The notes beneath the pieces were generated by a model. It searched no databases, was not told where the DNA came from, and was given only the letters and a program-made list of their open reading frames with translations. This document shows, piece by piece, positions 1 to 64,000 of a DNA stretch of 64,000 nt (position 1 is its first letter; each line of letters begins with the position of its first letter). Both the position numbers and the translations under genes were made by a program. The stretch lies in assembly GCF_007004135.1 (NCBI RefSeq), contig NZ_VJMG01000005.1, forward strand, positions 1-64,000. Reading direction: 5' to 3'. The stretch is from Affinirhizobium straminoryzae (GTDB lineage Bacteria > Pseudomonadota > Alphaproteobacteria > Rhizobiales > Rhizobiaceae).

Positions 1-323
1 ATTCCAACTCCTCCGCCACAGCACAAGTGGGAGGGGCAGATTCCATTTTCAAGTGCGACTTGCGAATGATACCAATGGGTTATCACTCGCAAGAACGCCG
101 CAATGAATCGCACGATGAGCAATCATCCGATCATCAGCCTGAAAGCGACAGGCTGACACATTCCCGGTTCTCTCCGAAAGACCCGGCGGTTGCCCAAGCT
201 ACACCACACGGCGGGCCACGATCTTTCCGCGTCGGAGGAAAGATCTCTTAGCGGGTACCATAGCAGAGATTGCCACGCAGCATCGTCAGGCCTCGGTCGG
301 CCCTCAACGGCCCTGATGCTGGG
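1..323. other. Non-coding left edge
   Basis: No convincing gene is visible in this stretch. Short open frames exist (for example a 74-codon one at 27-251) but they lack a ribosome-binding site and protein-like composition. The only clear structure is an inverted repeat at 220-245. The stretch lies downstream of the leftward MFS gene ending at 324, so it probably holds that operon's 3' untranslated region. Confidence 0.6.
220..245 (-). terminator. Inverted repeat, possible terminator of the esterase-MFS operon
   Basis: GATCTTTCC (220-228) pairs perfectly with GGAAAGATC (237-245) across an 8-nt loop. It lies about 80 nt past the stop codon of the leftward MFS gene. No T-run follows in the leftward direction, so factor-independent termination is uncertain; it may only be a 3'-end stem-loop. 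Confidence 0.3.
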
Positions 324-1529
324 TCAGGTTGTGGCGCGGGCGCTTTTCACGAAGGCCGGAAGCAGCAGGATGGCTGCAACCGCCGGGATGGCCGCAGTCA
401 GGACGATCTGCTGCGGGGGCCAGCCGGAGGCCAGAACGAGGCCGCCGACACCCGGACCGGCAATCGAGCCGAGCCGTCCCATGGCGGCCGCCCAGCCAAT
501 GCCGGTGGTGCGCAACGCGGCCGGATAGAGGGCAACGGCCAGCGCGCTCTGCGCCACACAACAGGGAATGAACCCCATGCCGATCAGGATCACCAGCGGC
601 ATGATCGCCGCCTCGGAGACGCCGACCAGTCCGAAAAGAAGCACCCCGACAAGACCAAGGGTTGCGGAAACCAGCAGGGTCGTCGCCGTGTGGACGCGGG
701 CCGAAAGCAGGATCAGCAGCACGTCGCCGATCAGGCCGCCCATGGCGAAAGCCGCCGCAACGGCCGGTGCCTTTTCCGGGGCGAGCCCGATCTGCAACGC
801 CAGTGTCGGCAGCCAGGAGGTCAATGCATAGGCAATCAGGAAGACGAGGAAGGCAAACAGCCAAAGCATTGCCGTGGCACCGCCCAGCCCCTTGCCAAAC
901 AGCGCGGAGACGGCGTTGCCGCCCGAGGCGTGCCGTAGGCGCGCTCCGTCATCGCGAATGGCGATGGCAATCCAAGGCAGCAGCAGAAGCGGCAGGACAC
1001 CGCCGACGATGAAAATCGAGGTCCAGCCGGCATGCGCCATCAGTGGACCACCGGCAATGCCGGCGAGGACACCCCCTGCGGAAATGCCGGTCGCGATGAT
1101 CATAGCGGCCGTTGCGCTCCTGCGTCCCGGCATCAGGTCGGCGGCTCTGGAAATCGCAACGGGCAAAGCGCCGCCGAGACCGAGCGCCGTAATGAAGCGC
1201 AGGGCGGTGAGACTGACAATGTCGCTTGCCAGCACCGTGGCAAGCGAGCCCAGCCCGAACAGAAGCACGCTGCCGAGCGCCAGGGAGCGCGTGCCGAAAC
1301 GCAAGGCCAGCGGCCCGCAGGCCATATAGCCGATGACGGCCCCGACACTGGTGGCCAGAAACACCGGAACCATGGCTGCGGGCGCCATGCCCCAATCCCT
1401 TGCAAGGATCGGGGCAACGAAGGTGATTGAGATCGTGTCGAAGCCGTCAAGTGTCACGATCAGGAAGCAGAGGAGCATCGTGGCAAGCACGGGCTCCTTG
1501 CCGATGGCAGTCCTGTCATTGTCTCTCAT
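324..1529 (-). CDS. MFS transporter, aromatic acid:H+ symporter (AAHS) type
   Basis: Inner-membrane secondary transporter of 401 residues with about 12 hydrophobic segments. Residues 28-31 read DGFD in the first helix, the signature that AAHS members such as PcaK use for proton-coupled uptake of aromatic acids. GPLALRFGTR (72-81) is the MFS motif between helices 2 and 3. The open frame runs further upstream, but ATG at 1529 is preceded by GAGAGGGG at good spacing and starts a normal MFS N-terminus. It lies 31 bp behind the esterase stop and is surely co-transcribed with it, which suggests import of an ester or of its hydrolysis product. The family call is firm; the substrate is inference. Confidence 0.85.
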   Translation of the reverse strand: MRDNDRTAIGKEPVLATMLLCFLIVTLDGFDTISITFVAPILARDWGMAPAAMVPVFLATSVGAVIGYMACGPLALRFGTRSLALGSVLLFGLGSLATVLASDIVSLTALRFITALGLGGALPVAISRAADLMPGRRSATAAMIIATGISAGGVLAGIAGGPLMAHAGWTSIFIVGGVLPLLLLPWIAIAIRDDGARLRHASGGNAVSALFGKGLGGATAMLWLFAFLVFLIAYALTSWLPTLALQIGLAPEKAPAVAAAFAMGGLIGDVLLILLSARVHTATTLLVSATLGLVGVLLFGLVGVSEAAIMPLVILIGMGFIPCCVAQSALAVALYPAALRTTGIGWAAAMGRLGSIAGPGVGGLVLASGWPPQQIVLTAAIPAVAAILLLPAFVKSARATT

Positions 1530-1560
1530 GTCATTCCCCTCTCTGTTTTTATGAATGACG

Positions 1561-3042
1561 TCAGATGCTTGCGTAGGCTTGCACCCTCCTGTCGAAGTGC
1601 AGTCGCGTACCGTTTGCCCCATAGGGCGGCCAGGCCGGATGGTCTTCGGCTTCAGGCGAACCGGTGCGCACAAAGCGCATCAGGGCACCCTGGAAGATGC
1701 GCGACAGGTCCCCCAGTTCGGCAGGGTCCGCACCGATCACCGAAGCCGCCTGCGCGCCGGTCCAGGTCTCGATATTGCCGAACAGGAAAGGAAGGTCGAG
1801 GCAGTGGCAGGCGCCCAGGTCCGCCAGGGGCGCCTGCCAGTCGAATTGATACATGTAGGAGCGCGCACCGTGACGGGCCTGGGCATCGGCAAAGGCAGCG
1901 CTCGGTGCACTGAAGGATTCGTCGGCGCGCAGGTCTGCCAGGATGGCGCCAGGCCGGGAAGGCGCGCGGCGGGCACGCGCCGCAGCCAGTGCCTGACCGG
2001 CCCCCTCCCCGAACACGCGGACAAACTCGGCCTGCAGGTTTTCCTCGGTGAAACCGGCAAACAGCGGGTTGCCCAGTGCGAAGGAGCCATATTCCTCGCG
2101 GGTGATGCCGATGATCGTGTCACACCATGCCCCCTCCCCGTCGAGGATCGCATCGATCGGGTCACGTGCGATCACGTCACCATCAATGACCGGCATGAAG
2201 GGCGGCGCGACATCACCGGGCACCGGCGAGGCCGGCAGGTTCTGCTGCAGCAGCCGCAATGCCTCAAGGAAGCGCTCTGCCGGCAGCGTGCGCAGTTGCT
2301 CGAGATCGTTGGGAGCGAGCCCTAGCGCCTGCAGCATGGCACGGGCGACCGGAGGCGCCTCCTGCGCCCTGCGCAACTTCAGCCCCAGCGGTGCGCTCAT
2401 CAGGATCGCCCGCTGGAAAAGGCCCTTGCAGACGGGGTTGGCGAGCATCGCGGCGATGCTGTAGGCGCCCGCGGACTGGCCGGCCACCGTCACGGCCTGC
2501 GGATCGCCACCGAAGGACGCAATGGCCTGCCGGACCCAGCGCAGCGCAGCGATCTGGTCGCGAATGCCGAGATTGGTCGGCGCAAAGCCCGGCTGGGACA
2601 GAAAGCCGAGCGGACCCAGCCGATAGGTGACGGTGACGACGACACAGCCGCTGTTCTTCGCCAGCAGCGCCCCATCATAACAGGGCAGCGACCCGCCGCC
2701 GGTCATGAAGGCGCCACCATGCAGGAAGACCAAAACAGGTGCAGAGGCATCCGGTGCTACGGGCGACCAGATGTCGAGATGCAGGCAATCCTCATCCATC
2801 TGCATCGGATAGACACCCATCACCGCATCGAGCCGGGACGGCAGCTGCGGGGCAACATGTCCGGTATCGAAGGCATCGCGCACGCCCTCCCAGCGCATGG
2901 GTTCGCCAGGCAGCGCATAGCGACGCTCGCCGGTGGCGGGGCTTGCATAGGGAACGCGATGGAAACTGGTGATGTCGTTCTGCCGGATCCCCCTCAGGGA
3001 GCCGAAGGGTGTTTCAAGAGTGATATGGTTTGTCGTCAGCAT
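1561..3042 (-). CDS. Type-B carboxylesterase (alpha/beta hydrolase)
   Basis: Serine esterase of 493 residues, full length for the carboxylesterase/para-nitrobenzyl esterase family. The oxyanion-hole motif HGGAF is at 108-112, the nucleophile elbow GQSAG carries Ser190, the acid is a Glu near 316-317 (ITREEYGSF), and the catalytic His is His413 in a segment ending LDLPFLFGN. EDCLHL at 84-89 is the second family signature. No signal peptide is visible, so it is probably cytoplasmic. It is first in a leftward two-gene operon with the AAHS transporter and is divergent from a LysR gene that probably controls both. A role in hydrolysing an imported or membrane-permeant aromatic ester is inferred from this context. 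Confidence 0.9.
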   Translation of the reverse strand: MLTTNHITLETPFGSLRGIRQNDITSFHRVPYASPATGERRYALPGEPMRWEGVRDAFDTGHVAPQLPSRLDAVMGVYPMQMDEDCLHLDIWSPVAPDASAPVLVFLHGGAFMTGGGSLPCYDGALLAKNSGCVVVTVTYRLGPLGFLSQPGFAPTNLGIRDQIAALRWVRQAIASFGGDPQAVTVAGQSAGAYSIAAMLANPVCKGLFQRAILMSAPLGLKLRRAQEAPPVARAMLQALGLAPNDLEQLRTLPAERFLEALRLLQQNLPASPVPGDVAPPFMPVIDGDVIARDPIDAILDGEGAWCDTIIGITREEYGSFALGNPLFAGFTEENLQAEFVRVFGEGAGQALAAARARRAPSRPGAILADLRADESFSAPSAAFADAQARHGARSYMYQFDWQAPLADLGACHCLDLPFLFGNIETWTGAQAASVIGADPAELGDLSRIFQGALMRFVRTGSPEAEDHPAWPPYGANGTRLHFDRRVQAYASI

Positions 3043-3141
3043 GGGCGTGATCCATCCATTTGGGTTATTGGATAATAGCCACGACTTTCTCGTCCGTGTG
3101 TTCTATATTCAGGATCTTATCGTCCCGAAAAAGAGACAGAA
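3043..3141. promoter_or_regulatory. Divergent promoter region, esterase / LysR
   Basis: This 99-bp gap separates the divergent esterase and LysR genes and is A+T-richer than its surroundings. It contains the small dyad TTATTGGATAA (3065-3075; arms TTAT/ATAA), the kind of short AT-rich dyad that LysR proteins bind. No clear -35/-10 pair stands out. The operator role is inferred from gene arrangement. Confidence 0.4.
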
Positions 3142-4044
3142 ATGAATGGCCTTGATGACATGTATCTGTTTCGAAAGGTTGTGGAATGCGGCGGCATATC
3201 CGCTGCGGCGCGGCGTCTCGGCGTTGCCAAGTCAACGCTGGCACGGCGGGTGGGCGAGCTGGAGACCCGGCTTGGCCTGCCGCTCTATCATCGAGACAGC
3301 CGCCGCTTCGGGCTGACGAATTTCGGTGCCGAGTGCTATCAGCACTGCGTGCGTCTCGCCAACGAGGCGGACAAGGTTCTCGCGCTGGCCGAGCGGGCGC
3401 GGGCCTATCCGACCGGTGTGCTGCATGTGGTCTGCCCACCCGTCATCGGCACGGCCATCGTTGATGCGCTCGCCGTGGAATTCGCCGCCTCCGTACCGGA
3501 TGTCCGCCTGCATCTGGAGGAGACCATGGGCATTTTCGACCCGCGCGAAACCATGGCCGATTTTGCCATCTATCCGAGCTTTACCCCGCTTGCCGATACC
3601 AGTCTCGTGGCACGCAAGATCATGACCGCACCCTATATTCTGGCGGCGCGCCCGGATGTTCTGGAAGGGCGTGCCATTCCAAAGAGCCCGGAAGAGTTGC
3701 AGGGGCTTCGCTGCATCGGGCTTGGCAGTCGGGGCACCGAATGGAAATGGCGGTTTCGCAAGGGAAGACACGTGCAGACGCATCGCTTTGCACCGGTATT
3801 CACCACGACGCTTCCGAGCGCGCTGCTGAGTGCAGCACGCCAAGGCCTCGGCATCGCCTCCCTGCCAGTCGCGCTCTGCCGTCGCCCCTTCGATGAAAAG
3901 CAGCTGATCCCGCTGCTGGAAGACTGGGCGCCAGACCCCGTCACGATCTACGCGGTCTATCCGAGCTCGAATGCGCTTTCGAACGCTGCCCGGCAGTTTC
4001 TCAATCTGCTTCTGGAACGCCTTCCGAAACTGATGTCGGCATGA
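3142..4044 (+). CDS. LysR-family transcriptional regulator
   Basis: 300 residues, typical LysR length. The N-terminal winged helix-turn-helix (about 1-60) shows the family pattern: FRKVVECGGISAAARRLGV, then STLARRVGELETRLG and LTNFG. The remainder is the two-lobed effector-binding domain. It belongs to the LysR branch whose recognition helix reads KSTLARRV rather than the commoner PALS form. It is divergent from the esterase-MFS operon across 99 bp, the classical arrangement for a LysR activator of the neighbouring operon that also represses itself. The effector is unknown; an aromatic acid or ester would fit the context. Confidence 0.88.
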   Translation: MNGLDDMYLFRKVVECGGISAAARRLGVAKSTLARRVGELETRLGLPLYHRDSRRFGLTNFGAECYQHCVRLANEADKVLALAERARAYPTGVLHVVCPPVIGTAIVDALAVEFAASVPDVRLHLEETMGIFDPRETMADFAIYPSFTPLADTSLVARKIMTAPYILAARPDVLEGRAIPKSPEELQGLRCIGLGSRGTEWKWRFRKGRHVQTHRFAPVFTTTLPSALLSAARQGLGIASLPVALCRRPFDEKQLIPLLEDWAPDPVTIYAVYPSSNALSNAARQFLNLLLERLPKLMSA

Positions 4045-4069
4045 CAATGGCGGACACACGGAGATGGCA

Positions 4070-5914
4070 TCATCGAAGCGCGCGCAGGGCGTTCAGGATC
4101 ACCGCCACATCGATCGCCTCCTGCGTGAGGGCACCCTCCACGGGGGGAAGATAGCCGAAGCCTGCCAGCGCCATGGCGGCCAGCGACAGGCCGAGGCCTG
4201 CGACCACGCTTTGCAGCGCAATCGCCCGGCTGCGGCGGGCAATCGCCATGGCCTTCACCAGCGGTGCAAGTTCATCCACCAGCAGCACGACACCGGCAGC
4301 CTCGGATGAGGAGGCCGTGCCATGCGCGCCCATGGCCACACCGACGTCAGCGGCGGCAAGGGCGGGTGCGTCATTGACGCCATCGCCCACCATCATCACC
4401 GGGCCGTTGGGGATTTCATCGCGCACGGCGAGCACCTTGGCTTCGGGCGAGAGATCGCCAAGCACGCGGTCAAACCCCAGTTGCTCACCAACCGAGCGCA
4501 CGATGTCGCCACGGTCGCCTGACGCAAGCACGAGACGCCGACAGCCCGTCTGCCGCAAGGCATCGAGCATCGGCCGAGCATCGGCGCGGATCTGGTCCTG
4601 CAGCAGGATGAGGCCCGCAAGCCTGCCCTCGATCGCCACAGCCACCGTCAGCGCGCCGGGGTCGATGCCTTCGAGAAGGTCATCCGGCGCTGCCTCTGCG
4701 GTATGCCCGGTCACAAAATCAATGCCGCCGAGGGCAACACGCCGTCCCTCCACCCGCCCCGCAAGGCCGCGGCCAGGCGTTTCCACCACATCGGCCGGTG
4801 CAGACAGGGCAAAGCCCCGTGCCTCGGCCGCCTTGACCAGCGCTGCCGCGACCACATGGCCCGATGCCTGGTCGAGACTGGCGGCCGCTCTGAGGATCTC
4901 CGCTGCCTCGAAGTCCTTGCGTGCGCGGATATCCGTGATGACCGCCTGCCCGTGCGTCACCGTTCCGGTCTTGTCGAGGATCACCGTTCTGACCCGCGAC
5001 AACGCCTCCAGCACGCCACCCCCTTTGACCAGCACCCCCATGCGCGCCGTGCGCGACATGCCCGAGATCAGCGCGACGGGCACTGCAAGGATCAGCGGAC
5101 AGGGCGTGGCGACGACGAGAACGGAGAGTACGCGGATGACATCCCCGGTCAGAAGCCAGGTCACCGCGGCAATCGCGAGCGTCAGCGCAAGGAATCCGAT
5201 GGCATAGCGGTCGGCCATGCGCACCATCGGCGCCTTGCTGACCTGCGCCGCCTCGACCAGCCGCACGATGCCGGCATAGGTGCTTTCGGCGGCCGGGCGG
5301 ATCGCCACAAGCTGGAAGGCCGCACCGGTACAGGCCGAACCGCTCAGCACCTCAGCCCCCTCCTGAAACGTCTGCGGCAGGGATTCGCCCGTCAGCGCCG
5401 AGAGGTCGAGGACGGCCACCGCGCTGCCCACGCGCCCGTCGACCGGCAGCACATCGCCCTGGCGGATCAGCAGGCGGTCGCCCGGACAGATCGCGGCGAT
5501 CGCCACCTGTCGCAGCCCCTCCCCCTCGAAACGCATCGCGGTCTGCGCCACCCGGCCCATCAGCGCCGTCATCTCCCGGCGGGCGCGCCCCTGTGCAAAA
5601 TCCTCCAGCACCTGTCCACCGGCATACATCATTGCCACCACGTTGGCCGCAAGCGGCTCGCCGAAGGCAAGGGCTGCCGACATCGACAGCGCCGCCACGA
5701 TATCGAGGCCGACATCGCCCCGACGCAGCGAGAGGATGATCTGAACGAACAGGCCGGCAAGCACGGGCGCGGTCGCCGCAGACCAGGCCCAGCCTGCGGC
5801 AATCGCCTGCCCGTTCGAGACCAGGACGCCACCGGCCACCAGCCCCGCCGCAGCAATGCCGATCAGGATCCGCGATTGCTGGCGACGCATCAATTCCGCG
5901 ACATGCAAGGACAT
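4070..5914 (-). CDS. P1B-type heavy-metal-translocating ATPase, TPC subtype
   Basis: Metal efflux ATPase of 614 residues. TGES actuator motif at 175-178, metal-site motif TPC at 270-272 inside ATPCPLI, phosphorylation site DKTGT with Asp314, and the hinge motif MVGDGVNDAPAL near the C-terminal third. The protein has no N-terminal heavy-metal domain (no GMTCxxC or other CxxC). The TPC motif differs from CPC of Cu/Zn/Cd pumps and SPC of the Co group; it matches the P1B-5 type proposed for Ni/Fe, but the C-terminal hemerythrin domain known for one rhizobial member is absent. ATG at 5914 is chosen because AGGAAGG precedes it; the open frame upstream is not protein-like. It stands alone, converging on the LysR gene. 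Confidence 0.85.
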   Translation of the reverse strand: MSLHVAELMRRQQSRILIGIAAAGLVAGGVLVSNGQAIAAGWAWSAATAPVLAGLFVQIILSLRRGDVGLDIVAALSMSAALAFGEPLAANVVAMMYAGGQVLEDFAQGRARREMTALMGRVAQTAMRFEGEGLRQVAIAAICPGDRLLIRQGDVLPVDGRVGSAVAVLDLSALTGESLPQTFQEGAEVLSGSACTGAAFQLVAIRPAAESTYAGIVRLVEAAQVSKAPMVRMADRYAIGFLALTLAIAAVTWLLTGDVIRVLSVLVVATPCPLILAVPVALISGMSRTARMGVLVKGGGVLEALSRVRTVILDKTGTVTHGQAVITDIRARKDFEAAEILRAAASLDQASGHVVAAALVKAAEARGFALSAPADVVETPGRGLAGRVEGRRVALGGIDFVTGHTAEAAPDDLLEGIDPGALTVAVAIEGRLAGLILLQDQIRADARPMLDALRQTGCRRLVLASGDRGDIVRSVGEQLGFDRVLGDLSPEAKVLAVRDEIPNGPVMMVGDGVNDAPALAAADVGVAMGAHGTASSSEAAGVVLLVDELAPLVKAMAIARRSRAIALQSVVAGLGLSLAAMALAGFGYLPPVEGALTQEAIDVAVILNALRALR

Positions 5915-6450
5915 TGGCACCTTCCTGCGCGCCCCTCGGCGGCATCCGTGAATCGGAGCGATCGCGCCTGACATTTGTCCGGAAAAGGAGGATCGCTGTC
6001 CCGACAAGACAAATGAAACCAAGGCAATCTGGCGTCTATCGGGCCCAATGCGAACCCGGCAGAGTCCAAGAATAGCCCCAATCCATCGCGTCCGTTCGAA
6101 CCCATGTCAAACGCCAGATGAATGTGCAGCAGGTGCCCGATCAGGCAAAAAGGCTATTTCCACTGAGAGAGGGGATTGCCTCCCACCGACAGACAGGCTT
6201 CGGCAAGCGAAGGAGCCCCGGCACGCGGCAGGCGAGCCACCGATACCGGTCATGGCGTCCCGACGAGGGAAGATCTTCGGCGCAAAATGCTACCGAAGGA
6301 AGGCCCGCGCCCGGGCGCTCGACATCAACCAGAATGCAGGGTCAGGGTCGGCAGACCGCCGTCACGTCATGCCTGTTGCGCCCGCATCGTGGGGCAGCCC
6401 GCGGACAGGTGGCCGGCACCGGAATGCCGACCACCCGCGTCCTGGGCGAC
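5915..6450. other. Intergenic region between metal ATPase and binding-protein gene
   Basis: This 536-bp stretch holds no convincing gene. Its left end must contain the promoter of the leftward metal ATPase, but I see no clear -35/-10 pair or metal-regulator dyad. Its right end holds the hairpin at 6408-6435 behind the polyol transporter operon. Open frames crossing it lack ribosome-binding sites and do not look like proteins. Confidence 0.5.
6408..6435 (-). terminator. Hairpin after the glpV-like gene
   Basis: GGTGGCCGGC (6408-6417) and GCCGACCACC (6426-6435) form a 10-bp stem with one mismatched position on this strand (a G-U pair in the leftward RNA) and an 8-nt loop. It sits 15 nt past the stop codon of the last gene of the leftward polyol operon. 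There is no T-run behind it, so it is either a weak terminator or a 3'-end stabiliser. Confidence 0.45.
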
Positions 6451-8178
6451 TTACTTCTTGGTCCAGCTCTTCACCAGCTCGTCATAGTTGACGGTGATCG
6501 GCTTTTCCTTCTCGTTCTTGATGGCAAGCTGCGGGGCAAGGTTACCCTTCTTCACCGCGTCGTCATGCCAGTATTGCAGGTCGTGCTCCTTCTCGAGCTT
6601 GGGGCCCAGATCGCCCTGAACCTTGGCACGCTCGATGCGGGCCATGACCTTTTCCTGCTCGGCGCAGAGCGAATCCATCGCCTGCTGCGGGGTCTTGGTG
6701 CCGGCCGCCGCATCGCCGATCGCCTGCCACCACAGCTGGGCAAGCTTCGGATAATCCGGCACGTTGGTGCCGGTCGGCGACCACTGCAGGCGGGCGGGCG
6801 AGCGGTAGAATTCCACCAGACCGCCAAGCTCCGGCGCACGCTTGGTGAAGCTCGGATGGTCGAGCGTCGACTGGCGCACGAAGCTGATCGCTGTATGGCT
6901 CTTCTTCAGGTCGACCGTCTTCGATACGACGAACTGGGCATAGAGCCAGGCGGCTTTGGAGCGGTCGAGCGGCGTCGACTTCAGGATCGTCCACGAGCCG
7001 ACGTCCTGGTAGCCAAGCTTCATGCCCTCCTTCCAGTAGACGCCGTGCGGCGACGGGGCCATGCGCCACTTCGGCGAATTGTCCGCGTTGACGACGGGCA
7101 GGCCGGGCTTGACCATGTCGGCGGTGAAGACGGTGTACCAGAAGATCTGCTGGGCCACCTCACCCTGCGCCGGAATGGGGCCGGCTTCGGAGAAGGTCAT
7201 GGACTGGGCCTGCGGAGGGGCGTATTTCTTCAGCCATTCCAAATATTTGGCGATGGAGTAGACGGCCGCCGGGCCATTCGTGTCACCGCCGCGGGCAACG
7301 CAGGAGCCGACAGGGCGTGACTTCTCGTCAACCTTGATGCCCCATTCGTCCACCGGCTTGCCGTTCGGGATGCCCTTGTCGCCATTGCCGGCCATGGAAA
7401 GCCAGGCATCGGTGAAGCGCCAGCCGAGCGAGGGATCCTTCTTGCCATAGTCCATGTGGCCAAAGACTTTCTTGCCGCCGATCTCGCGGCCGGTGAAGAA
7501 TTCGGCGATGTCCTCATAGGCCGACCAGTTGACGGGAACACCGAGGTCATAGCCGTACTTGGCCTTGAAATCGGCCTTGTTCTTCGGGTCATTGAACCAG
7601 TCGTAACGGAACCAGTAGAGGTTGGCGAACTGCTGGTCCGGCAGCTGGTAGAGATCGCCATCCGGTGCTGTCGTAAACGACGTGCCGATGAAATCCTTCA
7701 GGTCGAGGCCGGGATTGGTGACGTCCTTGCCTTCGCCTGCCATCCATTTCGTGAGGTTGCGCACTTGCTGATAGCGCCAGTGCGTGCCGATCAGGTCGGA
7801 ATCGTTGACATAGGCATCATAGACGTTCTCGCCGGACTGCATCTGCGTTTGCAGCTTCTCGATGACATCGCCTTCACCGATCAGGTCATGGGTGACCTTG
7901 ATGCCGGTGATCTTTTCGAAGGCCGGCGCCAGCACCTTCGATTCGTAGTCATGCGCGGTGATGGTTTCCGAAACGACCCGCAGCGACATGCCCTGGAAGG
8001 GCTTTGCCGCGTCCACGAACCACTGCAATTCCTTTTCCTGCGCGGCGCGGTCCAGGACGGACATGTCCTTGATCTCGCTGTCCAGGAACTTCCTGGCCTC
8101 CTCCATGCCGGCGAAGGCGGATCCCGCCGCCAGAACCAGCGCAATCATGCTTGCCGATGCCATTATGTGCTTCCGCAT
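6451..8178 (-). CDS. glpV: ABC transporter substrate-binding protein, GlpV-like
   Basis: Periplasmic binding protein of 575 residues with a clear signal peptide (positive MRKH, hydrophobic core, AFA cleavage region near 22-24). At this length it is much longer than ordinary sugar-binding proteins but matches GlpV, the binding protein of the rhizobial glycerol transporter. It is last in the leftward operon, behind the DUF2160 gene and two permeases, the same order as glpSTPQUV. The start at 8178 has GGGAGG seven bases upstream; an in-frame extension further upstream only runs through the antisense of other genes. Glycerol is the family substrate, but the neighbouring kinase and thiamine-diphosphate enzyme leave the true ligand open. 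Confidence 0.8.
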   Translation of the reverse strand: MRKHIMASASMIALVLAAGSAFAGMEEARKFLDSEIKDMSVLDRAAQEKELQWFVDAAKPFQGMSLRVVSETITAHDYESKVLAPAFEKITGIKVTHDLIGEGDVIEKLQTQMQSGENVYDAYVNDSDLIGTHWRYQQVRNLTKWMAGEGKDVTNPGLDLKDFIGTSFTTAPDGDLYQLPDQQFANLYWFRYDWFNDPKNKADFKAKYGYDLGVPVNWSAYEDIAEFFTGREIGGKKVFGHMDYGKKDPSLGWRFTDAWLSMAGNGDKGIPNGKPVDEWGIKVDEKSRPVGSCVARGGDTNGPAAVYSIAKYLEWLKKYAPPQAQSMTFSEAGPIPAQGEVAQQIFWYTVFTADMVKPGLPVVNADNSPKWRMAPSPHGVYWKEGMKLGYQDVGSWTILKSTPLDRSKAAWLYAQFVVSKTVDLKKSHTAISFVRQSTLDHPSFTKRAPELGGLVEFYRSPARLQWSPTGTNVPDYPKLAQLWWQAIGDAAAGTKTPQQAMDSLCAEQEKVMARIERAKVQGDLGPKLEKEHDLQYWHDDAVKKGNLAPQLAIKNEKEKPITVNYDELVKSWTKK

Positions 8179-8243
8179 GTTTTCCTCCCATTGCGTTGCA
8201 CGACTACCCCTCCCCGGCGACGTCCCGCCGCCGGCATACCTCA

Positions 8244-8528
8244 CTACACGAAGCGGAAAACGCCGATGGCGTAGACAACCGAGAGAGCGAGGGCCCACCA
8301 CAGGCTCGGACCCACGAGACCGAGCCATGCGATATTGATGAACGCGCTGCCGAGCAGCGAAATGAACAGGCGGTCGCCGCGCGTCGTGGTCATGCGCAGG
8401 ATGCCGTAGCGCGGGCTGCCGCCGGGCGAGACATATTCCCACACGCCCATGCCAACCAGCAGCACCGCTATCGAGATGAAGAAGGCCGCCGTCTCCCAGG
8501 TCCAGGCCATCCAGCTGAGATCGATCAT
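8244..8528 (-). CDS. glpU: DUF2160 small membrane protein, GlpU-like
   Basis: 94-residue integral membrane protein with three hydrophobic segments at about 12-34, 53-72 and 77-93. It matches DUF2160/GlpU, an accessory protein encoded only with this type of glycerol ABC transporter, between the second permease and the binding protein. Its role is unknown; co-occurrence suggests a structural or assembly partner of the permease pair. It lies 21 bp after the permease stop, with GGGGAGGA upstream of the start. Confidence 0.82.
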   Translation of the reverse strand: MIDLSWMAWTWETAAFFISIAVLLVGMGVWEYVSPGGSPRYGILRMTTTRGDRLFISLLGSAFINIAWLGLVGPSLWWALALSVVYAIGVFRFV

Positions 8529-8549
8529 GGTCTTGATCCTCCCCGTTTC

Positions 8550-9431
<882 letters not shown>

Positions 9432-9441
9432 GCGGAACTCC

Positions 9442-10311
9442 TCAGGCGCGATCTTCATCGGGCTGCGTGGTGACGGTGTAGAACACCCAGGACACCAGCA
9501 GGACGATCAGGAAGTAGATGATGGACATGGCCGAGGCCGGGCCGAGGTCGAACTGGCCGACGGCCATCTTGACGAGGTCGATGGACAGGAAGGTCGTGAC
9601 GCTGCCCGGACCGCCGCCGGTGACGACGAAGGGTTCGGTATAGATCATGAAGGAGTCCATGAAGCGCAACAGGATGGCAATCTGCAGCACGCGATTGAGC
9701 TTGGGCAGCTGGATGAAGCGGAAGACGCTCCAGCGCGAGGCGCCGTCGATCTTGGCGGCCTGATAATAGGCATCCGGGATCGACATCAGGCCCGCATAGC
9801 AGAGCAGCACGACAAGGCTCGTCCAGTGCCAGACATCCATCAGCACGATGGTGAACCAGGCATCCAGCGTGTCGCGGCCGTAATTGTAGTCGAAGCCCAG
9901 CCAGGTCACGACAGAGCCGAACAGGCCGACATCGGTGCGGGCAAACAGCTGCCAGATGGTGCCGACCACGTTCCACGGAATAAGCAGCGGCAACGACATC
10001 AGCACGAGGCAGACGGGAACGCCGATGCCGCGCTTGGGCATGTTGAGCGCAATCACGATACCGAGCGGGATCTCGATGGCCAGCACGATGGCCGAAAACA
10101 GCAGGTTGCGCGCCATGGATTCCCAGAAGCGGTCCGAAGCGAGCACCTGCTGGAACCATTCCGTTCCGGCCCAGAAGAACTCGTTGTTGCCGAAGGTATC
10201 CTGGACCGAATAGTTGACGACCGTCATCAGGGGGATGACGGCAGAGAAGGCCACCAGCAGAAGCACCGGCAGCACGAAGAACCACGCCTTGTTGTTCCAG
10301 GTCTTGTCCAT
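9442..10311 (-). CDS. glpP: ABC transporter permease, GlpP-like
   Basis: 289-residue inner-membrane permease of the MalF/UgpA type. The EAA loop reads PDAYYQAAKIDGAS followed by FRFIQLPKL. ATG at 10311 immediately follows the stop of the upstream ATPase gene (10314-10316) and has CGGAG upstream; a start 27 nt earlier would overlap that gene. It pairs with the GlpQ-like permease. No large periplasmic insertion is present, as expected for non-maltose members of the family. Confidence 0.85.
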   Translation of the reverse strand: MDKTWNNKAWFFVLPVLLLVAFSAVIPLMTVVNYSVQDTFGNNEFFWAGTEWFQQVLASDRFWESMARNLLFSAIVLAIEIPLGIVIALNMPKRGIGVPVCLVLMSLPLLIPWNVVGTIWQLFARTDVGLFGSVVTWLGFDYNYGRDTLDAWFTIVLMDVWHWTSLVVLLCYAGLMSIPDAYYQAAKIDGASRWSVFRFIQLPKLNRVLQIAILLRFMDSFMIYTEPFVVTGGGPGSVTTFLSIDLVKMAVGQFDLGPASAMSIIYFLIVLLVSWVFYTVTTQPDEDRA

Positions 10312-10313
10312 CG

Positions 10314-11384
<1,071 letters not shown>

Positions 11385-11396
11385 GTCCCGTCTCCT

Positions 11397-12479
11397 TTAC
11401 GCAGCCTTGGCGGTCCGGTGTTCCACGGCATGGCCGTCTGCACCGAAGATCAGCAGGTTCCTCAGGTCGAAGCCGAGCCGGATCACCTGCTCGGGATCGT
11501 ATTCCAGCACGCCGGCGGCAAGGATGACCCAGCGGGCATCGGCAAAGGCCACGTGGATGAAGCTTTCCGAGCCGGTAATCTCGGTCACGTCGACCCTGGC
11601 ATCCAGCGCCACCAGGGCCGCCCCCTCTGGTTCGACGACGAGGTGATGCGGCTGCAGCGCGATCGTGTAGGCGCCGTCCGGCAGATGGGCGAGCGTGTCA
11701 GGTACCGGCACCGAAAGCAGCCCGCCATGGGCGAAGAGATCACCGGTCTTGTGCACGCTCAGCGTATTCAGGGGCGGATCGGCAAAGGTTCTGGCGCTTG
11801 TCAGATTGACCGGGTGGCGGAAGACCTCGATCGTGCGGCCGAACTGCGCGATCCGCCCTTCATGCATCACCGCCGTGTTGCCGCCCAGAAGCAGGGCCTC
11901 CTGCGGCTCGGTGGTGGCATAGACGAAGATCGCCCCGGTCTCGGCAAAGATCTTCGGCAGTTCCTCGCGCAGTTCCTCGCGCAGCTTGTAATCAAGATTG
12001 GCGAGCGGCTCGTCGAGCAGCACCAGCCTTGCCTGCTTGACCATGGCCCGGGCAAGCGCCGTTCGCTGCTGCTGGCCGCCGGACAGGCTGAGAGGGGTAC
12101 GGTCGAGATAGGGCGTCAGCCGCATCAGCTCGGCGGCCCGCTTCACGTCCCGATCGATCGTTGCCCTGTCGACACCCTTCACCCGCAGCGGTGAGGCGAT
12201 GTTCTCATAGACCGTCAGAGACGGGTAGTTGATGAATTGCTGATAGACCATCGCCACGTTGCGCCGCTGAACCGGCACGCCCGTGACATCCTGGCCATCC
12301 ACGTGGATCGTTCCGGCCGTCGGCACATCCAGTCCCGCCATCAGGCGCATCAGCGATGTCTTTCCTGCCAGCGTCGGCCCGAGCAGGACGTTCAGCGATC
12401 CGCTTTCGAGCGTCAGCGAAACATCGGTGATGTGTCTGGACACACCCACGGACTTGGAAACATTCCGCAGTTCAAGCAT
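11397..12479 (-). CDS. glpS: ABC transporter ATPase, GlpS-like, atypical Walker A and H-loop
   Basis: 360-residue MalK-type ATPase. The signature LSGGQ is intact (132-136) and Walker B LVLLDE (152-157) keeps the catalytic Glu, but Walker A reads GPTLAGKT (34-41) and the switch position is Thr190 (YATTEP) where MalK-type proteins have His. It is probably the partner of the GlpT-like ATPase in a heterodimer. ATG at 12479 follows GGGAGGAGG; 13 extra codons upstream are possible but have no ribosome-binding site. It is the first transporter gene of the operon, 83 bp downstream of the thiamine-diphosphate enzyme gene. Confidence 0.85.
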   Translation of the reverse strand: MLELRNVSKSVGVSRHITDVSLTLESGSLNVLLGPTLAGKTSLMRLMAGLDVPTAGTIHVDGQDVTGVPVQRRNVAMVYQQFINYPSLTVYENIASPLRVKGVDRATIDRDVKRAAELMRLTPYLDRTPLSLSGGQQQRTALARAMVKQARLVLLDEPLANLDYKLREELREELPKIFAETGAIFVYATTEPQEALLLGGNTAVMHEGRIAQFGRTIEVFRHPVNLTSARTFADPPLNTLSVHKTGDLFAHGGLLSVPVPDTLAHLPDGAYTIALQPHHLVVEPEGAALVALDARVDVTEITGSESFIHVAFADARWVILAAGVLEYDPEQVIRLGFDLRNLLIFGADGHAVEHRTAKAA

Positions 12480-12562
12480 GCCATCCTCCTCCCAAAGGTG
12501 CCGGCGAACCGGCGGCAAGCGAATCTGGCCCCTCCTCCTCCCGAAGGAGCCAGAGCCCTACG

Positions 12563-14332
12563 TTAGAGATCTGGCGAAATCTTCCAATCCCTTAATTTGT
12601 AAACCGTGCCCGGACGCGGACGAATTTCGCCGCCCTCCTTCATCCGCCGCTTGAAGCTGTGGATCGGCGTGGCAAGGTCGTTGATGCGGAATTCCACCAC
12701 CGAGGGACCGTCATGGGCAAAGGCACGGTCGAGCGCGGGCTCGATCTCGTCGGGCGTCTCGACGGCAATGCCGAGCAGGCCGAGGCCGGCACTGGCCGCG
12801 GCAAAGCTCGGTCTTGCGCTCTGCGTTTCCAGAAGCGCCGACTGGACATTGCCGAAATAGAGCTGCTGCCAGAGCTGGATCCAGCCGAGACGGCCATTGT
12901 TGAGGACGATGTTGACGACACGCTGGTTCTGCTGCAGCTGCGTGGCAAGCTCGCCGATCGTGTAGGAGAAGGCCCCGTCGCCCGACACCGTCACCACCCG
13001 TGCATCGGGCCGCGTGGCGGCGGCCCCGATCGCGCCGGGAACGGAGTAGCCGAGCCCCCCCTGCCCGCGGGCATAGAGAAACTGGCGGCCGGGCTTGCGG
13101 GCGGGAATATAGCCGCCGATCCAGCCGGCCGAGAAGCTGGCATCGGAGACGACGATATCGTCCTCCTCCAGCCGCTTCGCGACCGCCGCCATGATGCGCG
13201 GCGGCGAAAGCGGGATTTCCTCGGACTCGATCTCCGCCTGTTTCGCCCGTTCGCCCGCGGCCTTCACCTCGGTGATGCGCGCCCGCCAGTCGGCATTCTC
13301 GTTTGGTCTCAGGCCCGCAGCCAGAAGCTTCACCGTCTCGCGAATGTCGCCATAGAGCGAGACCGTCGGGCGGAAGGTGCGACCATGTTCCAGCGGATCG
13401 GCGTCGATTACGATCGTCGCCTGCTCGGGAAGCGGCAGGGTCCAGTTCATCGCGGTGTTCTGGCTGGCCTTGGAACCGCACCAGATGACAAGATCGGCCT
13501 CCTTGATCAGTTCGATGGCAGCCCAGGAGCCCAGCGGATTGAGGATGCCGGCGGCATAATCACGCGTCTCCGGCACCGAGCCCTTGCCGGAGAGCGAGGT
13601 GACGACCACCCCGTTCAGCCGGTCGGCAAGTGCGGTCACGTCCGGGGCCGCATCCGAACCGTGCACGCCGCCGCCACACACGAGCGCCGGCCGCTTGGCC
13701 CTGGCGATGAGATCGAGCGCCTTCGACACCTCGGAAGCGACCGGCACCGAGCGCAGATAGGGAATGTGGATCGAGCGGTCGTCCACCAGCGGCTTCAGCA
13801 GGTTCTCGTCCCATTCGGCATCGAAGACATCGTGCGGAATGATGACGGCGACCGGCCCCGGCCGGGGCGCGACCGCCGTACGGAAGGCGGTGCGCAGGAT
13901 CTCCGGCAACGCGGTCACCGAGGGCACCAGCCAGGCATTCTTGGAGATGGACTGGAAGAATTTCAGCTGGTCGAAGCCCTGGCTCGCAATGCCCTTTTCC
14001 TTCAGCGTCAGCCAGTCGAGCGGCAGTTCGCCGATGATGCCGACCATCGGGATCGAGGCATTGAGGGCTTCCAGAAAGCCGGCGGAGAGCAGGTTGGCGC
14101 CGGGACCGACGGTTACGTCGCAGACCCCCGGCTTTCCCGTCAGCCGGGCATAGGCATCCGCCGCATAGGCGGCATTGCGCTCGTCGCGCATCAGCACGTG
14201 GCGGATCCGGTCCGTGCGCCGCGAGATTCCGTCATGGAGAGCGGTGGTCTGGCCGCCGGGCATGCCGAACACAAGTTCGACCCCGGACTGCGCCAGCATT
14301 TCAGAAATGAGATCGCCGATATGCGCCATCAT
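12563..14332 (-). CDS. Thiamine-diphosphate-dependent enzyme, acetolactate synthase-like family
   Basis: 589 residues with the three-domain layout of acetolactate synthase/glyoxylate carboligase/benzoylformate decarboxylase proteins. The pyrimidine-domain catalytic Glu is Glu51 (RDERNAAYAADAYAR), followed by TGKPGVCDVTVGPGAN; the diphosphate site runs from GDGAF (451) to NN (478-479). It is not obviously the biosynthetic enzyme: no small subunit gene is nearby, and it sits between a sugar kinase and a polyol importer. A C-C lyase or ligase acting on a sugar or keto-acid intermediate is the natural guess, but the substrate cannot be read from sequence. The start is uncertain: tandem ATGs at 14332 and 14329, and an in-frame TTG at 14341, all with weak ribosome-binding sites. 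Confidence 0.8.
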   Translation of the reverse strand: MMAHIGDLISEMLAQSGVELVFGMPGGQTTALHDGISRRTDRIRHVLMRDERNAAYAADAYARLTGKPGVCDVTVGPGANLLSAGFLEALNASIPMVGIIGELPLDWLTLKEKGIASQGFDQLKFFQSISKNAWLVPSVTALPEILRTAFRTAVAPRPGPVAVIIPHDVFDAEWDENLLKPLVDDRSIHIPYLRSVPVASEVSKALDLIARAKRPALVCGGGVHGSDAAPDVTALADRLNGVVVTSLSGKGSVPETRDYAAGILNPLGSWAAIELIKEADLVIWCGSKASQNTAMNWTLPLPEQATIVIDADPLEHGRTFRPTVSLYGDIRETVKLLAAGLRPNENADWRARITEVKAAGERAKQAEIESEEIPLSPPRIMAAVAKRLEEDDIVVSDASFSAGWIGGYIPARKPGRQFLYARGQGGLGYSVPGAIGAAATRPDARVVTVSGDGAFSYTIGELATQLQQNQRVVNIVLNNGRLGWIQLWQQLYFGNVQSALLETQSARPSFAAASAGLGLLGIAVETPDEIEPALDRAFAHDGPSVVEFRINDLATPIHSFKRRMKEGGEIRPRPGTVYKLRDWKISPDL

Positions 14333-14374
14333 GGTGTCCAATCGTCATGGGAAGATCAGGTTGCGCGGCCCGCG

Positions 14375-15877
14375 TCAGTGAAGGGCCGCCAGGTTTTCGA
14401 CCACGGACTTGTAGGCCGTGAGTTTGCGAGCCATGGCCCGGTTGCGCTCCAGGCGCGGCTCGTAATGGCGGGACACGCGCACCATGCGCCGCGCCGCTTC
14501 GCCAAGATCCGGGTGATGCCCAAGCGCCACGGCAGCACAGATGGCGCCGGCCTTGGCGCCGAATTCGCTGCCGTCGGCCACCTCCACCCGCATGTCCAGC
14601 GCATCGGCGAACATCTGGCACCATTGCGCGGATTTCGAAGCGCCGCCCGCCATGCGGGCCACCGTCGGCCGGCGGTTGGCCTCCGGCGGCAGCAGGCGGT
14701 CGATATCGGCCTTGTGGGCGAAGACCACACCCTCGAAGGCGGCGCGCAGCACGTCGCCCAGCGTGTGGCGGGCGCAAAGCCCGAGGATACCGCCCGGCAC
14801 ATGCGAGGGGCCGCCATAGAGAAAGGGCAAAAACAGGATGTCGTTGTCCCGGTCCAGCGCTTCCGCCACCAGCCGGTTGCCCACCTCGTAGATGGAGGAA
14901 CCCATGGCCCTGGCCCGGGCGCCCTCGGCTTCCAGCAGCGTGGAGAAGATCCACTCGACATTGCTGGCCGAGGTGGCCGCCCCTTCGGTTGCGATGAAGC
15001 GGTTGCCGATCGGAAACGAAGACTGGATGAAGGGCGGTGGCGCCGTCAGCGGCTCGTCGAGGATGATCGAATTGATGCTGAAGGTGCCGGCGACCACCGA
15101 AATGGAGTTCGGATCGGTCACGCCCGAGGCAAGCGCCGAGCCCGTGACATCCACCACGCCGCGGATGACGGGCGTGCCGGCCTTCAGGCCCGTTGCCTCT
15201 GCCGCCTGCTCCGTTACATAGCCGGCGACCGCGACGGAAGGTCCGACCTCCGGCAGCTTTGCCAGCCAGCGCGACACCCCGCCGACATGGAGCGCCTGAT
15301 CCGCATAGCGATGGTTGACGAGGTCGAAGATGCCGGCAATGCCGCCATCGGTGGGGTCGGTCGACACCTTGCCCGTCAGCCGCGCCCGGATGAAATCCTT
15401 GCAGAACAGCACCGTGTGCGTGCGGTCGAACAGATCCGGCTCATTGTCGTCGAACCAGCGCAGCAGCGGAATGGCGTGCGTGGCAAACATGCGCGCCCCG
15501 ATCAGCCGGTCGATCTCGGCCACCTCCCCCGTCAGGCGCAGGGCCTCGATCAGGTCCAGCGTGCGGGTATCCGTCGAGACAAGCCCCGGCCGCACCGGAT
15601 TGAGATCGCGATCGACGAAATAGGCCCCTGCCCCGTAGCCCGACGGCGTGACGCCGGCAATATCCTCCGGCGGCGTGCCGGTGATCTCGAGCAGTTCGCG
15701 GATGGCGGTGCAGGCGGCTATCCACATCGCGTCCGGATCCCGTTCGGTAAAGCCCGGGCGGGGAAACTGCATCCGGTTGGGGCTGCTGCGGCAGGCCAGT
15801 TCATTGCCGCTGAGGTCGAACAGTGCCGCTTTGGTCATAGTTCCACCGGCGTCGATGCCGATGAGGCGCTCGCGCAT
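14375..15877 (-). CDS. FGGY-family carbohydrate kinase
   Basis: 500-residue sugar/polyol kinase of the hexokinase-like ATPase fold. The N-terminal phosphate-binding segment IGIDAGGTMTKAA starts at residue 6, and the C-terminal FGGY signature region contains MAGGASKSAQWCQMFADAL. It differs from glycerol kinase (which has DQGTTSSR at this place) and looks more like erythritol or L-xylulose kinase-type FGGY proteins. It is the first gene of the leftward operon that continues into the thiamine-diphosphate enzyme and the importer, so it should phosphorylate the imported substrate. ATG at 15877 has GGGAGGAG upstream; 32 extra in-frame codons before it are non-coding. Confidence 0.85.
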   Translation of the reverse strand: MRERLIGIDAGGTMTKAALFDLSGNELACRSSPNRMQFPRPGFTERDPDAMWIAACTAIRELLEITGTPPEDIAGVTPSGYGAGAYFVDRDLNPVRPGLVSTDTRTLDLIEALRLTGEVAEIDRLIGARMFATHAIPLLRWFDDNEPDLFDRTHTVLFCKDFIRARLTGKVSTDPTDGGIAGIFDLVNHRYADQALHVGGVSRWLAKLPEVGPSVAVAGYVTEQAAEATGLKAGTPVIRGVVDVTGSALASGVTDPNSISVVAGTFSINSIILDEPLTAPPPFIQSSFPIGNRFIATEGAATSASNVEWIFSTLLEAEGARARAMGSSIYEVGNRLVAEALDRDNDILFLPFLYGGPSHVPGGILGLCARHTLGDVLRAAFEGVVFAHKADIDRLLPPEANRRPTVARMAGGASKSAQWCQMFADALDMRVEVADGSEFGAKAGAICAAVALGHHPDLGEAARRMVRVSRHYEPRLERNRAMARKLTAYKSVVENLAALH

Positions 15878-16092
15878 GGCATTCTCCTCCCATGTTCCGG
15901 AGTGGCTCCTCTCCGCCCCGGTCGTCCCTCTGATGACGAAATTTGTTTCCGTCAGATCCCTTGCTTGAGGCAAGGTTGTTATAATAAGTTGAGGCTAGGC
16001 GAGTTGATCTGAGCTGTCAATACGTCTCGCATCACTTGTTGAAGGAGGTCGACAGGCGGTGCTGCAACGGGAATGCCAGAGGGAGGATGAGC
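15878..16092. promoter_or_regulatory. Divergent control region of the polyol cluster
   Basis: 215 bp between the leftward kinase operon and the rightward glpD-like gene. Reading leftward there is TTGACA (16020-16015), 17 bp, then TAGCCT (15997-15992), a reasonable sigma-70 promoter. An inverted repeat CCTTGC-N5-GCAAGG (15959-15975) and the AT-rich segment around 15976-15990 lie just downstream of it, a good position for a repressor such as the GntR protein encoded at 17825. The binding assignment is inference. Confidence 0.4.
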
Positions 16093-17802
16093 ATGAGAAC
16101 ACGGGCGCAAGCGCTGGACGCACTGGAACGGGGAGAGAGCGGCGACATCCTGATCATCGGCGGCGGTATCAACGGGGTCGGCGTGTTTCGCGATCTCGCC
16201 GCGCAGGGGGTCGGGGCAACGCTTGTCGAGATGGGAGATTTCTGCAGCGGCACGTCGGCCGCCCCCTCGCGTCTCATCCATGGCGGCCTGCGCTATCTGG
16301 AGCAGGGCGAGTTCAAGCTGGTGCGGGAATCGGTGGAGGAGCGCGACCGGCTGCTGAAGAACGCGCCGCATCAGGTGCGGCCGATCCGCGTATGGGTGCC
16401 GGCCCTGTCCTGGGCGGGTGGCACGCTGCAGGCGGCCTTGCGCTTCCTGCGGCTGATGAAGGATCCCGGCCCCAAGGGCGCGCTGATCCTGAAGCTTGGC
16501 CTTACCATCTTCGACGGCTTCAGCATCCGCGATCGCTCGATGCCGCGCCACAGGCTGGTGCCAAGACGCCAGGCGTTTGCCAAAGTGCGCGGACTGGCAA
16601 ACGAGATCCGCATCGTCGCGGAATATTTCGACGCCCGCATCGACAGCCCGGAGCGGCTGACGCTTGAACTGGTGGACGATGCCGAGGCCGCCTGCCCGGA
16701 AAGCCTTGCCATTCCCTATCTGAAGCTCGTCGGTGTCGAGGGCGATACCGCACTTCTTCAGGATGTGCTGTCAGGCCGCATCATTCGCAAGCGCTGCCGC
16801 TTCATCATCAACTGCGCTGGCGCCTGGATTGACCATGTCGACCGGGATCTCGGCATCGGCGAAGGGCTGGTGGGCGGCACGCGCGGCTCGCATCTCGTAC
16901 TGAAGCGACCCGATCTCGCCGCTGATCTCGGTGATGTCATGCTGTATTTCGAGACACCCGATTTCCGCGCCTGCCTGATCTACCGACTCGATGCCGATCA
17001 CGTGCTGCTCGGCACCACCGACATTCGCACCGAACATGCCGGCGACAAGGAAACCTCCGAGGCGGAGATCGACTATCTGTTCGATGTGATCAGGACCGTG
17101 CTGCCCAAAGCCCGCCCCCGGCGGGAGGACATCGCCTTTGCCTATTCGGGCGTGCGCCCCCTGCCCCGCCAGGCCGCAGGCGCGGCTGGTTCGATCAGCC
17201 GCGACCACACGTTTCGCACCTTCGAGCCGACGGGCACGCGCACGGTGCCAGTGCTGACGCTGATCGGCGGCAAGTGGACCACCTACCGGGCCTGCGCCGA
17301 ACAGATCGTCGATCTCGTCCTGCCACGGCTTGGGCAAGACCGGAGGGTGACGACGGCCGACCTGCCGATCGGCGGCGGAACGCGCTTTCCGCGCGATCCC
17401 GCCGGTCTTTCGGCACTCGCCACGGAACTGATGCGGACAGGCGCGCTTGGTGCCGGGCGGGCCGAAAGACTGCTGAAGCGCTACGGCACGCGGGCGGCCC
17501 GCATGGCGGCCAGCCTGCGTGGCGAAACCCCGCTCCGTTCGGCCGCTTGCTATTCGCGGGAAGAGATCCTATGGATCGCGCAGAACGAGCGCGTCACCCG
17601 TCTCGACGACATGATCCTCCGGCGAACCCTTATGGCCTTCGAGGGCGTGGCCAGTGAAGCCTGCCTCATGGAGCTGGCGGATCTTCTGGCCCCCGCCCTG
17701 TCCTGGTCGCCGGAGCGATGCCAGGCCGAGGTGGACGCAACGCGCCTGCTGCTGGAAAACCGGCATCGCGCCCGTCGGCAGGTCAGCCTGGAGGACGCCT
17801 GA
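16093..17802 (+). CDS. glpD: FAD-dependent glycerol-3-phosphate dehydrogenase-like protein
   Basis: 569-residue GlpD/GlpA/EryB-family flavoprotein that oxidises a polyol phosphate at the membrane and passes electrons to quinone. The FAD-binding glycine motif IIGGGINGVG is at 21-30, followed by SRLIHGGLRYL, the GTTDI segment and SGVRPL; a C-terminal GlpD-type domain extends to the end. It is longer than E. coli GlpD (501 residues). ATG at 16093 fits AGGGAGG upstream better than ATG at 16087. It is divergent from the FGGY kinase operon and followed 22 bp later by a GntR regulator. With GlpK elsewhere it would be an ordinary glycerol enzyme; with this kinase an erythritol- or threitol-phosphate-type substrate is also possible. 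Confidence 0.82.
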   Translation: MRTRAQALDALERGESGDILIIGGGINGVGVFRDLAAQGVGATLVEMGDFCSGTSAAPSRLIHGGLRYLEQGEFKLVRESVEERDRLLKNAPHQVRPIRVWVPALSWAGGTLQAALRFLRLMKDPGPKGALILKLGLTIFDGFSIRDRSMPRHRLVPRRQAFAKVRGLANEIRIVAEYFDARIDSPERLTLELVDDAEAACPESLAIPYLKLVGVEGDTALLQDVLSGRIIRKRCRFIINCAGAWIDHVDRDLGIGEGLVGGTRGSHLVLKRPDLAADLGDVMLYFETPDFRACLIYRLDADHVLLGTTDIRTEHAGDKETSEAEIDYLFDVIRTVLPKARPRREDIAFAYSGVRPLPRQAAGAAGSISRDHTFRTFEPTGTRTVPVLTLIGGKWTTYRACAEQIVDLVLPRLGQDRRVTTADLPIGGGTRFPRDPAGLSALATELMRTGALGAGRAERLLKRYGTRAARMAASLRGETPLRSAACYSREEILWIAQNERVTRLDDMILRRTLMAFEGVASEACLMELADLLAPALSWSPERCQAEVDATRLLLENRHRARRQVSLEDA

Positions 17803-17824
17803 TCGCCAAACAAGGGGTACGCCC

Positions 17825-18595
17825 GTGTCCGACCCGTCCGTCGAAGATCCCGTCGTTCACGACCGCGCCCCCAAAGTACCGCTCTGGCTGCAGCTGAAGA
17901 CCGCCATTGCCGACATGATCGTCAAGGGCGGCATGCGCCCGGACGACAAGCTGCCGAGCGAAACGGAACTCTGCAACCAGTTCGGCGTCTCGCGCATCGT
18001 GGTGCGCCAGGCGATGAGCCGTCTGGTGACGGAAGGGCTGGTCTATCGCCACCAGGGCCGGGGCGCCTTTGTGGCCCAACAGAGCGAGGACAGCGATTTC
18101 GTCGGTCGCATTATCGGCTTTTCCGGCGATATCGAGCTGCGCAACCATACCGTCAGCCGTTTCATCCTGACGGCCGACATCCGCGACCCCGATCCCCGGG
18201 CCGCCAAGGCGCTGGGCCTTGGCCCCGGCGAGCGGGTCGTCTTCCTGAGGCGTACGATGAGCGTCGATGGCGTGCCGCGCATTCTGGTGGAAAGCTCGCT
18301 GGTGGAAAGCCGCGTGCCCGGCCTGCTGCATCATCCGCTGGAAAACCGCTCGCTCTATGCGATGCTGCTCGAACATTATGGCATCCAGTTCGAGGGCGCC
18401 GAACGCTGGATCGAGGCAGCCAGCGCCAGCAAGGAAGAAGCGGAACACCTGAAGATCAGCAAGGGAACGCCACTCATCAAGATCGAGTCGCGCTCCAGCG
18501 ATCGTACCGGTCGCCATATCGAATATTTCTCCGCCCTCTACCGCACGGACAGCGCCCGCCTGCACTTCACCATCCGGCCGGAACAGGGGCGCTGA
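17825..18595 (+). CDS. GntR-family regulator with UTRA domain (HutC subfamily)
   Basis: 256 residues. The N-terminal winged HTH (about 15-80) shows PLWLQLKTAIADMI, LPSETELCNQFGVSRI and VTEGLVYRHQGRGAFV, typical of GntR. The C-terminal half is a UTRA ligand-binding fold. Translation probably starts at GTG 17825 (AAGGGG upstream); the frame is open further into glpD but in a non-native sense. Co-transcribed with the glpD-like gene. Glycerol operons are usually controlled by DeoR-type GlpR, so a UTRA regulator binding a sugar phosphate points to another inducer. Probable repressor of both divergent arms of the cluster. Confidence 0.85.
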   Translation: MSDPSVEDPVVHDRAPKVPLWLQLKTAIADMIVKGGMRPDDKLPSETELCNQFGVSRIVVRQAMSRLVTEGLVYRHQGRGAFVAQQSEDSDFVGRIIGFSGDIELRNHTVSRFILTADIRDPDPRAAKALGLGPGERVVFLRRTMSVDGVPRILVESSLVESRVPGLLHHPLENRSLYAMLLEHYGIQFEGAERWIEAASASKEEAEHLKISKGTPLIKIESRSSDRTGRHIEYFSALYRTDSARLHFTIRPEQGR

Positions 18596-18661
18596 AAAGC
18601 AATTGGCGGGTTTGCGCGGAGGACGCCGATCTGCCGGCACCGCCCGCAAGACACACGAGGA

Positions 18662-20200
18662 TCAGCCGAAGGCGATATCGCCGATGACGCGCACGCGCAC
18701 GCGCCGCGCGCCGCCCGGCAGATAGGCGATCGGGATATCCTCGATCTCCAGCGTTTTCAGGCTGTCCACCGCCGCACCGGAGGCAACCGCGGCATTGCGG
18801 GCGCCGGTTTCGGCCGCCGCCAGCGCCGCGTCGCGGCTCATGCCGGAAAACACCTGATCGACCTCGCCCGAGACCTGCGCCATGGCAGCGCCCAGTGCGT
18901 TGGCGACGCCGGCATTCTCCACCCGCACCACTTCCGAGGCACCCGGCACCTTGTCCGGGATCAGGAAGGCGCCGCCGCCGACGGCGATCAGCGGAACATC
19001 CTCGGCAGAGGTCTTCATCCGATCGAAATTGTCGGCCACCATCTCGCTGATCCTTGCGAGCGTCGCCCGCACGAGACCCGCGTCGAGCCCTTTCACCCGG
19101 TCCCGGTCGCCCATCTCGACAATGCCGGCGGCGACCGCGATATCGGAGGTGGTGAGCGTCGAGCCGCCAAACACCTTTGCTTCGGTGAGGATGCGATAGC
19201 CGACGGAGCGCGGGCCGATCGCGCCGTTTTCCGGGTTGATGATGGTGCCGCCGCCAAGCGCGATCGGCAGCAGATCCGGCATGCGGAACAGCGTGCGCAC
19301 GCCGCCGATATGGACGATGTTGTTCGCCTCGCGCGGGAAGCCGCCGATGAGGCAGCCGATATCGGAGGTGGTGCCGCCGACATCCACCACCATGGCATTC
19401 TCAAGCCCGGTGAGGAAGGCGGCGCCGCGCATGGAATTGGTCGGGCCGGAGGCAAAGCTGTGCACCGGATTGGCCGCCGCGACATCCGCAAGCGCCACCG
19501 TGCCGTCGTTCTGCGTGAGATAGAAGGGGGCGGTCACGCCGATCTCCGACAGCGCATCGGCAAAGGCCTGCACCGTCGTCTTGCCGAGCGATTGCAGCGC
19601 GGCATTCAGGATCGCGACGTTTTCCCGCTCCAGAAGGCCGATGCGCCCGAGCGTGTGGGAAAGCGTGATCTTCGCATCCGGAATGACGGAGCGGACGATT
19701 TCTGCGGCCCGCACCTCGCATTCGGTGGTGAGCGGCGAGAAGGTGGCGGAGATCGCAATCGAGGTGATGCCGGCATCGCGGATGCGCATTGCGGCATCGC
19801 GGATTTCATCCGGGTTCATCGGCACCAGCGGGCTGCCGTCATATTCATGCCCGCCATGCACCATGACGATCATCGGATCGACGGCGTTGTAGAGGTCGCG
19901 CGGCCAGTCGCACATCGGTGGCAGCGAGCGGCCGGTCGGCAGCGCCACGCGGATTGCCGCCACCCGTTCCAGACGGGCGCGCTCCACCACCGCATTGGTG
20001 AAATGCGTGGTGCCGATCATCACCGCATCAACGGCGATACCGGCCGCGGCGGGCGCGTTGATCACATGCGAGAGGGCAGCCTTTACGCCCGAAAGCACGT
20101 CCTGGGTGGTCGGAACCTTGATGGCGGCCAAAATGCGCTCGCCATCGACAAGAACAGCGTCCGTGTTCGTGCCGCCAACGTCAATACCGATGCGTTTCAT
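18662..20200 (-). CDS. Hydantoinase/oxoprolinase-like ATPase (HyuA type), copy 1
   Basis: 512 residues with the N-terminal and central domains of the ATP-dependent hydantoinase/5-oxoprolinase family (acetate-kinase-like ATPase fold). Phosphate motif GIDVGGTNTD at 5-14, MIGTTHFTNA at 61-70, QNDG at 230-233 and the second phosphate motif VVDVGGTTSD at 271-280. It is shorter than HyuA proteins (about 680-700 residues) and no HyuB gene is nearby; its partner is the DUF917 protein encoded immediately upstream, whose stop overlaps this start (ATGA). Last gene of the nine-gene operon. Family members open cyclic amides or carboxylate ketones using ATP; the substrate here is unknown. Confidence 0.85.
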   Translation of the reverse strand: MKRIGIDVGGTNTDAVLVDGERILAAIKVPTTQDVLSGVKAALSHVINAPAAAGIAVDAVMIGTTHFTNAVVERARLERVAAIRVALPTGRSLPPMCDWPRDLYNAVDPMIVMVHGGHEYDGSPLVPMNPDEIRDAAMRIRDAGITSIAISATFSPLTTECEVRAAEIVRSVIPDAKITLSHTLGRIGLLERENVAILNAALQSLGKTTVQAFADALSEIGVTAPFYLTQNDGTVALADVAAANPVHSFASGPTNSMRGAAFLTGLENAMVVDVGGTTSDIGCLIGGFPREANNIVHIGGVRTLFRMPDLLPIALGGGTIINPENGAIGPRSVGYRILTEAKVFGGSTLTTSDIAVAAGIVEMGDRDRVKGLDAGLVRATLARISEMVADNFDRMKTSAEDVPLIAVGGGAFLIPDKVPGASEVVRVENAGVANALGAAMAQVSGEVDQVFSGMSRDAALAAAETGARNAAVASGAAVDSLKTLEIEDIPIAYLPGGARRVRVRVIGDIAFG

Positions 20201-21273
20201 GGAAATACCGATCTGAAGTCAATGTCATAGCCGAAGGCGCGGGGGCCGACGGCGGCAATGCCGGCAGGCGTGGTGAGAAGGGCCGGCGCCGGCAGCGCCA
20301 CCACGGTGACGCGCTGGCCGTAGCGGACGGATTCCGTGCCGATCGCGCTGCCCGAGATGGTGTCGAGAAGGCAGAGCAGATCCGGCGTCATCGCAACCGG
20401 TTCGCCATCGCGGAAGGCAACCGCCCATTCGTTCTGGAAGGCAAGTTCCAGCCGTGATCCTCGATCGCCATCGATCCCCTCGATGATCGTGCGGCCGCGC
20501 AGGAAGCCACCGGTCGTTTCGCGGGCAACATCGATCACCTTGCCGCGGAACAGCTGCTTGCCGCCCTCGTGGTCAAGGATGGCATCCACCGGGTCGGCAT
20601 GCCTGCGGCGGGCATCAAGCACCGCCTTGCCGAGTTCGACGGCCTTGGTGACCGTGTCGTGAATGCCCCATTCCTTCACTTCGCGGCCGGTGCGGGGCGC
20701 CTTGCAGGTGGCAGCCGTCGAGCCGACTTCGGTGCAGACCTTGCGTGAGATGCGCTCCATCCATTTCCACGAGGCGGCCCGCGTCACGATCACCTCGTTG
20801 TCGCGCACGTCGACCAGCGACAACGGGAACATCGGCAGGTTGCCGATCGCAAACGAGGTCATCTGCGCTTCCGGATAGGCGCGGCCCATGGCATCGGCAT
20901 TGACGACGGGACGATCGAGAACGGCAGCGGCAAGGAAGGAGGAGAGCGCATTCGAACCGCCGATCTCCACGCTCATGATGGCGCGGAAACGCTTGCCGAT
21001 ATAATCCTCCATCACCTCGACGGCGCGGGCCAGATGCACGGGATCGCCGAGCCGCTCCTGGCCGACCAGCGGCGCACCCATCTTGGAGACGACGGCGACC
21101 ATGTCGTCATCGTCGAGCGCCATCGGGTCCATCAGGTCGACGCGGGCGCCCTCGGCATAGAGCCGCCGGAGGTTCAGCGTCGAGATATAGGGGTCGCCGC
21201 CGCCGCCGGTGCCGAGAATCCAGGCGCCGATGGCCAGCGGTTCGATGTGTTCTTCTGCGAATTCTTCAAGCAT
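20197..21273 (-). CDS. DUF917 family protein, copy 1
   Basis: 358 residues. The N-terminus carries the glycine-rich DUF917 hallmark GTGGGGDPY (21-29), and the rest shares the family blocks found again in copy 2 (EIGGSNALS, DAMGRAYPE, and RYGQRVTVVALP near the end). DUF917 has no established activity but is constantly encoded with, or fused to, hydantoinase-like ATPases, so it is presumably the partner subunit or second step. ATG at 21273 (GAAGG upstream) is preferred over an in-frame start at 21294. Stop overlaps the next gene by 4 nt; a strong hairpin separates it from the binding-protein gene upstream. Confidence 0.85.
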   Translation of the reverse strand: MLEEFAEEHIEPLAIGAWILGTGGGGDPYISTLNLRRLYAEGARVDLMDPMALDDDDMVAVVSKMGAPLVGQERLGDPVHLARAVEVMEDYIGKRFRAIMSVEIGGSNALSSFLAAAVLDRPVVNADAMGRAYPEAQMTSFAIGNLPMFPLSLVDVRDNEVIVTRAASWKWMERISRKVCTEVGSTAATCKAPRTGREVKEWGIHDTVTKAVELGKAVLDARRRHADPVDAILDHEGGKQLFRGKVIDVARETTGGFLRGRTIIEGIDGDRGSRLELAFQNEWAVAFRDGEPVAMTPDLLCLLDTISGSAIGTESVRYGQRVTVVALPAPALLTTPAGIAAVGPRAFGYDIDFRSVFP

Positions 21274-21305
21274 GTCCGACCTTCGGCAGGGCAAGGAGGG
21301 GTATG

Positions 21306-21327
21306 CCGGCCCCGCAGGCGGGGCCGG
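21306..21327 (-). terminator. Perfect hairpin behind the binding-protein gene
   Basis: CCGGCCCCG (21306-21314) and CGGGGCCGG (21319-21327) form a perfect 9-bp G+C stem with a 4-nt loop, 23 nt after the stop of the binding-protein gene and inside the operon. No T-run follows. It is best read as a 3' mRNA stabiliser or partial terminator that raises binding-protein expression over the two downstream genes. Confidence 0.6.
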
Positions 21328-21350
21328 TTGTCATCATGATGCGGGAAGGA

Positions 21351-22943
21351 TCACTTCGCCTTGCAATCCCAGGTGAAGTTGGCAAAGTTCAGGTCCCAGC
21401 TCTGCATGGGAATGAACTGGTAGCCCTGCAGGCACTTGTTGGCGGCATAGCGCCGGTTCGGTGCCACGGCCCAGACATCGGGCTGCAGGTCGGCGATCTT
21501 CGCCTGCAGGTCCTTGTAGACGGCGTTCTGCTCGGCAACGTCGGTCGTTCCGCGCGTCTTGTCGATCAGCGCGTCGATCTCCGGGTTCTGCAGCCATTCC
21601 ATCGACATCCAGGTGCCGGAGGCCTTGGAATGGTACTGGTTGTAGAACATCGAGTCCGGCGAGGGATAGGTCGGCGAGATGTTGACCTGGGTGGAAGCGG
21701 GCGTCGTGTCCGGCTTGGAGGAAAGCTCGACGATACGGTTCCACGGCTCCGGCTTGATGTCGAGCGTGATCCCGATCTGCTCCAGATTCGCCTGCAGCAA
21801 AAGCGCTACTTCCGCCTCGAAGGCGAGCGAGGCGACATAGCTGTTCACCAGCGTGATCTTCTGGCCCGCATATTTCGACTTCGCCAGTTCCTCCTTCGCC
21901 TTTTCGAGATCGAAGGTGCCGGGCTTGATGTCGCCGTTATGGGCATCCTTGAAGGCGGTCGAGAGCGGGCCCTGCATGTCGGTGCCGGGATAGATGATCT
22001 CCTGGATCGTCTTGTAGTCCGTGGCATAGGCGATGGCGCGGCGCACATGCACGTCGTCGGTCGGATAGACCTTGGTGTTCAGCTTGATGACGAAGCCGCC
22101 GGAGGTGCGGGTCTGGATCAGCTTGTAATTCGCCATCTTGCCGATGGCCTCGTAGGTATCGTTGCCGAGGCCGTGGGAGGAAAGACCCAATTCGCCCTTC
22201 TCCGCCAGCGCCTTGACGGTGGCATCGTCGCTGGTCTGCACGAAGCGGACTTCGTCGACCGGCGTGCCCTTGGTCCAGCCGAGGAAGTAATCGGCATTGC
22301 GGGCGATCACCATGTCGGCGGAGCGGTTGTAGCTGACGAGCTTGTAGGGGCCGGAGCCGGCGGAATGTTCGCCGACATAGGCCTCGCCCCACTTGTCGTC
22401 GGCCTTGGCATTGGCGGTGATCAGCGTCTTGTTGAGCGCCATCATCAGCGGCGTTGCCGCAAGGAATGGCGAAAACTGCCGGTCGATCTTCAGAACGAGC
22501 GTCTTCTCGTCCGGAGCCGTGACGTTTTCCGGCTTCAGTACGCCCACGATGAGGTTGGACGGGCCCTTGTTGATGCCGAGCAGGCGCTGGATGGACCACA
22601 CCATATCGGCGGCCTTGACCGGCGTTCCATCCTGGAACTTCGCATCGTCGCGCAGGTGGAAGGTATAGGTCAGGCCATCGCCCGAGACATCCCAGGACTT
22701 TGCCAGATGCGGCACGATCTCGCCGGAGGGGCTGACGGTGGTCAGCCCGTCATACATGTTCACCACGGCCATATAGCCGGTATAGTCGGTGACCTTGGCG
22801 GGATCGAGCGAGCTGAAGATCTGCTGCACATTGACGACGGTCGAGATCTTGTCGGCGGCAGAGGCTGCCGGAAGACCTGCGGAGAGCGTGAGCGCCGTGC
22901 CGAGCGCAAGTGCGGCGAGACGCCTGTAAGCCATGGATTTCAT
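21351..22943 (-). CDS. ABC substrate-binding protein, family 5 (peptide/nickel type)
   Basis: 530-residue periplasmic binding protein with signal peptide (MKSMAYRR, hydrophobic stretch, ASA near residue 29). The SBP family 5 (DppA/OppA-like) blocks are visible: LAKSWDVSGDGLTYTFHLRD and FQDGTPVKAADMVWSI. Cluster-5 proteins bind di/oligopeptides, opines, nickel chelates or other amides, so the ligand is open. It lies between two copies of the hydantoinase/DUF917 pair, whereas its permeases and ATPase are upstream in the same operon. SD AGAGGAG lies about ten bases before ATG 22943; a second Met three codons later is possible. The hairpin at 21306-21327 follows the gene. Confidence 0.88.
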   Translation of the reverse strand: MKSMAYRRLAALALGTALTLSAGLPAASAADKISTVVNVQQIFSSLDPAKVTDYTGYMAVVNMYDGLTTVSPSGEIVPHLAKSWDVSGDGLTYTFHLRDDAKFQDGTPVKAADMVWSIQRLLGINKGPSNLIVGVLKPENVTAPDEKTLVLKIDRQFSPFLAATPLMMALNKTLITANAKADDKWGEAYVGEHSAGSGPYKLVSYNRSADMVIARNADYFLGWTKGTPVDEVRFVQTSDDATVKALAEKGELGLSSHGLGNDTYEAIGKMANYKLIQTRTSGGFVIKLNTKVYPTDDVHVRRAIAYATDYKTIQEIIYPGTDMQGPLSTAFKDAHNGDIKPGTFDLEKAKEELAKSKYAGQKITLVNSYVASLAFEAEVALLLQANLEQIGITLDIKPEPWNRIVELSSKPDTTPASTQVNISPTYPSPDSMFYNQYHSKASGTWMSMEWLQNPEIDALIDKTRGTTDVAEQNAVYKDLQAKIADLQPDVWAVAPNRRYAANKCLQGYQFIPMQSWDLNFANFTWDCKAK

Positions 22944-23014
22944 GCTGGAAGTTCTCCTCTTTTATGCGGCGGGACCTGTCCCGCCTGTTGTTTGCGGATG
23001 GGACGCGAAAAGGA

Positions 23015-24136
23015 TCAGGCCGCCTTTGGCAGCGGCGAGAAGGCGATGTCCGGATAGCCGAAGGCCGAGGGCCCCACGACCTCGAGCGCGGCTGCCGAGC
23101 GCAGCAGGTCGTGGCAGGGGATCGCAATCACCGCGACGCGCTGGCCGTAGCGCAGCATTTCGGTGGTGATCGGATAGCCGGTATCCACATCGAGCAGCAC
23201 GATCAGATCGGGCACCGTCACCTCGACCACGCCATTGCGGCGGAAGATCAGGAATTCGTTCTGGATCGCGACGCTTGCGGTTTCGCCGGTCCAGCCGTCA
23301 AAGCCTGCAAGCTCCAGATCGCCGACCGCAAAGCCGCCGCGCAGATGGCGCTTCAGATCGGTGATCTTGCCGTTGAAGATGCGGCGCCCGCCTTCAAGGT
23401 CGCAGACGGCCGCGATCGGATCCTCCTGCTGGCGGCGGGCGCGGATGACCGCTTCGCCAAGCGCGATCGCCTTGGTATAGCTGCGCGGAATGGCGAACTG
23501 GTGGACGAAGTGCGCCTGCATGGGCGCCGTCGCCAGCATCGCCCCGCCGCCCTGGGCGACGACACAGGCGCGCGCCATGCGCTCGTGCCAGACTTCCGAG
23601 ACCGCATGGCTGAAGATCACCGCATTGCCATGCAGGTCGCACATCACGGACGGCGTGGAGCTGTGGCCGTAGATCGAGAAGGTGGTCATCTGCATTTCCG
23701 GGAAGGCGCGGCCCATGCCGTCGCAATCGAGGATGGGCAGGCCGCCGAGTGCTGCCGTCACCAGCGGGCTCATGGAATTGGCGCCGCCAATCTCCTCGCA
23801 GACGATGGCATCGACCGGCGTGCGGATCAGTTCCTCCATGGCGGTGAGGCAGCGCAGGCCCTCGCGGCCCTCGCGGATGCGCTCGACGCCGACGACCGGT
23901 GCGCCGATGCCGCCGATCGACATGCACAGCGCATCCGCCTCGATGGCATCGGTGGCGAGGATCTTCATCTCGTAGCCGGCCTTCAGCGCCTCGAGCGCCA
24001 GAAGCTTGCCCTGGTAGGGATTGCCGCCGCCGCCGGTGCCCAGAATGCCGGCGCCGATCTCCAGCGCTTCCAGGTCATCGCGCGTCAGGGTGCGCAGGGC
24101 GGCCTCGTCATATTTGCGTTTGCGGCTCTCAGCCAT
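23015..24136 (-). CDS. DUF917 family protein, copy 2
   Basis: 373 residues, a divergent paralogue of copy 1. The hallmark GTGGGGNPY is at 33-41, followed by EIGGANSMS, DGMGRAFPEMQ and near the end RYGQRVAVIAIP. A longer charged N-terminus (MAESRKRKYDE) distinguishes it from copy 1. ATG at 24136 (GGGAG upstream) overlaps the end of hydantoinase-like copy 2 by 8 nt, so the two are translationally coupled. In copy 1 the order is the reverse (DUF917 first). Function unknown; a fixed pairing with the ATPase suggests a two-component enzyme. Confidence 0.85.
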   Translation of the reverse strand: MAESRKRKYDEAALRTLTRDDLEALEIGAGILGTGGGGNPYQGKLLALEALKAGYEMKILATDAIEADALCMSIGGIGAPVVGVERIREGREGLRCLTAMEELIRTPVDAIVCEEIGGANSMSPLVTAALGGLPILDCDGMGRAFPEMQMTTFSIYGHSSTPSVMCDLHGNAVIFSHAVSEVWHERMARACVVAQGGGAMLATAPMQAHFVHQFAIPRSYTKAIALGEAVIRARRQQEDPIAAVCDLEGGRRIFNGKITDLKRHLRGGFAVGDLELAGFDGWTGETASVAIQNEFLIFRRNGVVEVTVPDLIVLLDVDTGYPITTEMLRYGQRVAVIAIPCHDLLRSAAALEVVGPSAFGYPDIAFSPLPKAA

Positions 24137-25685
24137 GATAGGCTCCCATCTCTCCGACGACCTTGACGTGAATGCGGGTGGCGTTGCCCGGCAGATAGGC
24201 GAGCGGCGTATCCTCCCGCTCGATGACTTCGAGCGTTTCGGGGATCGCGCCGGCGGCGATCGCCTTGTCGCGCGCCTCGGCCTCCGCCTCGGCAAGCGCA
24301 GCCTCGCGCGTCTTGCCGTCGATCAGGGAAAACACACGGTCCGTCTCGCCGCTGATCTGGGCGATCGCAGCACCCACCGCGTTTGCGACCGCGAAGTTTT
24401 CGGGACGTAAGACCTCCAACTCGCCGATCCGGTCCGGCATCAGGATCGAGCCGCCGCCGACGGCGATGACCGGCACCGGGGTAGACGAAATGCGGCTGCG
24501 CTCCACGCAGGCTTCCAGCATGGCATTGATGCGGGCGACGGCCGCCTCGACCAGGGCCGGGGCGAGGCTGTCGACCAGAGCCTTGTCACCGACATCCGCC
24601 TTGCCCGCCGCAACGGCGATATCGGTTGCCGTCAGCGTAGAGCCGCCGAAGCACAAGGCCTCGCGGCGCACGCGGTAGCCGACGGATTTCGGGCCGATCG
24701 AAATTCCCTTCTCGCCGTTGACGACCAGCGAACCGCCGCCGAGGCCGATGGAGAAAACGTCGGGCATGCGGAAATTGGTCTTCACGCCACCGATATCGAC
24801 GGTGGTCGAGGCCTGCCGCGGAAAACCGTGCGAGAGCGAGCCGACATCGGTGGTGGTGCCGCCGACATCCACCACCACGGCGTCTTTCAGACCGGTGAGG
24901 AAGGCCGCACCGCGCATGGAATTCGTCGGGCCGGAGGCGAAGGTCAGCACCGGGAAGGCGCGCACCACATCGGCCGCCATCAGCGTGCCGTCGTTCTGGG
25001 TGATATAGAAGGGGCAGGTGAGACCCGCCTGCACCAGCGCCTTCTGGAAGGCGGCAACCGTGCGGTCGGCAAGCGAGAGCAGGCTGGCATTCATGATGGC
25101 CGCACTTTCGCGCGCCAGAAGGCCGTGACGGCCGATATCCTTCGACATCACCACCGGCACGCCGGGGCAGTGGCGGTAGAGAAGCTCGCGGGTGCGCAGT
25201 TCCATGGCATCGTTGATGCCGCTGAAGACGCAGGTGACGGCGGCCGCTTTGAGGCCCTTGGCCCGGATCTCGCCGGCAATGCGGACGATCTCGTCTTCAT
25301 CGAGCGGCGAGAGGATGCGGCCGTCGAATTCATATCCGCCCTTCACCTGATAGCCGTGATTGCCGACGATCTCGCGGATGTCATCGGGCCAGTCGACCAT
25401 CGGCGGCAGGCCGGCGCCGGATGGCAGGCCGAGCCGGATGGCAGCGACTTCATCCATGTGGCGGCGCTCGATCACCGCATTGGTGAAATGCGTGGTGCCG
25501 ATCATCACGGCGTCGATCGCCTTGCGGTCGATGCCGGAAGCCGCGATCACGTTTTCCAGAGCCTCGATGACGCCCGTCGTCACGTCTTCCGTGGTCGAGG
25601 CCTTCACCCCGGCCAGAACCGTCTTGTCCTGCAATATGACGGCATCCGTATTGGTGCCGCCGACGTCGATCCCTACACGATACAC
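24129..25685 (-). CDS. Hydantoinase/oxoprolinase-like ATPase (HyuA type), copy 2
   Basis: 518 residues, paralogue of the protein at 18662-20200 with the same blocks: GIDVGGTNTDA near the start, MIGTTHFTNA, QNDGT and VVDVGGTTTD. Starts at GTG 25685 with GAGGAG upstream. It follows the fused ATPase gene by 17 bp and overlaps the DUF917 copy 2 gene. The ends differ more between the two copies than the nucleotide-binding blocks do, as expected if they act on different intermediates or form a heteromer. Cytoplasmic; probably hydrolyses a cyclic amide or related ring at the expense of ATP. Confidence 0.85.
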   Translation of the reverse strand: MYRVGIDVGGTNTDAVILQDKTVLAGVKASTTEDVTTGVIEALENVIAASGIDRKAIDAVMIGTTHFTNAVIERRHMDEVAAIRLGLPSGAGLPPMVDWPDDIREIVGNHGYQVKGGYEFDGRILSPLDEDEIVRIAGEIRAKGLKAAAVTCVFSGINDAMELRTRELLYRHCPGVPVVMSKDIGRHGLLARESAAIMNASLLSLADRTVAAFQKALVQAGLTCPFYITQNDGTLMAADVVRAFPVLTFASGPTNSMRGAAFLTGLKDAVVVDVGGTTTDVGSLSHGFPRQASTTVDIGGVKTNFRMPDVFSIGLGGGSLVVNGEKGISIGPKSVGYRVRREALCFGGSTLTATDIAVAAGKADVGDKALVDSLAPALVEAAVARINAMLEACVERSRISSTPVPVIAVGGGSILMPDRIGELEVLRPENFAVANAVGAAIAQISGETDRVFSLIDGKTREAALAEAEAEARDKAIAAGAIPETLEVIEREDTPLAYLPGNATRIHVKVVGEMGAYHG

Positions 25686-25702
25686 GTGAGGCTCCTCTTG
25701 CG

Positions 25703-27349
25703 TCAGTCTGTTGATTTGACGAGGAAGCGCATGCGTTCCTCTTCGGTCACGACGGGCTTTTCGCGCTCTTCCACATCGGAAACGACGGGAATGGCCGCAA
25801 TCAGCGCCCGGGTGTAGGGATGGGAGGGGGCGGCGAACACCGCAGGCGTCGCGCCCTCCTCGACGATCTCGCCGCGCAGCATGACGGCGATGCGCGAGCA
25901 GAAATTGCGCATCAGCGACAGGTCGTGGCTGATCATCAGATAGGTGAGCCCCAGTTCCTCGCGCAGCTGCACCAGAAGCTCGATCACCGTCTTCTGCACC
26001 GAGACGTCAAGGGCTGCGGTCGGTTCGTCGAGGATCAGGATTTTGGGCTCGGCCGCCAGCGCGCGGGCAATCGCCACGCGCTGCTTCTGGCCGCCGGAGA
26101 GTTCGTGCGGATACTTGGCGAGATAGGATTGCGGCAGGCGCACCAGGCCCATCAGCTCGATCAGACGCGCTTCCCGCGCATCCCCCTGCATGCCGATCGA
26201 TTTCAGCGGCAGGGTCAGCGTCTGGCGGACGGTCCGCTTCGGATTGAGCGAGGTGCCGGGGTTCTGGTAGACGATCTGGGTCAGGCGGCGACCTTTTGCC
26301 GGCGCCGGCGCGTCGATCATCAGTTCGCCGGAGGTCGGCCGCAGAAGCCCCATGATCATCCGCGCGACCGTCGTCTTGCCCGAGCCGGATTCGCCGGCGA
26401 GCCCGAAAATCTCGCCTTCACGCAGCGTCAGGTTGACGTCGCGCACGGCGTGATAGCCGTTGCGGCGACCATAGATCTTGTTGAGGTTGCTGATGCGGAC
26501 GATCGGCGCGCGGTCGCTCTGGGCCATGTCGATGACGCGGGGTCCGTAGAGGGCCGGCACGGCATCGAGCAGCGCGCGGGTATAGTCCTTTGCCGGTTCG
26601 CTGAGGATCGTTCGGCACGGGCCTGTCTCGACGATATCGCCGTGATGCATCACCACCACGCGGTCGGAGACCTTGCGGACCACGCCGAGATTGTGGGTGA
26701 TCATCAGCAGCGCCATGTTTTCCTCGCTGACCAGGCTGTTGATCAGGTTGAGGATCTCGTCCTGCGTGGTGACATCGAGCGCGGTTCCCGGTTCATCGGC
26801 GATCAGAAGTTTCGGCTGGTGCAGCAAGGCAAGGCCGATCAGCACGCGCTGGCGCATGCCGCCCGAGAGCTCGAACGGATAGGCATTCATCACCCGCTCG
26901 GCATCGGCAAGCTGCACCCGGCGCAGCACGGCGGCAATGCGGCTGCGGCGTTCGGCGCGCGACGTCGCGATGCCGTTGCGACGGTCGGCAAAGCGCATCA
27001 CGTCGTCGAGATGGGTGCCGATGCGGAACACCGGATTGAAGGAGGAGAGCGGGTCCTGCATGATCAGCGAGAAGGCCGTGCCCTTCAGCGCCTCGCGCCC
27101 GGCGCGCGGCAGGTCCAGCACATTGCGGCCCTCGACAAGGATCTGGCCGGTGCGGATGGTCGCATTGCGGGGCAGCGTGCCGATGATCGCCTTGGCGGTG
27201 ACCGACTTGCCGGAGCCCGTCTCGCCGATCAGGGCGACGCGTTCGCCGGCGGCAACCGCAAAGCTGACATCGCGCAGCACCTGGCGCGTGCGGCCATAGG
27301 AGGTGAAGTCGACGGACAGGTTTTCGACGCTGAGAAGAGTGTCGCGCAT
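25703..27349 (-). CDS. Fused double ABC ATPase, Dpp/Opp type (DppD-DppF fusion)
   Basis: 548 residues containing two complete ATPase domains. First: Walker A GETGSGKS near residue 40, signature LSGGMRQR, Walker B LLIADEP. Second: GESGSGKT near 320, LSGGQKQR, LILDEP, each with a switch His (ITHN, ISHD). Such fusions are common in rhizobial peptide-family importers. ATG at 27349 is preferred to the tandem ATG at 27352 because GGAGGG is then correctly spaced; the frame is open far upstream but only through the antisense of the permease. Energises the two permeases encoded directly upstream. Confidence 0.92.
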   Translation of the reverse strand: MRDTLLSVENLSVDFTSYGRTRQVLRDVSFAVAAGERVALIGETGSGKSVTAKAIIGTLPRNATIRTGQILVEGRNVLDLPRAGREALKGTAFSLIMQDPLSSFNPVFRIGTHLDDVMRFADRRNGIATSRAERRSRIAAVLRRVQLADAERVMNAYPFELSGGMRQRVLIGLALLHQPKLLIADEPGTALDVTTQDEILNLINSLVSEENMALLMITHNLGVVRKVSDRVVVMHHGDIVETGPCRTILSEPAKDYTRALLDAVPALYGPRVIDMAQSDRAPIVRISNLNKIYGRRNGYHAVRDVNLTLREGEIFGLAGESGSGKTTVARMIMGLLRPTSGELMIDAPAPAKGRRLTQIVYQNPGTSLNPKRTVRQTLTLPLKSIGMQGDAREARLIELMGLVRLPQSYLAKYPHELSGGQKQRVAIARALAAEPKILILDEPTAALDVSVQKTVIELLVQLREELGLTYLMISHDLSLMRNFCSRIAVMLRGEIVEEGATPAVFAAPSHPYTRALIAAIPVVSDVEEREKPVVTEEERMRFLVKSTD

Positions 27350-27351
27350 CA

Positions 27352-28233
27352 TCAGCCCTCCACGTCGAACATGTCGCGCAGACCGTCGCCCAGCAGGTTG
27401 AAGCCGAGGGTGACGTAAAGCACTGCAGCCCCCGGGCAGAGAACCTCCCACCAGAAATCCGGCATGAACTGGCGTCCGTCCGCCACCATCGAGCCGAGAT
27501 CCGGCGTCGGCGGCTTCACGCCGAAGCCGAGGAAGCTCAGCGTCGCGCCGAACAGGATGACGAAGGCGGCATCGAGCGTCGTCTTGACAGAAATGACGGC
27601 GACGCAATTGGGCAGGATTTCGCGGAAGAGGATGTGGAAGGGGCCGGCGCCGGCCAGCCGCGCCGCCTCGATATAGTCTTCCGAGGCGATCGACTTCGAC
27701 ACCGAATAGATGAGCCGCGCATGCCAGGTCCACCAGAGCAGCGTGATGGCAATCATCGCATTCATCAGCGTCGGTTCGAGCAGGTTCGAGACGGCAAGCG
27801 CCATCACGAGCGGCGGCATGGCGAGCATTACATTGGTGAGCCCGCTGATCAGCCGCTCCGTCCAGCCGCCGACATAGCCCGCAATCAGGCCGAGCACGGT
27901 GCCGACCGGCACGGAAATGCCGAGCACGCCGAGAACGAGCAGCAGCGAGACCCGAAGGCCGAACACTGTGCGCGAGAAGATGTCGCGGCCGGCCTTGTCG
28001 GTGCCGAACCAGTGGCCGGCATCCGGCGGCAGATGGCGCGCCTTGAAATCGACGATGCTGCCGACATGCTTCGGATAGGGCGTGAGCCACGGCGCAAAGA
28101 CCGCGAGAATGACGACCGACAGCAGGATCAGCGTGCCGATGACGGCAGCCGGATTGCGGCTGAAGCGGTACCACATCATGTAACCGGCGCTCAGGCCACG
28201 GTCGGCCGGATCCAACATCTTGATGTCGGCCAT
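27352..28233 (-). CDS. ABC permease, DppC/OppC type
   Basis: 293-residue inner-membrane permease with an N-terminal helix followed by the OppC-type domain. Blocks HWFGTDKAGRDIFSRTVFG and the coupling loop EAARLAGAG followed by FREILPN are characteristic. Its start overlaps the preceding permease stop by one base (TGATG) with GGAGG upstream, and its stop touches the ATPase start, so the three genes are tightly coupled. Confidence 0.92.
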   Translation of the reverse strand: MADIKMLDPADRGLSAGYMMWYRFSRNPAAVIGTLILLSVVILAVFAPWLTPYPKHVGSIVDFKARHLPPDAGHWFGTDKAGRDIFSRTVFGLRVSLLLVLGVLGISVPVGTVLGLIAGYVGGWTERLISGLTNVMLAMPPLVMALAVSNLLEPTLMNAMIAITLLWWTWHARLIYSVSKSIASEDYIEAARLAGAGPFHILFREILPNCVAVISVKTTLDAAFVILFGATLSFLGFGVKPPTPDLGSMVADGRQFMPDFWWEVLCPGAAVLYVTLGFNLLGDGLRDMFDVEG

Positions 28234-29261
28234 CAGAGTGCCTCCTTGCGGCGCATGCGCGGATCGATGATGGAAATCAGGACATCGACGACAAGGTTCG
28301 CGACGATGAAGAACAGGCCCGCCACCAGCACCACGGCGGTGACCGCGTTGAGATCCTTCTGCAGGATGGCGTTGAGGCCGTAGGAGGCGAACCCGCCCCA
28401 GGCGAAGATCATTTCGATGACGAAGGCATTGCCGATCAGCGAGGCGAATTCGAGCCCCATGATGGTGAGCGGCGCGATGGAGGAGAGCTTCAGCAGATAG
28501 CGGAAGATGATGACGCGCTCGGGCACGCCGAAGCTCTGCAGTGTCAGCACATGGTCCTTGCGCTGGTTCTCGATCATCGAGGAACGGGTGATGCGGGTGA
28601 TCTGGCCGATGCCGGCCATCGACAGCGCAAAGGCGGGCAGCGCGATGTGCTGGAGCGCGCTGCCGACGACATCGAGCCGCCCGGCAAGAAGGCCGTCGAG
28701 GATCAGGAAGCCGGTCGGGCCGCCCTGCCAGCCAAGCCCATGATCAAGGCGCCCGATGATCGGCCATCCTCCCGGCACCCGCGCCGCCAGCAACTGGAGC
28801 GTGATGGCGAAGAGGAAGCTCGGGATCGTCACCCCCGTCAGCGACAGGATACGGCCCCCATGGTCCAGCGCGCGGTCGCGGTAATGGGCGGTGACAACGC
28901 CAAGCGGAATGGCGACGAGGAACATGAAGACGACGGAGACGAGAACGAGTTCCACCGTCGCCGGCACCGTCTGGGCAAGGTCCGTTGTCACGGGACGCTG
29001 CGAGACGAGCGAGGTGCCGAGATCGCCGTGCAGCGCCTTGGTGATATAAGCGAGATACTGCACGACAACAGGCTGATCGAGCCCCATCTGCAGGCGCAGC
29101 GCCTGCACCTGTTCCGGCGTCGCCGCCGGTCCGAGCGCCATGCGGGCCGGATCGCCAGGCACGACGCGGGCAAGTGTGAAAATCATCAGGGACAGCACGA
29201 CCATCACCAGCAGGAAGGTGCCGAGCCGGGCCAGAATGGCTGTCAACGGGTGATGCCGCAT
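28233..29261 (-). CDS. ABC permease, DppB/OppB type
   Basis: 342-residue inner-membrane permease. The N-terminal block VVPGDPARMALGPAAT is the DppB signature, and the coupling loop lies near VLTLQSFGVPE followed by IFRYLLKLS. It is the first gene of the nine-gene leftward operon (permeases, ATPase, hydantoinase-like 2, DUF917 2, binding protein, DUF917 1, hydantoinase-like 1). The promoter must lie in the 119 bp shared with the divergent LuxR gene. The ribosome-binding site AAGGGG is rather far from ATG 29261. Confidence 0.9.
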   Translation of the reverse strand: MRHHPLTAILARLGTFLLVMVVLSLMIFTLARVVPGDPARMALGPAATPEQVQALRLQMGLDQPVVVQYLAYITKALHGDLGTSLVSQRPVTTDLAQTVPATVELVLVSVVFMFLVAIPLGVVTAHYRDRALDHGGRILSLTGVTIPSFLFAITLQLLAARVPGGWPIIGRLDHGLGWQGGPTGFLILDGLLAGRLDVVGSALQHIALPAFALSMAGIGQITRITRSSMIENQRKDHVLTLQSFGVPERVIIFRYLLKLSSIAPLTIMGLEFASLIGNAFVIEMIFAWGGFASYGLNAILQKDLNAVTAVVLVAGLFFIVANLVVDVLISIIDPRMRRKEAL

Positions 29262-29338
29262 CGTCGTGAAAGATCCCCTTGCCAGGAAACATGCGCCGGC
29301 AATCTCTCTTGTCGCCTTCCCACGAACAAGCGCGGCCC

Positions 29339-29376
29339 GGTATAGTTTTTTACTCCAAAGGTATAGGTTTTGGAGT
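29339..29376. promoter_or_regulatory. Direct repeat plus dyad ahead of the LuxR/MalT-like gene
   Basis: GGTATAG occurs at 29339-29345 and again at 29360-29366, exactly 21 bp (two helical turns) apart, within nearly identical 12-mers. Interleaved is a perfect inverted repeat ACTCCAAA (29352-29359) / TTTGGAGT (29369-29376). The right arm contains the GGAG ribosome-binding site of the regulator gene, so the dyad could be an operator or, in RNA, a hairpin that hides translation initiation. It lies between divergent genes, so it may control the nine-gene operon too. Confidence 0.5.
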
Positions 29377-29380
29377 TCGG

Positions 29381-31762
29381 ATGCCCTATCCCCTTACCAT
29401 GGACATGCTTCTCGACAGGCCCCGCCTTCGCCGTCTGATGACAGACGGCAATCACCGCGTCCTCCTTCTCCAGGCAGGGGCAGGCGCGGGAAAAAGCGTA
29501 CTGCTGCGGCAGATGGCAGAGGATGCCGGGGCACGCGTCTGCACCGCGCTCCATCCGCAGCAGGCGGATCTCGAAGGCGGCATGCTGTTCTGGGACCTGC
29601 CGCGCAAGGCCCGGTCGCTCAGGCTTTCCGACGCCGTCATCGACAACGCCGAGCGGATCGTCATCGCCTGCCGACCGCAACAGAAGGTCACGGGCCTTGC
29701 CCGCGCCAAGCTGCATGGTGGCTGCCGTGTCCTTCTGGCCGAAGACCTGTCCTTCAACGACGAGGACCTGATCACGCTGCCGCCGCAGACGCAGCGCGCG
29801 GTACTCGAAACCTATGCCGGCTGGCCGGCCTTCCTGCGGCTTGCCCTTGGCGACGGAGAGGATGATGGCAGCCTCGTTGATTACTGCCGGGAAGCGCTGT
29901 TTGACCATCTGACGCCGGGCGACATGGCGGCCCTGTCTTTGTGGCTGAAGGCACCCGACCAGCCGGTGCCGGCGATTGCTGCCACCCTCATGCCACCGCG
30001 TCTCCTTGCGGAACCGGATCGCTACCCAGTGCTGGTCGAGACCCTGCGGCGGGCAAGCGGGGAGAGCCTTGCGGCCTATGTCAGCCCGACCGCCCTCAAA
30101 GATATCGCGTCCACGCTCGAACAGTCCGGACAGGTGCTTGCCGCCATGAACCTGCTGCTGGACCATGGTCTGGAGGCACAGGCCGCCGCCATCCTGGAGC
30201 GGGCGGACGGGCGCGACCTGATCTATCGCAGCAGTCTGGCCGAGTTCCAGGATATCGTCCTGCGCTTCTCGCACGAGAGCGTGGCGGAGAACGAGACGAT
30301 CCTGTTTGCCATCTGCCGGGCGTTGATGAAGCAGGGCGAGTTGCACCGCGTGCGCCATCTTCTGTCGAAACATCTGGGTCTCGACTACCTCGACCCCATG
30401 AAGGTGCTGGTCAAGGGCTCGCGCTTCTCGTTTGCCGCGCGAACCTTCCGCCTCAACCTGATGATTTCCGAGGACCTGACGCCGAATGACGCGATGATCG
30501 AGCGGCTGGCCGAATTCATGGCGGATTATCCGCTGGGCGAGCATGGGAAATGGGCGGCCTATTACAATGCGCTGCTGGAATTCGAGATCCGTCGCCGCAA
30601 TTTTCGCGAGGCCGAGGCCGCCGCCGCGCGGGCGCTGATCTACCTTAAGAAGATGGGGGGCCAGCCGCTGCTCGAATTCTTCATCCATCTGCACCAGACC
30701 GTGCTGCGACTGATGAGCGGCGATGCACTTCTGGCCCGCAAGGCCGCACAGGATGCCCGCGTACGCCTTGAACAGGTGCCGCATCCGGCGGACGCTGAGT
30801 TTCGCATGCTGCGCCTGGCGGAGGCCTGCCTCGATTACGAAGTGGGCCGCCAGCGGGCCCTGCTGCAATTCGTGCAAAACGAGTTTGAGGAGTTCGCCGC
30901 CGCCGAAATCTGGCCGAGCCTGATGCAGTTCGCCCTGCATTATGCCGCGCAGGCGCTGATCGACCATTTTCCGATGGGCGTGCGGCCGGGCTTTCTCGAC
31001 GGGCTGTGGATCCACCTGTCGGATGGCCTGCAGTTCCATGCGATGATGGAGATCCGCACGGCGATCGCCTACCAGAATGCCGGGCGCTGGCGCGAGGCGG
31101 CGGCCACCCTGTCCGCCATCCGCATGCCGATGGGCAAGCACTGGATCGACAGCGCGGTGGAGGACCTCACGCGCTTCAGCCGTCGTGACGAGATCGCCTA
31201 TGTGATGGCCTGGTTTCGCGAGGCGGTCCATCTGTGGACGCCCCGCCCCTATCTCGCCCGGCAGCTGGAGGCGCTGATCGCCAATCCGAAGGTGACCCAT
31301 CGCGAGCGCGTGGCGCTGGAGATCTGGCTGGGCTACACAGCCCACCAGCGCCGCGAGACGGCCGCCGCCCGCAGTCACCTGCTGTCGGCGCTCGAAAGTG
31401 CCCACCGGCTCGGTTGCCACGGCGTTCTGTCCGAAGAGCGCCTGTTTCTCTCGCCGCTTCTGGAAAGCCGCACGCTCCGCGCCTTCGTGGAAACCTCCGT
31501 CGGCGTGCGCAGCGCGCTTGCGATCTTCACGTCCTCGCTCAACTCGCCGCATGCCCGCGCGCTGAAGGGCGGACTATCGCAGCGTGAAGCCCAGATGCTG
31601 CAGCTGGCAGCCGGCGGCCTCTCCAACAAACGCATCGCCGCAACGCTCAACATTTCCGAGGTCACCGTGAAATACCACCTCGGCAATCTGTACCGGAAAC
31701 TCGGCTGCAACCGTCGCGCCGAAGCGCTGCGCGCCGCAATGGCGCTCGGCTGGATCAGCTGA
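29381..31762 (+). CDS. MalT-like LuxR-family regulator (STAND ATPase)
   Basis: 793 residues: an N-terminal P-loop domain (AGAGAGKS at 32-39), a long helical, TPR-like middle and a C-terminal LuxR-type HTH (about 732-790: LSQREAQMLQLAAGG, SNKRIAATLNIS, VTVKYHLGNLYRKL). Large LuxR proteins of this kind are ATP- and ligand-dependent activators such as MalT. The region between P-loop and the next conserved strand (RIVIACRP, 92-99) is only about 50 residues, so the ATPase core looks shortened and no classical Walker B is evident. ATG at 29381 follows TTGGAG. Divergent from the importer/hydantoinase operon and its likely activator. Confidence 0.85.
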   Translation: MPYPLTMDMLLDRPRLRRLMTDGNHRVLLLQAGAGAGKSVLLRQMAEDAGARVCTALHPQQADLEGGMLFWDLPRKARSLRLSDAVIDNAERIVIACRPQQKVTGLARAKLHGGCRVLLAEDLSFNDEDLITLPPQTQRAVLETYAGWPAFLRLALGDGEDDGSLVDYCREALFDHLTPGDMAALSLWLKAPDQPVPAIAATLMPPRLLAEPDRYPVLVETLRRASGESLAAYVSPTALKDIASTLEQSGQVLAAMNLLLDHGLEAQAAAILERADGRDLIYRSSLAEFQDIVLRFSHESVAENETILFAICRALMKQGELHRVRHLLSKHLGLDYLDPMKVLVKGSRFSFAARTFRLNLMISEDLTPNDAMIERLAEFMADYPLGEHGKWAAYYNALLEFEIRRRNFREAEAAAARALIYLKKMGGQPLLEFFIHLHQTVLRLMSGDALLARKAAQDARVRLEQVPHPADAEFRMLRLAEACLDYEVGRQRALLQFVQNEFEEFAAAEIWPSLMQFALHYAAQALIDHFPMGVRPGFLDGLWIHLSDGLQFHAMMEIRTAIAYQNAGRWREAAATLSAIRMPMGKHWIDSAVEDLTRFSRRDEIAYVMAWFREAVHLWTPRPYLARQLEALIANPKVTHRERVALEIWLGYTAHQRRETAAARSHLLSALESAHRLGCHGVLSEERLFLSPLLESRTLRAFVETSVGVRSALAIFTSSLNSPHARALKGGLSQREAQMLQLAAGGLSNKRIAATLNISEVTVKYHLGNLYRKLGCNRRAEALRAAMALGWIS

Positions 31763-31805
31763 TGATCGCCGGGCTTCCGCTCCCTTCGCCCTGTGGGAAC
31801 ATGTT

Positions 31806-31827
31806 GCCCGTTCCCGCGTTGACGGGC
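31806..31827 (+). terminator. Stem-loop after the LuxR gene, possible terminator
   Basis: GCCCGT (31806-31811) pairs with ACGGGC (31822-31827) over a 10-nt loop, followed by GTTTGT, 44 nt after the regulator stop. The stem is short and the T-run poor, so termination is plausible but weak. Confidence 0.3.
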
Positions 31828-31900
31828 GTTTGTCATGCGACGTTTCGCGAACAGCGAGGGGGCGCAGAGGGGCAAGCGGGCTGGACAACGAGGGAGCAGG

Positions 31901-32698
31901 ATGAGGGGACGGGTGGCGATAGCGGTTGCAATGCTCCTCGGCGGGAGCGTCGGTGCACGGGCCGAAGTGGGCGATATCTGGGTCTGGAGCACGCTTGTTC
32001 CCTCGATCGCGCGCACCGATACGCTCGGCCTGCTGCTGCAGGACCGGCTGAACCAGGAAGCGGAAGCGCGCAACCGCGCCGGCGGTAGCCAGCCCGGTGC
32101 AGGCACCCCGAATGCAGATGACGGGGACCTGCCGCCGGTACGGGAGGTGACACCGGCCGATCTTGCCGCGCTCCGCTACACACCCTCGCCGGCCCGCCGC
32201 AGCGCCAATCTCGCCCGTTTCATTGAAAGGACGCGGGCCGCCGACCCGGCCGGCGCGGCAGACCTGCAGCGCCTGTTTGCCGATGGCGACATCATTTCCA
32301 GGATCGACGCACTGATCCGCCCGCAAGGTCTGCGCATCGACAATCTTGCCGATGCCTATACGCTCTGGCTCTTGACGGTCTGGCAGGCGGCACACGGACG
32401 AAACGACACGCCCGAAAGCGCGACGCTCCTGGCCGTGCGCGCGCAGATGGTGCTGGCGCTGCGCAATGCCGGCGGCATGACCCGGGCCTCGAGCGCCGAT
32501 AAGCAGGAACTCGCCGAGGCGCTGCTGGTGCAGGCCATGCTGATCGATGGCGCCGTGGAACAGGCGAAGGGCACCCCGGCCCGCCTTGAACAGGTCCGCG
32601 CTGCCGCCCGCAAGAATGCAGGCAGCCTCGGCATCGATGTGGACAGGTTCGATCTCACGCCGCAGGGTTTTGCCGCGGCGGATCAGGCCAGGCGGTAA
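31901..32698 (+). CDS. Exported protein of unknown function (DUF6683-like)
   Basis: 265 residues beginning with a clear signal peptide (MRGRVAIAVAM, hydrophobic run, ARA|E near residue 21). The mature part has a low-complexity Gly/Pro segment near 55-75, then a helical domain containing LRYTPSPARRSANLARFI and a segment (IDNLADAYTLWLL) that resembles the DUF6683 family as I recall it. No catalytic motif or transmembrane helix after the signal. AGGGAG lies just before ATG 31901. It stands between the LuxR gene and the RND operon, 447 bp from the latter, so it is probably a single-gene unit. Function not recognised. Confidence 0.65.
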   Translation: MRGRVAIAVAMLLGGSVGARAEVGDIWVWSTLVPSIARTDTLGLLLQDRLNQEAEARNRAGGSQPGAGTPNADDGDLPPVREVTPADLAALRYTPSPARRSANLARFIERTRAADPAGAADLQRLFADGDIISRIDALIRPQGLRIDNLADAYTLWLLTVWQAAHGRNDTPESATLLAVRAQMVLALRNAGGMTRASSADKQELAEALLVQAMLIDGAVEQAKGTPARLEQVRAAARKNAGSLGIDVDRFDLTPQGFAAADQARR

Positions 32699-33145
32699 GC
32701 GACTCCGAGCGAAACATCGCCGAGCGACGGTAGCCGGCCCGTAAGCCGCGGGCGGCTGAACAGCCTGCGCCCGCGCCGCCACTCCGTTTGCCCGCCGGCC
32801 CTCTTTGCCTCCGGGCGGGTGAGCTGTCTGGCTGCAACCGCAGGCGCCACCCCCATTCGCCTCCCAGCCTTGGAAAACGGCGATGTCGTCATTGAAATGA
32901 GCGTCACGGCGTCCAAACCGCCGCAGCGGCCTGCGTCTCCACCAAATCTCCACACAATCTCGGCGCGACATTCACGGGCCCATGAGAACGGGATCGCCAG
33001 GGAAAGCGTTTCCGGTGAAGACGGATTGCCCGAACGAATTTGCCGGAAGCGCTCTCCCTGCCTTCATGCAGTGCCGAAGGCGACACCCGGGGCGATGACC
33101 CGGAGGATCGCCGGAACTGCTCATTCGGCAACCCGGAAAGTTCAG
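32699..33145. other. Non-coding region upstream of the RND operon
   Basis: 447 bp without a convincing gene. A frame continuous with the adaptor gene is open back to 32819 but reads as Arg/Pro/Ser-rich low-quality sequence without a ribosome-binding site. Small dyads occur at 33061-33080 (CCTTC/GAAGG) and 33087-33103 (CCGGG/CCCGG). The promoter of the efflux operon must lie here; I see no convincing -35/-10 pair. Confidence 0.5.
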
Positions 33146-34336
33146 ATGTCATCCTCCCGCCTTTTCCTTCTCGCCCTGTTCGGCACGGCCGTGACGGCAG
33201 CCGTCCTGCTGGTCCGTTTCGATGGTTCGGCGGACGAGGCAGCGTCATCCGCGCGCCTTCAGCCGGTGCAGGTCGTCGTGCAGACGCTCGTTCCCGAAAC
33301 CGTGATCCTCTCCGACGAGTTGACCGGCCGCGTGGCGGCGGAGCGGCGGGTGGAGATCCGGCCTCAGGTCGGCGGCGTGATCACGCAGCGCCTGGTCCGC
33401 GAGGGCATGGCTGTCACACGCGGACAGGTTCTGTTCGAGATCGACACCGCCATCCTCAAGGCGGAGCTTGCCACAGCGGAAGCCGGGCTGCAGCGGGCCG
33501 TTTCGGCGGAAGCGCATGCAAGCCGTGCCGCCGAACGGGCCGCGGCGCTTCTCTCGGGCAATGCCACGAGCCTCGAGAAGAGCGAAAGCGCCCGCAACGA
33601 TCTCTTGACCGCCCGCGCCAACCTCGCCGAGGCAAAGGCGGTGGTGGAGCGCCGCCGGCTGGATCTTGCCTTTGCTACCATACGCGCGCCCATCAGCGGC
33701 TATGTCGGCGCAACGCTCGCCGACGAGGGGGCGCTTGCCAACCCGCAATCGGATCGTCCACTTGCCGTGCTGCAGGCGGTCGATCGGGTCTATGTGGATC
33801 TGCGCCTTCCCGCCGGCCAGCTGGAGGCGCTGGCAGAGGCCGATGCAACCGGACTCGGGCCCGTCACCATCGCCGTCGGAAAAGAGGGGGCCCGCCCCCT
33901 CAAGGCCGGGACGTTGCGGTTTGCGGATGTCGTCGTCGATCCCGGCACCGGCAGCGCCCCGGTGCGTGTCGCAGTGGACAATCCTGATCTGTCGCTGCTG
34001 CCCGGCATGTATGTGCGGGCGCGCGTCCCGCGGGCACGACTGGAGAAGGCGCTTCTGGTGCCGGCCGATGCCGTGCTGCGCGCCGGTACCCGGCCGGAGA
34101 TCGTGGTGGTGGCAAGCGACGGACAGGCGAGCCGCCGCTCCGTCACGCTCGGCGAAACCGTTGGCGAACGGGTCATCGTCACCGACGGGCTTGCAGCGGG
34201 AGAGCGTGTGGTCATTCGCGGCCAGGACCGGGTCCAGGACGGCATCCCCGTCACGCCCCTTGACGCCGACGCCACCACCGCCCCTCAACCGGCATCGAGC
34301 CGCGATGCCACATCGGCCGGCGCCGTACAGCCTTAA
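33146..34336 (+). CDS. RND efflux periplasmic adaptor (MexA/AcrA family)
   Basis: 396-residue membrane-fusion protein. An N-terminal hydrophobic anchor (about 5-24) carries no lipobox Cys. The biotinyl-lipoyl half-motifs RPQVGGVITQRLVREGMAV and ATIRAPISGYVG flank an alpha-hairpin (about 100-160), followed by the beta-barrel and membrane-proximal domains. It links the inner-membrane pump encoded 12 bp downstream with an outer-membrane channel; no channel gene is present here, so a TolC-type protein encoded elsewhere must be used. ATG at 33146 follows GGAAAG. Confidence 0.92.
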   Translation: MSSSRLFLLALFGTAVTAAVLLVRFDGSADEAASSARLQPVQVVVQTLVPETVILSDELTGRVAAERRVEIRPQVGGVITQRLVREGMAVTRGQVLFEIDTAILKAELATAEAGLQRAVSAEAHASRAAERAAALLSGNATSLEKSESARNDLLTARANLAEAKAVVERRRLDLAFATIRAPISGYVGATLADEGALANPQSDRPLAVLQAVDRVYVDLRLPAGQLEALAEADATGLGPVTIAVGKEGARPLKAGTLRFADVVVDPGTGSAPVRVAVDNPDLSLLPGMYVRARVPRARLEKALLVPADAVLRAGTRPEIVVVASDGQASRRSVTLGETVGERVIVTDGLAAGERVVIRGQDRVQDGIPVTPLDADATTAPQPASSRDATSAGAVQP

Positions 34337-34348
34337 AGGTCATTTCCC

Positions 34349-37300
34349 ATGTCAAGGATCTTCATCGAACGCCCGGTTCTTGCCTGGGTGATCGCCATCT
34401 TCATCGCGCTTGCCGGGCTGGTGGCGCTGCCGCAATTGCCGGTGGCGCGCTTTCCCGACATCGCCCCGCCCAGCATCAGCATTTCTGCAAGCTATACCGG
34501 CGCGAGCGCCGAGACCGTGCGCGACAGCGTGGTCGCCCCTGTCGAGAAGGAACTGTCGAGCGTCCGCAACGTGCTCTACTACGACACGACGATGGACGCG
34601 ACCGGCAATGCCAGCGTGACCGTCACCTTCCGGCCGGGCACTGATCCGGAACTGGCGCAGGTGGATGTGCAGAACCGGCTGAAGAATGCCGAACCACGGC
34701 TTCCCGAAGCGGTGCGTCGCGGCGGGCTCAGCGTGGAGGCGGCCGAATCCGGCTTCCTGATGGTCATCACGCTGAAGTCGAAGAGCGGAAAAACCGACGA
34801 ACTGACGCTTGGCGACTATATGGTGCGCAATCTCGGCGAGGAGCTGAAGCGCCTGCCGGGCGTCGGCCGCGTGCAGCAGTTCGGCGCGGAACGAGCCATG
34901 CGGATCTGGGTCGATCCGGCAAAGCTTGCCGCTCATGGGCTTGGCATGTCCGATGTCACCGAGGCGATCGCGCGCGAAAACGTCCAGATCGCCCCCGGTC
35001 GGGTGGGCGACGAACCGACCGTGCCGGGCACGCGGCTTTCCACACCGCTGACGGTGCAGGGACAGCTGACGACGCCGGAGGCCTTCGCGGGCATTGCGCT
35101 GCTCAGCCGCGCCGATGGCAGCCGCCTGCTGCTCTCGGATGTGGCACGCGTCGAGCTTGGCGCCCAGTCGCTCGCCTTCAGCGTCAGCAGCAATGGACGG
35201 CCGGCCGCCGCTGCCGCCATCCAGATGACGCCGGGCGCCAATGCGGTGCTGACTTCCAATGCCATCGAGCAGCGCCTTGCCGAGCTTGAGGCGACCATGC
35301 CCGCCGACATGCAGGCCTCGATTTCCTACAACACGGCCCCCTTCGTCAAAGTCTCCATCGCCAAGGTGGTGCAGACGCTCGCGGAAGCCATGGTGCTGGT
35401 CTTCCTGGTGATGCTGCTCTTCCTGCAGAACATCCGCTACACGCTGATCCCGGCCATCGTCGCGCCGATCGCCCTGCTCGGCACCTTCGCGGTGATGCTG
35501 GCGGCGGGCTATTCCATCAACGTGCTCACCATGTTCGGCATGGTTCTGGCGATCGGCATCATCGTCGATGATGCCATCGTGGTGGTGGAGAATGTCGAAC
35601 GCATCATGCGCCAGCAGGGTCTATCGCCAAAGGCGGCCACCCGGCAGGCCATGCAGGAGATTTCCGGCGCGATCATCGGCATCACCCTGGTGCTGGCGGC
35701 GGTCTTCCTGCCGATCGGTTTTGCCGCCGGCTCGGTTGGCGCCATCTATCGGCAGTTCACCCTGTCGATGTCGGTCTCCATCCTGCTATCGGCCTTCCTG
35801 GCGCTGACGCTGACGCCGGCACTCTGCGCCACGCTGCTGAAGCCCCATGCATCACATGCCCCCGAAGGTCTTCCGGGGAGCCTGTTCGGCCGTTTCAACC
35901 GCGGCTTCGAGCGGTTGACCGCCCGCTATACCGGCTGGGTGGGCGCACTGCTCAGGCGCGGCGGGCGCATGGCGGTGATCTATCTCGCGCTCGTCGCCGT
36001 CACGGGCCTCGGTTACGGGATGATCCCCTCTTCCTTCGTGCCGGAGGAGGACCAGGGCAGCTTCATGGCGATGTTCGAACTGCCGGCGGGCGCCACGGCG
36101 GAGCGCACGCGTGCGGTGGTTGCCACCTATCAGGCCCATGTCGAAACCCGGCCCGACATCATCGAAAATACCGTGATCTATGGCTTTGGCATGTCCGGTT
36201 CCGGCCCCAATGCCGCGCAGGCCTTTACCAGCATGCGGCCGTGGGGCGCCCGCAGCACAGGCGCCGACGAGGAGGTTGCCCGGGCGCAGGCCGCCGTTTC
36301 CGGCATCGCCGAGGGCACGGCGCTCATCCTGAAGCCGCCGGCGATCGAATCGCTCGGCAGCACCTCCGGCTTTTCGCTGCGGCTGCAGGACAGAGCGGGC
36401 CGCGGACTTGCAGCGCTGAAAGCCGCCGAACGGCAGCTGATCGCGCTGGCCGCCGCAAGCCCGCGCCTCACCGACGTGCGCAGCGACAGCCTGCCGGATG
36501 GAGAAAGCCTTGCCCTGTCCATCGACCGCCGCAAGGCGCAGGCGCTCGGTGTCGCCTTCCCCGCCATCAATGCCACGCTGTCGACGGCGATCGGCTCGAC
36601 CTATGTCAACGATTTCCCGAATGCGGGCCGTCTGCAGCAGGTGATCGTGCAGGCAGATGCGCCGGCTCGCATGCGCATCGAGGACGTGCTGAAGCTGGAG
36701 GTGCGCAACGACGCCGGCGGCATGGTGCCGCTCTCCGAACTCGTCCAGCCGACCTGGGACGCAGCCCCCCTGCAGCTGTCGCGCTACAACGGCTATCCGG
36801 CCGCCCGCCTCTCCGGCGCGGCGGCGCCCGGTATCGCAAGCGGCGCGGCCATGACGGAGATGGAACAGCTGGCGAAACAGCTGCCGCCGGGCTTTGCGCT
36901 CGAATGGACAGGCCAGTCGTTGCAGGAAAAGCAGTCGGCCTCGCAGGCGCCCCTGCTGCTGGCAGCCTCCATGCTGGTGGTGTTCCTGGTGCTGGCCGCA
37001 CTTTACGAAAGCTGGTCGATCCCGCTGGCGGTGATGCTCATCGTGCCGCTTGGCGTCCTTGGCGCCGTCACCGCCGTGCTCATGCGCGGGCTGGACAATG
37101 ACGTCTTCTTCAAGGTCGGCCTCGTCACGATCATCGGACTTGCCGCGAAGAATGCCATCCTGCTCGTCGAATATGCGCGCCACCTGCAACAGGGCGGGAT
37201 GGGCCTTCACCGCGCGGTGCTGACGGCTGCGCGGCTTAGGCTGCGACCGATCCTGATGACCTCGCTCGCCTTCCTTCTCGGCGTCGTGCCACTGATGATT

Positions 37301-37480
37301 GCCCGCGGTGCAGGCGCCGAAATCCAGAATGCCATCGGCACCGGCGTGTTCGGCGGCATGTTGACCGCAACGGCGCTGGCTGTTTTCTTCGTGCCGGTCC
37401 TGTATGTGGCAATCAGCCACCTGACCGGATCGGGCACCCGACCCCGCCAGCCGCAAGGGCATGCAGCCACGAGAGAGTGA
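34349..37480 (+). CDS. RND multidrug efflux pump (HAE1, AcrB/MexB family)
   Basis: 1043 residues, normal length, with twelve helices and two large periplasmic loops. The start FIERPVLAWVIAIFIALAG is a family hallmark. The proton-relay residues are present: the Asp pair in IIVDDAIVVVENVERI (helix 4) and the Lys in LAAKNAILLVEYAR (helix 10). The substrate range is probably hydrophobic drugs or plant-derived compounds. It is the second gene of the operon; its stop overlaps the possible GTG start of the response-regulator gene, so pump and regulators share one transcript. Confidence 0.95.
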   Translation: MSRIFIERPVLAWVIAIFIALAGLVALPQLPVARFPDIAPPSISISASYTGASAETVRDSVVAPVEKELSSVRNVLYYDTTMDATGNASVTVTFRPGTDPELAQVDVQNRLKNAEPRLPEAVRRGGLSVEAAESGFLMVITLKSKSGKTDELTLGDYMVRNLGEELKRLPGVGRVQQFGAERAMRIWVDPAKLAAHGLGMSDVTEAIARENVQIAPGRVGDEPTVPGTRLSTPLTVQGQLTTPEAFAGIALLSRADGSRLLLSDVARVELGAQSLAFSVSSNGRPAAAAAIQMTPGANAVLTSNAIEQRLAELEATMPADMQASISYNTAPFVKVSIAKVVQTLAEAMVLVFLVMLLFLQNIRYTLIPAIVAPIALLGTFAVMLAAGYSINVLTMFGMVLAIGIIVDDAIVVVENVERIMRQQGLSPKAATRQAMQEISGAIIGITLVLAAVFLPIGFAAGSVGAIYRQFTLSMSVSILLSAFLALTLTPALCATLLKPHASHAPEGLPGSLFGRFNRGFERLTARYTGWVGALLRRGGRMAVIYLALVAVTGLGYGMIPSSFVPEEDQGSFMAMFELPAGATAERTRAVVATYQAHVETRPDIIENTVIYGFGMSGSGPNAAQAFTSMRPWGARSTGADEEVARAQAAVSGIAEGTALILKPPAIESLGSTSGFSLRLQDRAGRGLAALKAAERQLIALAAASPRLTDVRSDSLPDGESLALSIDRRKAQALGVAFPAINATLSTAIGSTYVNDFPNAGRLQQVIVQADAPARMRIEDVLKLEVRNDAGGMVPLSELVQPTWDAAPLQLSRYNGYPAARLSGAAAPGIASGAAMTEMEQLAKQLPPGFALEWTGQSLQEKQSASQAPLLLAASMLVVFLVLAALYESWSIPLAVMLIVPLGVLGAVTAVLMRGLDNDVFFKVGLVTIIGLAAKNAILLVEYARHLQQGGMGLHRAVLTAARLRLRPILMTSLAFLLGVVPLMIARGAGAEIQNAIGTGVFGGMLTATALAVFFVPVLYVAISHLTGSGTRPRQPQGHAATRE

Positions 37481-37482
37481 CG

Positions 37483-38193
37483 ATGAACAATGCCCTGATC
37501 CTCATCATCGAAGACGAGCCGGAAATTGCCGAGATCATCGAGACCTATTTCGCGCGCGAGGGGTTCCGCACGATCAGCGCCGGCAATGGTACGCTCGGCC
37601 TTGCCCACCACCAGCGACTGCGGCCGGATCTCGTGGTGCTCGACATCAAGCTGCCCGGCCAGGACGGCTACGAGGTGCTGGCGGCCATCCGCCGGCGTGG
37701 CGACACACCGGTGATCATGGTCACCGCACTGGCCGAGGATCTGGACAAGCTGCAGGCGCTACGGATCGGCGCGGACGATTATGTGGTGAAGCCCTTCAAC
37801 CCGCTGGAGGTCGTCGCCCGCGCGAAGGCCGTGCTGCGCCGCACACTCGGCAAGGGCTCCGGCGAGCGCACCGGCCACCTGCTCAGGATCGGGCCGCTGA
37901 CGGTCGATCGCGAGGCACATCGCGCCACCATCGACATCGGCAACGGCCCCGTGGCGCTCGATCTGACGCGCACGGAATTCCGCATTCTCGCGCACATGGC
38001 CGCCTCGCCCGCCCGCGCCTTCGAGCGCTCGGAACTGGTGGATGCCTGCCTGCCGGAAAGCGAGGCGCTGGATCGCACTGTCGACAGCCATGTCAGCAAT
38101 CTGCGCCGCAAGCTTGCGGCGGCTGGCGCCGATGGCCTTCTGAGCGGCGTGCGCGGCGTCGGCTACCGGCTGGATGCTCCCGATGCGCGATAA
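37483..38193 (+). CDS. OmpR-family response regulator (BaeR-like)
   Basis: 236 residues. Receiver domain with the acidic pocket EDEP near the start, phospho-acceptor Asp in VVLDIKLPG, Thr in MVTAL and Lys in DDYVVKPF; C-terminal winged helix of the OmpR/PhoB type (LTRTEFRIL ... VDSHVSNLRRKL ... RGVGYRL). Starts at ATG 37483 after GAGAGAG, or at GTG 37477 overlapping the pump stop. Cotranscribed with the efflux genes and the kinase, it probably activates the pump operon in response to envelope stress. Confidence 0.93.
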   Translation: MNNALILIIEDEPEIAEIIETYFAREGFRTISAGNGTLGLAHHQRLRPDLVVLDIKLPGQDGYEVLAAIRRRGDTPVIMVTALAEDLDKLQALRIGADDYVVKPFNPLEVVARAKAVLRRTLGKGSGERTGHLLRIGPLTVDREAHRATIDIGNGPVALDLTRTEFRILAHMAASPARAFERSELVDACLPESEALDRTVDSHVSNLRRKLAAAGADGLLSGVRGVGYRLDAPDAR

Positions 38194-39241
38194 CCTGAAC
38201 ACGCGCATCGTGCGGGCCATGATCGGCCTGACGCTGCTTGCCTGCGCGGTGGTCTATTTCGGCCTTCTCGCTTATTTCTTCTTCATCTATGACTGGCTCT
38301 ATCCGGACGCCCCGCCCTATGATGACAGCTGGCGTCTCGGTGACGCCGTCATGCTGGGTCTGCTGCTCGGGATCGCCATCCTAGCCGCCCTGCTGTTCGG
38401 CTGGCGGTTGGCCCGCCCGATGATCGTGCCGCTGAAATCGGTCGCAGCGGCAGCCCGCCGGCTGGCGGAGGGCGATTTTTCCGCCCGCGCCGACCTTCCG
38501 CCCCGCACCTTCAAGGAAGCCGGTGATCTGGTGGCGGACTTCAACCAGATGGCAGAACGTCTGCAGCGCGCCGAGGCCGAGCTCAGCTATTCCAATTCCG
38601 CCATCGCACACGAGCTGCGCACGCCTCTCACCATCCTGCGCGGCCGGCTACAGGGCCTGCTGGACGGCGTCTTCGAGCCGAGCCCCGAGCTTTACGGCCG
38701 GCTGATCGAGCATGTCGACGATCTCTCGGGGATCGTCGAGGAGCTGCGCACGCTGGCGCTCGGCAATGCCGGGCAGCTGGATCTGCAGTATGCGCGCCTC
38801 GATCTGGCGCAGGAGGCAGAGGCCGCGCTCGGCGGTATCGATCACCAGCTGGCTGCGGCCGGCATCACCGTCAGTCGTTCGCTCGCCAGCGTGGCGATCC
38901 GGGGCGACCGGGCGAGGCTGCGCCAGGCCATGATCGCGGTGCTGGACAATTGCCGCCGCTATGCCCCGCAGGCGAGCGTGCATGTGGAAACCGCCGTGAC
39001 GGGCGATTTTGCGGTGTTCCGCTGCATCGATACCGGCCCCGGCCTGTCGGCGGAGAGCCGCACTCATGCCTTCGAGCGATTCTGGCGCGCAGACGATTCG
39101 CGCGGCCGAAGCCTTGGCGGTTCGGGTCTCGGCCTGCCGATCGTGCGCACCATCGCCCGCGCCCATGGCGGCGAGGCGCTGCTTTTGCCTCCCGACGGCC
39201 CCGGACTCGGCGTGGAAATCCGCCTGCCGCGTCAGATCTGA
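38174..39241 (+). CDS. Sensor histidine kinase (BaeS-like)
   Basis: 355 residues: helix at about 15-38, a very short periplasmic loop (about 20 residues), second helix at 55-78, HAMP linker, H-box AIAHELRTPLTIL, N-box DNCRRYAP in place of the usual NAxKY, and G-boxes DTGPGL and GGSGLGLPIV. The small external loop suggests sensing in or at the membrane rather than binding a large ligand. It overlaps the response-regulator gene by 20 nt; ATG at 38183 is an equally possible start. Confidence 0.9.
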   Translation: MLPMRDNLNTRIVRAMIGLTLLACAVVYFGLLAYFFFIYDWLYPDAPPYDDSWRLGDAVMLGLLLGIAILAALLFGWRLARPMIVPLKSVAAAARRLAEGDFSARADLPPRTFKEAGDLVADFNQMAERLQRAEAELSYSNSAIAHELRTPLTILRGRLQGLLDGVFEPSPELYGRLIEHVDDLSGIVEELRTLALGNAGQLDLQYARLDLAQEAEAALGGIDHQLAAAGITVSRSLASVAIRGDRARLRQAMIAVLDNCRRYAPQASVHVETAVTGDFAVFRCIDTGPGLSAESRTHAFERFWRADDSRGRSLGGSGLGLPIVRTIARAHGGEALLLPPDGPGLGVEIRLPRQI

Positions 39242-39266
39242 CGGGCATTACCCTCGGCCCTATCCC

Positions 39267-40787
39267 TCACCCGTGCCCGCCCGACACGGGGCGATAGCTC
39301 TTCAGCATGGCAAGGACGAGCAGGGACAGCGCGCCGATCAGGGCTGCGGCCGTGGTCAGCAGCACCGAATGGGTCGCCGTGAAGGCCTGCCGGCCGGCAT
39401 CGATCAGGCCTTGCGCTTCCCCCGGCGGCAGCTGGCGCGCGACCAGATAGGTATCACCGATCGAGCGCGCCGCGGTCTCCGCCAGCGCCGGCGCAAGGTC
39501 CGGTGGCAGCACGATGGTATGGCTGAAGACCGCCGACATGAAGACGCCGAACAGCGTGATGCCAAGCCCCGTGCCCAGCTCGTAGCCCGTCGCTTCCAGT
39601 GAGCCGGCGGCACCTGCCCGCTCCGCTTCCACCGCCCCCATGATGGCGATCGAAGACGCGGTGAGGCCGATGCTCAGCATCAGGCCGAGCAGGGCGAGCA
39701 GGCCCGGCACCAGCACGCCCGGCCTGCCGAAATCCGTGAAGGCGAGTGCGGCCAGCGCAAGGGCCGAGACCAGCAGCGAAAGGCCCGCCACCAGCCGCAG
39801 GCCGAACAGGCCGGACAGCCGCCCGGCGACAGGGCCGCCGCAGGCGGCGGCGGCCATGATCGGGATCATGAAGAGGCCGGCCTCGATCGGCGTCTTGCCC
39901 AGCACATATTGCAGTTCCTGCGCCAGCGTCAGTTCCACGCCGGCAAGCGCCCCGGTCGCCACGAGGGCCATGATCATGCCGGCCAGGATTGCCGGGCGGG
40001 CAAACAGCGACAGATCGAGCATCGGCTGGCGCGAGCGCAACTGCAGGCGGGCGAAGAAACCAAGCATCGCAAGGCCGAAGAGAAGCACCAGCGCCACCAC
40101 CGGCAGCGGCTGCTTCGCCCCAAAACCGGCCTTGATGGCATAAACGGTGGCTATCATGCCGAGAATCAGCAGCAGCGCCTGGCCGAAGGCCCAGCGGCCA
40201 GTGCCCGCAGGCTCGGCGCGCGGCAGAAGCAGGGCTGAGGCCGGCGCGACCACCAGCATGACCGGTACGTTGATCAGGAACACCGACCCCCACCAGAAAT
40301 GTTCGAGCAGCGCGCCGCCGATCAACGGACCGATCGCGGCACCCGCAGCACCGACCGTGCCCCAGAGGCCGAGCGCCATCGCCCGCTCCGCGTCGTCCTC
40401 GAAGGCGCGACGGATGATGCCGAGCACGCAGGGCATGATCATTGCCCCGCCAAGTGCCAGCACCAGGCGCGCGCCGATCAGCATGCGGGCATCCGGGGCA
40501 AAGGCGGCAAGCCCGGAGGCCGCGCCGAACACCACGAGGCCCGTCAGCAGCAGGCGGCGATGGCCCACTTTGTCCGCCAGCGTTCCCATCGGCACGAGCA
40601 GGCCGGCCATCACCAGTGGATAGATATCGATGATCCACAGAACCTCGGTGCTGCTGGCGCCGAGCGACTGGGTGAGCGTCGGCACCGCCACATGCAGGAT
40701 CGTCATGTCGAGAACAACGGGGAGAAAGGCCAGCATCACGGCCAGCAGCACCAGCCAGCGGCGGGAATCGGCGGAGGTCTTGCGCAT
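39267..40787 (-). CDS. MFS drug exporter, DHA2 family (QacA/SmvA type, 14 helices)
   Basis: 506 residues with about 14 hydrophobic segments. Helix 1 has LDMTILHVAVPTL (the DHA2 motif D1), followed by MGTLADKVGHRRLLL (motif A) and GLWGTVGAAGAAIGPLIGG (motif C of antiporters). Proton-driven export of cationic or lipophilic drugs is the family role. The gene diverges from a TetR regulator across 87 bp holding a perfect palindrome, so it is the likely target of that repressor. AAGGTG precedes the start. Ends 25 bp from the convergent kinase gene. Confidence 0.92.
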   Translation of the reverse strand: MRKTSADSRRWLVLLAVMLAFLPVVLDMTILHVAVPTLTQSLGASSTEVLWIIDIYPLVMAGLLVPMGTLADKVGHRRLLLTGLVVFGAASGLAAFAPDARMLIGARLVLALGGAMIMPCVLGIIRRAFEDDAERAMALGLWGTVGAAGAAIGPLIGGALLEHFWWGSVFLINVPVMLVVAPASALLLPRAEPAGTGRWAFGQALLLILGMIATVYAIKAGFGAKQPLPVVALVLLFGLAMLGFFARLQLRSRQPMLDLSLFARPAILAGMIMALVATGALAGVELTLAQELQYVLGKTPIEAGLFMIPIMAAAACGGPVAGRLSGLFGLRLVAGLSLLVSALALAALAFTDFGRPGVLVPGLLALLGLMLSIGLTASSIAIMGAVEAERAGAAGSLEATGYELGTGLGITLFGVFMSAVFSHTIVLPPDLAPALAETAARSIGDTYLVARQLPPGEAQGLIDAGRQAFTATHSVLLTTAAALIGALSLLVLAMLKSYRPVSGGHG

Positions 40788-40823
40788 GGTTCACCTTGCA
40801 TGCAGACGGGATCACGTTTATAA

Positions 40824-40835
40824 ATACGTACGTAT
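40824..40835. promoter_or_regulatory. Palindromic operator for the TetR regulator
   Basis: ATACGTACGTAT (40824-40835) is a perfect 12-bp palindrome near the middle of the 87-bp gap between the divergent exporter and TetR genes. Flanking AT-rich sequence (TAAAT left, ATTTA right) extends it imperfectly. A single strong dyad between a TetR gene and the transporter next to it is the usual position of the operator controlling both. Confidence 0.6.
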
Positions 40836-40874
40836 GGATTTAAATAAACAAGGTCAAGAGGGGCAAGATCGGCC

Positions 40875-41423
40875 ATGGGCAGGCAACCGACCATCAATCG
40901 CGACAGGCTGCTGGATCTGGCGGAAGAGATCGTGCGCACGGAAGGCGCCAAGGCGCTGACGATCGATGCGCTGGCGAAGGCAGCAGGCATTTCCAAGGGT
41001 GGCGTGCAATATTCCTTCGCCTCGAAGGACCAGCTGGTACAGGCGCTGGTGGAGCGCTGGACGCGCCAGTTCGACGACATGCTGGAGCCGGACGACCAGC
41101 TGACCGCTCCCGACCGGGTGCATCGCTACATCGGTTCCATGCGCGCCTCGCAGCAGGCGATGAATGCCAAGATGGCGGGACTGATGATCGGCTACCTGCA
41201 GGAACCCGGCAATCTCGAGGAGGCGCGCAACTGGTATCGCGGCGTGTTCGCCCGTCTCGGCGGCGATGCCGCAGACCTGCAGGCCGCCCGCGTTGCCTTC
41301 CTCGCCGTGGAAGGCCTATTCCTCATGCGCATTGCCGGACTCGACGAGGACGGCAACTGGAAGGCCGGGCTTGACGACGTGGAAGCGGTTCTGCGGCGCA
41401 TGACGGAGACACCGAAGGACTGA
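40875..41423 (+). CDS. TetR-family transcriptional repressor
   Basis: 182 residues. The N-terminal HTH spans about 10-55 (RLLDLAEEIVRTEGAKALTIDALAKAAGISKGGVQYSF, with GVQYSF where many members have GLYYHF). The C-terminal domain is all-helical and belongs to the group with a TetR_C ligand pocket. It is divergent from the DHA2 exporter and should repress it and itself through the palindrome at 40824-40835, with release by an exported drug. Ends 15 bp from the convergent SLC13 gene. Confidence 0.9.
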   Translation: MGRQPTINRDRLLDLAEEIVRTEGAKALTIDALAKAAGISKGGVQYSFASKDQLVQALVERWTRQFDDMLEPDDQLTAPDRVHRYIGSMRASQQAMNAKMAGLMIGYLQEPGNLEEARNWYRGVFARLGGDAADLQAARVAFLAVEGLFLMRIAGLDEDGNWKAGLDDVEAVLRRMTETPKD

Positions 41424-41438
41424 GGGCGTCTGCCCGCC

Positions 41439-43247
41439 TCACCAGAACAGCAGCAGCGCGATGCCGGCGGCCACCCCGGAACAGAGCGAAACGGGCCAGC
41501 CGAAGCGCGGGAAATCCACGAAACGGTAGCTGCCGAGGCTGAAGGCCAGCATGTTGTTGTGGTGGCCGAAGGGGGTGAGAAAATCGAGCGAGGAACCGAT
41601 GGTGACGGCCATCAGGAGCATCTGCGGCGACAGCCCGGTGGCGCGGGCCACTTCCAGCGCAATCGGCGCAAGAATGGCCAGCGTCGTGGTGTTGTTGACG
41701 AAGGGCGTGATCAGCATGGCGCAGGCAAGCAGCGCAAAGACCGCCATCGGCCCGCTGTCGATGACATGCGCGCCGGTCAGCGCGTGCGCGATGGCCGCGG
41801 CCGCCCCGGTGGTGCCAAGCGCGGTGCCAAGCGGCAGCATGGCCACCAGGAGCATGATGATCGACCAGTTGAGATTGCGCAGCGCAAGCCGCAGATCGAG
41901 CCAGCCGGCGAGGCAGAACAGCGCAACCACGCCGCCGAGCGCGATCTCGGCTGGAAGGAGGCCGAGCGCGGACACCGTCACGCCAAATCCGAAGACGAGA
42001 AGCGGCAGAAGACCACCTGACCCCGGCGGGCTGACGGGCGGCGAAGGCACCGTGGCCACCTCGATCAGATCGTAATAGCCGATGAAGGCCTTCAGCGCCG
42101 GCCCCGCCCCCTCCAGCAGCAGCAGGTTGCCGACCCGCAGCGGCAGTTCCTCGAACGGCCCTTCGAAGCGGGTGGGTTCGCCCTCCACCCTGAGGATCGC
42201 AACCCCCGCAGCAATCTGTGGATGGAGGGTCGCCACGCAGGAGCCGACGGCGACACTGTGCGGCATGACGACGGCCCCGGCCCGTTGCAGACGCCTGTCG
42301 TCTCCCGCCCGCGCATAGACCACAAGGCCGGCGGACAGGCAGAAATCGAGTGCGGCGGGTTCCGCCTCCGCCAGCAGACGGTCGCCCGGCAGGACCGGCG
42401 TGTCCGGCCGCAATGGAAAGAGCCGTCGCCCCTCGCGCACCACATTGCGCAGCCGGCCACGCAGACGCGCTTCCAGGCTGGCAGCGGTCTCGCCTTCGGC
42501 GGAGGGGCCGGGCGCCAGTTCGCACATCACCCGGCGATAGACGGGGGCGACATCCTCCGGGCCGCCCTCCTGTTCTCCCCTGCCGGGCCCGGCCTCCGCC
42601 TCCGTCCCGCCCTCAGCGACAGCACGCTGATCGCCTCGGCGGGAAAACAGGCTGAACGGCAGCCACAGCGCCATGGCCGCAAAACCGGCGATGGTGGCCG
42701 CAATGCCGGCCGGCGCGAAATCGAGAAAGGCATAGCCCTGCCCCGTCGCCTGCTGCAGAAGCGTGCTGGCCATCAGGTTCGGCGGCGTGCCGATCAGCGT
42801 CCACAACCCGCCGAGCAGCGTGGCATAGGAGAGCGGCAGAAAAATCCAGCGGGCGGGAATGCGATCCCTGGCCATCAGGGAGAAGGCGGCCGGCAGCATC
42901 AGCGAAAAGGCCGCCACATTGTTCATGACGGTGGAGAGGCAGGCGCCGAGCGCCGACAGCGCCAGAATGAGCGGCAGCGGCCGGTGAAAGCGGCTCTGCA
43001 GGCTCTGGCCGAGCCGTTCGAACAGCCGCGTGGGTCCAAGCACCTGCACGATCAGCAGCACCTCGATGACCGTCACCACGGCCGGCGCCGTAAGGCCGGC
43101 AAACACGCCGGAAACAGGCACAAGTCCCAGCACGGCGGCCGCGGCAAGCCCGCCGATCGCCACCGTTTCGGCCCGGAAGCGATCCACCGCAAACAGCACG
43201 AGCAGAACCAGCAGAAGGACCGTGATGAGGAACTGGTCTGGTGTCAC
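41439..43247 (-). CDS. SLC13/DASS-type permease with central RCK_C (TrkA_C) domains
   Basis: 602-residue inner-membrane permease. Two transmembrane halves of about five helices each flank a cytoplasmic insert (about 215-380) that carries two TrkA_C-like domains; each half has an SNNT-like motif (TVMNNVAAFSLM near 110; FVNNTTTLAILAP in the second). Relatives transport di/tricarboxylates, sulfate or other anions with Na+. The insert includes a low-complexity Glu/Gly-rich linker. It starts at GTG 43247, with GGGGAAA a few bases upstream. A single-gene unit as far as can be seen; the substrate is undetermined. Confidence 0.85.
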   Translation of the reverse strand: MTPDQFLITVLLLVLLVLFAVDRFRAETVAIGGLAAAAVLGLVPVSGVFAGLTAPAVVTVIEVLLIVQVLGPTRLFERLGQSLQSRFHRPLPLILALSALGACLSTVMNNVAAFSLMLPAAFSLMARDRIPARWIFLPLSYATLLGGLWTLIGTPPNLMASTLLQQATGQGYAFLDFAPAGIAATIAGFAAMALWLPFSLFSRRGDQRAVAEGGTEAEAGPGRGEQEGGPEDVAPVYRRVMCELAPGPSAEGETAASLEARLRGRLRNVVREGRRLFPLRPDTPVLPGDRLLAEAEPAALDFCLSAGLVVYARAGDDRRLQRAGAVVMPHSVAVGSCVATLHPQIAAGVAILRVEGEPTRFEGPFEELPLRVGNLLLLEGAGPALKAFIGYYDLIEVATVPSPPVSPPGSGGLLPLLVFGFGVTVSALGLLPAEIALGGVVALFCLAGWLDLRLALRNLNWSIIMLLVAMLPLGTALGTTGAAAAIAHALTGAHVIDSGPMAVFALLACAMLITPFVNNTTTLAILAPIALEVARATGLSPQMLLMAVTIGSSLDFLTPFGHHNNMLAFSLGSYRFVDFPRFGWPVSLCSGVAAGIALLLFW

Positions 43248-43430
43248 CCTTGCGTTTCCCCGCGCGTCCCGTCTGATTCTGGACGACTATAAAGCCCGGC
43301 GCCAGAATAGGCGATCTGTCTGGCAACGCCAGCCCTTGACCCGCCTTCCGGCCGATCCTGCCTTAACCGGGCCGTGGCCCCGGTCTTTTGGCCCTTCCGG
43401 CTGCTTACGCCCAACAGTCTATTTGAGCAG

Positions 43431-43458
43431 TAGACATTCCTTTAATTTGCGTTAACCT
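43431..43458 (+). promoter_or_regulatory. Possible promoter of the small-protein/Rrf2/oxidoreductase genes
   Basis: TAGACA (43431-43436), 16 bp, TAACCT (43453-43458) is the best -35/-10 match in an A+T-rich patch between the divergent SLC13 gene and the small ORF at 43540. It lies just ahead of the structured leader at 43470-43514. Judged by eye only. Confidence 0.3.
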
Positions 43459-43469
43459 GCGTGATGTCG

Positions 43470-43514
43470 GCATCGGATGGACTGGCCCCTCGGGAGGGGT
43501 GCCCTGTCCGATGC
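43470..43514 (+). promoter_or_regulatory. Structured leader upstream of the small secreted protein
   Basis: An outer perfect 8-bp stem GCATCGGA (43470-43477) / TCCGATGC (43507-43514) encloses an inner stem CCCCTC (43486-43491) / GAGGGG (43494-43499). The structure ends 25 nt before ATG 43540 and has no T-run, so it looks more like a leader that affects stability or translation than a terminator. It does not match a riboswitch I can name. Confidence 0.4.
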
Positions 43515-43539
43515 GCGGCCTGCTTGCGGAGGTCATCCC

Positions 43540-43824
43540 ATGCGTGACGGCAGACAGCTGAAGACCGGTCCCCGCCTGCTTGCATGGGCCGCCTTCATCG
43601 CGGCCTATATGGCCATTGCCCTGATGATCACCCTCTCGCCCGTCCCTGCCCGTGCTGCGGCGAGCGGCATTCACGGGCACGATCATCCCCTTTTCGAAAC
43701 AGGCCCCGGCGTCCAGCGCCGGGAACAGAGCAAGGCAAATCCCGTTGCCGGTCAAGGCCTCGAACCAGAGGAGTGCTGCGATGCCCGGAAGGAATGGCAA
43801 GGCCGCGCCGAGCGCGCTATATAG
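43540..43824 (+). CDS. Small predicted exported protein, unknown function
   Basis: 94 residues. The N-terminus has basic residues (MRDGRQLKTGPR) and a hydrophobic stretch (about 13-32) ending PARAAAS, a good signal peptide. The mature part is about 55 residues with a His-rich start (GIHGHDHPLF) and a Cys pair (EECCDARKEW). A strong initiation site GCTTGCGGAGG lies seven bases before ATG; the same 11 bases with the same spacing precede the oxidoreductase gene at 44380. Directly upstream of the Rrf2 regulator, so possibly one transcript. No family recognised; His and Cys residues hint at metal binding, which is inference. Confidence 0.55.
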   Translation: MRDGRQLKTGPRLLAWAAFIAAYMAIALMITLSPVPARAAASGIHGHDHPLFETGPGVQRREQSKANPVAGQGLEPEECCDARKEWQGRAERAI

Positions 43825-43826
43825 CG
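43815..43826. promoter_or_regulatory. Palindrome ahead of the Rrf2 gene
   Basis: CGCTATATAGCG (43815-43826) is a perfect 12-bp palindrome that includes the stop codon of the small ORF and lies 45 bp before the Rrf2 start. Position and AT-rich core suggest an autoregulatory operator. Confidence 0.35.
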
Positions 43827-43871
43827 GAAAGAGATGTTTTCTTGCTGACGTCCGAAAGGAAAACGCATTCC

Positions 43872-44330
43872 ATGTTGTCGATGAAGGGCAAGTACGGGCT
43901 CAAGGCGCTCTATCACCTTGCCGGCCTGCCCGAAGGTGCGGTGGCGCAATCCGTGGAGATTGCCGAGACGCATGCGATTTCCAAGAAGTTTCTCGACGCG
44001 ATCCTGGCGGACCTGCGCCACAGCGGTTTCGTTGTGGCCCGCAAGGGGCGGGGTGGTGGCTACTGCCTCAGCCGCTCACCGGACGAGATCATGGTCGGCC
44101 ATGTGCTGCGCGTTCTCGACGGGCCGCTGGCCCCCATCCTGTGTGCCAGTCGCACGGCCTATTCCCGCTGCCACGACTGCAGGGACGAGACGGCCTGCGC
44201 CGTACGTCTGACCATGCTGGAAGTGCGCGAGGCGATCGCCGCCGTGCTGGACAACAAGTCGCTGAGTGCCATGCGCCAGATGGTGGACGACGAGACATCC
44301 GATCTCGCCGCCGCACTGGCATCATCCTGA
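43872..44330 (+). CDS. Rrf2-family transcriptional regulator with C-terminal Cys cluster
   Basis: 152 residues. Winged HTH of the Rrf2 type: MKGKYGLKALYHLAG, ISKKFLDAILADLRHSGFV, then KGRGGGYCLSRSP. Cys residues lie at 65, 91, 100, 103 and 109. IscR and RirA use three Cys in the 91-105 region to hold an Fe-S cluster, so cluster binding is likely here, though the spacing (C-x8-C-x2-C-x5-C) differs. ATG at 43872 fits AAGGAAA upstream and the family N-terminus. Lies 49 bp before the oxidoreductase gene; likely a redox-, iron- or sulfur-responsive regulator of the neighbouring genes, by inference. Confidence 0.85.
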   Translation: MLSMKGKYGLKALYHLAGLPEGAVAQSVEIAETHAISKKFLDAILADLRHSGFVVARKGRGGGYCLSRSPDEIMVGHVLRVLDGPLAPILCASRTAYSRCHDCRDETACAVRLTMLEVREAIAAVLDNKSLSAMRQMVDDETSDLAAALASS

Positions 44331-44379
44331 CGGGACAGGGTCGCTTTCCGTCCCGGCCCCAGCTTGCGGAGGACATGCG

Positions 44380-45753
44380 ATGACCCTTCATATCGTCATT
44401 ATCGGCGGCGGCGCCAGCGGAACGCTCGCGGCGGCCCATCTGCTCAGACAGCGCGAAACGCCCCGGCAACTGCGCCTCACCCTGGTGGAAGCCCATCACG
44501 AGATCGGCTGCGGCATTGCCTATTCCACGCCGGACAGCTGCCATATCCTCAACACGCGCGTGCAGAACATGAGCGCCTTTCCGGACGAGCCGGATCATTT
44601 TTCCCGCTATCTGGCGCGCGAGGGGCTGGGCTCCGGCGAACCGATGAGCTTCGTGTCGCGCAAGGTCTATGGCCGCTATCTCCAGGAGCTGCTTGCCGAC
44701 GGCAGCGGCCAGTCCGCCGTGCCCCGCCTTGCCTTCCTGCGGCAGGAATGCGTGGGGCTGACCGAGCATGCGCATGGCGTGGAGGTAAAGCTCGCCGATG
44801 GCAGCGTCGTTCCCTGCCACCATGCCATTCTCGCCACCGGCTATGCCCGCGACGGCCGCTCTCAGACGGCACTTGAAGATCCCTGGTGTCCCACAACCAA
44901 GCATGATCCGGACAGGCCCGTGATCCTCATCGGCACGGGGCTGACCATGGTGGACATGGTGCTGTCGCTGCTGGGGCGCGGTCATCGCGCGCCGATTTAT
45001 GCCCTGTCGCGGCGGGGGCTTTTGCCGCAGCCACATCGGGTGACCCGGCCGCTGAAGCTTTCGGCAGCCGATATTCCCTTTGGCACCAGCCTTGCCTATC
45101 TGCTGCGCTGGATGCGCGCCACCATTCACGATCACGTGGCGACCGGCGGCGACTGGCGCGACGTGATCGATGGCTTGCGGCCGCATACGCAGGCGCTCTG
45201 GCGCCACCTGCCGGCGGCAAGCCGCGCGCGCTTTCTGCGCCATGTTTCCAGCCTCTGGGACACGCACCGCCACCGCATGCCGCCGGAATCGGAGACGAGG
45301 ATCCGGGCGCTGCTCGCCAACGGCCAGCTGTCCATCCTGCGCGGCGCCTTCCAGGGGGCGGCCCGCGAGGACGGCGAAACCCGCATCACCTATCGTGCTG
45401 CCGGCAGCGGGACGCTGGAAACACTTTCCGCGCAGTATGCCATCGATTGCCGTGGCTTTCGCCGGCTGCAGCCGCCGATCACAACACCGCTGCTTGCCTC
45501 GCTGATCGGTGAAGGACAGGCGGCGATCGATCCGCTTGGTCTCGGTCTTGTCTTCGATCGCGACGATCGACTGGTGGATCAGGCCGGACGAAGCCATGCC
45601 CGCATCTTCGGACTTGGCCCCCTCACCCGCGCTACGCATTGGGAAATCACGGCCGTTCCCGACATTCGCGAACAGGCGGCACGACTGGCCGCCCGCCTGC
45701 TCGACCACGACCAGCCGCAGGCGATCGAGACGCCCGTCAGCCACCGCCGTTAG
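44380..45753 (+). CDS. FAD/NAD(P)-binding oxidoreductase (NAD_binding_9 type)
   Basis: 457 residues. N-terminal dinucleotide fold IIGGGASGTLAA at 6-17, then EIGCGIAYST, and a second nucleotide-binding segment VILIGTGLTMVDM near 185-197. Proteins of this family are soluble flavoproteins of poorly known substrate, often encoded with uptake systems for organosulfur or opine-like compounds. Preceded by GCTTGCGGAGG. It follows the Rrf2 gene in one probable transcript; the importer operon begins 576 bp downstream. It may supply reduced cofactor or oxidise an imported compound. Confidence 0.75.
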   Translation: MTLHIVIIGGGASGTLAAAHLLRQRETPRQLRLTLVEAHHEIGCGIAYSTPDSCHILNTRVQNMSAFPDEPDHFSRYLAREGLGSGEPMSFVSRKVYGRYLQELLADGSGQSAVPRLAFLRQECVGLTEHAHGVEVKLADGSVVPCHHAILATGYARDGRSQTALEDPWCPTTKHDPDRPVILIGTGLTMVDMVLSLLGRGHRAPIYALSRRGLLPQPHRVTRPLKLSAADIPFGTSLAYLLRWMRATIHDHVATGGDWRDVIDGLRPHTQALWRHLPAASRARFLRHVSSLWDTHRHRMPPESETRIRALLANGQLSILRGAFQGAAREDGETRITYRAAGSGTLETLSAQYAIDCRGFRRLQPPITTPLLASLIGEGQAAIDPLGLGLVFDRDDRLVDQAGRSHARIFGLGPLTRATHWEITAVPDIREQAARLAARLLDHDQPQAIETPVSHRR

Positions 45754-45782
45754 AATTTGTCAGGAAAGCAAAAGAATAGCCC

Positions 45783-45813
45783 GTCCGTCAGGTTCACGTT
45801 GAACCGGACGGAC
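45783..45813. terminator. Long hairpin after the oxidoreductase gene
   Basis: GTCCGTCAGGTTCA (45783-45796) pairs with TGAACCGGACGGAC (45800-45813), 14 positions with one mismatch and a 3-nt loop, 30 nt after the oxidoreductase stop. No T-run follows on this strand. Probable transcript end or processing signal. Confidence 0.5.
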
Positions 45814-45856
45814 GGACGCTTCAGGTGACCGGCGCCCCACACGCTCCATCTTCGTG

Positions 45857-45914
45857 CTTTCATGCAGTCCGGACGCAATTCCGGCAGCATTTTCGTGGCA
45901 ATGTCTCATGAAAG
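45857..45914 (+). promoter_or_regulatory. Nested stem structure, possible cis-acting RNA
   Basis: CTTTCATG (45857-45864) pairs perfectly with CATGAAAG (45907-45914), enclosing an inner stem CCGGA (45869-45873) / TCCGG (45880-45884). It lies about 415 nt before the binding-protein start. It matches no riboswitch class I can name; chance pairing cannot be excluded. Confidence 0.25.
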
Positions 45915-46329
45915 TGAAGCATGCCAAATCCAGATCGAATAGCCCATCGAACCAGTCTGGGCAGCGCTTCAGCAGGTCGAGAGATTATGCCCCATGGAGT
46001 GGTGCAGGCCGGTGCACCGTTGAGCCTCCTCCCGCCGGTCTCTCCCGCCTGCCGGGCGACTTATGTGACGGGTTTGACTCCGATGAAGGTTGGTGAGTCA
46101 TCTCTATGCCCCCGACTCCATCAGCCTCAGCCTCAACCTCACACCCCGTATCCTGAAAGGGGCAGTTGGCGAAAAGGGCGCGGCACATCTTTTCGGCGAG
46201 GACCATCCAGGGAGGAGGAACTTGCCTCGTTCAGGAGCGAAAATAGAATACTAAATCACTAGAAATTATTGAAGATACTGCGCAAAACTGTACCCTTGTT
46301 TCCAGTCCAACACCGCTGGAAAATCCGAA

Positions 46330-47958
46330 ATGACCCTCCGCAAACATTTGCTTGCTCCCGTCTTCGCGCTGGCTGCCGCCGTCAGCCTTTCCGCCATCGC
46401 GGCCGCCGCTGATACACCCGTCCAGGGTGGCACGCTCGTCTACCTCGAGCAGCAGGCCCATACCAACCTGTATCCTCCGGCGGGCGGCTTCTATCCGAAC
46501 GGCGGTATCCTCAACCAGATCACCGACAAGCTGACCTACCAGAACCCGCAGACACTCGAGATCGAGCCGTGGCTTGCACAATCCTGGGAGGTCAATGCGG
46601 ATGCAACGCAATATACCTTCAAGCTGCGTCCCGGCGTAACCTTCTCAGACGGCTCGCCACTTGATGCGGCGGCGGTCGCGAAGAACTTCGACATTTTCGG
46701 CCTTGGCGACAAGACGCTGAAATATCCGGTGTCCGAGGTGGTCAACAATTACGACCGCAGCGAAGTGATCGATCCGCTGACCGTGAAATTCTACTTCAAG
46801 AAGCCTTCGCCGGGCTTCCTGCAAGGCACCGCCGTCATCGGCTCCGGCCTCGTGTCCTTGAAGACGCTGGCCCTGCCGTTCGATCAGCTGGGCGATGCCA
46901 CCAAGATCATCGGCTCGGGCCCCTTCGTGGTGGCAAGCGAAACGCTTGGCAAGGAACTGACGCTGAAGGCCAGGCCGGATTACAACTGGGGACCGGCGAA
47001 ATTCGAGCATCAGGGCCGCGCCTATCTCGACGGCATCAAATACATCGTGACCGGCGAAGACAGCGTGCGCATCGGCGCGCTGCTGGCGGGACAGGCCGAT
47101 TTCATCCGCCAGGTTCAGGCCTATGACGAACCGCAGGTCGAGGGCCAGGGCTTCAAGATCTATGCGCCCAGCACGCGCGGCGTGAACAACAGCATCGTCT
47201 TCCGCCCGGACAACCAGCTGGTGGCGGATGTGCGGGTGCGCAAGGCGCTCAGCCTCGCGACCAATCGCAAGGAAATCGTTTCCACGCTGTTTTCCAAGAA
47301 CTATCCGGTGGCGACCTCTGTCATCGCCTCCACGGCGATCGGCTACAAGGACCATTCCGCCGATCTCGGCTTCGATCTCGACAAGGCAAGGCAACTGCTG
47401 GACGAGGCAGGTTACGTGGCGGGACCGGACGGGACGCGGGCCAAGGACGGCAAGAAGCTGGTGCTGACGGCCTACGAATCCCTGCCGCAGCCGCAAAATC
47501 GCGCGACGCTCCAGCTGATCGCCCAGCAATGGGCGAAAGTCGGCGTGAAGCTCAACGTACTGGCCGGGGATGCCGGCAGCCGCACCGTCGATGATCTCGA
47601 TCCGCAGAAGACATCGGTCTCGCCCGCCATGGTCGGCCGCGCCGATCCGGACGTCATCAAAAGCCAGTTCTATCCGAAGAACCGCGACGCACTGCGCCAG
47701 AAGGGCGGCGGCAGCGACAAGATCCAGTCCTTCGTCGATGACAAACTGAACGGTATTCTGGAAGAGATCGCCTCTCAGCCCGACAAACAGAAACGTCTGC
47801 AGGCCGTTGCCGATGCGCAGGCCTATCTGCTGGAGCAGGCCTATGCCATCCCGATCTTCGAGGAACCGCAGGCCTTTGCCGGAGCGCCCTATGTGAAGGG
47901 CATTGCTTTCGAGGCCGTCGGCCGCCCGAGCTTCTACAACGTCTGGCTGGCCAAGTAA
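46330..47958 (+). CDS. ABC substrate-binding protein, family 5, of the organosulfur-type operon
   Basis: 542-residue periplasmic protein with signal peptide (MTLRKHLLAPVFALAA...AIAAAAD). Family-5 blocks: PWLAQSWEVNADATQYTFKLR and FSDGSPLDAAAVAKNF. First gene of an eight-gene rightward operon with its own permeases, fused ATPase and FMN-dependent enzymes, so its ligand is probably an organosulfur or other heteroatom compound rather than a peptide. A perfect 9-bp hairpin follows the stop. Not closely similar to the family-5 protein at 21351. Confidence 0.88.
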   Translation: MTLRKHLLAPVFALAAAVSLSAIAAAADTPVQGGTLVYLEQQAHTNLYPPAGGFYPNGGILNQITDKLTYQNPQTLEIEPWLAQSWEVNADATQYTFKLRPGVTFSDGSPLDAAAVAKNFDIFGLGDKTLKYPVSEVVNNYDRSEVIDPLTVKFYFKKPSPGFLQGTAVIGSGLVSLKTLALPFDQLGDATKIIGSGPFVVASETLGKELTLKARPDYNWGPAKFEHQGRAYLDGIKYIVTGEDSVRIGALLAGQADFIRQVQAYDEPQVEGQGFKIYAPSTRGVNNSIVFRPDNQLVADVRVRKALSLATNRKEIVSTLFSKNYPVATSVIASTAIGYKDHSADLGFDLDKARQLLDEAGYVAGPDGTRAKDGKKLVLTAYESLPQPQNRATLQLIAQQWAKVGVKLNVLAGDAGSRTVDDLDPQKTSVSPAMVGRADPDVIKSQFYPKNRDALRQKGGGSDKIQSFVDDKLNGILEEIASQPDKQKRLQAVADAQAYLLEQAYAIPIFEEPQAFAGAPYVKGIAFEAVGRPSFYNVWLAK

Positions 47959-47966
47959 TGGCCCGG

Positions 47967-47992
47967 GCGACGGCGCGGAGACACGCCGTCGC
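47967..47992 (+). terminator. Perfect hairpin behind the binding-protein gene
   Basis: GCGACGGCG (47967-47975) pairs with CGCCGTCGC (47984-47992) over an 8-nt loop, beginning 9 nt after the binding-protein stop and 24 nt before the permease start. No T-run. Same position as the hairpins behind the other binding-protein genes; probably stabilises the upstream message and reduces read-through. Confidence 0.6.
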
Positions 47993-48016
47993 TGACCTTT
48001 CGAGGGAGACCCGCGG

Positions 48017-48961
48017 ATGACGCGCTATATACTGAGCCGGATCGGACAGGCATTGCTGGTGCTGTGGGCAGCCTTCACGCTCTCCTTCCTCCTGCTGCAG
48101 GCCATGCCGGGCGATGCCGTTCTCATCAAGTTCCTCAACCCGGACTACGGCTTGAGCCCGGAACAGATCCAGGCGATTCGGGAAGCCTATGCCGTCGACG
48201 GCACGCTGCTTACGCAGTATCTGAAGACGCTCGCCAATTTCCTGAAGGGTGACTTCGGCTACTCCATCCAGGCGGGCGTACCGGTTTCGGCCCAGCTTGC
48301 TGTCAATCTGCCGCCCACCTTGATGCTCGCCGCGCTCGGTTTTGCCGCCGCCGTCGGCCTTGCTGTGCTGATCGCGGCCTTGTCGTCCCTCGCGCCCTTT
48401 GCCTGGCTGCGCAACCTCGTTCAATCGATCCCCTCGCTGTTCGTCTCGGTGCCCGTCTTCTGGCTCGGCATCATGCTGATCCAGATCTTCTCCTTCCGCC
48501 TGAAGCTGGTGTCGGTCATCAATCCCGGCCCCTGGGAAAGTCTCGTTCTCCCGGTCGCGACCCTGTCGGTGCCGATCGCAGCCCCCCTGGCGCAGATCCT
48601 GATCCGCAGCATCGATGAAATCCGAACGCGGCCGTTCATTGCCGTTGCCGTTGCCAAGGGAGCGACGCAGAGACGGATCCTGTGGCGCCATGTGGCGGGC
48701 AACGCGATCCTGCCGGCGCTCACCATCGCCGGCGTGCTGTTCGGCGAACTGATTGCCGGTGCGGTGGTCACGGAAACGGTCTTCGGCCTCAACGGCATCG
48801 GCGTGCTGACGGAAAAGGCCGTCGGCAACCAGGACCTTTCCGTCCTGCAGGCCGTCGTGGTGATCTCGGCCGCCGCCTTCGTCACGATCAACCTGCTGGT
48901 CGATCTGCTCTACCCCATCCTCGACCCGCGCCTGAGAACACCAAGCGGAGCCACAGCATGA
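48017..48961 (+). CDS. ABC permease, DppB/OppB type
   Basis: 314-residue inner-membrane permease. The N-terminal block QAMPGDAVLIKFLNPD corresponds to the DppB signature; the coupling loop lies near RPFIAVAVAKGATQ followed by WRHVAGNAILPAL. GGGAG precedes ATG 48017. Its stop overlaps the start of the second permease (ATGA). Confidence 0.92.
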   Translation: MTRYILSRIGQALLVLWAAFTLSFLLLQAMPGDAVLIKFLNPDYGLSPEQIQAIREAYAVDGTLLTQYLKTLANFLKGDFGYSIQAGVPVSAQLAVNLPPTLMLAALGFAAAVGLAVLIAALSSLAPFAWLRNLVQSIPSLFVSVPVFWLGIMLIQIFSFRLKLVSVINPGPWESLVLPVATLSVPIAAPLAQILIRSIDEIRTRPFIAVAVAKGATQRRILWRHVAGNAILPALTIAGVLFGELIAGAVVTETVFGLNGIGVLTEKAVGNQDLSVLQAVVVISAAAFVTINLLVDLLYPILDPRLRTPSGATA

Positions 48962-49830
48962 CCACCCTTGAAACCTCCGCCGGTCTTTTGCCCGCACGCA
49001 CCGCTGCGAAAGAACCAGCAAGACGGACTTTCCGGCTCAGCCACATCTCCTTCGGACTGGTGCTGGCCTGGCTGATCCTCGGCACGGCGCTGCTCTGGGC
49101 CATCGCGCCCGGTCTGTTCACCATCTACAATCCGATCGAAGGCGTACCGGGCGGCCAGTTGAAGCCGCCCTCCGCGCTGCATCTGCTGGGCACGGATTCG
49201 CTCGGCCGCGACCTGTTTGCCCGCATCGTTCACGGCGCGGTGCATTCGCTGTCCGGGGCCGTCGCAGCGGTCACCGTCGGCCTCGTGGTCGGAACCGGAC
49301 TTGGCCTGTTTGCTGGTGCGATCGGCGGACGGATCGACGCCGTCATCATGCGGTTCGTCGATGTGCTGCTGTCGGTTCCGACGCTCCTGCTCTCGCTCAG
49401 CATCATTATCCTGCTGGGCTTTGGAACGCTGAACGCCGCCATCGCGGTCGGTGCAACGGCGATCGCCGGCTTTGCCCGCCTGATGCGTTCGGAGGTGGTG
49501 CGGGTACGCAGGGCGGATTACGTCGAAGCCGCCTTCGGTAGCGGCGGCACATTCTGGAACGTGCTGCGGCGGCATATCCTGCCGAATTCGCTGACGTCGG
49601 TGATTGCCTACACGGCCGTGCAGTTTGGGTGGGCGATCCTGCAGCTCTCGACGCTCGGCTTCCTGGGCTATGGCGCGCCCCCGCCCACACCGGAATGGGG
49701 CCTGCTGATCGCCGAGGGCCGCAACTATCTCGCCACGGCCTGGTGGCTGACAGCCGCCCCCGGCTTCGTGGTCGTCGCCGTCGTGCTTTCCGCCAACCGC
49801 ATCAGCCAGTCGATCGGGAGGGGCCGATGA
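48958..49830 (+). CDS. ABC permease, DppC/OppC type
   Basis: 290-residue inner-membrane permease with N-terminal helix, the block LLGTDSLGRDLFARIVHG and the coupling loop RRADYVEAAFGSGGTFW followed by RRHILPN. The start at 48958 overlaps the previous stop by 4 nt and the stop overlaps the ATPase start by 4 nt, so transporter subunits are translationally coupled. An in-frame extension upstream is only the antisense-like read of the first permease. Confidence 0.92.
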   Translation: MTTLETSAGLLPARTAAKEPARRTFRLSHISFGLVLAWLILGTALLWAIAPGLFTIYNPIEGVPGGQLKPPSALHLLGTDSLGRDLFARIVHGAVHSLSGAVAAVTVGLVVGTGLGLFAGAIGGRIDAVIMRFVDVLLSVPTLLLSLSIIILLGFGTLNAAIAVGATAIAGFARLMRSEVVRVRRADYVEAAFGSGGTFWNVLRRHILPNSLTSVIAYTAVQFGWAILQLSTLGFLGYGAPPPTPEWGLLIAEGRNYLATAWWLTAAPGFVVVAVVLSANRISQSIGRGR

Positions 49831-51476
49831 GCGCGAACACGACACCCATTCTGGAGATCCGCAATCTCAGCATCTCCTATGGCGAGGGCGAGGCGCGGAC
49901 ACGTGTGGTCCATGATGTCTCCTTTTCGGTCGCCCCCGGCGAGGTGCTGGCGCTTGTGGGAGAAAGCGGTTCCGGCAAGACCACGACGGCGCAATCCGTC
50001 CTCGGGCTTCTGTCGGGCTCTGGGCACATCGATGCCGGCTCGATCCATCTCAATGGAGAGGATATCTCCCGCTGGACCGAAAAGCGCCTGCGCGGCATCC
50101 GGGGACCTGTGGTCAGCCTTATTCCGCAGGATCCGTCGAATTCGCTCAATCCGGTGCTCTCGGTCGGCGCTCAGGTGCGCGAAATCCTGGAGATCCATGG
50201 CCGCCTCAACCGGGCAGAGGCAGACCGGCGGGTGATCGAATTGCTCACGCAGGTGGGTCTGTCCGAACCGGAGCTGCGGGCGAAGCAGTATCCGCACGAA
50301 CTGTCAGGCGGCATGAAGCAGCGTGTGCTGATCGCCATCGCCATTGCGCTGAAACCGGCGCTCATCATCGCCGACGAGCCGACCTCGGCTCTTGATGTGA
50401 CCGTGCAGCGTCGCATTCTCGACCTGATCGACGACCTGCGGCGCGCATACGGCACCTCGCTTCTTCTGGTGACCCACGACCTCGGCGTGGCGGCAGACCG
50501 TTCGGATCGCCTGGTGGTGCTGCAGAACGGCCGCATTCAGGAACAGGGACCGACAGCCGAGGTGCTCGCTACCCCGCAAAGCGCCTATACCCGCAAGCTG
50601 CTCTCCGACGCGCCCTCGCTGGCCGTCAGGTCAGCCCGCCCGGCGATTGATGCCAATAGCAAGCCTCTGGTCACGGTCGAAGGGCTGAGCCTGGATTTCG
50701 GCCTGCCCGGCGGACGCCGCTTCCGCGCGGTGGACAATGTCTCCTTTACCGTGCGCAAAGGCACCACGCATGCCATCGTCGGCGAAAGCGGCTCGGGCAA
50801 GACGACGACGATCCGGGCGATCGCCGGCTTCCAGAAGGCAACCGGCGGGACGATCCATGTCGGCGACACCGATGTCGCTGGCTTGAGCTCTCGCACGCTT
50901 CGGCCGTTCCGCCGCAAGATCCAGCTGGTCTACCAGAACCCCTGGGGGTCGCTCGATCCGAGGCAGACGATCTTTTCCATCGTGGAAGAGCCGCTTCTGA
51001 ACTTCGATCCGCTGCCAAAGGCGGAGCGCTCGCAGCGTGTCGAGGCCATCATCGAGCGGGTCGGCCTGCCGACATCCGTGCTTTCCCGCCTGCCCCATGC
51101 GCTGTCCGGCGGCCAGCGACAGCGGGTCGCGATTGCGCGGGCGCTTATTCTGGAGCCGGAGGTCGTGGTGCTGGATGAAGCCGTCTCCGCCCTCGATGTC
51201 ACCGTGCAGGCGCAGATCCTTGCGCTGCTTGGTGAATTGCAGCGGGATCTCGGCCTGACCTACATCTTCGTCTCGCACGATCTCGCCGTCGTGCGCCAGA
51301 TCGCCGACACCGTCTCCGTCCTGCAGAACGGCCGACAGGTGGATTACGGCCCGGTGGCGCAGATCTTCGAGAGCCCCGCCAGCGACTATACCCGCGAACT
51401 GATCGAGGCCGTGCCCGGTCGCACGTTTCCGCATCACCTCCACCTCGCAGCACAGACAGCCGGACAGGGATCATGA
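49827..51476 (+). CDS. Fused double ABC ATPase, Dpp/Opp type
   Basis: 549 residues with two full ATPase domains. First: Walker A GESGSGKT near 46, LSGGMKQR, IIADEP. Second: GESGSGKT near 325, LSGGQRQR, VVLDEA (Ala in place of the usual Pro after Glu), each with a switch His (VTHD, VSHD). GGGAGGGG precedes ATG 49827. Energises the permeases upstream. Its stop overlaps the start of the FMN monooxygenase gene (ATGA), tying transport to catabolism. Confidence 0.92.
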   Translation: MSANTTPILEIRNLSISYGEGEARTRVVHDVSFSVAPGEVLALVGESGSGKTTTAQSVLGLLSGSGHIDAGSIHLNGEDISRWTEKRLRGIRGPVVSLIPQDPSNSLNPVLSVGAQVREILEIHGRLNRAEADRRVIELLTQVGLSEPELRAKQYPHELSGGMKQRVLIAIAIALKPALIIADEPTSALDVTVQRRILDLIDDLRRAYGTSLLLVTHDLGVAADRSDRLVVLQNGRIQEQGPTAEVLATPQSAYTRKLLSDAPSLAVRSARPAIDANSKPLVTVEGLSLDFGLPGGRRFRAVDNVSFTVRKGTTHAIVGESGSGKTTTIRAIAGFQKATGGTIHVGDTDVAGLSSRTLRPFRRKIQLVYQNPWGSLDPRQTIFSIVEEPLLNFDPLPKAERSQRVEAIIERVGLPTSVLSRLPHALSGGQRQRVAIARALILEPEVVVLDEAVSALDVTVQAQILALLGELQRDLGLTYIFVSHDLAVVRQIADTVSVLQNGRQVDYGPVAQIFESPASDYTRELIEAVPGRTFPHHLHLAAQTAGQGS

Positions 51477-52510
51477 GCGAACATCCGACGAAAAAACGAC
51501 TTGGCTTCTTTACCCGGCTTCTGGACGATACGGGGCCAGGCGAGCGATACCGTCTGGCGGAGGCGCAGATCGTCCACGCCGAAGCACATGGCTTCGACAG
51601 CGCCTGGATCGCCCAGCACCATTTCCATGCCGATGAAGGCGGCCTCCCCTCCCCGGCCGTGTTTCTGGCGCATGTGGCGGCAAACACCTCCCGCATCCGC
51701 CTGGGGACCGGCGTCATCACGCTCCCTATGGAAAATCCGCTGCGCGTCGCGGAGGATACGGCGGTTGTCGATCTCCTCTCCGGCGGCCGCCTGGACGTCG
51801 GCTTCGGCACTGGCGGGACGCGCGAATCCTTCGAGGCCTTCGGCATTTCACCGGAGAGGCGCGGCGAGGTTTATGCCGAATATCTCGGCATCGTCCGCAG
51901 GGCCTGGGCCGGAGAGGATCTCGGCGCCGGCAACCGGCTCTATCCCAAGGCGCCGCATCTTCTCGATCGCATCTGGCTTGCGACCTTCTCGGCCAATGGC
52001 GCGAAGCTTGCGGGCGAAAAGGGGGACGGCCTGATGCTGTCACGCACGCAGCCGCGCCCGGCTGACAATCACGATGCACGGCTGGACGCGCTTCAGAACC
52101 CGATGATCGATGCCTATCTCGCCGCTCTTCCCGCCGGCCGCGCGCCCCGCATTCTCGGCTCGCGCAGCCTCTTCGTGGCCGATGACCGCAAGCAGGCGCT
52201 GAAGCTGGCCGAAGCGGGATTGACCCGCGTGGCCGATCGCTTCGCCGCGGCCGGGCACCGCATCCCGGGCCGCAGCCTGGAGGATCTGATCAAGGCGCTC
52301 GACAGCCATGTGGGAACGCCGGACGACGTGATCGCCACCCTGAAGGCCGATAGCGCCCTTGCGCGCACCACCGACCTTGTTTTCCAGGTCCATTCGATCG
52401 ATCCGCCGCACGAATACATCCTGCGCTCCATAGAACTGATCGCGGCAGAGGTCGCGCCGGCTCTCGGCTGGACCCCGGACACGGCGCCCACCCGTATTGC
52501 GGCAGAGTAA
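51473..52510 (+). CDS. Luciferase-like FMN-dependent monooxygenase (KPN_01858-type)
   Basis: 345 residues, bacterial-luciferase TIM-barrel fold: the start RLGFFTRLLDD, HAEAHGFDSAWIAQHHFH, RIRLGTGVITLPMENPLRVAED and LDVGFGTGG are family blocks. Such enzymes use FMNH2 and O2 to cleave C-S or similar bonds, or epoxidise/hydroxylate; this subgroup is one I recall as regularly co-encoded with the two AhpD-like genes that follow and a family-5 importer. Reduced flavin must come from a separate reductase, which is not obvious in the operon. ATGA overlap with the ATPase gene. Confidence 0.85.
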   Translation: MSEHPTKKRLGFFTRLLDDTGPGERYRLAEAQIVHAEAHGFDSAWIAQHHFHADEGGLPSPAVFLAHVAANTSRIRLGTGVITLPMENPLRVAEDTAVVDLLSGGRLDVGFGTGGTRESFEAFGISPERRGEVYAEYLGIVRRAWAGEDLGAGNRLYPKAPHLLDRIWLATFSANGAKLAGEKGDGLMLSRTQPRPADNHDARLDALQNPMIDAYLAALPAGRAPRILGSRSLFVADDRKQALKLAEAGLTRVADRFAAAGHRIPGRSLEDLIKALDSHVGTPDDVIATLKADSALARTTDLVFQVHSIDPPHEYILRSIELIAAEVAPALGWTPDTAPTRIAAE

Positions 52511-52531
52511 GCAGCGAAGAAAGCAACAGGC

Positions 52532-53131
52532 ATGACCACGACCATTCCCGATATCATCGACCATCTGGCAGGGATCGCATCCGGCTCGGCAGGTGCCGTC
52601 CTCCGCGCGCGGCGCCCGGTGACCAGAGAAGGCGCACAGGCAAGCTGGGTCGCGCTTTTTGCGCCCGCCGATGCCGGCGATTTCCCCCTGTCCGATCGCT
52701 TCGCGCTTGCCGCCTTCGTCTCGATCCTGCACGGGCAGGCAGCGATTTCCGCTTTCTATGCGGACCACCTCAATGAGCAGGCGAACGGAACGGCGCTTCG
52801 GGTCGCGGTGGAACAGGCCGCAGCCGCTGGCCTGACGAACGGACCCTACGGGCATTATCCAGCCGGGCCGCTCTTGCGCGAAAACCGGGACGGCCTGATC
52901 TTCCAGGTGGCAGATGCGGAACGCGCCGTGCTCGGTGAAAAGCTTTCCACACTCCTGGAACACGCCCATCTGCTGGTGCTCCACCCGCGCGATGCTAAGC
53001 CCGAGGCACTGTCAAAGCTGCTGGCGGCCGGATGGAACACGACATCCATCGTCACCGCGTCGCAACTCGTCGCCTTCCTTGCCTTCCAGATCCGCGTCAT
53101 CGCGGGTCTGAAGGTCCTCAATGCCGCCTGA
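52532..53131 (+). CDS. CMD-fold protein, Avi_7170-type, without Cys
   Basis: 199 residues, mostly helical, of the carboxymuconolactone decarboxylase/AhpD-related fold; as I recall the family is named after an Agrobacterium vitis locus. Unlike AhpD it contains no cysteine at all, so it cannot use a CxxC redox centre. It is encoded 21 bp after the FMN monooxygenase and 13 bp before an AhpD-like gene that does have CxxC, suggesting a hetero-oligomer of one catalytic and one structural subunit. The initiation site is weak (AACAGGC). Confidence 0.75.
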   Translation: MTTTIPDIIDHLAGIASGSAGAVLRARRPVTREGAQASWVALFAPADAGDFPLSDRFALAAFVSILHGQAAISAFYADHLNEQANGTALRVAVEQAAAAGLTNGPYGHYPAGPLLRENRDGLIFQVADAERAVLGEKLSTLLEHAHLLVLHPRDAKPEALSKLLAAGWNTTSIVTASQLVAFLAFQIRVIAGLKVLNAA

Positions 53132-53144
53132 CCGGAGAGACATC

Positions 53145-53747
53145 ATGACCGAAACGATCATCGAGCCGCAGGTGGAGAATGTTCCGAACGTGTTCACCCA
53201 AGCGCAGATCGGCTGGACGCCCTGGCTTCAGCCGCTGACGGCGGACGAACTGACCGAGCGCCATTATGAGGCGCTGGTGGACAGAGCCCGCGCGCAATCT
53301 CCCTACTTCGCGCTTCTGGTGCGCGATCCGGACATTCTGGAAGCCCGCACGAAGACAGACAAGGACATCTTCTACAACGTGGCGGATGGCCTGCCGCGGG
53401 CGGAACGCGAGCTGGCGGCGACTGCGGCCTCCCGCGCCAATGGCTGCATCTTCTGCGCCTCGGTGCATTCGCGCTTCGCCTCGCACCATTCGGACCACAA
53501 GGCCGAAGTGCAGAAACTGCTGGATGACGGCGTATCCGCCGATCTTGGCGAGCGCTGGAATGCCATTGTTGCGGCCACGGTGGCATTGACCGCGACGCCG
53601 CCGTCCTTCGGATCTGACCATGTGGAGCGACTGCGCACGGCCGGCCTTTCGAACGAGGAGATTTCCGACGTCATCCACGGGGGCGCCTTCTTCAACTGGG
53701 CCAACCGTCTGATGCTGTCGCTGGGCGAGCCGACGCCGGCACAGTAA
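53145..53747 (+). CDS. AhpD-like alkylhydroperoxidase-domain protein, Avi_7169-type
   Basis: 200 residues. The AhpD catalytic pattern is present: Glu89/Glu90 region, CIFC (Cys101, Cys104) and His108, within ANGCIFCASVH. The family reduces peroxides or removes reactive by-products with the CxxC pair. Starts at ATG 53145 after GGAGAG (an in-frame start at 53121 would overlap the previous gene). With the Cys-less partner it probably handles peroxide or an oxidised intermediate made by the FMN monooxygenase. Confidence 0.85.
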   Translation: MTETIIEPQVENVPNVFTQAQIGWTPWLQPLTADELTERHYEALVDRARAQSPYFALLVRDPDILEARTKTDKDIFYNVADGLPRAERELAATAASRANGCIFCASVHSRFASHHSDHKAEVQKLLDDGVSADLGERWNAIVAATVALTATPPSFGSDHVERLRTAGLSNEEISDVIHGGAFFNWANRLMLSLGEPTPAQ

Positions 53748-53772
53748 TCTCTCACAGCCCGAAAAAGAATTG

Positions 53773-53801
53773 CCAGCTTGCAGGCACAAGCCGCAAGCTG
53801 G
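53773..53801 (+). terminator. Long hairpin between the AhpD-like and VOC genes
   Basis: CCAGCTTGC (53773-53781) and GCAAGCTGG (53793-53801) pair perfectly; inside, GGC (53783-53785) and GCC (53790-53792) extend the stem to an ACAA loop. 25 nt after the AhpD-like stop and 35 nt before the VOC start. No T-run, so read-through into the VOC gene is expected; likely a differential-stability element. Confidence 0.5.
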
Positions 53802-53836
53802 TGGGCGCCATTCTGTACCCAATGAAGGAGTTCACC

Positions 53837-54700
53837 GTGACCCATCCGGTTCTTGGCATCGACCACACGTTCCTGCTGGTCAACGATCTTGATCAGAGCG
53901 CCGAAGCCTATCGCCGGCTGGGCTTTACGCTCTCCCCGCGCGGCCTGCACAGTGCAGAGAAGGGAACAGCCAACCACACCATCATCTTCCGGCATGACTA
54001 TCTCGAACTGCTCGGCGTGGTCGCCGAAACGCCTGCCAACGTTGCGCAACGCCAGCGTCTTGCCCAACAGGGCGAGGGTCTGCTGGCGGTCGCCAACCGC
54101 ACGCTGAGCGCCGATGCGGCGAAGCCGGCCCTGAGGGCATTGGGCATCGAAACCGGCGACGTCAGCGCCTTCTCGCGTCCCCTCCCCCTGCCAGAGGGCG
54201 GCTCCGGCATCGCCGCCTTCCGGACGCTGGTGTTCGATGCCGCACAGGTGCCCGTCGGCCATTTCTTCCTCTGCGAGCAGCAGACCCCGGACATGGTCTG
54301 GCGGCCGGAACTGCAGGACCATGCCAATGGCGCACAGGGGCTTTCCGCCATCATTGCGGTCGTGGCCGATCCGCAGGCCACGGCGCAGGCTTATGCACGC
54401 TTCTACGCAAAGGGAGCCGTCGACGCACTGGACGGCGGCCACCGGGTTGCCACCGGCGATCAGTCCGCCTCGCTTGAATTCTACGATCCCCAGGCCTTTT
54501 CCAGCCTTTTTCCCAGTCTCGACGTGATCGTCCAGCCAAACGGCGGCTATGCCGCGCTTCGCCTTTTCTCCCGTCATCTCGATGACACGAAGTCGGCGCT
54601 TGCGGCAGGCGATATTCCCTTTGTGACAACCGAACGCGGCAGCATCCTTGTGAAACCACAGTATACGAGCGGCGTCGTTCTGGAATTCGTTCACGGCTGA
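53837..54700 (+). CDS. VOC (glyoxalase/dioxygenase-fold) protein
   Basis: 287 residues with two VOC-type modules: the first opens GIDHTFLLVNDLDQSAEAYRRLGFTLSPRG and contains NHTIIFRHDYLELLGV; a second begins near residue 165 (LSAIIAVVADPQATAQAY). Candidate metal ligands His in GIDH and Glu in LELL are the usual VOC positions. GTG 53837 is chosen because AAGGAG sits exactly six bases before it; ATG 53822 would put that signal inside the gene. Last gene of the rightward operon. May isomerise, cleave or detoxify the oxidation product, or bind the substrate. Confidence 0.75.
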   Translation: MTHPVLGIDHTFLLVNDLDQSAEAYRRLGFTLSPRGLHSAEKGTANHTIIFRHDYLELLGVVAETPANVAQRQRLAQQGEGLLAVANRTLSADAAKPALRALGIETGDVSAFSRPLPLPEGGSGIAAFRTLVFDAAQVPVGHFFLCEQQTPDMVWRPELQDHANGAQGLSAIIAVVADPQATAQAYARFYAKGAVDALDGGHRVATGDQSASLEFYDPQAFSSLFPSLDVIVQPNGGYAALRLFSRHLDDTKSALAAGDIPFVTTERGSILVKPQYTSGVVLEFVHG

Positions 54701-54736
54701 GACGCGCCGCAATGATAGCGCATACCGCCTGTCGCG

Positions 54737-54817
54737 CCTTGCCTGTGATCGGTTCCTCGGGCGACGGGCGGGATGCATCAAAGGATGCCCTGCCACCGCA
54801 GTAGCACACAGGCAAGG
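54737..54817. terminator. Nested inverted repeat between convergent operons
   Basis: An 11-bp perfect inverted repeat CCTTGCCTGTG (54737-54747) / CACAGGCAAGG (54807-54817) encloses an inner hairpin GGCGGG-AT-GCATC-AAAG-GATGC-CCTGCC (54767-54794, one mismatch and a 2-nt bulge). It fills the gap between the rightward operon ending at 54700 and the leftward operon ending at 54846. Likely a bidirectional terminator or shared 3'-end structure. Confidence 0.5.
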
Positions 54818-54845
54818 GTGAGCCGCTTACGCCCCAGCGGCCGCC

Positions 54846-56108
54846 TCAAATGGCTCCATGCCTCGGGGGCAGCAGCCCATTGAGATAGTAGTTGCCGATA
54901 TGGTGATACTTCCATCGCACCGGATCGTGCAGCGAATGGGTGCGGGCATTGCGCCAGAACCTGTCGAGCCCGTAGGCCTCCAGCGTGGAACGGGCTCCGC
55001 CAAGTTCGATCAGCTTGTTGGCGGCAAGCTGCGCGGCCTCTGTGCCATAAGCCTTCACCTCTGCAACGGCAATGGAAGCCGCGGCGACGGTCCGGTCATT
55101 GGGCTCTGCCGTCGCCGCATCCAGCAGATGACCAGCCCGGACGAGCAGTGCATTTGCGGCATGCACGCGGATCGAGACGTCGCCGACGGTGTGAATGCTG
55201 TGCGGATCCTCATAACCATGCTCGATGTCGAGTTCGAAGAACGGACGCGCATAGGCCCTGACATAGGAAATCGTCTCGGCCAGCGCGCCGCGTGCGATCC
55301 CCACCTGCACGGCCGCATGGACGATCTGCGCGAGCGGCCCCATCGGCGTCGGGCGCTCGAAGACAACGTCATGATCCACCACCTGAAAGGGTGAAACCTC
55401 GACATCGTCAAAGGTCACCGTACCGCTTCCGGTCGACCTCTGGCCGAACGAGCTCCAGTCATCGATCAGCGCCAGACCCGGCGTGGCGCGATCGATGAAG
55501 ACGATCTGCACGCGTTCCCGGTCATCCTTCGCGACAGCCACGACAATATGCGCAAAGAGCGATCCGGTGGCATAGAACTTCTGTCCGTTCAGCAGCAGTT
55601 TTCCATCCCGTGCGACGATCCGCGTCTTGAAATCCACGGGCGTCCGGGTGCCGATCTCGGTGAAGGCGTTGCCCAGCCGGTCGCCATCCAGAATGCGGCC
55701 GAAGTAATGCGCCTTCTGCTCTTCCGTTCCCGCCAGCCGCAGGGCCTCGACCATATAGAAATGGTTCTGCGGGATCTGGCCGATGGAGGAATCGGCTGCC
55801 GAGATGATCGCCGTCACCTCGGCAAGGGTAGCGGTGGAAACACCTGCGCCACCATAGTCCTTCGGCACGGTGATCGCCCAAAGACCGGACTGCGAAAAGC
55901 GTTCGATCTCGGCAATCGGCAGCTTTCGCTCCCGATCGCGCGCCACCGCACCAGCAGCAAAATCCTTGGCCAGATCATGCGCAATGGCTATGGCTTCGGC
56001 ATCGCTGGAAATGCGGTGGGCCGGCTGGCGGCGTGGGGCGATGTGAGGTGCCGGGCGTCCCGCAACCAGGGCCGCCTGACGGTGCAGTGTGCGATCATCG
56101 CTGGTCAT
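54846..56108 (-). CDS. SfnB-type acyl-CoA-dehydrogenase-fold flavoprotein, copy 1
   Basis: 420 residues of the acyl-CoA dehydrogenase superfamily in the SfnB/DszC-related branch (FMN-dependent sulfur-acquisition oxygenases). Blocks: IERFSQSGLWAITVPKDYGG, SSIGQIPQNHFYMVEALRL, LNGQKFYATGSLFAH and the C-terminal HDPVRWKYHHIGNYYLNG. Such enzymes oxygenate organosulfur compounds with reduced flavin. ATG at 56108 (TTGAGG upstream) lies 8 bp after the stop of copy 2; last gene of the leftward operon. Confidence 0.85.
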   Translation of the reverse strand: MTSDDRTLHRQAALVAGRPAPHIAPRRQPAHRISSDAEAIAIAHDLAKDFAAGAVARDRERKLPIAEIERFSQSGLWAITVPKDYGGAGVSTATLAEVTAIISAADSSIGQIPQNHFYMVEALRLAGTEEQKAHYFGRILDGDRLGNAFTEIGTRTPVDFKTRIVARDGKLLLNGQKFYATGSLFAHIVVAVAKDDRERVQIVFIDRATPGLALIDDWSSFGQRSTGSGTVTFDDVEVSPFQVVDHDVVFERPTPMGPLAQIVHAAVQVGIARGALAETISYVRAYARPFFELDIEHGYEDPHSIHTVGDVSIRVHAANALLVRAGHLLDAATAEPNDRTVAAASIAVAEVKAYGTEAAQLAANKLIELGGARSTLEAYGLDRFWRNARTHSLHDPVRWKYHHIGNYYLNGLLPPRHGAI

Positions 56109-56116
56109 GGCCGGCC

Positions 56117-57385
56117 TCAATTCCAGGCGTGACGCGGCGGATGCACGCCGTTCAGATAATAATTGCCGACATGGAAGAACTTCCAGCGCACCGGATCGTG
56201 CAGCGTGTGGACGCGGGCATTGCGCCAGTGGCGATCGAGATTGTGCTCGGCAAGCGTGGAGCGCGTGCCTGCCAGCTCGAACAGCTTGTTGGCCGCCAGA
56301 ATGGCGATTTCCGTCGTCAGCACCTTGGATTCACCGGTCTTGATGGTGGCTTCTGACACGGTCTCCAGCGTCGTGTTGGCGCGTGCCGCATCAATCGCGC
56401 GACCGGCGATCTCCAGCAGGGCTTCGGCGGCGTGCAGCCGGATTTTCAGATCGCCAACTGCTGCGATGGTGAAAAGATCCTCGCCGGCCGTTTCCTTGCC
56501 ACTGTCGATCCAAGGGCGGCTATAGGTTTTGATGAAGGCGATCGTATCCTCGATCGTGCCTCTGGCGATCCCTGCATCAATGGCCGACTGGATGATCTGC
56601 GAGACCGGGCCGCCCACGGTCGGGTGGTCGAAGGAGGTCACCGTCAGTGCCCGCACGCGCGGCAAACGTACCTCATCGATCTTGACCGATCCGGATGCCG
56701 TGGTGCGCTGACCAAAGCTCGACCAGTTGTTGGTAACCGTCAGGCCCGGAGCATCCCGTTCGGCAAAGACGAGATGGCCCTGGCCGGTCTCGTCGACACC
56801 AACGATCGGAACAAAATGCGAGAGAAGGGCGCCCGTGGTGTAAAATTTCTCGCCACTGACGATCACGTCATCGCCTTCAAAACGCACCTTGGTCTCGAAG
56901 GTCGCGACGTTCTTGCTCTTCAATTCGGAGAAGGCGTTGCCGTATCGCAGGCCGGCCAGCGCCCAGCCGAAGAAAAGTTGCTTCTGTTCCTCGGTGCCGT
57001 CGAGATCGACGGTGGCAACGATCGCCAGGTGGTTCTGGGTGATCTGCGCAATGGCCGGATCGGCGGCGGCGATGATGGAGATGACCTTCGCCAGCGTCGC
57101 ATAGGAAACCTCCGGCCCGCCATAGGCCTTCGGTACATTGATGCTCCAGAGGCCGCTTTGCGAATACTCATCCAGCTCCGCAATCGGCAGCAGGCCTTCC
57201 CTGTCCCTGAGGGCGGCGCCCAGCTTGAACCGTTCGGCCAGTCTTTCGGCAATCTCGATCGCCTCCGCATCACTGCGGATGACATGCGCCGGCTCAGAGG
57301 GCCGTGGCCGCGGTGGAATGGGATCGGTGGAATTGACGCGGGGATGGACCGAATAGTCGATCTTCGTCTCGGGAAGCGTGCCCAT
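56117..57385 (-). CDS. SfnB-type acyl-CoA-dehydrogenase-fold flavoprotein, copy 2
   Basis: 422 residues, paralogue of the previous gene with the same blocks (LDEYSQSGLWSINVPKAYGG, VSGEKFYTTGALLSH, HDPVRWKFFHVGNYYLNG). The N-terminal 35 residues are Pro-rich and differ between copies. It follows the NtaA-type monooxygenase gene by 30 bp. Two adjacent copies in one operon suggest either successive oxidation steps or different substrates; homology to SfnB indicates sulfone/sulfide oxidation, but the compound is not known. Confidence 0.85.
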   Translation of the reverse strand: MGTLPETKIDYSVHPRVNSTDPIPPRPRPSEPAHVIRSDAEAIEIAERLAERFKLGAALRDREGLLPIAELDEYSQSGLWSINVPKAYGGPEVSYATLAKVISIIAAADPAIAQITQNHLAIVATVDLDGTEEQKQLFFGWALAGLRYGNAFSELKSKNVATFETKVRFEGDDVIVSGEKFYTTGALLSHFVPIVGVDETGQGHLVFAERDAPGLTVTNNWSSFGQRTTASGSVKIDEVRLPRVRALTVTSFDHPTVGGPVSQIIQSAIDAGIARGTIEDTIAFIKTYSRPWIDSGKETAGEDLFTIAAVGDLKIRLHAAEALLEIAGRAIDAARANTTLETVSEATIKTGESKVLTTEIAILAANKLFELAGTRSTLAEHNLDRHWRNARVHTLHDPVRWKFFHVGNYYLNGVHPPRHAWN

Positions 57386-57415
57386 GGTCGAAATCCTGTT
57401 GTTGTGATGTGATCG

Positions 57416-58822
57416 TCAGCTGCCGGTGGGAAGCAGTGCCTGCGCACGCTTCACCGCTTCAATGTCGCGATAGCGATTGGCGGGATGGGATTCGGAGAGG
57501 TAAGGCCCCTTGCCGAACAGCTTTTCCCGCAGGGTGCCCGGCCTGTAAGCCTTGGGGTAGACGCCGCGCTGCTGCAGTTCCGGCACAAGGAGGTCCACGA
57601 TGCTTTCGAAGGTTTCCGGCGTGACCGCATAGGCAAGGTTGAAGCCGTCCACACCGGTCTCCTCCACCCAGGCCTGCAATTCGTCCGCAACCGTCTTGGC
57701 AGAACCGACGACCACCGGACCCATGCCACCGATACCGCCCCATTCCGCCAGTTCGCGAATGGTCCAGCGCTTGTTCGGATCACCTTCCGAAAGGCTTTCG
57801 ATGGCGGAATGGATCGCGTTCGTCTCCACCTTGCGCACCAGATCCTCCGGTGCGTATCGGGAGAAATCGACACCGGTCCAGCCGGACATGAAGGTAAGAG
57901 CCCCATCATAGGAGACGTAATCGAGATAGTCGCGGAACCGGTCGCGCGCCTTCTCGTCCGTTTCGTCCACGATGACCGTCAGAAGGTTGTAGATGCGGAT
58001 GTCGGCCCGCGAACGGCCGGCCACCAGCAAACGGTCCTCGATATCGCGGATGTAATTGCGCAGGATGGTCTTGGTCTGGGCCGCGACGAACACGCATTCG
58101 GCATGGTCGGCTGCGAATTTCTTGCCCGGGCCAGAAGCGCCCGCCTGATAGAGAACCGGCGTCCTCTGCGGCGAAGGTTCGGTCAACGCATAACCCGGCA
58201 CGTGGAAATGTTTCCCGTGATGGCCGATCTCGTGCACCTTTTCCGGAATGGTGAACACCCGGGCGTCGCGATCGCGCACGACCGCGCCTTCCTCCCAGGA
58301 GCCTTCCAGCAGCTTGTAGATCACCTCCAGATATTCGTTGGCGATCTCGTAGCGATTGTCGTGCCGCTGCAGGCCCGTCTGGCCGACATTCTTGGCCCCG
58401 CTTTCGAGATAGGAGGTCACGATGTTCCAGCCGATGCGGCCCTTGGTATGGTGGTCGGCCGTCGCCAGACGGCGCGCGAAGGTGTAGGGATGCTCGAAGG
58501 AGGTCGACGCGGTAATGCCGATGCCGAGATGTTCGGTTGCCAGCGCAATCGGCGCGGCAAGCTGGATCGGATCATTGACCGGGATCTGCGCTGCCTGATG
58601 GATCGCGTGGTAGTTGTTGCCCTTGTAGACGTCGTAGTAGCCGATCACATCGGCGATGAAGATGCCATCGAAAATACCGCGTTCAAGGGTTCGCGCCAGG
58701 TCCTGCCAATAGTCGAGATCCTTGTATTTCCACGATCTGTCCCGCGGATGGGCCCAAAGGCCGGGGGACTGGTGGCCAACGCAGTTCATGTCGAAGGCGT
58801 TGAAATGAATCGTCTTTGTCAT
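57416..58822 (-). CDS. FMN-dependent monooxygenase, NtaA/SnaA/DszA (SoxA) family
   Basis: 468-residue TIM-barrel flavin monooxygenase. Start KTIHFNAFDMNCVGHQSPGL, ARTLERGIFDGIFIADVIGYYDVY, and GRIGWNIVTSYLESGAKN are signature blocks of the nitrilotriacetate/dibenzothiophene-sulfone monooxygenase family, which use FMNH2 from a separate reductase. ATG at 58822 is preceded by GGAGAGAG; eight codons of upstream frame are unlikely to be used. First gene of the leftward three-gene operon with two SfnB-type proteins, completing an oxygenase set like those for desulfurisation of sulfones and sulfonates. The substrate is not readable. Confidence 0.9.
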   Translation of the reverse strand: MTKTIHFNAFDMNCVGHQSPGLWAHPRDRSWKYKDLDYWQDLARTLERGIFDGIFIADVIGYYDVYKGNNYHAIHQAAQIPVNDPIQLAAPIALATEHLGIGITASTSFEHPYTFARRLATADHHTKGRIGWNIVTSYLESGAKNVGQTGLQRHDNRYEIANEYLEVIYKLLEGSWEEGAVVRDRDARVFTIPEKVHEIGHHGKHFHVPGYALTEPSPQRTPVLYQAGASGPGKKFAADHAECVFVAAQTKTILRNYIRDIEDRLLVAGRSRADIRIYNLLTVIVDETDEKARDRFRDYLDYVSYDGALTFMSGWTGVDFSRYAPEDLVRKVETNAIHSAIESLSEGDPNKRWTIRELAEWGGIGGMGPVVVGSAKTVADELQAWVEETGVDGFNLAYAVTPETFESIVDLLVPELQQRGVYPKAYRPGTLREKLFGKGPYLSESHPANRYRDIEAVKRAQALLPTGS

Positions 58823-59007
58823 TTCTCTCTCCACGCCGGCCAAGGGCCGGATGAAGAGAGCATGCCAGAAAAATAATAAGTCTATAGGAAAAGTAGATTA
58901 ATCAGCGCCGAAGGGGAGGAAGATTTTTGCGCCGGACGCGCGGACCGGGGAAACAGGGAATGGCTCTCCGAGCCCCTCCCCTTTTCCAGATCACGGCCGT
59001 GGTGTTG
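58823..59007. promoter_or_regulatory. Promoter region of the monooxygenase operon
   Basis: 185 bp holding the promoter of the leftward NtaA-type operon and the 3' end of the leftward ABC/propeller operon. A marked AT-rich patch (58864-58905, with ATAATAAG and TATAGG) is the best promoter candidate; no exact -35/-10 pair stands out. The 10-bp palindrome CACGGCCGTG at 58993-59002 lies close behind the propeller stop. Confidence 0.35.
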
Positions 59008-60261
59008 TCATCCGCCGTATTCGATGATTTCCAGCCCGGCATTGTAATCGGTCGCGTAGATCAGCCCCTTCGCATCGACGAACACATCGGCGGACTGGAT
59101 GACCTTGGGCCGGCCGGGGCGGCGATCCGTCATGACGGTCGGCCCGGCCGGGACGAGCGCGCCGGTCTCGACCGGATGATAGGGATCGGAAATGTCGAAG
59201 GCGCGAATGCCGGCATTCTGCCAGGTGGCGAAGATCAGGGTTTCCGACTGGAAGCTGCCCGGGCGGTTCTCATGCAGGTTGTGCGGGCCGAAGTGACCGC
59301 CCTTCGTGACATAATCCGCTTCGTTCGGGATCGGGAAGGTCGAGATGCTGATCGGGTTTTCCGGCACGCGGATATCGAAGACCCAGGTGTGCTTGCGGCC
59401 ATCCTCCTCGTTGTCGAGCACGGCTTCGTCCGCCACCACCAGCAGATCGCGACCGGGAAGCGGCAGCGGCGAATGGGTGCCGCCGCCGTAAGGGGGGCAC
59501 CAGTTGTGGTGCTTGATCAACTTCGGCGCCGCATGATCGGTAATGTCGATGAGCGTCAGCCCGCCATCGCGCCAGCAGGCATAGGCAGTGTTGCCGTGAA
59601 CCAAAGCATGGTGAAGTGCATAGCGGCGCCCCTCGCCCCAGTTCGGCTCTTCGCCTGCTGCGCGGTTCATCCCCGGCAACCACCAGCGGCCGACCAGTTC
59701 CGGCTTCGTCGGGTCCGCCATGTCGATGGTGACGAAGATATAGTCGGAGAAGCCATCCAGCAAAGCGGAGGCATAGGCATAGCGTCCGCCGACATACCAC
59801 AGGCGATGGAAGCCGACGCCCTCCACATCCAGCTGGCCGATCTTGCGGGGACGATCCGGCACGGAAATATCGTAGACCGTCATGCCGGCCGTCCAGGCCC
59901 GTTCCCGCTTCGTCGCGGCCACCGTCTCGCCGACCGACTTGGTATAATAAGCCTTCTCGTCGGTGAAGGTGTCCACGTCCGCGAAAAGATCCAGCGCGTT
60001 GATGACCAGCAGCAGATCGCCATGGGTCTGCAGGTGGATGTTCCAGGTATTGGCCGGCGCCTGCACGTAATTCACGGTCTTCGGGTGGGCCGGATCGCGC
60101 ACATCCACGATGGAGAAGCCTTGCGACCAGGGATGCGCCACATAGGCATGGCCGCGATGCACCATCAGTTGCAGGCCATCGCCACGGCCGCCGATATCGC
60201 TATGGCCGATCAGTTTCATGTTGCGGGCATAATCGGGGGTCGGCAATTCGGTCTGGGCCAT
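59008..60261 (-). CDS. LVIVD-repeat beta-propeller protein, cytoplasmic
   Basis: 417 residues made of repeated beta-blades of the LVIVD type (for example HAYVAHPWSQGFSIVDVRDP, RYAYASALLDGF, NTAYACWRDGGLTLIDITD, IRAFDISDPYHPVE, IYATDYNAGLEIIEYGG). There is no signal peptide, although many LVIVD proteins are exported. Histidines cluster in the central blades (LHHALVHG, HHNWCPP, GGHFGPHNLHEN), which could form a metal site. ATG 60261 has a weak ribosome-binding site. Encoded last in the leftward ribose-type ABC operon, 75 bp after the binding-protein gene and behind a strong hairpin. The activity is unknown; lactonase- or lyase-like catalysis on the imported compound would fit. Confidence 0.75.
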   Translation of the reverse strand: MAQTELPTPDYARNMKLIGHSDIGGRGDGLQLMVHRGHAYVAHPWSQGFSIVDVRDPAHPKTVNYVQAPANTWNIHLQTHGDLLLVINALDLFADVDTFTDEKAYYTKSVGETVAATKRERAWTAGMTVYDISVPDRPRKIGQLDVEGVGFHRLWYVGGRYAYASALLDGFSDYIFVTIDMADPTKPELVGRWWLPGMNRAAGEEPNWGEGRRYALHHALVHGNTAYACWRDGGLTLIDITDHAAPKLIKHHNWCPPYGGGTHSPLPLPGRDLLVVADEAVLDNEEDGRKHTWVFDIRVPENPISISTFPIPNEADYVTKGGHFGPHNLHENRPGSFQSETLIFATWQNAGIRAFDISDPYHPVETGALVPAGPTVMTDRRPGRPKVIQSADVFVDAKGLIYATDYNAGLEIIEYGG

Positions 60262-60290
60262 GACGTTTCTCGTATCGCGGTTATGAAGAC

Positions 60291-60315
60291 GCACCGCCTC
60301 TCCGCGAGGCGGTGC
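60291..60315 (-). terminator. Perfect hairpin behind the ribose-type binding-protein gene
   Basis: GCACCGCCTC (60291-60300) pairs with GAGGCGGTGC (60306-60315) over a 5-nt loop, 21 nt past the binding-protein stop and 29 nt before the propeller start. No T-run follows in the leftward direction. Same position as hairpins behind the other binding-protein genes of this window. Confidence 0.6.
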
Positions 60316-60336
60316 TGAGGGCTCGGTTCGCGGTGG

Positions 60337-61380
60337 TCAGTTCTTGGCGGCCGGAATCCAGCTCGCCGTTGCGGCATCGCTCTTCTGGAAGGCCGGGAAC
60401 TTCTTCTGCAGATCCTCGATCGTGCCGATGGAGTTCCTGGTGAGATCGTCGCGGGTAATCAGCGTCGGCTTCAGCAGCACCGACTGGCCCGGGAACTGGC
60501 CGGCGATATCCAGCGAAACGGCGCGGACGGACACTTCGCCCACGACCGCAGCATTGGTGGCCGCCGTTGCGACCCAGGCACTGTCCGGCTCGATCATCAG
60601 CTGGATGTCGGCGGTGGAGGTATCGACGCCGTAGATCTTCACCTTGCTTGCAACGCCAAGCTCGTCGATGGCGAGCTTCACGCCCTTGGCAAACTCGTCC
60701 CAGGGGGTAAAGATCACGGAAATATCCGGGTTGGCGCGCAGCACAGCCTTGGTCTGGTCGGCGACAGAGGCCGGAACGGTATCGTTGACCACGCCCCAGA
60801 CGGCCTTTTCCTTCAGGTTATGCTTGGCGACATAATCCTTCCAGACGGCATAGCGACGGTCAAGCGGCGCAAAGCCGGCCACGTAGACGGCACCGCCGGT
60901 AAAGCCATCGCCCTTGTCCTTGATCGCCTGATCGAGAACGAGCGTCGCCATGTCCTTGTCGCTCTGCTCGATCTGGGCAATCTTGGGATTGTCGAGGTTG
61001 ACGTCATAGGCGACGACCTTGATGCCCTTGTCGAGCGCCTTCTGGGCGACGTCCTTCAGCACTTCGGGACGGCCATTGTTGATGATGATGCCATCGACGC
61101 CGAGATTGATGGCCTGCTCGACCAGATTGCGCTGCGTCTCGTTGTCGTTGCGCGCCTGCGAGACGGTCAGCTTTACGCCGAGCGCATCGGCCTGACGCTT
61201 CACGCCGGCTTCGAAAGCCTGCAGCCAGTCGCCGCTGCCGAGGAAGCTGACGACGGCAATGTTCACCTGACGCTTGTCGAAAGGCGCCGGCGCACCGGCA
61301 ATGCCCGCCGCCATGGCTGCCTGGGCGAGGAAGCTTCCGCCGATCACGGCGGCGGCAAAAGTCTTGATCAGTCTGTTCAT
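60337..61380 (-). CDS. ABC sugar-type substrate-binding protein (RbsB family)
   Basis: 347-residue periplasmic protein with signal peptide (MNRLIKTFAAAVIGGS...QAAMA near residue 22). RbsB-type fold: VNIAVVSFLGSGDWLQAFEAGV, VEQAINLGVDGIIINN, IKVVAYDVN and VIFTPWDEFAKGVKLAIDE. Ligands of the family are pentoses, hexoses, inositol or autoinducer-2-like molecules. ATG at 61380 (GGGGAC upstream) is chosen over an earlier Met at 61392. Third gene in the order ATPase, permease, binding protein, propeller. Confidence 0.9.
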   Translation of the reverse strand: MNRLIKTFAAAVIGGSFLAQAAMAAGIAGAPAPFDKRQVNIAVVSFLGSGDWLQAFEAGVKRQADALGVKLTVSQARNDNETQRNLVEQAINLGVDGIIINNGRPEVLKDVAQKALDKGIKVVAYDVNLDNPKIAQIEQSDKDMATLVLDQAIKDKGDGFTGGAVYVAGFAPLDRRYAVWKDYVAKHNLKEKAVWGVVNDTVPASVADQTKAVLRANPDISVIFTPWDEFAKGVKLAIDELGVASKVKIYGVDTSTADIQLMIEPDSAWVATAATNAAVVGEVSVRAVSLDIAGQFPGQSVLLKPTLITRDDLTRNSIGTIEDLQKKFPAFQKSDAATASWIPAAKN

Positions 61381-61412
61381 GGATGTCCCCATAGCTGTGA
61401 AAAGGAATGTGT

Positions 61413-62450
61413 TTACGTGCGGGCGCGGCTGAAGCCGTAAGTGAGCGCCAGGGCCCCGACAAGCACCGCGCCCTTGATGAAATCCTGCGTATAATAGGGC
61501 GCGTTCAGCATGGTGAGCCCGTTGAGAAGCACGCCGACGAAGACCGCGCCGACCGTGGTGCCGAGCACGTTCGGGCGCTTGAGGCTCAAGACCGCAAAGC
61601 CGATCAGCGAGGCGGCCACCGAATCCATCAGAAGCGACGCGCCCGACGAGACATCGCCGCGCCCGACACGGGCGGCGACAATGATGCCGCCCAGCGCCGC
61701 CAGGGTTCCGGAGAGGACATAGGCAATGGTGCGGATGCGGGCCGTGTTGCCGCCGGCCAGCCGGGTCGCGATCTCGTTGCCACCGGTCGCGAAGAGAAGG
61801 CGGCCAAACCGCGTGTGTTCCGTGAGCACGTAAAGGGCGATGGCCACCAGAACCATCAGGATGACCGGCAGCGGCACCGTTCCGAACAGGCTGGAACGGC
61901 CGATCAGCAGGAAGGCGGGATCATATTTGCCGGTGGCCGTCGTCCCATCCGGCAGGATCAGGCCGACGGAGATGGAGCGTCCGGCCGTCGGGATGAGTTG
62001 CAGGCCGGTCAGCAGGAACATGGTCGCAAGGGTCGCCAGCAGATCCGGCACCTTCAGTTTGACGATCAGGAAGGCGTTGACGAGCCCGACCAGTGCGCCA
62101 AAGGCCAGCACCAGCGGCACGGTCTGCCATGCGGAAAAGCCGAGCACGATCATCGCATAGCTGGCCGCCATGACGCTGGAGGCCGCCACCGCGCCGACCG
62201 AGAGATCGAAGCCGCCGATCGCCAGCGTCACCGTGACGCCGGCGCCGATGATCGCCACGACGGAGACGGCCTGCAGCACGCTCATCAGATTGTTGAGCGT
62301 CAGAAAGGCCGGCTGTGCCGCGGTGAACAGCACGAACAGAGCCGCGAGCAGCAGGAAAACAGCACCGCGGCGGACGATATCCTTCAACACGTCGCCCGTG
62401 GATCGATGATAGGAGGCCGCGACGGCCTCACCCTGGCTGATCTCGCTCAT
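61413..62450 (-). CDS. ABC sugar permease (RbsC family)
   Basis: 345-residue inner-membrane permease of the ribose/xylose type with about ten helices. Family blocks: GAGVTVTLAIGGFDLSVGAV, LLATLATMFLLTGL and RFGRLLFATGGNEIATRLAG. It is the only permease in the operon, so it probably works as a homodimer. Its start overlaps the ATPase stop by 4 nt (ATGA). Confidence 0.92.
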   Translation of the reverse strand: MSEISQGEAVAASYHRSTGDVLKDIVRRGAVFLLLAALFVLFTAAQPAFLTLNNLMSVLQAVSVVAIIGAGVTVTLAIGGFDLSVGAVAASSVMAASYAMIVLGFSAWQTVPLVLAFGALVGLVNAFLIVKLKVPDLLATLATMFLLTGLQLIPTAGRSISVGLILPDGTTATGKYDPAFLLIGRSSLFGTVPLPVILMVLVAIALYVLTEHTRFGRLLFATGGNEIATRLAGGNTARIRTIAYVLSGTLAALGGIIVAARVGRGDVSSGASLLMDSVAASLIGFAVLSLKRPNVLGTTVGAVFVGVLLNGLTMLNAPYYTQDFIKGAVLVGALALTYGFSRART

Positions 62451-63925
62451 GCATGTTCCTCCAGCAGTGCAGGCGCACTGCCTTGATGTTCCGGTCTGAG
62501 GCTATGGTGGTCCATCACCAGAACCCGATCCGCGACCTCGAGGGCCTCCTCGGTATCGGATGTGGCAATCAGGGTGGCGCGGCTGCGGTCGGCACGGATG
62601 GCGGCGATGATGTCCTGGCGCGCGCCGACATCCACCCCCTGGAAAGGCTCGTCCAGCAGCAGGAGACGGCTTGGCTCCGCTTCCCAGCGCGCCAGAACCA
62701 CCTTCTGCTGGTTGCCGCCCGAGAGCGCCCAGATGGATTGTCCCGGCGATTGCGCCTTGATGCCGAGGCGAGAGATGGCCTTGCCGGCTTCCCGCGTCTC
62801 CCGGCCGGACAGCATCAAGCCCTTTGGATACCAGCGCGGCAGGTGCGGCAGGCTGATGGTGGCCGCGATCGTCTCTCCCGGCCAGTCGCGCGGCATCAGG
62901 GAGGAGCGATGCCGGTCCTCGGCGGCCATCACGACGCCCGCGGCAATCGCGTCGGCCGGATCGCGCGGTGCATAGACGCGCCCATCCAGCAACACCTCGC
63001 CGCCGGCAAGATGATGCGTGCCAAACAGCGCGGACAACAGGCGGCTCTTGCCGGCCCCCAGCACGCCGGTAATGGCGACAACCTCGCCCTCCCGCACCTG
63101 AAGGTCGAAGGGTTGGGCACGACGATGCAGTTGCACCGCCCGCAGCTCCAGCACGACCCGGCCGCATGAAGCCCTCGCTTGCGGACGTGCCGCGTTGAGC
63201 GGCCTGCCGATCATCGCCGCAATCGCCTCATCGAAATCGATCGGTCGCGTGAAGGTGGCCACATCCCTGCCGCCGCGCAGTACGACGGCGCGGTCGGCCA
63301 GTGCCGCGATGTCGGCCGTCCGGTGCGAGATGTAGAGAACCGAAATCCCCCTTGCTTTCAGGCCAAGCACGGTCTGGTACAGGCGGCCTGCCTCTTCCGT
63401 CGAAAGGCTGGCGGTCGGTTCGTCAAGGATCAGCAGCTGCGCCTTCATGGAGAGAGCGCGCGCAATCGCGATCAACTGCCGGTCCGCAGGCCCGAGTTCC
63501 GAAAACCGGCGCTCAAGCGGCAGATCGAAACCCGCCTCGCTGAGGATCGTTGCAGCGGTCCGGCGAACACTGCGGCGCGTGAGGAAGAAGGGTTGGCGGC
63601 CATCGACGAAATGGTTGAGCAGCAGCGCATCCGCAACCGTCAGATCCGGGATGCCGACCAGATCCGTCGACTGATGCACGGTGACGACGCCGAGAGCCGC
63701 TGCCGCTGCCGGTGTCTGCGGCGCATAAGCCCGTCCGTTCATGCGGATCGATCCGCTATCTGACGTCTGGACGCCGGACAGGATCTTCACCAGCGTCGAT
63801 TTGCCGGCGCCGTTCGCCCCCATCAGCGCGACGATTTCGCCCCGCCCGATGCCTAGAGACGCCCCGGCCAAGGCCCGGGTGGAGCCGAAGGATCGGTGAA
63901 TATTTTCGATCTCGATAAGAGACAT
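62447..63925 (-). CDS. ABC sugar ATPase, two-domain (RbsA family)
   Basis: 492 residues with tandem ATPase domains, normal for RbsA/MglA. N-terminal domain: Walker A GANGAGKS near 36-43, a degenerate signature LGPADRQ, Walker B LLILDEP, switch ISHR. C-terminal domain: Walker A-like GVLGAGKS, intact LSGGNQQK and LLLLDEPFQGVD with an unhelpful switch segment ATSDTEE. First gene of the leftward operon; its promoter lies at or beyond the right edge of the window. Confidence 0.92.
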   Translation of the reverse strand: MSLIEIENIHRSFGSTRALAGASLGIGRGEIVALMGANGAGKSTLVKILSGVQTSDSGSIRMNGRAYAPQTPAAAAALGVVTVHQSTDLVGIPDLTVADALLLNHFVDGRQPFFLTRRSVRRTAATILSEAGFDLPLERRFSELGPADRQLIAIARALSMKAQLLILDEPTASLSTEEAGRLYQTVLGLKARGISVLYISHRTADIAALADRAVVLRGGRDVATFTRPIDFDEAIAAMIGRPLNAARPQARASCGRVVLELRAVQLHRRAQPFDLQVREGEVVAITGVLGAGKSRLLSALFGTHHLAGGEVLLDGRVYAPRDPADAIAAGVVMAAEDRHRSSLMPRDWPGETIAATISLPHLPRWYPKGLMLSGRETREAGKAISRLGIKAQSPGQSIWALSGGNQQKVVLARWEAEPSRLLLLDEPFQGVDVGARQDIIAAIRADRSRATLIATSDTEEALEVADRVLVMDHHSLRPEHQGSAPALLEEHA

Positions 63926-64000
63926 GGCGCGGCCTGTGATTGATGCGTGCTGAGTGGTAATCGCAACAGGCTTACGTTCAAGAACGCGACTTGCCTGCCA
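63926..64000. promoter_or_regulatory. Upstream region of the ribose-type operon, cut by the window edge
   Basis: 75 bases upstream of the ATPase start. No complete promoter or operator can be seen before the sequence ends. Confidence 0.3.

Follow-up and report, generated by a model that had tools for sequence, protein, structure and literature searches.

A regulator gene and a divergent transporter operon

The window analysed here, a stretch of 64 kb in full, contains a gene for a LuxR-family (GerE domain) regulator of 787 aa (29399..31762, + strand) that stands back to back with an operon on the opposite strand (18662..29261, − strand). The operon was delimited from its open reading frames, and Pfam matches define the five genes nearest the regulator: oppB, oppC, a fused oppDF-like ATPase gene, a hydantoinase/oxoprolinase-like gene and an S-Me-THD-like gene. 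The last three, which encode a solute-binding-like protein, a second S-Me-THD-like protein and a second hydantoinase-like protein, are named from sequence only. Hydantoinase/oxoprolinase-like and S-Me-THD (DUF917)-like genes, two of each, thus seem to flank the gene for the solute-binding-like protein. NCBIfam has two thiohydantoin-desulfurase models, and the first S-Me-THD protein falls short of the cut-off of each; the literature on hydantoinase/DUF917 proteins with LuxR regulators and on thiohydantoin offered nothing usable for the transported compound. The far end of the operon is faced by a GntR-like regulator gene (17654-18595, + strand), itself adjoined by a glycerol-3-phosphate-dehydrogenase-like gene (16036-17802, + strand); both of these names were likewise read from the sequence itself.

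The regulator carries a C-terminal GerE helix-turn-helix (PF00196, 68.2 bits against a cut-off of 23.5) and, near its N-terminus, a Walker A motif, AGAGAGK[S/T], in which A26, G29, A30, G31 and K32 are invariant in 28 aligned rows. A structure model of the protein (mean pLDDT 83.1) has a predicted strand at residues 109-112, a possible place for a Walker B, and its best Foldseek match is a STAND-TPR protein with an E value of 2.2e-05 but a TM score of 0.25. MalT chains appear at ranks 8 and 49, and a match to MalT domain III reaches a Z of 11.7, a value inside the range common for helical repeats: this and other helical-repeat matches were not counted as proof of family. The possibility that the protein is a MalT ortholog was rejected, the profile NF003420 scoring 53.2 bits against 537 and matching residues 731-789 only, that is, the helix-turn-helix. 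We class the regulator as MalT-like in its working and as a putative member of the STAND/LAL family.

Between the two transcription units lie two boxes, box 1 (GGTATAGTTTTT, 29339..29350, + strand) and box 2 (GGTATAGGTTTT, 29360..29371, + strand), which form a direct repeat at a distance of 21 bp and share the extended unit GGTATAG[T/G]TTTT. The preliminary description of this DNA had singled out the GGTATAG pair as standing two helical turns apart, and it does so exactly, at 29339-29345 and 29360-29366. It had also pointed to a perfect 8-bp dyad (29352..29376, + strand), which is present as described and has a loop of 9 bases: ACTCCAAA (29352-29359) is complementary to TTTGGAGT (29369-29376), and the dyad includes a GGAG at 29372-29375, with an ATG at 29381.

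Within the window alone neither the repeat pair nor the dyad is clearly above chance. Exact 7-mers repeated at 21 bp number 38, against 3-18 in ten shuffles, and the excess is also found at other multiples of three (32 at 18 bp, 32 at 33 bp); inverted repeats with perfect 8-bp arms, at loop lengths of 3-20, number 64, against 42-57 in five Markov-shuffled copies. Because both features are unremarkable in a single sequence, comparison with relatives was used to decide between them and chance.

Conservation of the boxes among relatives

Within the genus, orthologs of the regulator (E up to 1e-20) occur in 13 of 57 genomes, the window genome counted. A pattern-based scan of named genomes, which need not be complete, returned 59 loci, 58 of which hold orthologs at 52-88% identity over the best segment; the other (L104, Nitrospina), whose match lies in the helix-turn-helix only, was dropped. 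The records come from Neorhizobium, Rhizobium, Agrobacterium, Shinella, Xaviernesmea, Paenochrobactrum and Rhizobiales, and from Salipiger, Alloyangia, Pseudooceanicola and Acidimangrovimonas, the last four of which we take to be Rhodobacteraceae. The nearest relative (88%) is the contig of N. galegae DS1499. A homolog at 25% identity was seen in genome G050. The 58 loci, together with the window and one further genome (L034), provide 60 distinct upstream rows. At all 58 loci the regulator gene is adjoined, divergently, by the five opp-operon genes that are nearest to it in the window, a few of the gene matches being partial (e.g., L094, L095 and L098).

Conservation in relatives had been proposed as a check, and here the repeats hold up well: with a relaxed motif both boxes are found in 60 of 60 rows (upstream of every one of the 58 orthologous regulator genes, in the window and in the one further genome), and their geometry relative to both putative promoters is fixed. 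The spacing is 21 bp in 59 rows and 20 bp in one, L098 from Shinella UYSO24. With a strict motif and a spacing of exactly 21 bp, 51 of the 58 loci were matched, the seven misses being six Rhodobacteraceae loci with variant boxes and L098. In a profile of 53 rows, which omits these same seven, the mean is 1.89 bits per column for box 1 and 1.68 for box 2 (12 bp each), and the flanks are far less well kept: 0.45 bits in the 9-bp linker and 0.29 bits across 29372-29386. Because the rows were anchored on the motif, part of the conservation at positions 1-7 of either box is built in, although no locus was lost thereby; the T run and the promoter elements lie outside the anchoring motif. At position 8 of the unit (29346 and 29367) every one of the 53 profiled rows has T in the first box and G in the second.

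The Shinella UYSO24 locus (L098/L044) is peculiar in other respects: its matches to the regulator, to oppB and to the hydantoinase gene are likewise broken or partial. Because of this the missing base between its boxes may be a sequencing or assembly error, and the 20-bp spacing possibly reflects such errors or decay of the locus.

The window genome has a single copy of the operator, no second one being found at up to three mismatches (control 0), and among the 57 genomes of the genus a copy with up to two mismatches is present in 12, all of them among the 13 regulator-bearing genomes (control 0). The remaining one of the 13 (G075) has its boxes at a 20-bp spacing. Across the class, 385 evenly sampled genomes, few of them close relatives, were scanned and gave the operator's own site and two matches with two mismatches (G101 and G156); these two may be due to chance, because the control pattern matched in about 15 genomes.

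One natural variant may bear on recognition. In Rhizobium sp. CSW-27 a G replaces T at the same place in both boxes. The recognition helix of the regulator could be read in 50 of 58 rows, the eight that yielded none by pattern being L092, which is truncated, L095 and L098, whose frames are altered, and five Rhodobacteraceae with a different motif. At one place in this helix the 50 rows have Gly in 48, Ser in one and Lys in one, and the Lys belongs to CSW-27 alone. The coincidence of the Lys with the T-to-G change is suggestive, and it is a single event. Lys192 of NarL contacts DNA, and we assume that the Gly/Lys place corresponds to it; the literature on NarL contact residues did not settle to which NarL residue this place corresponds. 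CSW-27 would on this evidence be a natural case of changed specificity.

Putative promoters on either side of the boxes

On the opp side a candidate −35 element, TTGTTC (29324..29329, − strand), has its TTG 9 bp from box 1 in all 60 rows. It is followed, after a 17-bp spacer, by the −10-like hexamer GAGATT (29301..29306, − strand), the last T of which (A29301 on the + strand) is retained in 59 of 60 rows. From these elements we infer that transcription of opp starts near 29294.

On the regulator side a putative promoter is marked by the −10-like hexamer TATCCC (29387..29392, + strand), whose TA is conserved in its distance from box 2: counted from where box 2 begins, it lies at 27 bp in 51 of the 53 profiled rows and a single base closer in another. 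All 52 of these rows have an ATG 11-13 bp (mostly 12) after the T of the TA. The sole row with 21-bp spacing that lacks a regulator −10-like TA is L100, a locus of 8 kb in which the ATG stands 36 bp past the start of box 2. Shine-Dalgarno-like tetramers are found 5-16 bp upstream of the conserved ATG in 4 of 53 rows, and in L051, L053, L074 and L075 an in-frame stop codon directly precedes this ATG, so that no earlier start is possible there. It is ATG 29399, then, and not ATG 29381, that is conserved as the probable start of the regulator.

The TA-to-ATG spacing of 11-13 bp places the presumptive +1 on the A of ATG 29399, and the regulator mRNA would most likely be leaderless. In the promoter so defined box 2 would cover the −35 region, from −39 to −28. 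In Sinorhizobium meliloti 171 leaderless mRNAs, each starting at the first base of an AUG, have been mapped (PMC3616915); here such a layout is deduced from conservation. For agrobacteria, among them Rhizobium rhizogenes C16/80, transcription starts have also been mapped (PMC10469942). An RNA that begins at 29399 would contain neither the hairpin nor a Shine-Dalgarno sequence.

The Rhodobacteraceae differ in layout on this side. Of the six loci, five have the regulator ATG 14-15 bp after box 2 begins, and L102 has it at 12 bp; TATAGG of box 2 accordingly lies 6-7 bp before the ATG, the corresponding sequence in L102 being TATGGG at 4 bp. In five or six of these loci box 2 would thus form or cover the regulator −10. 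The opp-side TTG is in place in all six. With the TTG fixed and the regulator ATG shifted, the constraint would seem to fall on the opp promoter as the target, and autoregulation to vary by lineage.

A proposed two-box operator and its alternatives

We propose that the boxes are a dedicated two-box operator, of MalT style, for the adjacent STAND/LAL LuxR regulator, likely acting in opp activation and in control of the regulator's own gene, a reading to which we give a probability of about 0.72. Its parts differ in strength. The boxes are almost certainly an operator for some DNA-binding protein; with good confidence that protein can be taken to be the adjacent regulator; and opp activation is probably the main task. 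Two helix-turn-helix domains of a putatively oligomeric regulator would lie on the same face of the DNA, one on each of the head-to-tail boxes, and the bound regulator would serve both divergent promoters. Counted from a start near 29294, box 1 would extend from about −45 to −56 and box 2 from about −66 to −77 of the opp promoter, just upstream of its intact −35, while on the other side box 2 would lie over the −35 region of a leaderless promoter. A ligand would switch the regulator on, whereupon the opp/hydantoinase operon would be activated; the regulator gene would also come under control. A tandem activator site for the divergent operon had already been suggested in the preliminary description: the site is upheld as a conserved operator, and its role in activation is what we infer.

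The same description had coupled these repeats to a second level of control, in which a hairpin at 29352-29376 hides a translation start composed of the GGAG and ATG 29381. The window does offer a perfect 8-bp stem and a well-spaced GGAG and ATG, and in 9 of 60 rows, the window among them, a stem of at least eight uninterrupted pairs (G-U allowed) can form in the neighbourhood of box 2, as a raw count. At the homologous arms, however, all eight pairs are found in the window only, with seven in L101 and at most five in the other 58 rows; GGAG is present in 1 of 60 rows and ATG 29381 in 2 of 60, and the nearest named relative (L046, 88%) reads ATA at the place of this ATG. The window RNA folds with a z of −0.52. 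Eight of the 60 rows were folded, and two of them, L034 (z −3.15) and L089 (z −2.69), are more stable than most of their shuffles, but in structures that differ from this hairpin and from one another. The putative RNA start, moreover, lies beyond the stem. A transcription start downstream of 29352, together with an absence of protein binding to the repeats, had been named as grounds for abandoning the idea, and the first half of this pair is what the ATG 29399 layout (52 of 53 rows) points to. On arm pairing, folding and start-codon conservation we reject control by an RNA hairpin: the hairpin appears accidental to the window sequence and without a role, GGAG and ATG 29381 lose their standing as the regulator's ribosome-binding site and start, and of the combined transcriptional and translational control only the tandem-site part survives. 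The model as a whole is scarcely credible. Its translational component has been dropped, and the likely start codon of the regulator shifts to ATG 29399.

Two further alternatives accept the boxes and assign them differently. They could be bound by another protein, such as a GntR-like one, or be core promoter elements, with CTATACC serving as a −10 on the other strand; a GntR-like gene is indeed present at 17654-18595, and CTATACC resembles what we take to be an alphaproteobacterial −10. Against this, the operator occurs in the genus only together with the LuxR-type gene, and the repeats are direct, not inverted. Identical boxes 21 bp apart also make no −35/−10 pair, and separate −35 and −10 elements are conserved; CTATACC as core promoter was rejected on this spacing, and the alternative in either form is very improbable. 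It is less improbable, though still unlikely, that the regulator binds the same operator mainly to repress its own promoter, and perhaps opp, until a ligand releases it. The position of box 2 suits repression of the regulator gene: it covers the −35 region in Rhizobiaceae, and in the Rhodobacteraceae it would cover the −10 at five or six loci. Yet in every one of the 60 rows the opp −35 is left intact and the boxes are placed upstream of it, as is usual for activation, and MalT-type regulators are described as typically activators (PMC10427625, PMC6099782).

The proposed dedicated operator for the adjacent regulator, with opp as its likely main target, has parallels in known systems. For regulators of this kind a direct repeat of MalT boxes with one over the −35 region is a known layout (PMC7567727, PMC6099782), and asymmetric direct-repeat boxes with one at −35, counted from the putative start, are what the 53 profiled rows contain. 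MalT of the E. coli maltose regulon is of STAND type, as the regulator here would be, and like it has a C-terminal GerE-type helix-turn-helix, direct-repeat boxes and a box at −35 (PMC7567727, PMC6099782, PMC10427625). It differs in its box, GGGGA[T/G]GAGG as opposed to GGTATAG[T/G]TTTT, and in having a regulon of several promoters, whereas here one operator was found in the regulator's own genome at up to three mismatches. TpdR, the LAL regulator of the tetramethylpyrazine operon in Rhodococcus jostii TMP1, has 788 aa and, as here, a Walker A motif and a C-terminal helix-turn-helix, and its target promoter also contains direct repeats, of 15 bp and with another box sequence; it is, however, actinobacterial, and the operon that it serves is one for degradation, not a transporter operon on the divergent side (PMC6099782). 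In Bacillus subtilis ComA a GerE-type helix-turn-helix similarly acts on direct repeats in promoter activation, but ComA is a response regulator and its repeats are hexamers with a 5-nt spacer (11-bp period) beside inverted repeats (PMC4797271).

No published description of this operator was recognised in the literature searched, in which few subscription journals were represented. The boxes would define a specific and testable operator for large LuxR-type regulators of some sixty genomes, linked to a transporter of peptide type and its accompanying hydantoinase-like enzymes. The two promoter layouts provide material for studying the action of a single bound regulator on two divergent promoters. 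A wider reading, which we offer tentatively and at less than even odds, is that a single two-box operator of a STAND-type regulator serves two promoters, with the opp one unchanged in place from family to family and the leaderless regulator promoter moved relative to box 2 (its −35 in Rhizobiaceae, its −10 in Rhodobacteraceae), changing the sign or strength of autoregulation, with the Gly-to-Lys change in CSW-27 exposing a specificity code. The six Rhodobacteraceae loci have one further peculiarity: position 8 of the unit is G in both of their boxes.
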